Origin: Clostridia bacterium
Lineage (GTDB): Bacteria; Bacillota; Clostridia; Monoglobales; Firm-18
Direction: 5' to 3'
DNA: 36,515 bases
Assembly (NCBI GenBank): GCA_017397315.1
Contig: JAFQJA010000015.1
Span: 1-36,515, forward strand
This document shows, piece by piece, positions 1-36,515 of this stretch (within the stretch, counting starts at the first letter, position 1; each line of letters begins with the position of its first letter). The translations under genes and the position numbers were made by a program. The notes under the pieces are model-generated. The model ran no database searches. It worked only from the letters and a program-made list of their open reading frames with translations, and was not told the origin of the DNA.

Positions 1-220
1 CCCGCCGGGCGTTCCAGGACGCGTGGCCGGCATGGGCATCGAATTCGTCAATCTCGACGACGAATCGCGCCAGACCATCGAGGACATCGTCGCCCGCCGC
101 CTGTCTCAGGCCCACCGCTGAGTTTTGGCGGGATCTGTCCGCGTGGACACAGGCGATGGGGGCGCATCTGCTCCGGTTCGACCTCGCCGGACCTTTGGGG
201 CGCCTTTGACGCTGTCCGCT
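1..220. other. Foreign GC-rich segment, probable chimeric contig end
   Basis: The first 120 bases are 67-70% G+C by direct count, while the DNA after about 222 is AT-rich like the rest of the window. The segment carries the end of a PilZ-like reading frame (2-121) and about 95 bases with no recognisable gene. It then joins mid-codon-run to gatB, whose conserved N-terminus is lost after about residue 63. An abrupt composition change inside an essential gene points to an assembly chimera or contaminating read rather than to gene transfer. The exact joint lies between about 214 and 223 and cannot be fixed without a gatB homologue alignment. Confidence 0.8.
2..121 (+). CDS. C-terminal fragment of a PilZ-domain-like protein (partial, foreign)
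   Basis: The frame is open from base 2 to a TGA at 119-121 and gives 39 residues. It contains a GMGIEFVNL stretch followed by a [12 protein letters not shown] helix. That is the pattern of the last strand and C-terminal helix of PilZ domains, which bind cyclic di-GMP in many proteobacteria and Myxococcota. Codons are strongly GC-rich at third positions, unlike every other gene here. The fragment is too short to name a protein, and the c-di-GMP motif (RxxxR, D/NxSxxG) would lie upstream of the window. It is most likely contamination joined to the contig. Confidence 0.55.
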
Positions 221-405
221 GCCTTTATTGCATAGTCAACAACAGTTTTGTTAAGAACGGGTAAAACACCGGGCATACCTGTGCAGATAGGGCAACAGTG
301 CGTGTTTGTTTCACCACCGAATTCATTTGGACAACCGCAATATATTTTAGTTTTGGTTTTAAGTTCTGCGTGAACTTCCAAACCGATAACTGTTTCAAAA
401 TTCAT
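217..405 (-). pseudogene. gatB: Asp-tRNA(Asn)/Glu-tRNA(Gln) amidotransferase subunit B, 5' fragment truncated at chimeric joint
   Basis: The 63 recognisable residues begin [17 protein letters not shown] and include the paired-cysteine segment YCGC...HCCPIC and the [10 protein letters not shown] motif typical of the GatB N-terminus. GatB is normally about 475 residues and binds and activates the misacylated tRNA for amidation in the GatCAB complex. After YAIKAA the frame runs into GC-rich DNA with unrelated residues, so the gene is cut by the joint near 217-222. An AGAGGTG ribosome binding site precedes the ATG. It follows gatA with a 15-base gap in the usual gatC-gatA-gatB order. In the real organism it is presumably intact; the break is likely an assembly artefact. 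Confidence 0.9.
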
Positions 406-420
406 CTGTTTTCACCTCTT

Positions 421-1881
421 TTACAAATTTGGACGCTGCTTGTGATACTCTGTGTTCTGCTCAAATGTGTATGCAGCCTTAAACAATGTTTCTTCACCAA
501 ATGCACGACCGATTAACTGCATACCGATTGGCATTCCGCCTTTGTCAAATCCACAGGGGATTGACATAGCAGGAAGACCTGCAATGTTAATTGAAACTGT
601 GCAAATGTCCTCTAAATACATCTGCAACGGGTCAGTTGTTTTTTCGCCCATTGTAAATGCAGTAGTGGGGGCGGTAGGTGTTAAAATAACATCGTATTTT
701 GCAAAAGCGTTGTCAAAATCATTTCTTATAATTGTTCTTACCTGTTGTGCTTTTTTGTAGTAAGCATCATAGTAACCTGAACTTAAAGCATAAGTTCCAA
801 GCATAATTCTGCGTTTTACTTCTTTACCGAAGCCCTCGCTTCTTGTCTGCTTGTAAAGTGATATTAAATCGGTAAAGTTTTCTGTTCTGTAACCGTATTT
901 AATACCGTCATATCTTGCAAGGTTGGAACTTGCCTCTGCTGAAGAAATAATATAGTAAGCAGGAAGAGCGTGTTTTGATGCCGTAAGTTTAAAGAACTCG
1001 ATTTCCGCACCTAGTGTTTTATAAGTTTCGGCTGCCTTTAAAATTGCATCTTTAACTTCAGGGTTAATTCCATCTCCTACATAGTCTTCGGGAATACCGA
1101 TTTTTAAGCCCTTAACATTATTTACAAGTGATTTTGTATAATCGGGAGTATCCATTTTAACTGATGTGCTGTCAAATTTATCATGACCTGCAATAGCGTT
1201 TAACACCATTGCACTGTCTGTTACATCTTTTGTAAGAGGGCCAATCTGGTCAAGTGATGAAGCAAAAGCGATAAGACCAAAGCGTGATACCAGCCCGTAG
1301 GTGGGTTTCAAACCTACAACGCCACAGAAAGATGCAGGTTGTCTTATAGAACCGCCTGTATCTGAACCTAATGAATAAACGGCAGTATCCGCACCTACAC
1401 TTGCAGCAGAGCCACCTGATGAACCGCCAGGTACTTTGTTTAAATTATAAGGGTTTGCAGTTTTAAAGAAATATGAGTTTTCTGTTGATGAACCCATAGC
1501 AAACTCGTCCATATTCAATTTGCCAAGAACAGGGGTGTTGATTGCTTTTAATTTTTTAGTTACAAAAGCATCGTAAGGGGGTACAAAGTTTTCAAGCATT
1601 TTTGATGCGCAGGTGGTATTAATTCCCTCTGTGCAGATGTTATCTTTAATACCTGCAGGAATACCCTCTAAAGGTGCAATTTCTTCGCCTTTTGCAATTT
1701 TTTCGTCAACTGCTTTTGCAGTTTCCAATGCCTTGTCTGCAGTAACGGTAATATAACTTTTTACTTTGTCATCAACAGAGGTAATTCTGTCAATAACTGA
1801 TTTTGTAATATCTGTACTGCTCACTTCTTTATTTTTAAGCATATCGGAAAGTTGGTGGGCAGTCATTTTATATAAATCCAT
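421..1881 (-). CDS. gatA: Asp-tRNA(Asn)/Glu-tRNA(Gln) amidotransferase subunit A
   Basis: GatA is the amidase subunit that releases ammonia from glutamine and passes it to GatB to make Gln-tRNA(Gln) or Asn-tRNA(Asn). The 486-residue product has the amidase signature: the GGSSGGSAA glycine/serine motif near residue 150, then [10 protein letters not shown], which supply the cis-Ser and nucleophilic Ser of the Ser-cisSer-Lys triad. The catalytic Lys lies in the GIPAGIKDN segment near residue 80. I start it at the ATG at 1881 ([11 protein letters not shown]) because TAAGGAGGAAAC lies just upstream; the longer frame would overlap gatC's end. It lies 13 bases after gatC and 15 before gatB, so it is one operon. 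Confidence 0.96.
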
Positions 1882-1894
1882 TTTTGTTTCCTCC

Positions 1895-2182
1895 TTATTC
1901 CACAACTTTCGGAACGCTGTAACAGCCTGCTTCCTGACTGGGTGCGTTCTTTAATATCAATTCTCTTTCATAAGAACCTGTAATAACATCTTCACGGAAA
2001 ACATTTTCCATTTTCATAGCATGATTTGTAGGCTCAATGCCCTGTGTATCAACCTCTGACAGCATATCTGCAAAGTCAATTATGCTTCCCATTTCATTCG
2101 CTAATTTGTCTGCCTCTTCGTCTGTAACATTTAGACGCGCCAAGTTAGCAACATATAAAACATCTTGTTTAGATATTTTCAA
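1895..2182 (-). CDS. gatC: Asp-tRNA(Asn)/Glu-tRNA(Gln) amidotransferase subunit C
   Basis: GatC is the small clamp that wraps between GatA and GatB. The product is 95 residues, the normal family length. It shows the conserved pattern [18 protein letters not shown], an acidic middle ([18 protein letters not shown]) and a REDVI segment. I choose a TTG start at 2182 because AAAGGAGAG lies 5-14 bases upstream and the alignment with other GatC proteins begins there. The upstream ATG at 2242 has no ribosome binding site and would overlap the promoter -10 region. It is the first gene of gatCAB, read from the promoter at 2231-2259. Confidence 0.93.
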
Positions 2183-2230
2183 AATAATCTCTCCTTTGTA
2201 TATCAAATTACACAAATTTATACATTCTCC

Positions 2231-2259
2231 ATTATATAACAAACCTTAAATAATTGCAA
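2231..2259 (-). promoter_or_regulatory. SigA-type promoter of gatCAB
   Basis: On the minus strand TTGCAA (2254-2259) is followed after 17 bases by TATAAT (2231-2236). Transcription would start near 2224, about 40 bases before the gatC TTG start. There is no long leader and no T-box. Confidence 0.75.
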
Positions 2260-2325
2260 TAATAATTAACAAAAATTTGTATTTAAGTTTTTTATTTGTC
2301 AATACTATTTTTAGAGGTGATAATC

Positions 2326-2994
2326 ATGTGTGAAAAAAATCAAAATGAAAGTGCACCAAATGAAGTTTCCGTAAAAATGAAAAATGCACCGCATAGTATT
2401 CATTGTCTTACTATAATCGGACAGGTGGAGGGACATAGTCTTGCACCTTCGGAAAGTAAAACTACAAAATATGAAAATGTAATTCCAACTTTGGCTACAA
2501 TAGAAGAAGACAGCAAAATTGAAGGTCTTTTAATTCTATTAAACACCATGGGAGGTGATGTAGAAGCCGGCCTTGCCATTGCGGAAATGATTTCTTCGAT
2601 GTCAAAACCAACCGTTTCTTTGGTGTTGGGGGGCGGACACAGTATTGGTGTCCCTCTGGCAGTTTCTTCTGATTATTCTTTTATTGTGCCCTCAGCAACT
2701 ATGACCATTCATCCGATAAGGATGACAGGTACTATTATCGGGTCGAGCCAGACTTATGATTATTTTCAGAAAGTACAGGACGCAGTAGTAAAATTTGTTT
2801 CCCGAAATTCTAAAACCACAGAACAAGAAATATTAAAACTGATGCTTCAGACAGGAAACATAGCCAATGATGTCGGTACTATTTTGTTCGGAAAAGAGGC
2901 AGTTGATGCGGGAATAATAGATGAAGTGGGCGGTCTTAAAGATGCCCTTTTAAAACTTTACAATCTAATAGAGGGAGGGGAGAAAAATAATTAA
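2326..2994 (+). CDS. tepA: ClpP-family serine protease, TepA (translocation-enhancing) type
   Basis: The 222-residue product has the crotonase-like ClpP fold signature with the TepA-type active site: [11 protein letters not shown] places the nucleophile Ser at residue 106 and [11 protein letters not shown] places His at 129. The oxyanion segment is [12 protein letters not shown]. TepA of Bacillus subtilis is a cytosolic ClpP-like peptidase linked to protein export and, by gene neighbourhood, to sporulation. I start at the ATG at 2326, preceded by AGAGGTGATAA; the frame extends 10 codons further without a ribosome binding site. Its stop overlaps the start region of sigG, so the two are probably translationally coupled. 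Its forespore role is inferred from that coupling. Confidence 0.87.
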
Positions 2995-3757
2995 CAAAGT
3001 TGAAATATGCGGTGTTAATACTTCGAAACTTCCCACCCTTACCCGAGAACAGAAAGTAGAGTTATTTGAGCGTATAAAAAAAGGAGATAAGGAAGCAAGG
3101 GAAGAATTTATAAATGGAAATTTAAAACTTGTATTAAGCGTTCTTCGCAGGTTTAACAACAGAGGGGAAAACATTGACGACTTGTTTCAAATCGGCTGTA
3201 TAGGTCTTATTAAAGCCATAGACAACTTTGATACTACCCTTAATGTTCAGTTTTCAACCTATGCAGTTCCAATGATTATTGGGGAACTAAGAAGATACCT
3301 TCGGGATAACAATGCTATCCGTGTAAGCCGTTCGTTAAGGGATACAGCATACAAGGCACTTACGGCAAAAGAAAAACTTGCAAACGAAAAGGGACGGGAG
3401 CCAACAATTACCGAAATTGCAAAGGAACTTGATATGCAAAAAGAGGATATAGTTATGGCACTTGATGCGATACAAGACCCAATTTCGCTTTACGAGCCGA
3501 TTTTTCACGATGGAGGCGATGCACTTTATGTAATGGATCAGGTTAAAGATGAAAAAAACCTTGATGAAAGCTGGATAGAGCATATATCTTTAAAAGAGGC
3601 AATAAAACATTTAAACGAAAGAGAAAAAATGATAATAAATATGAGATTTTTTCAGTGTAAAACCCAAATGGAGGTAGCAGAAGAAATTTCTATTTCACAA
3701 GCACAGGTATCACGTTTGGAAAAGTCTGCACTAAACCATATGAAGAAATATTTATAA
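2990..3757 (+). CDS. sigG: RNA polymerase sporulation-specific sigma factor G (non-ATG start)
   Basis: SigG directs late forespore transcription after engulfment. The product (about 255 residues) has the diagnostic N-terminus [14 protein letters not shown], then region 2 ([40 protein letters not shown]), region 3 (RVSRSLRD) and region 4 with a C-terminal helix-turn-helix ([20 protein letters not shown]). The N-terminal 64 codons contain no ATG, GTG or TTG. In this frame TAA at 2966 and TAG at 2969 close it upstream, leaving AGG GAG GGG AGA AAA ATA ATT AAC. Initiation must therefore use ATT (2990) or ATA (2987), 9 or 6 bases after the GGAGGGG ribosome binding site, or the sequence has an error there. 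A start at the first TTG (3182) would delete essential regions and is rejected. Confidence 0.92.
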
Positions 3758-3758
3758 A

Positions 3759-3784
3759 AAAGGGGTCTTTTGCAAGACCCCTTT
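3759..3784. terminator. Bidirectional intrinsic terminator between sigG and the RHH gene
   Basis: A perfect 11-bp stem pairs 3759-3769 (AAAGGGGTCTT) with 3774-3784, with a four-base loop (TTGC). On the minus strand it is followed by a run of seven T residues, so it fits best as the terminator of the convergent RHH gene. On the plus strand the T run is short. Confidence 0.85.
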
Positions 3785-4005
3785 CATCTTATTTCGCAAT
3801 TGTTAATTGCGAAATCTAACAGAATGTTAATTAATTCGTTTCGTGAACGATTGGTACTTTCGGATAATTTGTTGAGGTTGTTAACTGTTTCGTCTTTTAT
3901 CCTTACAGAGAAAGTCTTATAACCATCGTCACCTTTAAGTTTTTTCTTCTTAATAACTAATTTTTCATCCACTTTGACCACCTCATAAATATTATAACTT
4001 GACAT
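3784..4005 (-). CDS. Ribbon-helix-helix (CopG/Arc-type) DNA-binding protein
   Basis: The 73-residue product ends in a classic ribbon-helix-helix: strand YKTFSVRI (30-36), helix DETVNNLNKLSES (38-50), turn NRS, helix RNELINILLDFAINN (55-69). A basic KKKKLKGDDG linker precedes it. Such proteins bind operators as dimers and usually repress their own promoter. They are frequent on integrative elements and phages of Firmicutes. The ATG at 4005 has no clear ribosome binding site; a GTG at 3972 preceded by GAGGTGG gives a 62-residue alternative with the same domain. It is divergent from the gene at 4072, and the space between them carries repeated TAACATA half-sites, so autoregulation is a reasonable inference. 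Confidence 0.82.
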   Translation of the reverse strand: MSSYNIYEVVKVDEKLVIKKKKLKGDDGYKTFSVRIKDETVNNLNKLSESTNRSRNELINILLDFAINNCEIR

Positions 4006-4050
4006 TTATGTTAATAATATGATATGATAAATAACATAAAATATAACATA
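3999..4050 (+). promoter_or_regulatory. Promoter of the 4072 gene with operator-like repeats
   Basis: TTGACA (3999-4004) and TATGAT (4023-4028) are separated by 18 bases. A perfect 9-bp inverted repeat, TTTATGTTA (4005-4013) and TAACATAAA (4032-4040), brackets the -10 box, and a third TAACATA lies at 4044-4050, 12 bases from the second. The arrangement would let a ribbon-helix-helix dimer array occlude RNA polymerase. The repressor assignment is inference from the adjacent divergent gene. Confidence 0.65.
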
Positions 4051-4071
4051 TTTTTTTAGAGGAATAAAATA

Positions 4072-4464
4072 ATGAGAGACATAATTGATTTGACAGGTGA
4101 AAGATACGGGAATTTAACAGTAATTAAAAGAGCAGATGATTACATATCCCCAAAAGGAAAACATATACCAAGATGGATATGCAAGTGTGATTGCGGAAAC
4201 GAAACGGTAGTGACAAGAAGTGCATTAAAATATTCTAAAACCCAAACCTGCGGGTGCTTGAAAACAGCAGAAAATCTTGAAAAATTAAAATTCGGGAAAC
4301 TTACTGTAATTAAAAGGTCGGAAGATTATATTTCGCCTAAAGGTAAGAAAAAACCAAGGTGGGTATGTTTATGCGATTGCGGGACAGAAACAGTTGTAAC
4401 TGCTGATGCGTTAAAAAACGGACTGATAAAATCTTGCGGATGTTCAATGATACATAAAAAATGA
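4072..4464 (+). CDS. Tandem CxCxCG...CGC putative zinc-binding mini-protein, phage-associated family
   Basis: The 130-residue product is two copies of one module offset by 62 residues. Each has a G-x-LTVIKR strand, a DDYISPKG or EDYISPKG loop, RW-(I/V)-C-x-CDCG, an ETVVT strand and a final C-G-C. The cysteines are at 37/39/41/60/62 and 99/101/103/122/124, which fits metal binding. In phage and mobile-element proteins this module commonly sits N-terminal to HNH or AP2 domains; here no such partner is present, so the protein is all modules. It has its own consensus promoter, an AGAGGA ribosome binding site, and a strong terminator directly after its stop. Function is unknown; DNA binding is a guess. 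The AT-rich cassette with its divergent regulator looks acquired. Confidence 0.75.
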   Translation: MRDIIDLTGERYGNLTVIKRADDYISPKGKHIPRWICKCDCGNETVVTRSALKYSKTQTCGCLKTAENLEKLKFGKLTVIKRSEDYISPKGKKKPRWVCLCDCGTETVVTADALKNGLIKSCGCSMIHKK

Positions 4465-4498
4465 CTTGTGGATAATTCCACAAGTCATTATATTTTTT
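4460..4498. terminator. Bidirectional intrinsic terminator (4072 gene / fba)
   Basis: A perfect 13-bp stem pairs 4460-4472 (AATGACTTGTGGA) with 4477-4489 over a TAAT loop. It is followed by ATATTTTTT on the plus strand and by a T run on the minus strand, so it can end both convergent genes. Confidence 0.9.
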
Positions 4499-5432
4499 AC
4501 GCTTTTCCGTTGCAACCAAGAACATTATTGATTTTATGAGAAACAAGGTCTTTAATTGCAGTTCTTGCAACTGACAAGTATTGACGTGGGTCAAAGTGTG
4601 CAGGATTTTCAGCAAGATACTTTCTTACTGAACCGGTCATTGCAAGTCTTAAGTCTGAGTCAATATTAATTTTACATACTGCAGAACGTGCAGCCTGTCT
4701 TAACATTTCTTCGGGGATACCGATTGCGTCAGGCATTGCACCGCCGAATTCGTTAATCATTTTAACAAATTCCTGATTTACGCTACTTGCACCGTGTAAA
4801 ACGATTGGGAAGTTTGGAAGTTGTTTTTCGATTTCTTCCAAAATATCAAATCTTAATTGTGGTTTCTGACCCGGTTTGAATTTGTATGCACCGTGACTTG
4901 TGCCGATAGCGATAGCAAGTGAGTCAACACCTGTTCTTGTAACAAAGTCAACAACTTCTTCAGGTCTTGTATATGAAGCGTCTTCGTCAGAAACGTTAAC
5001 GTCATCTTCGATACCTGCAAGTCTGCCAAGTTCGCCCTCTACAACTACGCCTCTTTCGTGAGCGTATTCAACAACTCTTTTTGTAAGTTCGATATTTTCT
5101 TCGTATGAGTGGTGTGAGCCGTCAATCATAACAGATGTGAAACCACCGTCGATACAAGATTTGCAAAGTTCAAAAGAATCACCGTGGTCTAAATGAAGAG
5201 CAATGGGAACACCTGTTTCTATTGCTGCCGCTTCAACTAATTTTGTAAGATAAGTATGGTTTGCATACTTTCTTGCACCCGCTGAAACCTGAAGGATAAC
5301 AGGAGCGTTGTTTTCTTTTGCAGCTTCTGTAATACCCTGAATAATTTCCATATTATTTACATTAAATGCACCTACTGCGTACCCACCTTCGTAGGCTTTT
5401 TTAAACATTTCTTTTGTTGTTACCAATGGCAT
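4497..5432 (-). CDS. fba: Fructose-bisphosphate aldolase, class II
   Basis: This enzyme reversibly splits fructose 1,6-bisphosphate into dihydroxyacetone phosphate and glyceraldehyde 3-phosphate in glycolysis, using a divalent metal. The 311-residue product shows the class II pattern: VGAFNVNNME near the N-terminus, the metal-binding HLDHGDS motif near residue 80, DGSHHSYEENI, VEGELGRLAG, GTSHGAYKF and LHGASSV. The length matches the common Firmicutes form. I choose the ATG at 5432 (MPLVTTKEM), which has AAGGAG nine bases upstream, over the ATG three codons earlier. It lies after folC and has its own promoter overlapping folC's end, with a palindrome in the promoter spacer. Confidence 0.96.
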   Translation of the reverse strand: MPLVTTKEMFKKAYEGGYAVGAFNVNNMEIIQGITEAAKENNAPVILQVSAGARKYANHTYLTKLVEAAAIETGVPIALHLDHGDSFELCKSCIDGGFTSVMIDGSHHSYEENIELTKRVVEYAHERGVVVEGELGRLAGIEDDVNVSDEDASYTRPEEVVDFVTRTGVDSLAIAIGTSHGAYKFKPGQKPQLRFDILEEIEKQLPNFPIVLHGASSVNQEFVKMINEFGGAMPDAIGIPEEMLRQAARSAVCKINIDSDLRLAMTGSVRKYLAENPAHFDPRQYLSVARTAIKDLVSHKINNVLGCNGKA

Positions 5433-5465
5433 AAAAACCAACTCCTTTTTATTATTATTGTTTTT

Positions 5466-5494
5466 ATTTTAACATAATATGTTAACTTAATCAA
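5466..5494 (-). promoter_or_regulatory. Promoter of fba with palindromic operator candidate
   Basis: On the minus strand TTGATT (5489-5494) and TAAAAT (5466-5471) are 17 bases apart. The -35 box overlaps the stop codon of folC. Between and into the -10 box lies TTAACATAATATGTTAA (5469-5485), a perfect palindrome with one central base. Its arms contain the same TAACATA sequence seen upstream of the gene at 4072. Confidence 0.65.
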
Positions 5495-6719
5495 TACAAA
5501 TATTACCTATTAAGTACAGCGAACCGCATATACAAGTTACATCGTCGTTATATGAAAGTGCCTTTTTTATTGCAGTGTTTTTATCGGTATAATATTCGGC
5601 AGAATTTGTATATTTACCTGCAATTTCGCAAAGTTCCTTTGCGGAAAGTCTGCGGGTGTTTTGCGGTTCTGTTGCAACAAAATGATTTGCTAAAGGTGCT
5701 AAAGTTTTAATACATTTTTCATATTCTTTATCCTTTAGCATACCCATCACCAAAGTTATTCTTTTTCCGTTAAAATACTGTTCCAGAGCATTTTTAAGAG
5801 CCACAACACCTGAATGGTTGTGCGCTCCGTCAATAAGCACCAAAGGCTCTTTTGAAATTACTTCAAGCCGTCCGCCAAAACAGGTATTTAACAGCCCCTG
5901 TTTAATGTATTGCTGTTCAATTCCCAGTGCTGTTACGGTTTCAATTGCAGTAACTGCATTATAAACCTGATGGCTTCCAAGCATTGAAATTGCATACCTT
6001 TCGCCTTTGTAGTCGAATATTGTTTGTTCAATACTTTTTGATACTATATTGATTTTTGTTTTGTCGCCCTTTATCCATTTACAGTTTTTATTTTCGATTG
6101 CTTCCTTAAAAACAAAGTCTGCATCTTCAGGGTTATCCGCATAAGTAACTACCGTTCCGTTCTCTTTTATAATACCTGCTTTTTCAAATGCAATTTTGGA
6201 AACGGTATCCCCAAGCAAATCGGTGTGGTCAATACTAATGCTTGTAATAACCGCGACTTTGGGAACGGGGATAACATTTGTGGCATCAAACTGCCCTCCT
6301 AATCCAACTTCCAATACAACATAGTCGCAATTTTGTTCGACGAAGTGAAGCATACCTATTGCAGTTACTACTTCAAATTCTGTAGGACTTAAGGTATCGT
6401 CAATTACACTTTTAATAATTTTAACATATTTACAAAGTGCTTCATCTGAAATATACTGTCCGTTGATTTGAATTCTTTCGTTAAATTTATTAACGAAAGG
6501 CGAGATATACATTCCTGTTTTGTATCCTTTTGCCATTAAAATGTTGGCAATGTAGGAAGAGGTAGAGCCTTTGCCGTTTGTCCCTGCTACATGAATAAAA
6601 TTTAACTTTTTTTGCGGATTGCCTATTCGTGAAAGCAGTTCAGTAATGGTTTCTAACCCTAACTTTGAGCCAAACCTTTCAAGTGAGTGAATGAAGTTTA
6701 TTGCGTCTTTATGGTTCAT
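5487..6719 (-). CDS. folC: Bifunctional folylpolyglutamate synthase / dihydrofolate synthase
   Basis: FolC adds glutamate to dihydropteroate and then to reduced folates, which retains them in the cell. The 410-residue product carries the Mur-ligase-family P-loop [10 protein letters not shown] (44-53), the YISPF segment, the [12 protein letters not shown] motif of folate ligases, [11 protein letters not shown], and the [10 protein letters not shown]-terminal-domain motif. Length and order are normal for Firmicutes FolC. Its ATG overlaps the valS stop by four bases (ATGA), so translation is coupled. valS-folC is a common pair in Bacilli and Clostridia. Confidence 0.95.
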
Positions 6720-9328
6720 TGTAAGTTTTTTAGTCCTTCCAAAACTTTGTCAAGCATTTCTTTGTATTTTTCGCCTTTTTCTCTTTCTGCATCAATTACG
6801 GCTTTAGGCGCTTTTGCTACAAAGCCTTCGTTTGAAAGTTTCTTTTCAACTCTTAATATCTCACCTTCAAGTTTTACTTTCTCCTGAGTCAGTCTTGCAA
6901 TTTCTTTTTCTTTATCAATAAGGTCTCCCTGAGGCATAAATATTTCTGCACCTTCAGTTACCAATGATATGCAGTTTTCTTCTATGCCGTCTTTAGAAGA
7001 TGTAACCAACACGCTGTCAGCCCATGCCAACTTTTTGAAGAATGCTTCTCCGTTTTTGAAAACCGTTTCTTTTTGTGTAACTATGATGATTTTTGCTTTC
7101 TTTGATGGCGGTACATTCATTTCACTTCTGATGTTTCTTATCGCCTTTATAGCAGATTTAATCATTTCTATGTTTTCTACATCCTGCTTGAAGATTAGGT
7201 CTTCTTTATACTCGCACCAAGGCGTAATAATAAGTGCTTGTTTATCTGTTACAGGCAAGTAACTGTATATTTCTTCTGTGATAAACGGCATAAATGGGTG
7301 CAACAGTTTAAGCACATTTGAAAGTACATATACAAGTACATTCTGCGGGTTGTTTTCTGTTCCCATTCTTGGTTTAACAAGTTCTATATACCAGTCGCAG
7401 AATTCGTCCCATATAAAGTCGTAAAGGTTTTGTACCGCAACGCCTAGTTCAAATTTATCAAGGTTGTCAGTTACCTTTTTAACAAGGTCGTTAAATTTAC
7501 TTAATATCCATTTGTCTTCAGGCATTAAGTTTTGTGGCAAAATGTCAGTTGCACTGTCGTTCAAATTCATAAGTACAAAGCGGGATGCGTTCCAGATTTT
7601 ATTAGCAAAGTTACGGCTTGCTTCTACTCTTTCTTCGTAAAATCTCATATCGTTGCCCGGTGAGTTGCCTGTTGCAAGAGTAAATCTCAAAGCGTCTGCA
7701 CCGTACTGGTCGATGATTTCAAGAGGGTCAATACCGTTGCCCAATGATTTACTCATTTTTCGACCTTTGCTATCTCGTACAAGTCCGTGAATAAGCACTG
7801 TTTCAAAGGGCTTTTGTTTCATATGTTCCATTCCGCTGAATATCATTCTTGATACCCAGAAGAAGATAATGTCGTAGCCTGTTACCAGAACATTTGTGGG
7901 ATAGAAGTATTCAAGTTCTTTTGTGCTGTCGGGCCAACCCATTGTTGCAAACGGCCACAATGCTGACGAGAACCATGTATCAAGCACATCTTCGTCCTGA
8001 TTAACTTTGCCTCCGCATTTCGGACATACTGTTATATCTGATTTTGAAACTATTGTTTCACCACAGTCCTGACAGTAGAATGCAGGAATTCTGTGTCCCC
8101 ACCACAACTGACGAGAAATACACCAGTCGTGAACATTTTCCATCCAGTTAGTATATGTTTTTGAAAATCTGTCCGGAACAAATTTGATTTCCCCGTCATT
8201 TACTACTTTTAGTGCATCTTTTGCAAGAGGTTCCATTTTAACGAACCACTGTTTTGAAGTTATGGGTTCAACTGTTGTACCGCATCTGTAACATTGTCCT
8301 ACATTGTGAGAATGTTCTTCAACTTTAACAAGAAGGCCCAGATTATCTAAATCTTCAACTATCGCTTTTCTTGCTTTGTATCTGTCCATACCGCAGTATT
8401 TTCCGCCATAACTGTTTACTTTAGCATCATCATCTAAAACTTTAATCTGTTCTAAGTTGTGTCTTAAACCGACTTCAAAGTCGTTAGGGTCGTGAGCAGG
8501 AGTGATTTTAACACAGCCTGTGCCGAATTCCTTGTCAACATATTCGTCTGCTATTAGCGGAATTTCTCTGTTTACCAACGGCAATATTAAAGTTTTACCT
8601 ACCAAATGTTTGTATCTTTCATCATCAGGGTGTACTGCAACAGCAGTATCGCCAAGCAATGTTTCAGGACGGGTTGTTGCAATAATTACATACTCGTCGC
8701 TGTCTTTGAACATATATTTAATGTGCCAGAAATGACCTGCTTGTTCTTCATACTCAACTTCTGCGTCAGATAGTGCAGTTGTACAGCAGGGGCACCAGTT
8801 TATAATTCTGTTGCCCTGATAGATAAGACCTTTTTCATAAAGGTTAACAAATACTTCTTTTACGGCTTTTGAATACTGCTCGTCCATTGTGAAACGCTCT
8901 CTTTCCCAATCACATGAACTTCCGAGTTTTTTGAGTTGACTAATAATTCTTGAACCGTAGTTTTCTTTCCAGTCCCAGACTTTTTCTAAAAACTTTTCTC
9001 TTCCCAGGTCGTATCTGGTGGTGCCGTCTTGATTTCTTAATGCTTCCTCAACTTTGATTTGTGTAGCAATACCGGCATGGTCTGTTCCGGGCATCCACAA
9101 AGTTTCCTCGCCTTTTTGACGGTGGTATCTTATTAAAATATCCTGCAAAGTTTCGTCAAGAGCATGTCCCATATGCAACTGTCCGGTTACATTCGGGGGA
9201 GGAATAACGATAGTAAAAGGTTTTTTATCAGGGTTTGGTTCTGCATGAAAATAGTTACCGTCAACCCACGATTTATAAATTCTATCTTCAACATCTTTTG
9301 GATTGTACTTCGTCTCCAAATTATTCAT
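6716..9328 (-). CDS. valS: Valyl-tRNA synthetase
   Basis: A class I synthetase that charges tRNA(Val) and edits mischarged threonine. The 870-residue product has the HIGH-type motif as HMGH (52-55), the KMSKS motif near residue 520, and the valine-specific CP1 editing insertion with [18 protein letters not shown]. Two knuckles, CPCC and CQDCG/CPKCGG, are visible. The last 70 residues form the lysine/glutamate-rich coiled coil typical of ValRS. I start at the ATG at 9328 ([10 protein letters not shown]), with GGAAGGAAG upstream; an in-frame ATG eight codons earlier lacks a site. Its leader is only about 30 bases, so no T-box is present, unlike many clostridial valS genes. Confidence 0.96.
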
Positions 9329-9365
9329 TATTTTACTTCCTTCCGTAAACAAAAATATTCAATAT

Positions 9366-9395
9366 ATTATATAACATTTGCCGGCATTAAGTCAA
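9366..9395 (-). promoter_or_regulatory. Promoter of valS-folC
   Basis: On the minus strand TTGACT (9390-9395) and TATAAT (9366-9371) are 18 bases apart. The predicted transcript starts about 30 bases before the valS ATG, too close for a T-box leader. Confidence 0.75.
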
Positions 9396-9431
9396 TAGCA
9401 AATGAGGAAAACATTTGTAATATTCTTGTTA

Positions 9432-9460
9432 TTGAATTAAGTTTTTATTGGTGATATAAT
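9432..9460 (+). promoter_or_regulatory. Promoter of the YcdB/SLH-like gene and pncB
   Basis: TTGAAT (9432-9437), 17 bases, TATAAT (9455-9460). The ribosome binding site AAAGGAGGTG follows within 20 bases, so the leader is very short. It is divergent from the valS promoter. Confidence 0.8.
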
Positions 9461-9484
9461 AAAGTAAATAAAGGAGGTGTAGTT

Positions 9485-10837
9485 GTGAAAAAGTTAATAG
9501 CCTTTTTAATTGTGATATTTACTGTAAATATCTGTGTCTTTGCTGACACTTTTGATTTTTCGTTTATAAAAGAAAAAATTGATGTCCCTGACAACTACAC
9601 TGCTTTTACCAGTTGGCATGATATTGCAGATGATGTAAACTACATTTTATCCTGGTCGGGAGACGATGCAGACGGCGGTGTTTTGACCGTTGTTGCGGAC
9701 AGTCAGATGAGAATTATATCATACTCAAAATATGAATACGGAAAGTATATGGGAAATAATAATATATCTTCCATAGACTATAATAAGGCGGTTGCGATTG
9801 CAACTGAATTTATTAAGAAAACAGCACCTGAATTTTATGATAAACTTGTGCTGGTGAAACAAAGCAATTATATTGCAAGAAACAACGAAAATTATGATGT
9901 CTTGTTTTACAGATACGAGAACGATATACCGTGTTACAGCGACTATGTAACAGTATCGGTTAATGCTTATACTAAAGAGCCTGTTGAATACAACGCCCAC
10001 TGGACTGATTGCGAGCGAATTTCGCCGTCATACAGAACAATAGCCAAAAGTAAAGCAAGCGAGTTGTATTTTGAAAAAATAGGTGTAAAACTGTCGGAAA
10101 GTTTTGGCGGACTTATATATTCTATACACAAGGGGAAATACATAAACGCATACACCGGTAATTTAATAAGTTTAAATGAGGCTGATGCAGACGCAGAGGG
10201 AACAGCGGTTTTGTCTTCCGAAGAAGCGTATGTTTTGATGCTTAAGAACTGCAACTTTTCTTTGCAATACATACCGTTTGTTGCAAATGAAAGGATGGAA
10301 TTCCGTGCAGTTTATGGTTTTGAACCTACATATCCGGTAAATATTGATGCTACTTACGGATATTTGTGCACATCAAACGGCGAACCATACAAAATTGCTT
10401 CTGAGAAAAAGTACAACGACATTGACAAATGCAGTTCTAAAAAACAGATAAATACATTGCTGTTAGCCGGTATAACTCCTTTTACCGACGAAAACTTCCT
10501 GCCCGATTGTTATGTTACAAAAACGGAATTTGCAAGAATGATTTTTCTTGCCTTCGGACAAGAAGCAACGGTTTACGGCGAAGAATTTATAACGCACGAG
10601 CAGGCCATAGAGCAGTTAATTAACGCTTTAGGCTATGGAGAAATTGCTTATTTGCCTGACACCTACAGAGTTGATTTTATTGACGGCGAACATATTGCGG
10701 AAGAATTGGTCGGATGCGTATCAATTGCTCAGGGGTTAGAAATAATAAAAGGGAACGCATTTTTGCCTAAAAGCAATTCAACCCGAGCATATTGTACTGA
10801 AATTATTTATAATGCGATTGCCGATAAAGCAGATTAA
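9485..10837 (+). CDS. Secreted protein with YcdB/YcdC-like region and degenerate SLH-like C-terminus
   Basis: The 450-residue product starts at a GTG after AAAGGAGGTG and has a signal peptide (MKK, hydrophobic core 4-18, cleavage near A20). Residues about 40-250 resemble YcdB/YcdC and PepSY-type repeats: WSGDDADGGVLTVVADSQ, KAVAIATEFIKKTAPEFYDKL, then YENDIPCYSDYVTVSVNAYTKEPVEY. Residues about 320-450 look like weak SLH repeats (AGITPFTDENFLPDCYVTKTEFARM, LPKSNSTRAYCTEIIYNAI), which would hold it to the cell wall. The function of YcdB/YcdC domains is not established; a peptidase-inhibitor-like or wall role is often guessed. It sits 17 bases before pncB, presumably cotranscribed, with no obvious functional link. 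Confidence 0.75.
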   Translation: MKKLIAFLIVIFTVNICVFADTFDFSFIKEKIDVPDNYTAFTSWHDIADDVNYILSWSGDDADGGVLTVVADSQMRIISYSKYEYGKYMGNNNISSIDYNKAVAIATEFIKKTAPEFYDKLVLVKQSNYIARNNENYDVLFYRYENDIPCYSDYVTVSVNAYTKEPVEYNAHWTDCERISPSYRTIAKSKASELYFEKIGVKLSESFGGLIYSIHKGKYINAYTGNLISLNEADADAEGTAVLSSEEAYVLMLKNCNFSLQYIPFVANERMEFRAVYGFEPTYPVNIDATYGYLCTSNGEPYKIASEKKYNDIDKCSSKKQINTLLLAGITPFTDENFLPDCYVTKTEFARMIFLAFGQEATVYGEEFITHEQAIEQLINALGYGEIAYLPDTYRVDFIDGEHIAEELVGCVSIAQGLEIIKGNAFLPKSNSTRAYCTEIIYNAIADKAD

Positions 10838-10854
10838 GAAAGGACAGGTATCGA

Positions 10855-12282
10855 ATGAGAGTTAATCTAACCATGTTGGCTGATTTTTATGAACTGACAA
10901 TGGCCAACGGATATTTCCGTCAGGGGATAGGCGATAAAACCGCATACTTCGAAATGTTTTTCAGAAAAGTTCCTGACGGCGGAGGTTTTGCTATTACTGC
11001 AGGGCTTCAACAATTAACTGAATATCTTGACAATCTGCATTTTGACGATAATGATATAGAATTTTTAAGAAGTAAAAATATGTTTGATGAAGATTTTTTA
11101 CATTATCTTAGAAATTTCGAATTTAAGTGTGATGTGTGGGCTGTTCCTGAAGGAACGCCTGTTTTCCCCGGTGAGCCTTTGGTTATAGTACGAGGACCTG
11201 TTATTCAGGCTCAGTTTATAGAAACAATGATTTTGTTGTCAATTAATCATCAGTCGCTTATTGCTACTAAGGCTCAAAGAATAGTGAGAGCCGCAAACGG
11301 CAGACCGGTTATGGAGTTTGGTTCACGCCGTGCTCAAGGTTATGACGGTGCGGTTTACGGTGCCCGTGCTGCATTTATCGGCGGTTGTTCAGGTACTGCG
11401 TGTACTATATGCGAACAGAATTTCGGTATTCCTGCACTTGGTACGATGGCTCACAGTTGGGTGCAACTTTTCCCCGACGAATATTCTGCTTTTTGTGCCT
11501 ATGCCTCAATTTATCCCAATGATTGCACTTTACTTATTGATACTTACAATGTGTTAAAATCAGGTCTTCCAAATGCAATAAAAGTACACAAAGAAGTTCT
11601 GGAACCAAACGGAAGTTATTTAAAGGGTGTAAGAATTGACAGCGGTGATATTGCTTACTTAACTAAAAAAATAAGAAAAGAATTAGATGATGCAGGTCTT
11701 ACAAAGTGCAAAATCGTTGTGTCTAATTCTTTGGACGAATATATTATCAGAGATACATTGATGCAAGGGGCTTGTATTGACAGTTTTGGTGTAGGGGAAA
11801 GGCTTATTACTTCTCGTTCAGAGCCTGTTTTCGGCGGTGTTTACAAACTGACTGCGATTGAATCGGGTGGGGAAATAGTACCTAAAATTAAAATAAGTGA
11901 AAATGTTTCAAAAATTACTTTGCCCGGATTTAAAAATTTATACAGACTGTTTACTACTGATAACAAGGCGATTGCTGATGTAATTACTTTGCACGATGAA
12001 GTAATTGACGACACTAAGCCGTACACGATTTTCCACCCTCAGTACACATGGAAGAAGAAAGAGTTAAAGAATTTCAAGGCTAAGAAACTTTTAAAAGAGA
12101 TTTATGTCAAAGGTAAAAGAGTGTATGACAATCCCGATATTAAAGATATTAAGAAATACTGCAGTGAACAGGTAGATACTTTGTGGGATGAAGTCAAAAG
12201 ATTTGAAAACCCCCACGGATACTATGTTGATTTATCACAGAAACTGTGGGATGTTAAAAATGAATTAATTAACAAGTTCTGA
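10855..12282 (+). CDS. pncB: Nicotinate phosphoribosyltransferase
   Basis: This enzyme makes nicotinate mononucleotide from nicotinate and PRPP, with ATP, in NAD salvage. The 475-residue product has the family N-terminus LTMLADFYELTMANGYF, the substrate-binding EFGSRRAQGYDGAVYGARAA segment (155-173), GTMAHSW with the His (200) that is phosphorylated in the family, and RIDSGD near 260 for the phosphoribosyl site. AAGGACAGG precedes the ATG. It matches the longer Firmicutes form. A strong terminator follows. Its placement behind a wall protein is unusual, but NAD salvage itself is ordinary. Confidence 0.95.
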   Translation: MRVNLTMLADFYELTMANGYFRQGIGDKTAYFEMFFRKVPDGGGFAITAGLQQLTEYLDNLHFDDNDIEFLRSKNMFDEDFLHYLRNFEFKCDVWAVPEGTPVFPGEPLVIVRGPVIQAQFIETMILLSINHQSLIATKAQRIVRAANGRPVMEFGSRRAQGYDGAVYGARAAFIGGCSGTACTICEQNFGIPALGTMAHSWVQLFPDEYSAFCAYASIYPNDCTLLIDTYNVLKSGLPNAIKVHKEVLEPNGSYLKGVRIDSGDIAYLTKKIRKELDDAGLTKCKIVVSNSLDEYIIRDTLMQGACIDSFGVGERLITSRSEPVFGGVYKLTAIESGGEIVPKIKISENVSKITLPGFKNLYRLFTTDNKAIADVITLHDEVIDDTKPYTIFHPQYTWKKKELKNFKAKKLLKEIYVKGKRVYDNPDIKDIKKYCSEQVDTLWDEVKRFENPHGYYVDLSQKLWDVKNELINKF

Positions 12283-12289
12283 TAAAAGA

Positions 12290-12320
12290 AAAAACCCGAA
12301 ATTTTTCGGGTTTTTGTTTT
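12290..12320. terminator. Bidirectional terminator between pncB and rpmB
   Basis: Stem 12290-12301 (AAAAACCCGAAA) pairs with 12304-12315 across a two-base TT gap, so the real loop is slightly larger. A T-rich tract follows on the plus strand and an A-rich one precedes it, so it can serve both convergent genes. Confidence 0.85.
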
Positions 12321-12326
12321 TTAAAA

Positions 12327-12542
12327 TTATTCTGCCTGTTCAACAAATGTATTGCCGTAACCGCGTTCAACTTTGCCCGAACGCAAGCAACGGGTGCAAA
12401 CATAAACTCTTTTATGTTCACCGTTTACAATCGCTCTTACTCTTCTGATGTTTGGTTTCCACATTTTGTTGCTTCTTCTGTGTGAGTGGCTCACTTTTAT
12501 ACCGAAAGAAACACTTTTATTACAAATTTCGCATTTTGCCAT
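12327..12542 (-). CDS. rpmB: 50S ribosomal protein L28
   Basis: The 71-residue product contains the L28 signature SHSHRRSNKMWKPNIRRVR and two cysteine pairs, CEIC (4-7) and CTRC in the VCTRCLRSGKV segment, so it is the zinc-binding form. The C-terminus GNTFVEQAE extends slightly past the usual length of about 62. I start at the ATG at 12542, preceded by GAGGAGGTGCC; the longer open frame has no other good site. It is monocistronic, with its own promoter and a shared terminator. Confidence 0.95.
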   Translation of the reverse strand: MAKCEICNKSVSFGIKVSHSHRRSNKMWKPNIRRVRAIVNGEHKRVYVCTRCLRSGKVERGYGNTFVEQAE

Positions 12543-12601
12543 TTTCGGCACCTCCTCATATATTAAGTAAAAATTATTAACTATTTTAATCAGCGAATAA
12601 T

Positions 12602-12630
12602 ATTCTACCACAAAAAATCAATAAATGCAA
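12602..12630 (-). promoter_or_regulatory. Promoter of rpmB
   Basis: On the minus strand TTGCAT (12625-12630), 17 bases, TAGAAT (12602-12607), about 60 bases upstream of the L28 start. Confidence 0.7.
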
Positions 12631-12663
12631 TAGTTTTTTAAAAAAATTTTAAAATATTATTTG

Positions 12664-12692
12664 TTGACTTTAATACTTTGGTATGATACAAT
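12664..12692 (+). promoter_or_regulatory. Promoter driving the cobalamin riboswitch operon
   Basis: TTGACT (12664-12669), 17 bases, TACAAT (12687-12692). Transcription would start near 12699, just before the 5' arm of the riboswitch closing stem. Confidence 0.7.
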
Positions 12693-12708
12693 TTTGGTAT
12701 TCACAAAA

Positions 12709-12967
12709 TGTGTCTTTTATAGCGTAAGCAGATACTGATCGGCTTCTGGCTATATTAGGTGAAAAGAGAATCAGGTGAGAATCCTGAACGGACCTGCCGC
12801 TGTATGCACCGAAGATTTTATACTTGGCGACGAAAGTCGGTCACTGGGAAACTGGGAAGGCAAAGTATAAAACCGTTTTTTATAAGGTGTGAGTCAGAAG
12901 ACCTGCATTTTCGTTGCTTTTTTGCAATGTTTATTTACTGTGCCGGTAAATAAAGTGGACTGACACA
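12709..12967 (+). ncRNA. Cobalamin (B12) riboswitch
   Basis: The conserved core is present in order: GGTGAAAAGAGAATC with the GGTGAGAATCC hairpin, then CGGACCTGCCGCTGTATGC, GTCACTGGGAAACTGGGAAGG, and the B12 box GTGAGTCAGAAGACCTGC near 12889-12906. A following hairpin, TTTATTTAC / GGTAAATAAA with TGTGCC loop, fits the kissing-loop stem P13. A closing stem TGTGTC (12709-12714) with GACACA (12962-12967) sets the limits. The aptamer is followed at once by an intrinsic terminator (12978-13009), so B12 binding most likely ends transcription of the two surface-protein genes. Whether it prefers adenosyl- or methylcobalamin cannot be told by eye. Confidence 0.95.
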
Positions 12968-12977
12968 GAGAATACAG

Positions 12978-13009
12978 CTGCGTCAATTAATAATTGTCGC
13001 AGTTTTTTT
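12978..13009 (+). terminator. Riboswitch expression-platform terminator
   Basis: The stem pairs CTGCGTCAATT (12978-12988) with AATTGTCGCAG (12992-13002), with one T-T mismatch and an AAT loop, followed by seven T residues. It lies between the aptamer and the SLH-protein gene, as expected for a transcription-attenuating B12 switch. Confidence 0.88.
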
Positions 13010-13041
13010 ATGTAAAGCTGCGAAAAAAGGAGAGGATAAAA

Positions 13042-15243
13042 ATGAAAAAAATTTTTGCAGTTTTACTTATGTTATGCGTATTAACGGGCACATTAAGCGG
13101 CATAACAGTATGGGCAGATGAACTTTCTGAAATCGTAACTGCAATTTCAGGAAGTTACAGCGTACAGGCAACAGAATGGGAACTATTTGATATGGCGGCA
13201 AACGGCATGTCGGGAAATCTTGTTTCTGATGATGTTGTTAATTATCTGAAGAATACGTCTGTCATGGTTCTTGACGAGGACAGGATAACAAATCTTGCTA
13301 AAGCATCCATTATTCTTACGGCTCTTGGCTTTGATGCCACAAAGATTACAGGGGCGAACGGAGAACTTGTAAGTATTATTGATAAAATTGCAGGTTATGA
13401 TGGTTTTGAAGGAATTAATGAGGCGATTTTTTCATTAATTGCTTATGATTGCGGAAACTATACGGTGGAAGCAGGGCTAACGCGAGAAACTATTATAGAT
13501 TACATTTTGGGTCTGGTTAACGCTGATGGCGGTTGGGCGTTAATGGAGGAAGATGAGTTCTCTGATCCGGATGTAACATCTATGGTTATATGGGCTCTTG
13601 CGCCTTATTATGATAGTTATACAGAAATAATTGACAATGCGGTTTTATGTCTCTCAAATATGCAACAAGAGGATGGGCAAGTTGCCTCCTGGGGAACAAA
13701 GAACAGTAATTCCGCAGCGGCAATCATTATAGCTCTTTCTTCTCTTGGAATAGACAGTGACCTCGATGTAAGGTTTATTAAAAATGATATAAGTATATTA
13801 GATGCCTTGTTGTCGTACAAAACTCCCGATAATATGTTCGGATATTCCGATAACACATACAATGGTATGGCAACAGAGCAGGGCTTCCGTGCATTAGTTG
13901 CATATAACAAATATAAGGAAAACGGTGCTTACAACATTTTCTCTATAGATTACGAACCACAGTTGCCCACCCAATCAAAAACAGTTTCATTAAGAATTGA
14001 AGGCGTCAGCGAAAACAAGTTGGATGTAGAAAATGAAACAGTTTCTTTTGACACTCAGAACATAACTGTTGCAGATGTAGTTAAGATTCTTGCGGGTAGC
14101 GATAATTATGTGTGTCAGGACACGGGATATGGTGAGTATTTTTCATCATTGTATGGCGACCAAGAAGGCACATTTAGAATTGACTATGACGGTTGGCAGT
14201 ACAGAGTAAACGGAGAAACACCAAGCGTTGGCGCATCAAGTTACTATGTAAAAGACAATGACGAGATATTGTTTTACTATGGCGGTATGGGTATTGCGTA
14301 CCCAAATTCACCTGTAATTACATATAATAATAAAATTGCTAAAATCGAATTTACTTATGAAAAAGTGTCCTACGGCGGAGCACCCGATTATGCAATGACA
14401 ATTACAACAGAACCTTTAACTGATGCAATTATTACAGTTGATGGTGCTCTTCGATATACAACAGACGAAAACGGTGCAATAGGTATTCCTTATAAAACAC
14501 TTAAAAACGGTATATACAGTTTGCAGGTATCGAAAGCCAATGACGATGGATTGCCTTTGGTTGTTAGATTTGATCCTGACTATGAAATTGAAATTAAACA
14601 CCCTATTTACAATAAACCAACACATCATACGGGCGGTGGTGGAGGTTCTTATGTGAAACCCGCAGAAACAATTAAGGAAGAAGTAAAAGATAAAGTGCAG
14701 AAAACTACATTTGCTGATTTAGGTAATACCCATTGGGCCTATACTTATATTGAGTATTTGACACAAAAAGGTGTTATTAATGGTAAAGAAAATAATAAAT
14801 TCTGTCCCGAAGATAATATTACAAGAGCAGAATATGTAACATTGTTATACAGACTGTCAGGTGAAGAAACTGAAGAAAACTCGGTTGTGTTTGACGATGT
14901 GTCTACAGATGATTGGTATTTTGATGCAGTAATGTGGGCGTTCAACAATAAAATTACAAACGGTGTTAATGCTACAGAATTTTGTCCTGACAACAACATT
15001 ACAAGGGAAGAGATGGCGGTTTTAACCGTAAGATTTTTGGATTATTCAGGCAAAACGCTGACAAACAACGGGCAGGACAAGCAGTTTAACGACCAGGATG
15101 ATATATCGGGCTGGGCAGTAGCTGCAGTCGAAATTTTGCAAAATGCCGAGGTTTTAAACGGAGACGGTGATTATAACTTTAATCCTTTAAACGGTTCAAC
15201 AAGAGCAGAAACTGCCAAAATTCTGTATCTGATAACAAAATAA
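13042..15243 (+). CDS. S-layer-anchored transcobalamin-like corrinoid-binding protein (toroid, DUF4430-like, three SLH)
   Basis: The 733-residue product is exported (signal peptide about 1-25, ending VWA-DE). Residues about 40-300 form alpha-helical repeats of the alpha/alpha-toroid type (for example LGLVNADGGWALMEED, SNMQQEDGQVASWGTK, GMATEQGFRALVAY), as in terpene-cyclase and transcobalamin/intrinsic-factor folds. Residues about 313-411 match the transcobalamin C-terminal-like DUF4430 domain (VADVVKILA, GWQYRVNGETPSVGASSYYVKDNDEILFYYGG). A beta-rich module (420-518) and a GGGGG linker (about 530) lead to three SLH domains (555-605, 616-665, 681-733), which bind secondary wall polymer. AAAAGGAGAGG precedes the ATG at 13042. 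Control by a B12 riboswitch makes corrinoid capture at the cell surface the best reading; binding is inferred. Confidence 0.85.
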   Translation: MKKIFAVLLMLCVLTGTLSGITVWADELSEIVTAISGSYSVQATEWELFDMAANGMSGNLVSDDVVNYLKNTSVMVLDEDRITNLAKASIILTALGFDATKITGANGELVSIIDKIAGYDGFEGINEAIFSLIAYDCGNYTVEAGLTRETIIDYILGLVNADGGWALMEEDEFSDPDVTSMVIWALAPYYDSYTEIIDNAVLCLSNMQQEDGQVASWGTKNSNSAAAIIIALSSLGIDSDLDVRFIKNDISILDALLSYKTPDNMFGYSDNTYNGMATEQGFRALVAYNKYKENGAYNIFSIDYEPQLPTQSKTVSLRIEGVSENKLDVENETVSFDTQNITVADVVKILAGSDNYVCQDTGYGEYFSSLYGDQEGTFRIDYDGWQYRVNGETPSVGASSYYVKDNDEILFYYGGMGIAYPNSPVITYNNKIAKIEFTYEKVSYGGAPDYAMTITTEPLTDAIITVDGALRYTTDENGAIGIPYKTLKNGIYSLQVSKANDDGLPLVVRFDPDYEIEIKHPIYNKPTHHTGGGGGSYVKPAETIKEEVKDKVQKTTFADLGNTHWAYTYIEYLTQKGVINGKENNKFCPEDNITRAEYVTLLYRLSGEETEENSVVFDDVSTDDWYFDAVMWAFNNKITNGVNATEFCPDNNITREEMAVLTVRFLDYSGKTLTNNGQDKQFNDQDDISGWAVAAVEILQNAEVLNGDGDYNFNPLNGSTRAETAKILYLITK

Positions 15244-15252
15244 GGTGAGGTA

Positions 15253-15822
15253 ATGAAAAAGTACATATTATTACTGGTTGTATTTCTTTTTATATCAGGT
15301 TGTGGAAACAAACAGCAACCAATTGTTGAGACTCGGGTTGTAACTCCTGATATAACAGAAACAGAACAACCGCAAAAACAAGAAGTGGTTTCATTACCAT
15401 CAATAGTGACTGAAGAACCTGAGGTACAGCAAGAGGAGCAAAAGACATTATGCAGTCTGACTATTAAATGCAATACTGTATTTGATAATTTAGACAAATT
15501 GAAAAATGGGAAAGCAGAAATTATTCCTCAAAACGGCATTATGTATGAAAATAATAGGTTAACCTTTCAGGAAGGTGAAACGGTACTGGATGTTGTTGTA
15601 CGGGAAACCAAAAACAATAATATTGACATTGATTACACAACTTTTGGTAGTGCGTATATCAGAAGTATAGGAAGTCTGGCAGAGTTCGATTGCGGAGGAC
15701 AATCAGGCTGGCTTTACAGAGTTAACGGAGAAGTCGCAAATCTTGCAACAAATCAATATGTTATAAAAAATGGCGATATTATTGAACTGATTTATTCCTG
15801 CAAATTAGGAAAAGATATATAA
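15253..15822 (+). CDS. Lipoprotein with DUF4430 (transcobalamin C-terminal-like) domain
   Basis: The 189-residue product has a lipoprotein signal with lipobox FISG-C (Cys17), then a Gln/Glu/Pro-rich spacer to about residue 60. It ends in a DUF4430-like domain (about 67-186) with EGETVLDVVV, FDCGGQSGWLYRVNGEVANLATNQYVIKNGDIIELIYS. The same GW-YRVNGE and IKNGD / VKDNDE core occurs in the upstream SLH protein. The gene starts nine bases after that gene's stop with AGGTGAGG as ribosome binding site, so both are in the riboswitch operon. A membrane-bound acceptor that takes corrinoid from the wall-bound partner is the likely role, by inference. It lacks the toroid half of transcobalamin. Confidence 0.85.
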   Translation: MKKYILLLVVFLFISGCGNKQQPIVETRVVTPDITETEQPQKQEVVSLPSIVTEEPEVQQEEQKTLCSLTIKCNTVFDNLDKLKNGKAEIIPQNGIMYENNRLTFQEGETVLDVVVRETKNNNIDIDYTTFGSAYIRSIGSLAEFDCGGQSGWLYRVNGEVANLATNQYVIKNGDIIELIYSCKLGKDI

Positions 15823-15823
15823 A

Positions 15824-15860
15824 AAAAACAAGGTTGCGGCATAGCCGTAACCTTGTTTTT
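15824..15860. terminator. Bidirectional terminator between the B12 operon and radA
   Basis: A 17-bp stem pairs 15824-15840 with 15844-15860 around an ATA loop, with one G-T wobble. T runs lie on both strands. Its right arm overlaps the radA stop. Confidence 0.9.
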
Positions 15861-17206
15861 TAAAATAATGAAATTGCGTCATAAATGTTTGAAACAAATA
15901 CTATTTCAGTATCTTTCGGAACGGTTATGTTCTTTTTATTCCAGGTGGGTACAATTATTTTTGTAAAGCCCAATTTTATCGCTTCGTTAATTCTTTTTTC
16001 AATAAAACTTACTGACCTAACTTCGCCTGTTAACCCTATTTCGCCGATTGCTACAACATTTTTTGGGATTACAACATTTTTAAAACTTGATGCAATTGCA
16101 AGGGCGATTCCTAAATCGCATGCTGGTTCATCAATCCGTATTCCGCCGGTAATATTTACATAAGCGTCCTGATTGTTTAAATTTAGTTTAACGCGTTTTT
16201 CCAAAACAGCCATTATAAGTGATATTCTGTTGTAATCAACGCCCGTTGACATTCTTCTTGGAACGGGGAACGATGTTCTTGTAAGAAGTGCCTGAACTTC
16301 TGCAAATATTGGTCTTGAGCCCTCCATACAACTTACTACACAAGAGCCTGTTACATTTTCAGGGCGTTCTTTTAAAGTAAGCATAGAGGGGTCTGTTACT
16401 TCGACAAGACCGCTGTTTTGCATTTCGAACACGCCGATTTCGTTTGTAGAGCCAAACCTGTTTTTAACCGCTCTTAATATTCTGTGTTGCAGGTGTTGTT
16501 CGCCTTCAAAGTATAAAACACAGTCAACCATATGTTCTAATACTTTTGGTCCTGCCAATGCTCCGTCTTTTGTTATGTGCCCTACCAAAAAAATGGAAAT
16601 ATTATTTTCTTTTGCAATTTTCATAAGCGTCATTGTAATTTCACGAACCTGACTTACACTTCCGCTTGCAGATGTAAGGGCAGGACTGTAAACAGTCTGC
16701 ACAGAGTCAATAATTACAACGGACGGTTTTATTTCATATATTGTTGTTTCTATATCCTGCATATTTGTTTCAGCATATAATAACAGATTTTCGTTTTGTA
16801 TTCCCAGTCTGTTTGCACGAAGTTTTATCTGCGACTGCGATTCCTCTGCAGAAACATAAAGAATTGTTTTATCGGTACTTATAGTTTTGCACATTTGAAG
16901 AGAAATAGTAGATTTGCCTATTCCCGGAGCACCACCGATTAAAACTAATGACCCTTTAACTATTCCGCCACCCAAAACTCTGTCAAACTCACCAATTCCC
17001 GTTGTAAAGCGTTGCTCGTTTGTTACTTCAATATCTTTTATTTTTTTAGGTGTTGATTTAGGTGTACTTTCTGAAAATATTTTGTTAGTTTTTGTTACAC
17101 GCTGTTCAACCATTGTATTCCAGGAGTTACAGCCGGGACATTTGCCCAGCCATTTTGCTGACTCATAACCGCATTCGGTACAAAAAAAGATGGTTTTTTC
17201 TTTCAT
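15860..17206 (-). CDS. radA: DNA repair protein RadA (Sms)
   Basis: RadA is a RecA-like helicase that acts on branched recombination intermediates. The 448-residue product has the N-terminal C4 zinc finger (C9, C12, C23, C26), the Walker A motif GGAPGIGKST (91-100), DSVQTVYSP for Walker B, the RadA-specific KNRFGST motif (249-255), and a Lon-protease-like C-terminal domain (NITGGIRIDEPACDLGIALAIASS). Length is typical. TGAGGT precedes the ATG, and the gene begins 16 bases after the LTA-synthase-like gene, so the two are probably cotranscribed. Confidence 0.96.
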   Translation of the reverse strand: MKEKTIFFCTECGYESAKWLGKCPGCNSWNTMVEQRVTKTNKIFSESTPKSTPKKIKDIEVTNEQRFTTGIGEFDRVLGGGIVKGSLVLIGGAPGIGKSTISLQMCKTISTDKTILYVSAEESQSQIKLRANRLGIQNENLLLYAETNMQDIETTIYEIKPSVVIIDSVQTVYSPALTSASGSVSQVREITMTLMKIAKENNISIFLVGHITKDGALAGPKVLEHMVDCVLYFEGEQHLQHRILRAVKNRFGSTNEIGVFEMQNSGLVEVTDPSMLTLKERPENVTGSCVVSCMEGSRPIFAEVQALLTRTSFPVPRRMSTGVDYNRISLIMAVLEKRVKLNLNNQDAYVNITGGIRIDEPACDLGIALAIASSFKNVVIPKNVVAIGEIGLTGEVRSVSFIEKRINEAIKLGFTKIIVPTWNKKNITVPKDTEIVFVSNIYDAISLF

Positions 17207-17222
17207 AACTAAAACCTCAACA

Positions 17223-19040
17223 TCAATATTCTTTCATATTAAAATACTGTAAGTGTTTATACTGGTTAATAAGATTTAATTGTTTGTCGTCGTAAAGTTG
17301 TCCGTTTTGACCGTTGCTGATAAAATATGACGGTGTAATTACCTGCAGTTCAGCAAATAAATTATCAACAAAATCAAAGAACGGAGGCAAGTCTATATTC
17401 ATATACTTTAGCATTAACATAGACAAAAAATTCGAAGAAATATTTCCGATATTGCCTTTTACTGATGGCTTGTTGTCTTTTAAATATGCGTTGTTGCCAA
17501 GCACCAAAAATGGTACTCTGTGCTTGTTAAGTTCGTGCTCTATCGTATCCCCATAAATGTCATAGCCTATCTGACCGTAACCTAAAAAGTCTGTATCAAG
17601 ATGGGGAAGATGGTCTCCAAAGAATACTACAACCGTTGGTTTGTCTATTGTGTTTGTATAGTCAACAACTCTTTTAAGCATATTAACAGCATCATAAATT
17701 CCGTTTAAATAGTTGTTGATTATATTGTAGGTTGTATCGCTCATACCCTTAACAGGCTTCATTCTTGGTTGTTTTTCAATTTTATCCCATACATACGGTC
17801 CGTGATTCTGGATAGATACAGTAAAATTAAAATACGGAGTGTCGGGATTTTCTTTTAAATGGTTTTTATATTCTTCTATAATTAAATCTCCTGTAACTGC
17901 ATCTGAAACATACCAGTTAACCTTTTCGGTATCTTTTGGAAGGTCTTCTGATGTGATGAATTTATCAAACCCCATTCTTTTATAAACATTTTGTCTGTTA
18001 TAAAACCACTTGTCGCCGGGGTGGATTGCAATGTTTGTGTATCCCATTTCCTTAAACATCATAGGGATACAATACATATTTTTGGTAATATGTGTTCGGT
18101 AAACAGTAGGAAGTGATTTGTCAATCAATGACAGATTGCTTCCTGATAGAAATTCAAACTCGGTGCTGGAAGTACCGCCTGCAAATCCGGGCACAATCAA
18201 AGAGCCGTACAAGGCATTCTTTTTTAATGTGTTAAATTGTGTCATAGGATTTTTTCCGTAGTAATATTCAATATCTTTCGCAAGCGAAACATCAAAAAAT
18301 GCTTCGCTCATTATGGCAATTACATTTGGAGCATCCTGACTGTTGCTGAATTCTTTTCCGTAATTATCCAGTATTTCATCTATGTTATTTCTTAAATAGC
18401 CCTCAGGTTTCTGATAATATGTCCCAGTTGTTTTATAAAGGAAATTATATATAAAACCTCTGGAATTATTAACGCTTACATCATTATATGTGTTTTCGTT
18501 TACGGTAAGGCTGTAATACAACTGTTCGTTGTGATAAATATATTTAATTGACAGGCAACTAATTATAACAACTACTCCAACGGCTATCGTCCTTGTATAC
18601 CATCTTGCTTTTTCGCTTTTTAAAAACAATTTAACGAACACGCCCAACAGTAAAAAAGCCAGACCGATTACAACAACACGCCAACTGATTTCTATCTGAT
18701 AATTTTTCATAATGCCAAACATATCTCTTGCAAGAGTTAAATCGTTTGGCGAAAATGGTTCGTCCCTAAAAAATATCTTGTAGTGATTAATCACCAAAAA
18801 CAAATAAAAAACTGACGAGGTAATTGCATAACTAATAAATACGCTGTTAGAAACAAAATACAAAAGTGTAAGTGCCAGAAAAATAGGCAGAAAATTAAAA
18901 AAGAATAGAAGGGGAGTTCTGAAATATCCCATAAATACATCGTATTCTGCCACTTGCATTAAAATTTGAAATAGCGTAATAAGTATAGAAATTATAAAAA
19001 TAAATAACACCGACAAAACCGGCGATTTTTTCTTTTTCAA
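17223..19040 (-). CDS. Membrane sulfatase, lipoteichoic acid synthase (LtaS) family
   Basis: The 605-residue protein has five hydrophobic segments (about 9-29, 42-62, 65-87, 120-140, 149-167), then an extracellular alkaline-phosphatase-type domain. Visible active-site elements are the metal-binding MSEAFFD (Glu246), the FAGGTSSTEFEFLSG loop with nucleophile Thr290, HPGDKWFYNR, SIQNHGPY (409-416) and GDHLPH (475-480). LtaS-family enzymes transfer glycerol phosphate from phosphatidylglycerol to a glycolipid anchor or related polymers. Which substrate this paralogue uses cannot be told. The start is a TTG at 19040 with GGAGATGA upstream, behind a consensus promoter. Confidence 0.88.
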   Translation of the reverse strand: MKKKKSPVLSVLFIFIISILITLFQILMQVAEYDVFMGYFRTPLLFFFNFLPIFLALTLLYFVSNSVFISYAITSSVFYLFLVINHYKIFFRDEPFSPNDLTLARDMFGIMKNYQIEISWRVVVIGLAFLLLGVFVKLFLKSEKARWYTRTIAVGVVVIISCLSIKYIYHNEQLYYSLTVNENTYNDVSVNNSRGFIYNFLYKTTGTYYQKPEGYLRNNIDEILDNYGKEFSNSQDAPNVIAIMSEAFFDVSLAKDIEYYYGKNPMTQFNTLKKNALYGSLIVPGFAGGTSSTEFEFLSGSNLSLIDKSLPTVYRTHITKNMYCIPMMFKEMGYTNIAIHPGDKWFYNRQNVYKRMGFDKFITSEDLPKDTEKVNWYVSDAVTGDLIIEEYKNHLKENPDTPYFNFTVSIQNHGPYVWDKIEKQPRMKPVKGMSDTTYNIINNYLNGIYDAVNMLKRVVDYTNTIDKPTVVVFFGDHLPHLDTDFLGYGQIGYDIYGDTIEHELNKHRVPFLVLGNNAYLKDNKPSVKGNIGNISSNFLSMLMLKYMNIDLPPFFDFVDNLFAELQVITPSYFISNGQNGQLYDDKQLNLINQYKHLQYFNMKEY

Positions 19041-19067
19041 AATATGTCATCTCCGTTTCAATTACTA

Positions 19068-19096
19068 ATTATAACATATTTATACAAATAATACAA
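19068..19096 (-). promoter_or_regulatory. Promoter of the LtaS-like gene and radA
   Basis: On the minus strand TTGTAT (19091-19096), 17 bases, TATAAT (19068-19073), about 28 bases before the TTG start. Confidence 0.75.
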
Positions 19097-19100
19097 GAAA

Positions 19101-19135
19101 AAAATGGATTAGACCCTCAGGGTCTAATCCATTTT
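19101..19135 (-). terminator. Intrinsic terminator after the small membrane protein gene
   Basis: A perfect 16-bp stem pairs 19101-19116 with 19120-19135 around a TCA loop. On the minus strand it is followed by T residues, and its first arm includes the last codons of the 19124-19309 gene. It closes the transcript that begins upstream in the secA-sua5 direction. Confidence 0.88.
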
Positions 19136-19309
19136 ATTTTTATACATATCTACTAAATTGTCTGCAACATTACCCATTGCGGTAAAAACTTTTGTTGTGC
19201 TTTTAGCAATTTTCTTTTTATCTTTTTCGGAAATGGGGTTAATTACCATATAAGCACCTATCCCCATAACAACACCTGTAGCCATACCTTTTAAAAAACC
19301 GTGCGTCAT
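19124..19309 (-). CDS. Small YtxH-like membrane protein
   Basis: The 61-residue product has one glycine-rich hydrophobic helix (about 5-25: FLKGMATGVVMGIGAYMVI) and a lysine-rich amphipathic tail (KDKKKIAKSTTKVFTAM). This pattern resembles YtxH/gas-vesicle-like small envelope proteins of Firmicutes, whose role is unsettled. GAAAGGAG precedes the ATG. The ribosome binding site sits in the loop of an 11-bp inverted repeat (19308-19340) whose near arm includes the AT of the start codon. It follows sua5 by 62 bases and ends in a terminator. Confidence 0.7.
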   Translation of the reverse strand: MTHGFLKGMATGVVMGIGAYMVINPISEKDKKKIAKSTTKVFTAMGNVADNLVDMYKNKMD

Positions 19310-19340
19310 AATAATATCAGTCTCCTTTCGATATTATTAT
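19308..19340 (-). promoter_or_regulatory. Inverted repeat around the ribosome binding site of the YtxH-like gene
   Basis: ATAATAATATC (19308-19318) is the perfect reverse complement of GATATTATTAT (19330-19340). The 11-base loop holds the GGAG site, and the stem overlaps the start codon. A second palindrome, ATTATTTG-CA-CAAATAAT (19336-19353), adjoins it. The sequence is AT-rich, so such repeats can arise by chance. Confidence 0.45.
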
Positions 19341-19371
19341 TTGCACAAATAATAAAATATAAACTTTCCAA

Positions 19372-20364
19372 TTAATTGCTTTTTTCGTAAAAATTGTACC
19401 CGCAACAGCGATAAAGCCTGTTTTTAATTGCAAGATTAATTCCGGTATCATCAACATCCTGGGCAAGAATAATGTCGGGATGTTGTTTGTCAAAATCCCG
19501 CATTGCAGAGAATAGTACATTTGCGTATTCCAATGAGGAATTAACTACTTTCTTGAGTTTGCATTTTTTGTTGATTTTTATATCACCATAGCAAATAACT
19601 GCTACATTTTCATATTTTTCGCAACATTTATTTATGTAATTTTCAAAGTCGTTTTTAACTACAACAACTTTGGCGTCCGGCGAATAATGTTTGTATTTCA
19701 TGCCCGGCGACGCAGGTTTTTCATTGTCGTTGCATTCAAATTTTTTTGAAATTTCCCCTAAAACTTCTGTTAACTGCTCGAATGTTACTCCACCGGGTCT
19801 TAACAGTTTAGGTGTTGTTCCCGACATATCAAGAACTGTTGATTCAAGACCTACTTCACAGTTTCCGCCATCAATAATTGCATCAATTTTTCCATACATA
19901 TCATCAACTACATACTGTGCTTTTGTAGGGCTTGGTTTTCCGGATGTATTAGCACTTGGTGCGGCAACGGGAACTTTTGAAGTTTTAATAAGTTCCAAGG
20001 CAACGGGATTTTTTGGCATACGGACAGCAACAGTATTGAGTCCTCCGCTTACTATGTCTGGAACTTTGTCCGTTTTATTAAGAATTATCGTAAGAGGACC
20101 GGGCCAGAATTTTTCCATAAGAAGTTTTGCTTTTTCGGGGATTTCAGTTACAAGTTCATTTAAGATTTCGTAGTCTGAAATATGGACTATCAGAGGATTA
20201 TCTGCAGGTCTTCCTTTCGCCTCAAAAATTTTTTTGACTGCATTTTCATCCAGAGCATTTGCACCAAGACCGTAAACTGTTTCCGTGGGAAATGCCACAA
20301 GTCCGCCATTTTTCAAAATATCTGCTCCGATATTTAATTGCTCAATTGTAAGCAATTTTGTCAT
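19372..20364 (-). CDS. ywlC: Threonylcarbamoyl-AMP synthase (Sua5/YrdC/YwlC family)
   Basis: This enzyme makes threonylcarbamoyl-AMP from threonine, bicarbonate and ATP, the first step of t6A37 tRNA modification. The 330-residue product is the long Sua5 form: an N-terminal YrdC domain ([68 protein letters not shown]) to about residue 205, then a linker with [13 protein letters not shown] and a Sua5 C-terminal domain. Its ATG overlaps the prfA stop by four bases. The prfA-sua5 linkage is widespread in Firmicutes. Confidence 0.94.
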
Positions 20365-21431
20365 TGTTCTCCACCTTTTAATTTTTCCGCCTGATAATAA
20401 GTAATCAAAGCATCAATTATTTCATCCAAATCACCGTTTAACACGCTGTCAAGACGGTGCAATGTAAGTCCTATTCTGTGGTCGCTTACACGGCCTTGAG
20501 GGAAGTTATATGTTCTTATGCGTTCGCTTCTGTCTCCAGTTCCCACCTGGTTTTTGCGTTGTTCAGCAATTTCGTTATGCTGTTGTGATTGCAATAGGTC
20601 GTAAAGTCTGGAACGAAGGATTTTCATACCCTTTTCTTTGTTTTTAAGTTGTGATTTTTCGTCCTGACAAGATACTACAAGCCCTGTAGGCAAGTGCGTA
20701 ATTCTTACTGCAGAGTCTGTAGTGTTAACGCATTGTCCGCCAGGACCGCCTGCTCTGAAAACATCAATTTTTAAATCATTAGGATTGATTTCAACTTCAA
20801 CTTCTTCAACCTCAGGTAAAACTGCAACAGTAACAGTTGAAGTATGAATTCTCCCCCCGCTTTCTGTAGAGGGGATACGCTGAACACGGTGCACTCCGCT
20901 TTCGTATTTTAATTTACTGTATGCACCGTTTCCGTCAATACCAAAAGAGATTTCTTTTATTCCGCCAAGTTCAGTTTGGTTAAGGCTTAAAACTTCTATT
21001 TTCCAGTTTTTGGTTTCTGCGTACATAGAATACATACGGAACAAGTCTGAAGCAAACAGTGCCGCTTCATCACCGCCAGCACCGCCTCGTATTTCTACAA
21101 TTACGCTTTTTTCGTCATTGGGGTCTTTTGGAAGAAGAAGTATTTTTAATTCTTCTTCATACTGTGAGATTTTTTCTTTTGCATCATCGTACTCTGCCTG
21201 AACTAACTCTTTGAAGTCTTTGTCAAGATTTTCGCCAAGCATTTCTTTTGACTCTTCCAACTGTGTTTTGGCACTTTTATACATATTGTATTTTTCGACA
21301 ATAGGAGTAATGTCGGAATGTTCTTTGCAAAGTTCTCTGAATTTGTTTTGGTCTGCAATTACTTCGGGGTCGCTTATTTGCGTGGATAACTCCTCATAAC
21401 GCTGTTGTAAAAATGATAATTTATCAAACAA
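20361..21431 (-). CDS. prfA: Peptide chain release factor 1
   Basis: RF1 ends translation at UAA and UAG. The 356-residue product has the catalytic GGQ in [15 protein letters not shown], and the codon-recognition tripeptide in [14 protein letters not shown] (PxT-type as PST), which separates it from RF2. The start is a TTG at 21431, preceded by an unusual run of seven G residues (AAGGGGGGG) six bases upstream. It follows prfB by 16 bases and is coupled to sua5. Having prfB and prfA adjacent is uncommon outside Clostridia-type arrangements. Confidence 0.95.
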
Positions 21432-21447
21432 GTTTAGCCCCCCCTTA

Positions 21448-22573
21448 TTATTTAAGTGTCAGTTGTCCTAATGACGCCTGTTTTAGATACTCGTTAATAA
21501 AACCATCTAAATCGCCGTCCATCACTGCACCGATATTTCCTGTTTCGAAGTTTGTTCTGTGGTCTTTAACAAGACTGTACGGATGAAATACATAAGAACG
21601 AATCTGGCTTCCCCATGCAATTTCTTTTTGTTCACCCTTCAAGTCTGAAATCTTGTCTTTTTGCTCGCGTTCTTTTATTTCAAACAGTTTTGATTTAAGC
21701 ATTTTCATTGCAGTATCACGGTTTTTGTGTTGTGAACGCTCGCTTTGACATGACACAACAACACCCGTTGGAATATGCGTAATTCTAATAGCACTGTCAG
21801 TTTTGTTAATATGCTGGCCACCCGCACCGCTTGCACGGTAAGTATCAACACGCAAGTCTTCAGGGTTAATATCAATTTGTATATCATCATTTATTTCGGG
21901 CATAACTTCGCAAGACGCAAAGGAAGTATGGCGTCTTCCTGAAGCATCAAATGGCGAAATACGCACAAGGCGGTGAACGCCCATTTCTGATTTGCAGTAG
22001 CCGTATGCATTGATACCTTCTATTAAAATGGTAACGCTTTTAACGCCTGCTTCATCACCTGCAAGGTAGTCTAACACTTCTGTTTTGTAGCCTTTTTGTT
22101 CTGCCCATCTTGAAAACATACGAAGAAGCATTTCACACCAGTCCTGTGCTTCTGTGCCACCTGCACCTGCATGAAGCGTTAAGATGGCGTTGTTTTTGTC
22201 GTAAGGACCACTTAAAAGTGTTTCAAGACTTGTTTTTTCTATATCTTTTTGCAATGATGTCATGCCGTCTTTTACTTCATCAATTACACTTTCGTCGTCC
22301 ATTTCAATACCAAGTGCAACAAGCGTTTTCAAGTCTTCCCAACTGCTGTATAATGCATTGAAACTTGCAATTTTATCTGACAGTTGTTTTGATTTTTGAA
22401 GTACCTTTTGTGCTTTTTCCATATCAGAATAAAAATCCGGTTCTGCAGTTTCCTTTTCCAACTGCTCTACCTGACTCTTAAGCCCTGATATGTCAAAGTG
22501 AATCCCTCAAATCATTGATTTCTTTTTCCATTCCGTCTAATGTTAGTTTAAATTCTTCAAGTTCTATAATCAA
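21448..22573 (-). CDS. prfB: Peptide chain release factor 2, made by programmed +1 frameshift
   Basis: RF2 ends translation at UAA and UGA. The main frame contains [14 protein letters not shown] (SPF tripeptide, RF2-type) and [13 protein letters not shown] (GGQ). The N-terminus is in another frame: a TTG start at 22573, with AGAGGT seven bases upstream, encodes 26 residues ending ...LRDSL and stops at TGA (22495-22493) in the context CTT TGA C. Skipping one T continues as DISGLKSQ and gives about 374 residues in all, near the usual length. Low RF2 makes the ribosome pause at UGA and shift, so the gene autoregulates. It lies 18 bases after secA. Confidence 0.96.
22492..22510 (-). other. Programmed +1 frameshift site of prfB
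   Basis: The minus strand reads TTG AGG GAT TCA CTT TGA C. The slip codon CTT and the UGA-C context are conserved. The Shine-Dalgarno-like stimulator GAGGG lies five bases before CTT, about two bases farther than AGGGGG in Escherichia coli prfB. Confidence 0.93.
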
Positions 22574-22591
22574 TTATTTCACCTCTTTATA

Positions 22592-25312
22592 TTATTGTCC
22601 GCAACATTTTTTGTATTTTTTACCGCTACCGCACGGACATGGGTCGTTTCTGCCTGTTTTTTCGCCTTTTCTGACCGGTTTGTTTTCAACTGAATTTTCA
22701 CCGTGCGAAGTGGTGATAGGGTTTGCAACCTGTTCACGCTTTTGTTCTGTGTTAAGTCTTGCTCTGTAAATTAGTTGAACGGTCTCCAATTTAATCTCAA
22801 GTACCATTTGGTCAAACATATCGGCACCTTCGTTTTTGTATACATCTATTGGGTTTCTTTGAGCATAAGCATTTAATCCAACGCCGTGCCTTAACTGTTC
22901 CATACAGTCTATGTGGTCCATCCATTTTTTGTCAACAGTTTTAAGCATTACAATTCTTTCCAATTCTCTCATGCCTTCGCTACCGATTTCATGCTCTCTT
23001 TGCTCATATACTTCAGTTAATTTTTCGAGCAGGTATTCGTCAAATTCAGGCTTTGTAAAGGAATTTTTCTGTTGTTCTGTAAGCGGGATAACTATGCCGA
23101 AACGCTCTGCCATTCTTGTTTCATAAATGCTCCAGTTCCACTCATCTGCAAACTGCATATTCCCTGCAATTTCGCTTGTTAAATAGTCAATAGCAACACC
23201 AATCATTGAAAAAATGCTGTTTTTGACATTGCTGTCTGCAAGAACTGTCTGGCGTTGTTTATAAATAACTTCACGCTGTTGATTTAAAATGTCGTCATAT
23301 TGAAGCACATGCTTTCTGGAGTCAAAGTTTCTGCCCTCAACTCGTTTTTGTGCATTTTCTATAGTGTTTGCAAGTATTTTTGCTTCAATGGGCTGATTTT
23401 CGTCTAAATTAAGAGCTTCAACCAGTGCTTGTGTTCTGTCCGAACCAAAAATTCTCATTAAATCGTCCTGAAGAGAGAGGAAGAATTTAGATGCGCCAAC
23501 ATCACCCTGACGCCCGCTTCGTCCTCTTAACTGATTGTCAATTCGCCTGCTTTCATGACGCTCTGTGCCTAAAATATACAGACCGCCCGCGTTTATAACT
23601 TCCTGTCTTTCAATTTCTATTTCGTCTTTGAATTGTTTATACAATTCGTTATATGTGTTTCTTGCACTGATAATTTCTTTGTCTGATGTTTCGCCGTGTC
23701 CTGTTGCTTCTACGATAAGTTTTGGTTCAAACCCCATTTTTTCCATTTTTGCTTTTGCCATATATTCGGCATTACCGCCAAGCATAATGTCTGTGCCTCG
23801 GCCTGCCATATTTGTAGCAATGGTTACGGCACCTTTTTTGCCTGCCTGAGCAATAATCTGTGCTTCTTTTTCGTGAAATTTTGCATTTAATACTTCGTGT
23901 TTTATTCCTCGTTTTTTAAGAAGAGCAGACAGTTCTTCCGATTTGTCAATTGTAATTGTACCGACTAAAACAGGCTGACCTTTTTTGTTGCACTCGATAA
24001 TTTGTTCAACTATTGCGTTTAATTTGCCTTTTATATTTTTATACACAACATCTGTGTGGTCAATTCTTTTTATAGGTTTGTTTGTAGGGATTTCTACTAC
24101 ATCAAGGTTGTATATTGCTCTAAATTCGTCTTCTTCAGTTAATGCAGTACCTGTCATACCTGAAAGTTTTTTGTAGAGGCGGAAGAAGTTCTGGAAAGTG
24201 ATTGTAGCAAGCGTCATACTTTCTCTTTCGACTTTTACATTTTCTTTTGCTTCGATTGCCTGGTGAAGACCATCACTATATCTCCTTCCTGGCATAACTC
24301 TTCCTGTGAACTCGTCAACAATAAGCACTTGGCCGTCTTTTACCATATAGTCTTTGTCTCTGTGCATAATACCGTGTGCTCTGATTGCCTGATTTATATG
24401 GTGTGAAAGTTTTATGTTTTCAGGGTCGGAAAGATTTTCAATACCAAATGTGCTTTCTGCTTTTTTTATACCGCGTGCAGTAAGAGTGGCTGTTTTTGCT
24501 TTCTCGTCTATAATATAATCTGCGTTTACATCTTCAGTATCTACCTTGTCGTCGCTTTCTTTTATTATCAATGCTTTTAGCGAACGCGCAAAATGGTCAA
24601 CCAGTTTATACATATCTGTTGACTGACTACCCATACCTGAAATGATAAGAGGAGTACGCGCTTCGTCTATTAAAATACTGTCTACCTCATCCACGATGGC
24701 AAAGGCGTGGTCTCGTTGCACCATATCTGCCTTGTAAATCACCATATTGTCTCTTAAATAGTCAAAACCAAGTTCATTGTTGGTAACATAGGTGATGTCT
24801 GCATTGTACGCTTCTCTTCGTTGCTCGTTTGTCAGTTCGTGGACAATTAAACCTACCTTAAGACCCAGAAAAGAATAAAGTTTGCCCATCCATTCGCTGT
24901 CTCTTTTTGCAAGGTAGTCGTTGACGGTTACGATGTGAACTCCATCACCTGTTAATGCATTTAAGTATGCAGGCAATGTGGCAACCAAAGTTTTACCCTC
25001 ACCTGTTTTCATTTCTGAAATTCTGCCCTGGTGAAGAACTATGCCTCCCAATAATTGCACATCAAAATGACGCATACCCAAAATTCTTTTTGAGCCTTCA
25101 CGGACAACGGCAAAGGCTTCGGGTAAAATACTGTCAAGTGTTTCACCATTATTGTAACGCTGTCTGAATTCTTCTGTTTTATTACGCAATTCGGCGTCAG
25201 TCAGTTTTTCGTATTGAGACTCAAGGCTGTTGATTTGTTCAACAACAGGATAAAGTTTCTTTAATTCACGGTCGCTATGACTGCCAAACAATCTATCTAT
25301 TAAATTTTTCAA
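22592..25312 (-). CDS. secA: Protein translocase ATPase SecA
   Basis: SecA pushes preproteins through SecYEG at the membrane. The 906-residue product has the DEAD motor: [22 protein letters not shown] (Walker A), [32 protein letters not shown] and [10 protein letters not shown]. It has a C-terminal zinc-binding tail, [16 protein letters not shown], for SecB or ribosome contact. I start at the TTG at 25312 ([13 protein letters not shown]), the position where SecA homologues begin, with a GGGTGAT-type site. The longer frame starts in the promoter. It is the first gene of secA-prfB-prfA-sua5; secE lies elsewhere in the window (29124). Confidence 0.96.
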
Positions 25313-25343
25313 CAAAATCACCCACTTTAATATGATTACTAAT

Positions 25344-25372
25344 ATGATACCATATTTTAGGCAAAAATACAA
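25344..25372 (-). promoter_or_regulatory. Promoter of secA-prfB-prfA-sua5
   Basis: On the minus strand TTGTAT (25367-25372), 17 bases, TATCAT (25344-25349), about 30 bases before the secA TTG start. Confidence 0.7.
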
Positions 25373-25380
25373 CACTTTTT

Positions 25381-25414
25381 AAAAAATAAATGGCCTACCG
25401 TTGGTAAGCCATTT
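25381..25414 (-). terminator. Terminator after pnp
   Basis: On the minus strand a 12-bp stem (25414-25403 with 25399-25388, one wobble pair, loop of three) is followed by TATTTTTT. It ends the rpsO-pnp transcript just before the secA promoter. Confidence 0.85.
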
Positions 25415-25419
25415 ATAAA

Positions 25420-27516
25420 TTATTCGCTATCTTCTATTGCGTCTTTTCTTGATAAGTTAATTCTGCCCATTTTATCAATCTCGATAACCTTAACTAATAT
25501 TTCATCGCCGATTGATACAACATCTTCAACCTTTTCAACGCGTCTGTTTTCAAGTTTTGAAATGTGGCACAATCCGTCTTTGCCGGGTAAAATTTCAACA
25601 AATGCACCAAAGTCCATAATTCTCACAACTTTACCCATATATACTTCGCCGACTTCAGGCTCTTTAACTATACCGTTAATAATATTAACTGCCTTTTGTG
25701 CAGCCTCCTCGTCAACAGAAAGAATTGATATTTTACCATCGTCTTCAATGTCGATTTTAACGCCTGTATCCGCAACAATTTTCTGGATAACTTTACCGCC
25801 TGAACCGATAACATCTCTGATTTTTTCAGGGTCAATATGCATTGTAATAACTCTCGGTGCATATTGCGACAAGTTTTCTCTCGGCTCGCTGATTGCATTT
25901 TTCATAACGCCGTCTAAAATGAAGAAACGGGCATCTTTGGTTTTTTGAAGTGCTTCTTTAATAATTTCAGGTGTCAAACCGTCAATTTTAATGTCCATTT
26001 GGATGGCAGTAATACCTTCTTTTGTACCTGCAACTTTAAAGTCCATATCTCCGTAGAAGTCTTCAACACCTTGGATGTCAAGCATTGTCATGAATCTGTC
26101 GCCTTCTGTGATAAGACCTACTGAAATACCTGCAACAGGTGCTTTGATTGGTACACCGGCATCCATAAGTGCCAAAGTACTGCCACAAATACTTCCCTGT
26201 GAAGTTGAACCGTTTGATGACAAAACTTCTGATACAAGTCTTATAGCGTATGGGAATTCGTCTTCTGACGGAATAACGGGCTCTAATGCTCTTTCAGCCA
26301 ACGCACCGTGGCCGATTTCTCTTCGTCCCGGACCTCTTGAAGGCTTTGTTTCACCAACACTGTATGATGGGAAGTTGTAGTGGTGCATATATCTCTTAGT
26401 TTCTTCTGCTGTATCAAGGCCGTCAAGTTTCTGCACATCACCCAATGCACCAAGTGTGGCAACAGTTAAAACCTGAGTTTGTCCTCTTGTGAACAACCCG
26501 CTACCGTGAGTTCTTGGCAGTAAGCCTACTTCTGAAGCCAAAGGTCTTATTTCATTTATGTCTCTGCCGTCAACGCGTTTTCCTTCGTCTAAAAGCCATC
26601 GTCTTACGATATATTTCTGAAGTTTATAAATAACTTCTGCAATCTGTTCTTCGTAGCACTCAAATTTTTCTGCAAATTCTGCATCTAATTTTTCCTGAAC
26701 TACAAGCATATTTGCATCTCTTACGGTTTTGTCGTCTGTATCGATTGCTTCTTTAACCATATCAATGGCGAAGTCTTTGACTGCATTATAAAGTTCTTCG
26801 TCAACTTCGTGTGCCTCGTACTGGAGTTTTTCTTTTTTACCAACTTCATCTGCTATTGACTGAATGAAATCGCAAAGTCTTTTAATTTCTTGGTGTCCGA
26901 ACATAATTGCATCAAACATAATGTCGTCAGCAATTTGGTTTGCACCCGCTTCAATCATTGTAACTTTTTCTTTTGTACCTGATACTGTAAGATTTAGAGA
27001 ACTCTTTTCTCTTTGTTCGCAGTTGGGGTTGATTACAAATTCGCCGTCAACATAACCTACATATACAGAAGCAACAGGACCGTTGAAAGGAATATTGGAA
27101 ATTGCAAGAGCAATACCAACACCGGTCATTGCTGCAAATTCAGGCAGGTTGTCCTGCTCAACTGAAAGAACTGTTGAAACAACCGAAACATCGTTTCTCA
27201 AATCTTTCGGGAACAAAGGTCTTATAGGTCTGTCAATTACACGGCTTGTTAAGATAGCCTTGTCTGATGGTTTACCCTCTCTTTTCTGAAAACTTCCAGG
27301 GATTTTACCTACAGAATATAATCTTTCCTCGTAATCCACGCTTAAAGGAAAGAAATCAACGCCTTCTCTTGGTTTGCTTGCTGCAGTTACATTTGTCATA
27401 ACAACAGTGTCGCCATAGTAAACTACGCAAGAACCGTTTGACAACTGCGCCATTTTACCGGTTTCCACTTTTAATGGTCTTCCGGCAACTGTGGTTTCAA
27501 ATGTACGAAATGCCAT
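25420..27516 (-). CDS. pnp: Polyribonucleotide nucleotidyltransferase (PNPase)
   Basis: PNPase degrades RNA 3'-to-5' by phosphorolysis and trims structured RNA in the degradosome. The 698-residue product has two RNase PH domains (first near [22 protein letters not shown]; second near [16 protein letters not shown] and [16 protein letters not shown]), a KH domain with IGSGGKVIQ, and a C-terminal S1 domain ([28 protein letters not shown]). I start at the ATG at 27516 (MAFRTFETT), preceded by CAGGAGGTAAAA; the 43 codons upstream lie in the intergenic RNA and are not conserved-looking. Order rpsO-pnp is as in most bacteria. Confidence 0.96.
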
Positions 27517-27537
27517 AATTTTTACCTCCTGTTTTTT

Positions 27538-27612
27538 GCAGGCAAGCAATTTAGCACTTAATTTTACCCTTGTCCTTGCAAAAGCAAAATTAACTGCTAA
27601 CGGCTGACCTGC
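27538..27612 (-). promoter_or_regulatory. Structured leader of pnp
   Basis: Between rpsO and pnp, 13-base arms at 27553-27565 and 27586-27598 pair with a single mismatch. An outer pairing of GCAGG (27538-27542) with CCTGC (27608-27612) plus AGC/GCT closes the structure. The loop contains GCAAAAGC. In Escherichia coli a hairpin in this position is cut by RNase III and lets PNPase destabilise its own mRNA; the same role here is inference. Confidence 0.55.
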
Positions 27613-27627
27613 TGATTTCGAAAAGAC

Positions 27628-27649
27628 GGGCGTGGTTTTTGCCACGCCC
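27628..27649 (-). terminator. GC-rich hairpin directly after rpsO
   Basis: A perfect 8-bp stem (GGGCGTGG 27628-27635 with CCACGCCC 27642-27649) with a six-base loop. On the minus strand it is followed by GTCTTTTC, only a weak T tract, so it is a partial terminator or processing site between rpsO and pnp. Confidence 0.6.
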
Positions 27650-27658
27650 AGAAGTTTC

Positions 27659-27922
27659 TTACTTTCTTAAGTTTAGTTTTGAGATTAACTCTCTGTATCT
27701 TTCGATATCTTTTTTAGCAAGATAATCTAAAAGACCTCTTCTTTTACCAACCATTTTTAAAAGACCTCTTCTTGAATGATGGTCTTTCTTGTTGGTTTTA
27801 AGATGTTCGTTCAAGTGGTTAATACGCTCTGTCAAAATAGCGATTTGAACTTCAGGAGAACCTGTGTCTGTATCGTGTCTTTTGTTAGAACTGATAATCT
27901 CTTGCTTTAATACTTTATCCAT
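27659..27922 (-). CDS. rpsO: 30S ribosomal protein S15
   Basis: The 87-residue product has the S15 pattern [51 protein letters not shown]15 binds 16S rRNA early in central-domain assembly. I start at the ATG at 27922, preceded by GTGGAGGTGAAA, rather than five codons upstream. Length is normal. It has its own promoter (28011-28039), a leader of about 80 bases that may be an S15 target, and is followed by pnp. Confidence 0.96.
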
Positions 27923-28010
27923 CTTTTTCACCTCCACAATGTTTGTTTATGCATAACCCGAGCAATGGTAAATGTGGATTTATCCGCCAAGACTCAGTGA
28001 TAGCCTAACT

Positions 28011-28039
28011 ATTGTAACACATAATTTTTGAATTGTAAA
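28011..28039 (-). promoter_or_regulatory. Promoter of rpsO-pnp
   Basis: On the minus strand TTTACA (28034-28039), 17 bases, TACAAT (28011-28016). The leader to the S15 ATG is about 80 bases. No known S15-leader consensus could be confirmed by eye. Confidence 0.7.
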
Positions 28040-28081
28040 TACTTTTTTAAATTTTTTTGTGAAAAGGTATTTTTGTTTGTA

Positions 28082-28110
28082 TTGACTTTTTTTGTGTTAT
28101 AATATAAAAT
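28082..28110 (+). promoter_or_regulatory. Possible promoter of the ZnuC-like ATPase gene
   Basis: TTGACT (28082-28087), 17 bases, TAAAAT (28105-28110). An overlapping TATAAT (28098-28103) is a better -10 box but lacks a matching -35 box at 17 bases. No clear Zur or MntR palindrome was seen. Confidence 0.5.
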
Positions 28111-28146
28111 AAGGAAGAAAACAGCAAAGCGATTGGAGTAAAGTAT

Positions 28147-28827
28147 ATGAAAAAATGCGATTCCCTATGCTGTACCAAAATCAAAAATTTGTCAGTTGAC
28201 GGAATTCTTGAAAATATAAACATTCATATTCACTGCGGAGAAATAACTGCAGTAATCGGATGCAACGGTGCAGGTAAAAGTACATTGTTAAAAGCAATAA
28301 TCGGCGAAGTTAAACATAAAGGCGAAGTATCATTTTTGGGCAAAAACGGTAATACAACACCCATAATCGGATATGTACCCCAAACTACTGCCTTTGATGG
28401 CGACTGCCCTGCGACGGTTTCAGACTTATTTGATTGTTGCGGTGCTTCAGATGGTGAAAATGTGCAAAAAGCGATAAAGGCTGTTAACGCAGACGGCTTC
28501 TTTGACAGAAAACTATGCAATCTTTCGGGAGGAGAACTGCAAAGAGCGTTACTTGCACTTGCACTTGTCCCGGTGCCTAATTTACTGCTTCTCGACGAGC
28601 CTGTATCCGGCGTTGATAAAGGGGGAACAGAACAATTCTGGAATGTATTGTCGCAAATAAGAGCAACATATGATATTACGATAATAATTGTGTCCCACAG
28701 TCTAAATCAGGTTAAATCCAATGCAGACCGTGTAATTTTATTGGATAAAAAAATAGTTGCTCACGGAACTCCTGATGAGGTTTTTTTGTCGCGGGAATTT
28801 GCGGAGGTTTTTGACAATAATATGTAA
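28147..28827 (+). CDS. ABC transporter ATP-binding protein, ZnuC/MntB metal-uptake type (orphan)
   Basis: The 226-residue ATPase has Walker A GCNGAGKST, Q-loop GYVPQ, the signature LSGGELQRA, Walker B LLLLDEPVSG and the switch HS. The GYVPQ...CPATVSDLF segment is like ZnuC, MntB and ZurA, which power zinc or manganese import. The length is full for that family. No metal-binding lipoprotein or membrane subunit lies within the window on either side; the next gene is rpmG. It could work with partners elsewhere, or the specificity could differ. TGGAGT precedes the ATG. Confidence 0.8.
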   Translation: MKKCDSLCCTKIKNLSVDGILENINIHIHCGEITAVIGCNGAGKSTLLKAIIGEVKHKGEVSFLGKNGNTTPIIGYVPQTTAFDGDCPATVSDLFDCCGASDGENVQKAIKAVNADGFFDRKLCNLSGGELQRALLALALVPVPNLLLLDEPVSGVDKGGTEQFWNVLSQIRATYDITIIIVSHSLNQVKSNADRVILLDKKIVAHGTPDEVFLSREFAEVFDNNM

Positions 28828-28835
28828 AAAAAGTA

Positions 28836-28864
28836 TTGACAAGTCAGTTTAAATATGATATATT
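28836..28864 (+). promoter_or_regulatory. Promoter of rpmG-secE-nusG-rplKA
   Basis: TTGACA (28836-28841), 17 bases, TATATT (28859-28864). It starts just after the stop of the ABC ATPase and gives a leader of about 70 bases to rpmG. Confidence 0.85.
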
Positions 28865-28941
28865 GAATTGTATCTGTGTAAAAAGGTCTTTTTTTTTTGC
28901 AGAATAAAGTTCGTACTTAATTAAATGGAGGTATATATAAA

Positions 28942-29091
28942 ATGAGAGTTAAAATTACATTAGCGTGTACAGAATGCAAACAAAGAAATTATGATACTAT
29001 GAAAAATAAGAAAAATGATCCTGATCGTTTGGAAATGAGCAAGTATTGTAGATTCTGCAGAAAGCATACTCTTCATAAAGAAACAAAATAA
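28942..29091 (+). CDS. rpmG: 50S ribosomal protein L33
   Basis: A 49-residue reading frame with [38 protein letters not shown], the full L33 pattern with two CxxC pairs (C9, C12, C36, C39). It is therefore the zinc-binding C+ form. GGAGGTATATATAA lies upstream of the ATG at 28942. The position before secE-nusG is the usual one in Firmicutes. Confidence 0.95.
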
Positions 29092-29123
29092 TTGATTTTG
29101 GTTAGAAAGGGATTGTGAATAAT

Positions 29124-29426
29124 ATGCCTGAAAAGAAAAAAACAAACAGAGTAGTTAACTACTTTAAAGAAGTAAAAAGCGAACTTAAAAAGGTAAGCTG
29201 GCCTACATTCAAACAGGTTCGTAACAATACATTTATTGTTGTAGTATGCGTTCTTGTCGTTGGTGCATTTCTTGCATTGTTGGATTTAGGTTTCAGTGCG
29301 GGATTTAAATCAATAATAGACAAAGAAAACACAACACAGGTTGAAGAACAGATTGAACAGCAGGTTGAAACCGGTGATGCAGTTGAAGAAATTCCTGTAG
29401 AACAGGGTGAAGCCGATGCAAACTAA
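29124..29426 (+). CDS. secE: Preprotein translocase subunit SecE
   Basis: The single-helix SecE of Gram-positives: a cytosolic amphipathic region with YFKEVKSELKKVSWPTFKQV and a transmembrane helix (about residues 40-62). Here it is followed by a long acidic tail (VEEQIEQQVE...GEADAN) of about 35 residues on the outer side, more than in most short SecE proteins. I choose the ATG at 29124; the GTG at 29115 lies too close to AAAGGGA. The end overlaps nusG by 11 bases. Confidence 0.92.
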   Translation: MPEKKKTNRVVNYFKEVKSELKKVSWPTFKQVRNNTFIVVVCVLVVGAFLALLDLGFSAGFKSIIDKENTTQVEEQIEQQVETGDAVEEIPVEQGEADAN

Positions 29427-29934
29427 AGCAAAATGGTATGTAGTGCATACCTATTCAGGATATGAGAACAAGGTAAAAGCAAACTTAGAAAGAACAATTG
29501 CTAACAGAAGCCTTGAAGATTATATTCTTGACATTCAGATTCCGCTGGAAGAAGTTGTGGAAATGAAAGACGAGGAAAAGCGTGTAGTTACCCGCAAAAA
29601 ATTTCCCGGCTACATTATAATTAAAATGGTGCTTACTGATGATTCGTGGTACATCGTAAGAAATACAAGAGGTGTAACAGGTTTTGTCGGACCCGGCTCC
29701 AAACCCATTGCTTTAACTGAAGAAGAAGTCGAGAATATGGGAATTGAGAATCAGACAATTGTACTAAACTATACGGTTGGGGACAGCGTTAAAATTAAAA
29801 ACGGTCCATTGGAAAATTTTGTAGGTATAGTTGATGACATAAGTATGGAAAAAAGAAAAGTTAAAGTCGTTGTTTCAATGTTCGGACGAGAAACTCCTGT
29901 TGAACTTGACTTTAATATGGTTGAAAATGTATAA
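29416..29934 (+). CDS. nusG: Transcription termination/antitermination protein NusG
   Basis: NusG binds RNA polymerase and the ribosome or Rho. The 172-residue product has the NGN domain (AKWYVVHTYSGYENKVKANLE, KFPGYIIIKMVLTDDSWYIVRNTRGVTGFVG) and a C-terminal KOW domain (GDSVKIKNGPLENFVGIVDDI). The start is the ATG at 29416 within the end of secE, with AGGGTGA upstream; a GTG at 29407 is less likely. Order secE-nusG-rplK-rplA is canonical. Confidence 0.96.
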   Translation: MQTKAKWYVVHTYSGYENKVKANLERTIANRSLEDYILDIQIPLEEVVEMKDEEKRVVTRKKFPGYIIIKMVLTDDSWYIVRNTRGVTGFVGPGSKPIALTEEEVENMGIENQTIVLNYTVGDSVKIKNGPLENFVGIVDDISMEKRKVKVVVSMFGRETPVELDFNMVENV

Positions 29935-29956
29935 TATCGCTTATTGCGTTGTTATA

Positions 29957-29987
29957 GTGGGAGGAAATTAATTTCCGTTTGTACCAC
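29957..29987 (+). promoter_or_regulatory. L1-type regulatory site upstream of rplK
   Basis: GTGG (29957-29960) pairs with CCAC (29984-29987), and GGAAAT (29963-29968) with ATTTCC (29971-29976); the GTGGGAGG side resembles the L1 site of 23S rRNA. The same structure recurs before rplA. L1 would bind and repress translation of its own operon. Confidence 0.7.
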
Positions 29988-30014
29988 ATCAATGTAAGTT
30001 AGGAGGTGTAAATT

Positions 30015-30440
30015 ATGGCTCAAAAAGTAGCAGGTTACATTAAACTTCAAATTCCTGCAGGTAAGGCTACTCCTGCTCCGCCGGTTGGTCCTGCACTTGG
30101 TCAACACGGTGTAAACATTATGGATTTCTGTAAGCAATTCAACGAAAAAACTGCAAAAGACGCAGGTCTTATAATCCCTGTTGTTATTACAGTTTATGCA
30201 GACAGATCATTTAGTTTTATTACTAAAACTCCACCGGCAGCCGTTTTAATTAAAAAGGCTTGTGGTATTGAAAGTGGTTCCGGAGTACCAAACAAAACAA
30301 AGGTTGCTGTTCTTAAAAAAGCTGATTTACAGGCGATTGCAGAACAGAAGATGCCAGACCTTAACGCCGGTTCTTTAGAAGCGGCTATGTCCATGATTGC
30401 TGGTACAGCAAGAAGTATGGGCGTTACCGTTGAAGAATAA
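30015..30440 (+). CDS. rplK: 50S ribosomal protein L11
   Basis: L11 forms the GTPase-associated centre with L10 and helix 43/44 of 23S rRNA. The 141-residue product has the conserved [35 protein letters not shown] and the C-terminal RNA-binding domain ending [25 protein letters not shown] precedes the ATG. Length is exactly typical. Confidence 0.97.
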
Positions 30441-30458
30441 TTTCAACAATTTAAATTC

Positions 30459-30489
30459 GTGGGAGGAAACTTGATTTCCGTCTGACCAC
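30459..30489 (+). promoter_or_regulatory. L1-type regulatory site upstream of rplA
   Basis: A second copy: GTGG (30459-30462) / CCAC (30486-30489) and GGAAA (30465-30469) / TTTCC (30475-30479). It differs from the first by a few loop bases that keep the pairing. The ribosome binding site AGGAGG follows at once, so bound L1 could block it. Confidence 0.75.
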
Positions 30490-30503
30490 AAGGAGGTTAT
30501 TAT

Positions 30504-31199
30504 ATGAAAAGAGGTAAAAAGTATCAAGAAAGTGCTAAACTTATTGATAAAACATGCCTTTATGACCCGGCAGAAGGAATTGAATTATTAACTAAAACTG
30601 CAAAAGCAAAATTTGATGAAACTGTTGAAGCTCACATTCGTCTTGGCGTTGACTCAAGACACGCTGACCAACAGGTTCGTGGTGCAGTTGTATTACCACA
30701 CGGCACAGGTAAAACAGTTCGTGTTTTGGTATTTGCTAAGGGTGATAAAGCAACTGAGGCAGAACAAGCCGGTGCTGACTTTGTCGGTGCAGAAGAACTT
30801 GTTCCCAAAATTCAGAATGAAAACTGGTTTGAATATGATGTTATCGTAGCAACCCCTGATATGATGGGTGTTATTGGTAGATTGGGTAAAGTTTTAGGTC
30901 CTAAAGGTCTTATGCCTAACCCTAAAGCCGGTACAGTAACAATGGATGTTGCTAAAGCAATCGCTGATATTAAATCAGGTAAGATTGAATACCGTCTTGA
31001 TAAAACAAACATTATTCACTGTCCTATCGGTAAAGCATCTTTTGGTGCTGAAAAATTATCAGATAACTTTAATACATTGTTGTCTGCAGTAATTAAAGCT
31101 AAACCAAGCGCTGCTAAAGGTCAGTATTTAAAGAGTGTTACTATCACTACAACTATGGGACCGGGTATAAAACTTAATCCCGCAAAAATTGATGCTTAA
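30504..31199 (+). CDS. rplA: 50S ribosomal protein L1
   Basis: L1 forms the mobile stalk at the ribosomal E site and represses its own operon. The 231-residue product shows [52 protein letters not shown], and [19 protein letters not shown] at the end. AGGAGG precedes the ATG. It sits after rplK with an L1-type site between them. Confidence 0.97.
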
Positions 31200-31204
31200 T
31201 TTGC

Positions 31205-31233
31205 TTGACAAGTAAAATATTTTATGTTAAAAT
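31205..31233 (+). promoter_or_regulatory. Promoter of rplJ-rplL
   Basis: TTGACA (31205-31210), 17 bases, TAAAAT (31228-31233). It lies directly after rplA and drives the L10 leader. Confidence 0.85.
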
Positions 31234-31244
31234 ATTTATGTTTC

Positions 31245-31357
31245 CACAGACAGTCGGCATAAAGGTAAGTCCGACCGAGGAATGTTATTTTACTATAATT
31301 ATGTAATTTAAGGTTCTTTGTCTGTGACGAAGAACCTTTTTAATTTGTTCCTCGTCA
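31245..31357 (+). ncRNA. Ribosomal protein L10 leader with attenuator
   Basis: The leader carries the L10(L12)4-type element (GTCGGCATAAAGGTAAGTCCGAC). CACAGACA (31245-31252) pairs perfectly with TGTCTGTG (31319-31326). A terminator stem, AAGGTTCTT (31310-31318) with AAGAACCTT (31330-31338), ends in a T run. TGACGAAGAAC (31325-31335) can instead pair with GTTCCTCGTCA (31347-31357), which would break that terminator. The aptamer part is known from Firmicutes; the last pairing is my reading. Confidence 0.8.
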
Positions 31358-31400
31358 AAAACTTGTTACAAATTTAATTACTGAAAGGAGGAAATTGATA

Positions 31401-32078
31401 ATGCCAAGCGCAAAAGTTTTGGAAGAAAAGAAAGTTGCAGTTTCTAACTTAACCGAAGACCTAAAAAGTGCGGTTGCAGGTGTATTGGTAGATTATCGTG
31501 GTATCACTGTTGAACAGGATACAGAACTTCGCAGAAAGTTACGCGAAGCAGGTGTTGAATACAAAATCGTTAAAAACTCTTTGCTTCGTTTCGCTTCTAA
31601 AGAAGTTGGTTTAGATGAACTTGACGGTGTTTTGCACGGACCTACCGCTATTGCATTCCATAGAGAAGATATGGTAGCTCCCGCTAAAGTTTTAGCTGAC
31701 TATGCTAAAACAAACGAAGTTATCGAAATTAAATCAGGTTTTATGGAGGGTAAAGTAATTTCTCTTGATGAAATTAAAACTCTTGCTTCTACACCTTCTA
31801 AAGATGTTCTTATTGCTAAAATCATGGGCAGCTTGAATGCTCCTGTTTCAGCATTGGTTAGATTGCTTAACACAATCGTTGAGGGTGGAACTGAAATCGC
31901 TGATTTAATCGCTGCTAAAGCAGGCGAAGCTCCTGCAGAAGAAGCAAAAGCAGAAGAAACTCCTGCAGAAGAAGCAAAAGCAGAAGAAACTCCTGCTGAA
32001 GAAACAAAAGCAGAAGAAACTCCTGCAGAAGAAGTAAAAGCAGAAGAAACTCCTGCAGAAGAAACAACAGAAGAATAA
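31401..32078 (+). CDS. rplJ: 50S ribosomal protein L10 with acidic repeat extension
   Basis: L10 anchors the L7/L12 stalk. Residues 1-165 are a normal L10 (VAGVLVDYRGITVEQDTELRRKLREAGVEYKIVKNSLL, LDGVLHGPTAIAF, LNAPVSALVRLLNTIVEGG), including the C-terminal helix that holds L12 dimers. After it comes an unusual tail of about 50 residues built of AEETPAEEAK-type decapeptides, to a total of 225 residues versus about 166 in Bacillus subtilis. AAAGGAGG precedes the ATG at 31401. It is followed by rplL, and both share the L10 leader. Confidence 0.94.
   Translation: MPSAKVLEEKKVAVSNLTEDLKSAVAGVLVDYRGITVEQDTELRRKLREAGVEYKIVKNSLLRFASKEVGLDELDGVLHGPTAIAFHREDMVAPAKVLADYAKTNEVIEIKSGFMEGKVISLDEIKTLASTPSKDVLIAKIMGSLNAPVSALVRLLNTIVEGGTEIADLIAAKAGEAPAEEAKAEETPAEEAKAEETPAEETKAEETPAEEVKAEETPAEETTEE
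31931..32074 (+). repeat. 30-bp tandem repeat in the 3' end of rplJ
   Basis: A 30-base unit beginning TCCTGCAGAAGAAGCAAAAG occurs four times (31931, 31961, 31991, 32021) plus a partial copy from 32051, with single-base differences only. It encodes Thr-Pro-Ala-Glu-Glu-x-Lys-Ala-Glu-Glu. Copy number is likely to vary between strains. Confidence 0.9.
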
Positions 32079-32110
32079 TTAAACAAATTTATTATAGGAG
32101 GTAAATAAAA

Positions 32111-32485
32111 ATGGCAAGTGTACAACAAATTCTAGACGATATTAAAGAATTAAAATTATTAGAAGTAGCAGAATTAGTAAAAGCAATGGAAGAGGAGTTC
32201 GGCGTAACAGCTGCTGCTCCTGTTGCAGTAATGGCTGCAGGCGGTGCTGACGCAGGTGCTGCAGGTGCAGAAAAATCTGACTTTGATGTAGTTCTTGCAA
32301 ACGCAGGTGCTGAAAAAATCAAAGTTATCAAAGTTGTTCGTGAAATCACAGGTCTTGGTTTGAAAGAAGCTAAAGATTTAGTTGATGGCGCTCCCAAAAC
32401 ATTAAAAGAGGGCGTTGAAAAAGCCGCTGCTGAAGAAATTAAAGCAAAACTTGAAGAAGTTGGCGCAACAATCGAACTTAAATAA
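32111..32485 (+). CDS. rplL: 50S ribosomal protein L7/L12
   Basis: The 124-residue product has the N-terminal dimerisation part ([32 protein letters not shown]), an Ala/Gly-rich hinge (about 38-55), and the factor-binding C-terminal domain ([35 protein letters not shown]). L7/L12 recruits translation GTPases. TAGGAGGTAA precedes the ATG. A strong terminator follows; rpoB is not downstream. Confidence 0.97.
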
Positions 32486-32504
32486 TTTAAAGTTTAATAT
32501 CGAC

Positions 32505-32547
32505 AAAAAGACTGAAACTTTGTTAAAAGGTTTCAGTCTTTTTTTAG
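32505..32547 (+). terminator. Terminator after rplL
   Basis: Stem AAAAAGACTGAAAC (32505-32518) pairs with GTTTCAGTCTTTTT (32530-32543) with an 11-base loop, followed by more T residues. It closes the ribosomal cluster before feoA. Confidence 0.9.
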
Positions 32548-32564
32548 TGAACATAATATTATAA

Positions 32565-32588
32565 TTACTCATATTATAAAATGAGTAA
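32565..32588 (+). promoter_or_regulatory. Inverted repeat upstream of feoA
   Basis: TTACTCAT (32565-32572) and ATGAGTAA (32581-32588) are perfect arms eight bases apart. The repeat begins at the last base of a TATAAT box (32560-32565) and abuts the AAGGAG ribosome binding site. It may be an iron-regulator operator (not matched to a Fur consensus) or an RNA hairpin. Confidence 0.5.
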
Positions 32589-32600
32589 GGAGTGAAAATC

Positions 32601-32843
32601 GTGCACAATTTATATACATTAAACGACCTAGATATTAATGAAGAGGGCTATGTATCATCACTTGTTTCAAATGAGGACATCAGACGCAGGCTTTTAGATA
32701 TGGGATTGGTTGAAGGAACTCGTGTTAAGTGTGTCTTAAAAAGTCCGGGTGGAGACCCTGTTGCTTACAATATACGAGGAGCTGTAGTTGCCATTCGGAA
32801 TGAAGACAGTAAAAATATATTTATAAAAACAAATCAGGACTGA
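32601..32843 (+). CDS. feoA: Ferrous iron transport protein FeoA
   Basis: FeoA is a small SH3-like cytosolic partner of FeoB. The 80-residue product has the family core IRRRLLDMGLVEGTRVKCVLKSPGGDPVAYNIRGAVVAIR. I use the GTG at 32601, eight bases after AAGGAG; the GTG at 32592 overlaps that site. A terminator overlaps its end, so feoB may be partly uncoupled. Confidence 0.92.
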   Translation: MHNLYTLNDLDINEEGYVSSLVSNEDIRRRLLDMGLVEGTRVKCVLKSPGGDPVAYNIRGAVVAIRNEDSKNIFIKTNQD

Positions 32844-32864
32844 TGGTTCAATCCTGATTTTTTT
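32831..32864 (+). terminator. Intrinsic terminator between feoA and feoB
   Basis: AAATCAGGA (32831-32839) pairs with TCCTGATTT (32852-32860) over a 12-base loop, followed by T residues. The stem covers the feoA stop codon. No good separate promoter for feoB was found in the 60 bases after it, so read-through or attenuation may set feoB level. Confidence 0.75.
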
Positions 32865-32923
32865 GTAAGTAGCAAAATCTATTGTGTTGGCATAGTATAA
32901 AATACAATGGAGGTGTGGCTTTT

Positions 32924-35047
32924 ATGGGGTTAACAAAGAATTCTACCGGAATTAAGTCGGTAGATACAGGTTTTATTGTTACAAAGAATAATGAAACAGA
33001 CAAAATTATTGCTTTGGCAGGAAATCCCAATGTAGGGAAAAGTACGGTTTTTAATTCTCTTACCGGTTTAAAACAACATACAGGTAATTGGCCGGGGAAA
33101 ACAGTTACAAATGCTTTTGGAACATGCAAATACAATAATACACAGTACATATTAGTCGATATACCAGGGACTTATTCATTGCTGGCACATTCTAAAGAGG
33201 AGGAGGTCGCACGCGATTTTATATGTTTTGGTAATGCAGATAAGGTAATTGTAGTTTGTGATGCAACTTGTCTTGAAAGAAATCTAAACCTCGTTTTGCA
33301 AACAATCGAAATAAAAAACAATGTCATAGTTTGTGTTAATCTTATGGATGAAGCAAAACGAAAAAAAATTGATGTGGATTTGCAAAAGCTCCAAAAACTT
33401 TTGGGTGTTCCCGTGGTAGGTACTGATGCTTCAAAAGGCAAAGGATTAAAAGAATTGCTTGATTTGGTTGAGGAGACTTCAACAAATACTGTTAATATAA
33501 GGTATGTAAAACCTATTGAAGATGCATTGGTGGAAATTACACGGTTACTTGAAAGTAAAATTGACAGTACGGATTTAAACTTGAGATGGATTGGATTAAA
33601 ACTTTTGGATTATAATAAAGAGCTTGTGTCCGGTATTTCTAATTATGTGGGATATGATTTGGACCAAGACAGCGACATTAAAATGGTAAGGGAAAGTCTC
33701 GCAAGCAAAGGCTATTGTGGAGAGAAACTTACTGATACAATAGTGTCTTGTATAGTTTTAACAGCAGAGGATATATGCAACGAAACTGTAGTGTTTAATA
33801 ACAAAAAATATACATTTAAAGACAGAAAAATTGACAGAATTCTTACAAACCGCATAACAGGTATCCCTGTTATGTTGTTGCTTTTGGGTATTGTTTTATG
33901 GATAACTATAGTTGGGGCTAATTATATTTCCGGTTATTTATTTTCGGTTTTATTTTGGTTTGAAGATAAATTAGCAGAGTTTTTTGTTTGTGTAAATATG
34001 CCAAAAACTATATACGAAATTCTTGTGTATGGTGTTTACAGGGTTTTGGCTTGGGTAGTTTCTGTTATGTTACCGCCTATGGCAATCTTTTTTCCGTTGT
34101 TTACACTTTTGGAAGATTTGGGTTATCTGCCGAGAATAGCTTTTAATCTGGACAAATCATTCAGGAAATGCAACGCTTGCGGAAAACAAGCTCTTACTAT
34201 GTCTATGGGCTTTGGTTGTAATGCGGCAGGAGTTGTGGGCTGTAGAATAATAGATTCCCCGAGAGAACGGCTAATTGCTATGATTACGAATAGTTTTGTG
34301 CCATGCAACGGCAGATTTCCGACACTTATTTCAATTGTTACTATGTTTTTTGTTTTTTCAGTATCAGGGGTCAAACAGACATTTATAGGCACGCTGTTGG
34401 TTACATTATTTATAGTTCTTGGCATATTGATGACATTTCTTTCGTCTTATATTCTCTCAAAGACAGTGTTAAAGGGAGAAGTGTCCGCTTTTACTTTGGA
34501 ATTGCCTCCGTATCGCAAACCGAAAATAGGAAGAATAATAGTTACATCTATAATTGACAGGACACTGTTTGTTTTAGGAAGAGCGATTGTTGTTGCTGCC
34601 CCTGCCGGACTTGTGATATGGATACTTGCAAATGTCAGTGTGGGAGAAATCAGCCTGATTAGTTATTGCAGTGGTTTTTTAGACCCATTTGCAAAGATGC
34701 TAGGGTTGGATGGAGTGATATTACTGGCGTTTATACTTGGGCTTCCGGCAAATGAGATAGTTATTCCGATAATTATAATGGCATATATGTCAAACGGTTC
34801 TTTAATCAACATTACCGATTTATCGTTACTCCGTGATTTGCTTATAAACAATGGTTGGACCTGGATTACTGCTGTGTCAGTAATACTTTTTTCACTAATG
34901 CACTGGCCATGTTCAACAACTCTTACGACAATAAAAAAAGAAACAGGAAGCATTAAATGGACTGCTGTGTCAGCACTTGTTCCAGCTTTATGCGGTATTG
35001 TTGTTTGCTTTTTATTTAATTTAATTGCGTTATTATTGTTTGCCTAA
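32924..35047 (+). CDS. feoB: Ferrous iron transporter FeoB
   Basis: FeoB is a GTPase-linked Fe(II) importer. The 707-residue product has an N-terminal G domain with GNPNVGKST (33-41), DIPGTYSL, and NLMDEAKRK as NxxD motif, then a helical insertion domain, and a polytopic C-terminal half with repeated Gate motifs (LLEDLGYLPRIAF...MSMGFGCNAAGVVGCRII, ITNSFVPCNGRFPTL). It ends with several hydrophobic helices. I use the ATG at 32924 with GGAGGTG upstream; the extra 14 codons before it are unsupported. The length is typical of Firmicutes FeoB. Confidence 0.96.
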   Translation: MGLTKNSTGIKSVDTGFIVTKNNETDKIIALAGNPNVGKSTVFNSLTGLKQHTGNWPGKTVTNAFGTCKYNNTQYILVDIPGTYSLLAHSKEEEVARDFICFGNADKVIVVCDATCLERNLNLVLQTIEIKNNVIVCVNLMDEAKRKKIDVDLQKLQKLLGVPVVGTDASKGKGLKELLDLVEETSTNTVNIRYVKPIEDALVEITRLLESKIDSTDLNLRWIGLKLLDYNKELVSGISNYVGYDLDQDSDIKMVRESLASKGYCGEKLTDTIVSCIVLTAEDICNETVVFNNKKYTFKDRKIDRILTNRITGIPVMLLLLGIVLWITIVGANYISGYLFSVLFWFEDKLAEFFVCVNMPKTIYEILVYGVYRVLAWVVSVMLPPMAIFFPLFTLLEDLGYLPRIAFNLDKSFRKCNACGKQALTMSMGFGCNAAGVVGCRIIDSPRERLIAMITNSFVPCNGRFPTLISIVTMFFVFSVSGVKQTFIGTLLVTLFIVLGILMTFLSSYILSKTVLKGEVSAFTLELPPYRKPKIGRIIVTSIIDRTLFVLGRAIVVAAPAGLVIWILANVSVGEISLISYCSGFLDPFAKMLGLDGVILLAFILGLPANEIVIPIIIMAYMSNGSLINITDLSLLRDLLINNGWTWITAVSVILFSLMHWPCSTTLTTIKKETGSIKWTAVSALVPALCGIVVCFLFNLIALLLFA

Positions 35048-35056
35048 AGTAAATTA

Positions 35057-35085
35057 TTGATTTTACAGCGAATTTTTGATATAAT
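35057..35085 (+). promoter_or_regulatory. Promoter of citrate synthase gene
   Basis: TTGATT (35057-35062), 17 bases, TATAAT (35080-35085). Transcription near 35092 gives a leader of about 180 bases, long for this genome. Confidence 0.8.
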
Positions 35086-35219
35086 TAGTTTACAGAAGAA
35101 CAACGATGTACAAATGGATAATTATATCAAAATTGGAACATTATATTAAAAAACAAAACTTATTTCTGGATATTTTGTTTTATATTTAAAGCATTCATAT
35201 AGTTGTTCTTTATGCTTTA
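35074..35219 (+). promoter_or_regulatory. Repeat-rich, possibly pseudoknotted leader of citrate synthase gene
   Basis: Four pairings are visible. TTTTGATATAATTA (35074-35087, covering the -10 box) is the exact reverse complement of 35119-35132. AAGAACAAC (35096-35104) complements GTTGTTCTT (35202-35210). AAAACAAAA (35150-35158) complements TTTTGTTTT (35173-35181). TAAAGCAT (35187-35194) complements ATGCTTTA (35212-35219), and its loop holds GTTGTTCTT, so a pseudoknot can form. I know no matching riboswitch class. The stretch contains no gene. Confidence 0.55.
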
Positions 35220-35271
35220 TTCTTTGAATAACTAAATAATAGCATTAAACGACTACAGGAGGTTGAATTAA

Positions 35272-36515
35272 TTGAAAAAATTATACTCAGAAATAACACC
35301 TTATGTTAAGGAACTTGCTGATATTTCAAACAGTAATAATAATATTAAGCCGGAGATGTATCCGCAACATAATGTTAAACGCGGGCTTCGTGATCTTGAC
35401 GGCACCGGTGTTGTAACAGGTCTTACTGAAATTTCTCATATAAAGGCAAAAGAAAAAGATAAAAACGGTAATACAATTCCTTGTGATGGTGAATTGTATT
35501 ACCGTGGATATAATGTAAAAGATTTAGTTGCAGATTTTTATACAAGCGGTAGATGTGGATTTGAAGAAGTTATATATTTGCTTTTGTTCTCTGAACTTCC
35601 CACCGTGAATGAACTTGAAAGGTTTAAGGAAACTCTTGCTGAATACCGTAGTCTTCCCCAGTCTTTTGTACGCGATATGATATTAAAAGCACCCAGCAGG
35701 GATATGATGAATATACTTTCAAGAAGTGTTCTTGCCTTGTATTCATATGATGAAAACCCTGATGATACATCTGTAGAAAATGTATTAAGGCAGGGACTTC
35801 AGCTTATTTCTATGTTCCCACTTTTGGCTGTTTACGGTTATCATGGATACAAACATTATCATTTGAACAAGAGTTTGCATATCAGAAACCCTAAACCAAA
35901 TTTGTCGATTGCAGAAAATACATTGCATATTCTTCGTAAACACGGAGATTTTACTCCCCTTGAGGCACAAGTTCTCGACCTCTCCCTTGTTTTGCATGCT
36001 GAACACGGAGGAGGTAATAATTCCAGTTTCACCACACATGTAGTTACATCATCAGGAACAGATACTTATTCTGCAATCGCAGCAGCCCTTGGCTCTTTAA
36101 AAGGTCCTAGACACGGTGGCGCTAATATAAAAGTTGTTAAGATGTTTGACGATATGAAAAAAACAATTAACATAAATAACGGAAACGAAATTGAAGACTA
36201 TCTTATGAAACTTCTTAATAAAGAGGCTTTTGACAACGCCGGTTTGATTTATGGTATGGGGCATGCGGTATATTCAAAATCAGACCCAAGGGCTGATATT
36301 CTAAAAGAATGTGCTAAAGATTTGTCCCGCGAAAAAGGCTGTGAGGAAGATTTTGCTTTGTATGAAACTGTTGCAAAACTTGCTCCCGGTGTTATCGGTG
36401 AAAAGAGGAAAATATACAAAGGCGTAAGTGCAAATGTTGATTTTTATTCAGGGTTGATTTATAAAATGCTGGAACTCCCCTACGAATTATATACACCTAT
36501 ATTTGCTATTTCCAG
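35272..36515 (+). CDS. gltA: Citrate synthase (3' end beyond window)
   Basis: The frame opens at a TTG (35272), eight bases after AGGAGGT, and runs to the window edge: 414 residues with no stop. It condenses oxaloacetate and acetyl-CoA. Features are the N-terminal RGLRDLDGTGVVTGLTEIS and LYYRGYNVKDLV, the catalytic-site segments VLHAEHGGGNNSSF and GSLKGPRHGGAN, GLIYGMGHAVYSKSDPRA, and SANVDFYSGLIYKML with the active-site Asp. It resembles the larger Firmicutes citrate/2-methylcitrate synthase subgroup, so a methylcitrate role is not excluded. About 30-50 residues are probably missing. No other TCA genes are in the window. Confidence 0.93.
   Translation, partial: MKKLYSEITPYVKELADISNSNNNIKPEMYPQHNVKRGLRDLDGTGVVTGLTEISHIKAKEKDKNGNTIPCDGELYYRGYNVKDLVADFYTSGRCGFEEVIYLLLFSELPTVNELERFKETLAEYRSLPQSFVRDMILKAPSRDMMNILSRSVLALYSYDENPDDTSVENVLRQGLQLISMFPLLAVYGYHGYKHYHLNKSLHIRNPKPNLSIAENTLHILRKHGDFTPLEAQVLDLSLVLHAEHGGGNNSSFTTHVVTSSGTDTYSAIAAALGSLKGPRHGGANIKVVKMFDDMKKTININNGNEIEDYLMKLLNKEAFDNAGLIYGMGHAVYSKSDPRADILKECAKDLSREKGCEEDFALYETVAKLAPGVIGEKRKIYKGVSANVDFYSGLIYKMLELPYELYTPIFAIS

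Follow-up and report, generated by a model that had tools for sequence, protein, structure and literature searches.

A cobalamin riboswitch-controlled pair of anchored surface proteins as a probable corrinoid capture module in a gut Clostridia bacterium

A transcobalamin-like SLBB clade of Gram-positive bacteria was predicted in 2007 to scavenge vitamin B12 (Burroughs et al. 2007, PMC1796856). Its members are exported proteins combining a toroid with a beta-grasp domain, often accompanied by a second SLBB paralogue and by CbiO/CbiQ genes, in hosts without B12 synthesis; that paper mentions neither riboswitches nor anchoring through SLH domains or an S-layer. On the import side, CbrT, the S component of the Lactobacillus delbrueckii transporter ECF-CbrT (6FNP), is an experimentally proven importer of B12 and cobinamide (PMC5997447). 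BtuG and BtuH of Bacteroides (PMC6143338, PMC8941943) are accessory B12 binders that serve transport in gut bacteria, BtuG being a surface-exposed lipoprotein that partners BtuB. Among publications mentioning DUF4430, judged by title and abstract, none dealt with bacterial B12 capture, and our literature search found no paper combining B12, a riboswitch and S-layer homology.

We analysed a 36,515-nucleotide stretch of a Clostridia bacterium genome (the window), in which a two-gene operon resembles the 2007 clade in having a beta-grasp domain in exported proteins, a toroid fusion and a second DUF4430 paralogue. It differs in that CbiO/CbiQ genes are usual there, though not obligatory, whereas the window's operon holds no CbiO/CbiQ-like ECF genes and no other transporter genes. 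Since the domain logic was already predicted by Burroughs et al. (PMC1796856), we regard the locus as a new form of a known predicted kind. The span 12664-15822 runs from a promoter-like site to the last stop codon; its features, and a palindrome just beyond it, are as follows.

12664-12692, plus strand: promoter-like site, TTGACT, 17-nt spacer, TACAAT, with TG before the -10 (extended -10); the position fits
12713-12922, plus strand: cobalamin riboswitch aptamer RF00174, 62 bits, E=3.5e-13, matching the full-length model (1-189)
12978-13009, plus strand: intrinsic terminator, stem CTGCGTCAATTAATAATTGTCGCAG (12978-13002) followed by T7, -12.9 kcal/mol
12998-13022, plus strand: alternative hairpin CGCAG...CTGCG, possible antiterminator, -12.5 kcal/mol
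13029-13035, plus strand: ribosome-binding site GGAGAGG, read from the sequence, 6 nt ahead of the ATG at 13042
13042-15243, plus strand: ORF1, 733 aa, exported toroid-DUF4430-SLH protein
13042-13113, plus strand: ORF1 signal peptide, aa 1-24, N-terminus MKKIFAVLLMLCVLTGTLSGITVW read by eye, with a putative cleavage site
13144-13920, plus strand: alpha/alpha toroid domain, family profile, E about 1e-93
13978-14286, plus strand: transcobalamin-like beta-grasp domain DUF4430 of ORF1, 44.3 bits, above the Pfam cut-off
14341-14616, plus strand: putative Ig/beta-sandwich-like spacer, then a Gly-rich linker
14704-15240, plus strand: three SLH domains, 105.6 bits over three stretches, above the Pfam cut-off
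15253-15822, plus strand: ORF2, 189 aa lipoprotein with lipobox ISGC, a Pro/Glu-rich tether and DUF4430
15574-15798, plus strand: DUF4430 domain of ORF2, about 53-55 bits
15829-15859, no strand assigned: terminator-like palindrome between ORF2 and the convergent radA, read from the sequence

The first point to note is the leader. The aptamer scores well above the RF00174 gathering score of 31.5 bits, is the only match to that model in the 917-kb assembly, and is kept in the sister species, as is the terminator at 12978-13009. Downstream of the aptamer lies an expression platform, in which the terminator and a competing hairpin precede the Shine-Dalgarno sequence. The hairpin at 12998-13022 overlaps the 3' arm of the terminator, so that the two are mutually exclusive, and it may act as the antiterminator. 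Promoter-like sites as a class were not above chance in the region (12 found, 13.2 expected). When cobalamin is plentiful, the riboswitch is predicted to permit the terminator to form and both genes to be off; when it is scarce, both would be on.

The ORF1 frame is open from 12994, and the ATG at 13042 is its likely start. In the PDB, the SLH region of the protein matches the SLH domains of Sap, and Pfam gives no confident family for 14341-14616. Of 28 large toroid/DUF4430 proteins, 27 carry SLH. By itself the ORF1 toroid reaches only a sub-threshold 12.1 bits in Pfam. The toroid-containing family profile (A8), however, matches squalene-hopene cyclases at 2.9e-25 and also finds A2M and prenyltransferases, with no transcobalamin or intrinsic factor alpha domain among its matches up to E=10. 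The DUF4430 family profile (A6) matches transcobalamin-2 at E=0.036, which is weak by sequence. Scans of genome contigs and viral contigs yielded three related loci usable for folding (L034, L035 and L161), and an AlphaFold model of the ORF1 toroid plus DUF4430 from three sequences had a pLDDT of only 34, too low for use.

For ORF2, a phmmer search of the PDB returned a chance match only. A model of aa 61-189 (pLDDT 65, medium confidence) had haptocorrin and intrinsic factor as its best fold matches, with a TM of about 0.5, and transcobalamin chains ranked close behind. The likeness to the animal carriers lies in the layout of toroid and beta-grasp domains and in these best matches; the window proteins differ in being anchored to the cell, in a toroid without sequence match to the alpha domain, and in a ligand that is putative. 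The preliminary description had seen the two halves of intrinsic factor here. We find the beta half, whilst the toroid half is inferred only, because the toroid profile matches squalene cyclases and not the transcobalamin alpha domain. The rest of its architecture was borne out: a cobalamin riboswitch with a terminator (stem plus seven T) ahead of two genes, a toroid joined to a transcobalamin-like domain and SLH domains, and a lipoprotein partner (DUF4430 at 53.4 bits).

In many relatives, the operon runs on into EcfT and a fused ATPase-ATPase-S-component protein, the S part of which matches CbrT (6FNP) at E=4.3e-14. A CbrT-like S component was found in 41 of the 60 relatives searched, and DUF4430 lies within 5 kb of 31 of 45 such components. 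The relatives' operons share a homologous S component with ECF-CbrT; CbrT uses a shared ECF module, whereas the relatives have a dedicated fusion together with surface proteins, and no CbrT is recognisable in the genus of the window. Because the relatives' operons join the same genes to EcfT and the ATPase-ATPase-CbrT-like S fusion, we take the window's pair to serve an ECF B12 importer as its capture component. Setting the pair apart from transport, as was done earlier, gave an incomplete picture.

Taken together, ORF1 and ORF2 probably form the cell-surface capture module of corrinoid (vitamin B12) uptake in a gut Clostridia bacterium that is apparently auxotrophic for B12, a reading that agrees with the surface corrinoid trap first proposed, the corrinoid being the presumed ligand. 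ORF1 would be exported, fixed to the wall or S-layer through its SLH domains, and would clamp a corrinoid between the toroid and the beta-grasp domain. The corrinoid would then pass to the membrane-tethered ORF2 and on to a membrane importer, the direction of this hand-over being itself conjectural. For most relatives, a dedicated ECF transporter whose S component is CbrT-like, with its genes in or near the same operon, would play that part. One order of gut Clostridia would link cobalamin riboswitches to a transcobalamin-like trap that is anchored, a receiver that is tethered, and an ECF importer of the CbrT type. Such a receptor-to-importer chain is concrete and testable, and comparable in purpose to BtuG and BtuH, although those come from Bacteroidetes and are likened here by role. 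It also gives the proposed origin of the animal B12 carriers a bacterial context.

The source bacterium is a ruminant-gut organism. Its assembly encodes the B12-dependent MetH, and CbiC was not found in it (one marker gene, in an incomplete assembly) nor in 16 of 17 other genomes searched; judged from sequence, the host apparently cannot make vitamin B12. A simple motif scan of the genome, a weak negative in each case, gave no pattern for CobA/BtuR, MetE or a class II NrdJ-like protein, and no motif like that of the SLH anchoring enzyme CsaB. The window's assembly, searched in full, and those of two congeners, all of them incomplete, yielded neither a CbrT-like S component nor a BtuC-like importer. 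BtuFCD was rejected as the importer of this genus, since the only match to a BtuC-like FecCD permease in the window's genome stayed below the threshold, at 24.7 bits against a cut-off of 26.5. The genome does carry the shared ECF module, which may serve as importer in this genus. Its S components are FolT-like, PanT-like and HmpT-like by best match, the structures 4rfs and 4hzu being among those matched, and none is CbrT-like. We raise as a tentative idea, which we judge less likely than not, that the CbrT-type importer was lost in this genus of reduced genomes and that the trap and lipoprotein feed the shared module through an S component of a type so far not known to transport B12. If so, the surface proteins would be the specificity-giving part of uptake.

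An improbable alternative is that the ligand of ORF1 and ORF2 is not a corrinoid but, say, a polysaccharide or a different cofactor, and that cobalamin status merely regulates the two. The toroid sequence is nearer to squalene cyclases than to transcobalamin, and toroid plus DUF4430 pairs do occur in non-B12 settings: in Vescimonas, for instance, they lie beside MoxR, DUF58 and transglutaminase genes without a cobalamin riboswitch. Moreover, of 107 DUF4430 matches in relatives, 50 have no detected class I riboswitch in the 10 kb upstream of them; some of these stand at contig ends or follow class II leaders. Against this stands a very strong riboswitch association. Of the 60 cobalamin riboswitches in 60 related genomes, 39 are followed on the same strand by a DUF4430 gene no more than 10 kb away, where random placement expects 0.33 such pairs and gave at most 4 in 2000 trials. 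Of 43 DUF4430 matches in frames of at least 700 aa, 37 lie in this position behind a riboswitch. A second riboswitch class adds to this, with class II (AdoCbl-II) leaders ahead of related genes in G003 (40.9 bits), G004 (31 bits) and, weakly, G005 (21 bits). A corrinoid is likewise favoured by the operon shared with a CbrT-like S component in relatives, and by the fold comparison of the ORF2 domain, in which cobalamin carriers come out best.

We think it equally improbable that in this genus the pair survives as a remnant or serves as a store, the dedicated ECF importer having been lost by genome reduction and the proteins only holding corrinoid at the surface or disappearing. The three genus genomes, in which no CbrT-like S component was found, are indeed merely 0.9-1.2 Mb; yet the assemblies are only 70-89% complete, and MetH, which needs cobalamin, and the shared ECF module are both retained. 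ORF1, ORF2, promoter, aptamer and terminator are all intact, and two other species share the ORF1 core at 88-90% identity. That ORF1 is an ordinary SLH surface protein lying behind the riboswitch by chance, with no functional link, is very hard to credit: about 16 other SLH-bearing open frames exist in the assembly, but toroid and DUF4430 are confined to this locus and are not general features of its SLH proteins, and the association recurs across genera and families, far above what the random-placement trials allow.

The arrangement also extends to a plasmid of Latilactobacillus curvatus, p1_CACC879 (L202). An LPXTG sortase anchor replaces SLH there, and the stretch has no RF00174 match, but the gene order is the same: a toroid surface protein, DUF4430, EcfT, an ATPase and a CbrT-like S component.

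The contig (C14, 36,515 bases) that makes up the entire window belongs to a 917-kb assembly that is 84% complete, and has sister sequences at 88% identity in goat-colon and yak-rectum Clostridia metagenome assemblies. As the preliminary description had claimed, a full cobalamin riboswitch with its terminator lies ahead of two genes, 9 nt apart, which are thus B12-regulated as judged by riboswitch family.

Features of the riboswitch operon
12713-12922: cobalamin riboswitch RF00174, full-length match (62 bits)
12978-13009: terminator, 3' of the riboswitch
12998-13022: second hairpin, sharing the terminator's 3' arm and stopping just short of the ribosome-binding site
13042-15243: ORF1 (surface protein), 733 aa; N-terminal signal peptide, alpha/alpha toroid (aa 35-293), DUF4430 (Pfam, 44 bits), spacer, three SLH domains in the C-terminal part (105.6 bits)
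15253-15822: ORF2 (lipoprotein), 189 aa; lipobox ISGC, Pro/Glu-rich tether, DUF4430 (53 bits)

The riboswitch is the only RF00174 element in the assembly, and the arrangement of riboswitch, terminator and hairpin is shared by the yak species, with a mean column identity of 96%. The neighbours in this part of the window, identified by reading, are housekeeping genes (valS, nicotinate phosphoribosyltransferase, rpmB and radA), so no further B12-related gene adjoins the pair. Two genes upstream lies a second exported protein (9485-10837), which has a YcdB/DUF4901 domain and matches SLH weakly; an ordinary ribosomal protein L10 leader (RF00557, 54.6 bits) is found at 31226-31351.

The predicted architectures, a toroid, a transcobalamin-like domain and three SLH domains in ORF1 and a membrane-anchored transcobalamin-like protein in ORF2, were both recovered, the toroid by family profile. 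By Pfam the ORF1 toroid is below the cut-off (12.1 bits), whereas relatives' toroids are above it (33 and 26.9 bits). The toroid profile (17 sequences; like those made locally for DUF4430 and SLH, it was built from the sequences under analysis) matches squalene-hopene cyclases at 2.9e-25, as well as alpha-2-macroglobulin and prenyltransferase toroids. The top PDB match of the DUF4430 family profile is transcobalamin-2, weakly (E=0.036), and transcobalamin-1/haptocorrin is the second match of the lipoprotein-subset profile (E=0.11, also weak). A medium-confidence structure model of the ORF2 domain (seven input sequences, pLDDT 65, pTM 0.63) has its best structural hits in haptocorrin (7e-4), intrinsic factor (1e-3), Ruminococcus gnavus 3u7z and many transcobalamin chains. 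Of the proposed two halves of transcobalamin or intrinsic factor, the beta half is therefore supported by the modelled fold, and the other half, from its profile matches, as a toroid only.

Among 60 related genomes, where many are fragmented and counts are lower bounds, the riboswitch is present in 47, DUF4430 in 53 and a B12-binding domain in 55. DUF4430 follows within 10 kb on the same strand for 39 of 60 riboswitches, against 0.33 expected from random placement, a comparison which overstates the number of independent events given kinship among the species. Likewise, 37 of 43 DUF4430 matches in large frames (at least 700 aa) sit within 10 kb downstream of a riboswitch on the same strand. At three loci a class II (AdoCbl-II) leader replaces class I: G003 (40.9 bits), G004:C3 (31 bits, E=2.6e-5) and, weakly, G005 (21 bits, E=0.025). 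The toroid/DUF4430 output is the same under the differing riboswitch class, with homologues behind AdoCbl-II leaders at L134 (G003:C142, 2620-2692), L075 (5540-5625) and L076 (5222-5300), two of the three leaders being under the Rfam gathering score. The surface system is duplicated in some relatives, with a second riboswitch-DUF4430 locus of ~1500-aa frames (G010:C7:81916-83702, G019:C23:1814-3598, G022:C8:64362-66146).

In many relatives the order is a large surface protein (DUF4430, toroid, SLH), a toroid protein, a membrane-anchored DUF4430 protein, EcfT (CbiQ family) and then a single protein in which two ATPases are fused to an S component. A profile of these S components hits CbrT of 6FNP (4.3e-14), and ECF-CbrT has been demonstrated to take up B12 and cobinamide in an ATP-dependent manner (PMC5997447). 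DUF4430 lies within 5 kb of 31 of 45 CbrT-like S components; at G014:C11:105743-106467 (-), a 142-aa DUF4430 frame directly upstream of one suggests a minimal DUF4430-S pair without a toroid. Across 20 fetched regions, the window and G003, SLH is carried by every one of the 17 proteins that combine toroid and DUF4430 and by 27 of 28 toroid/DUF4430 proteins of at least 480 aa; either a lipobox or a hydrophobic N-terminus is present in the small DUF4430 proteins. The Latilactobacillus curvatus operon has the identical gene order but an LPXTG anchor instead of SLH; the surface anchor is thus swappable between lineages. In Lentilactobacillus kefiri, a cobalamin riboswitch precedes a DUF5776-toroid-DUF4430 protein adjoining an ECF transporter.

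The window's genus has MetH, the methionine synthase that depends on B12 (787 aa), and CbiC was not found in the window's genome or in 16 of 17 other genomes searched; the genus therefore probably depends on external corrinoid. A shared ECF module is present, as are three S components, nearest FolT, PanT and HmpT. No BtuC above the cut-off was found in the genus, nor a CbrT-like S component in three of its genomes or the window's whole assembly (917,067 nt); these assemblies are 70-89% complete, so an importer gene could have been missed, yet it would have to be absent from all three. We infer that scarce cobalamin would switch on ORF1 and ORF2, that ORF1 in the S-layer or wall would clamp corrinoid between toroid and DUF4430, and that ORF2 at the membrane would accept it for import by an ECF transporter. 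Such a trap would fit, since toroid and DUF4430 are often split into adjacent genes in relatives, and the human transcobalamin alpha and beta domains, made separately, reportedly assemble on cobalamin, which the beta domain also binds by itself (PMC5599065).

The toroid-DUF4430 pair alone is no proof of B12, because pairs of this sort also occur, with no cobalamin riboswitch, on plasmids of Vescimonas fastidiosa. On pMM35_02 (7675-15068) the genes lie beside MoxR ATPase, DUF58, transglutaminase and dockerin proteins, again without the riboswitch, possibly a second, non-B12 use of the pair. Related domain combinations were, as stated beforehand, already in sequence surveys: Burroughs et al. 2007 predicted B12 scavenging for toroid/beta-grasp proteins that come as paralogous pairs near CbiO/CbiQ genes in bacteria without B12 synthesis (PMC1796856), and ours too are proteins of predicted function. 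The riboswitch link (two classes), SLH anchoring as an order-wide rule, the CbrT match of the operon S component and the division between genera with and without a dedicated importer are apparently new, since no mention of them was found in the open-licence papers searched.

In a contig filed as viral (IMGVR_UViG_2799112468_000001, 4441-6686), phage tail/baseplate-like genes come first, then a cobalamin riboswitch (89 bits) together with a DUF4430 protein that has beta-propeller-like repeats and ends in a dockerin-like segment. This is probably either the edge of a prophage next to a B12 gene of the host, or cargo.
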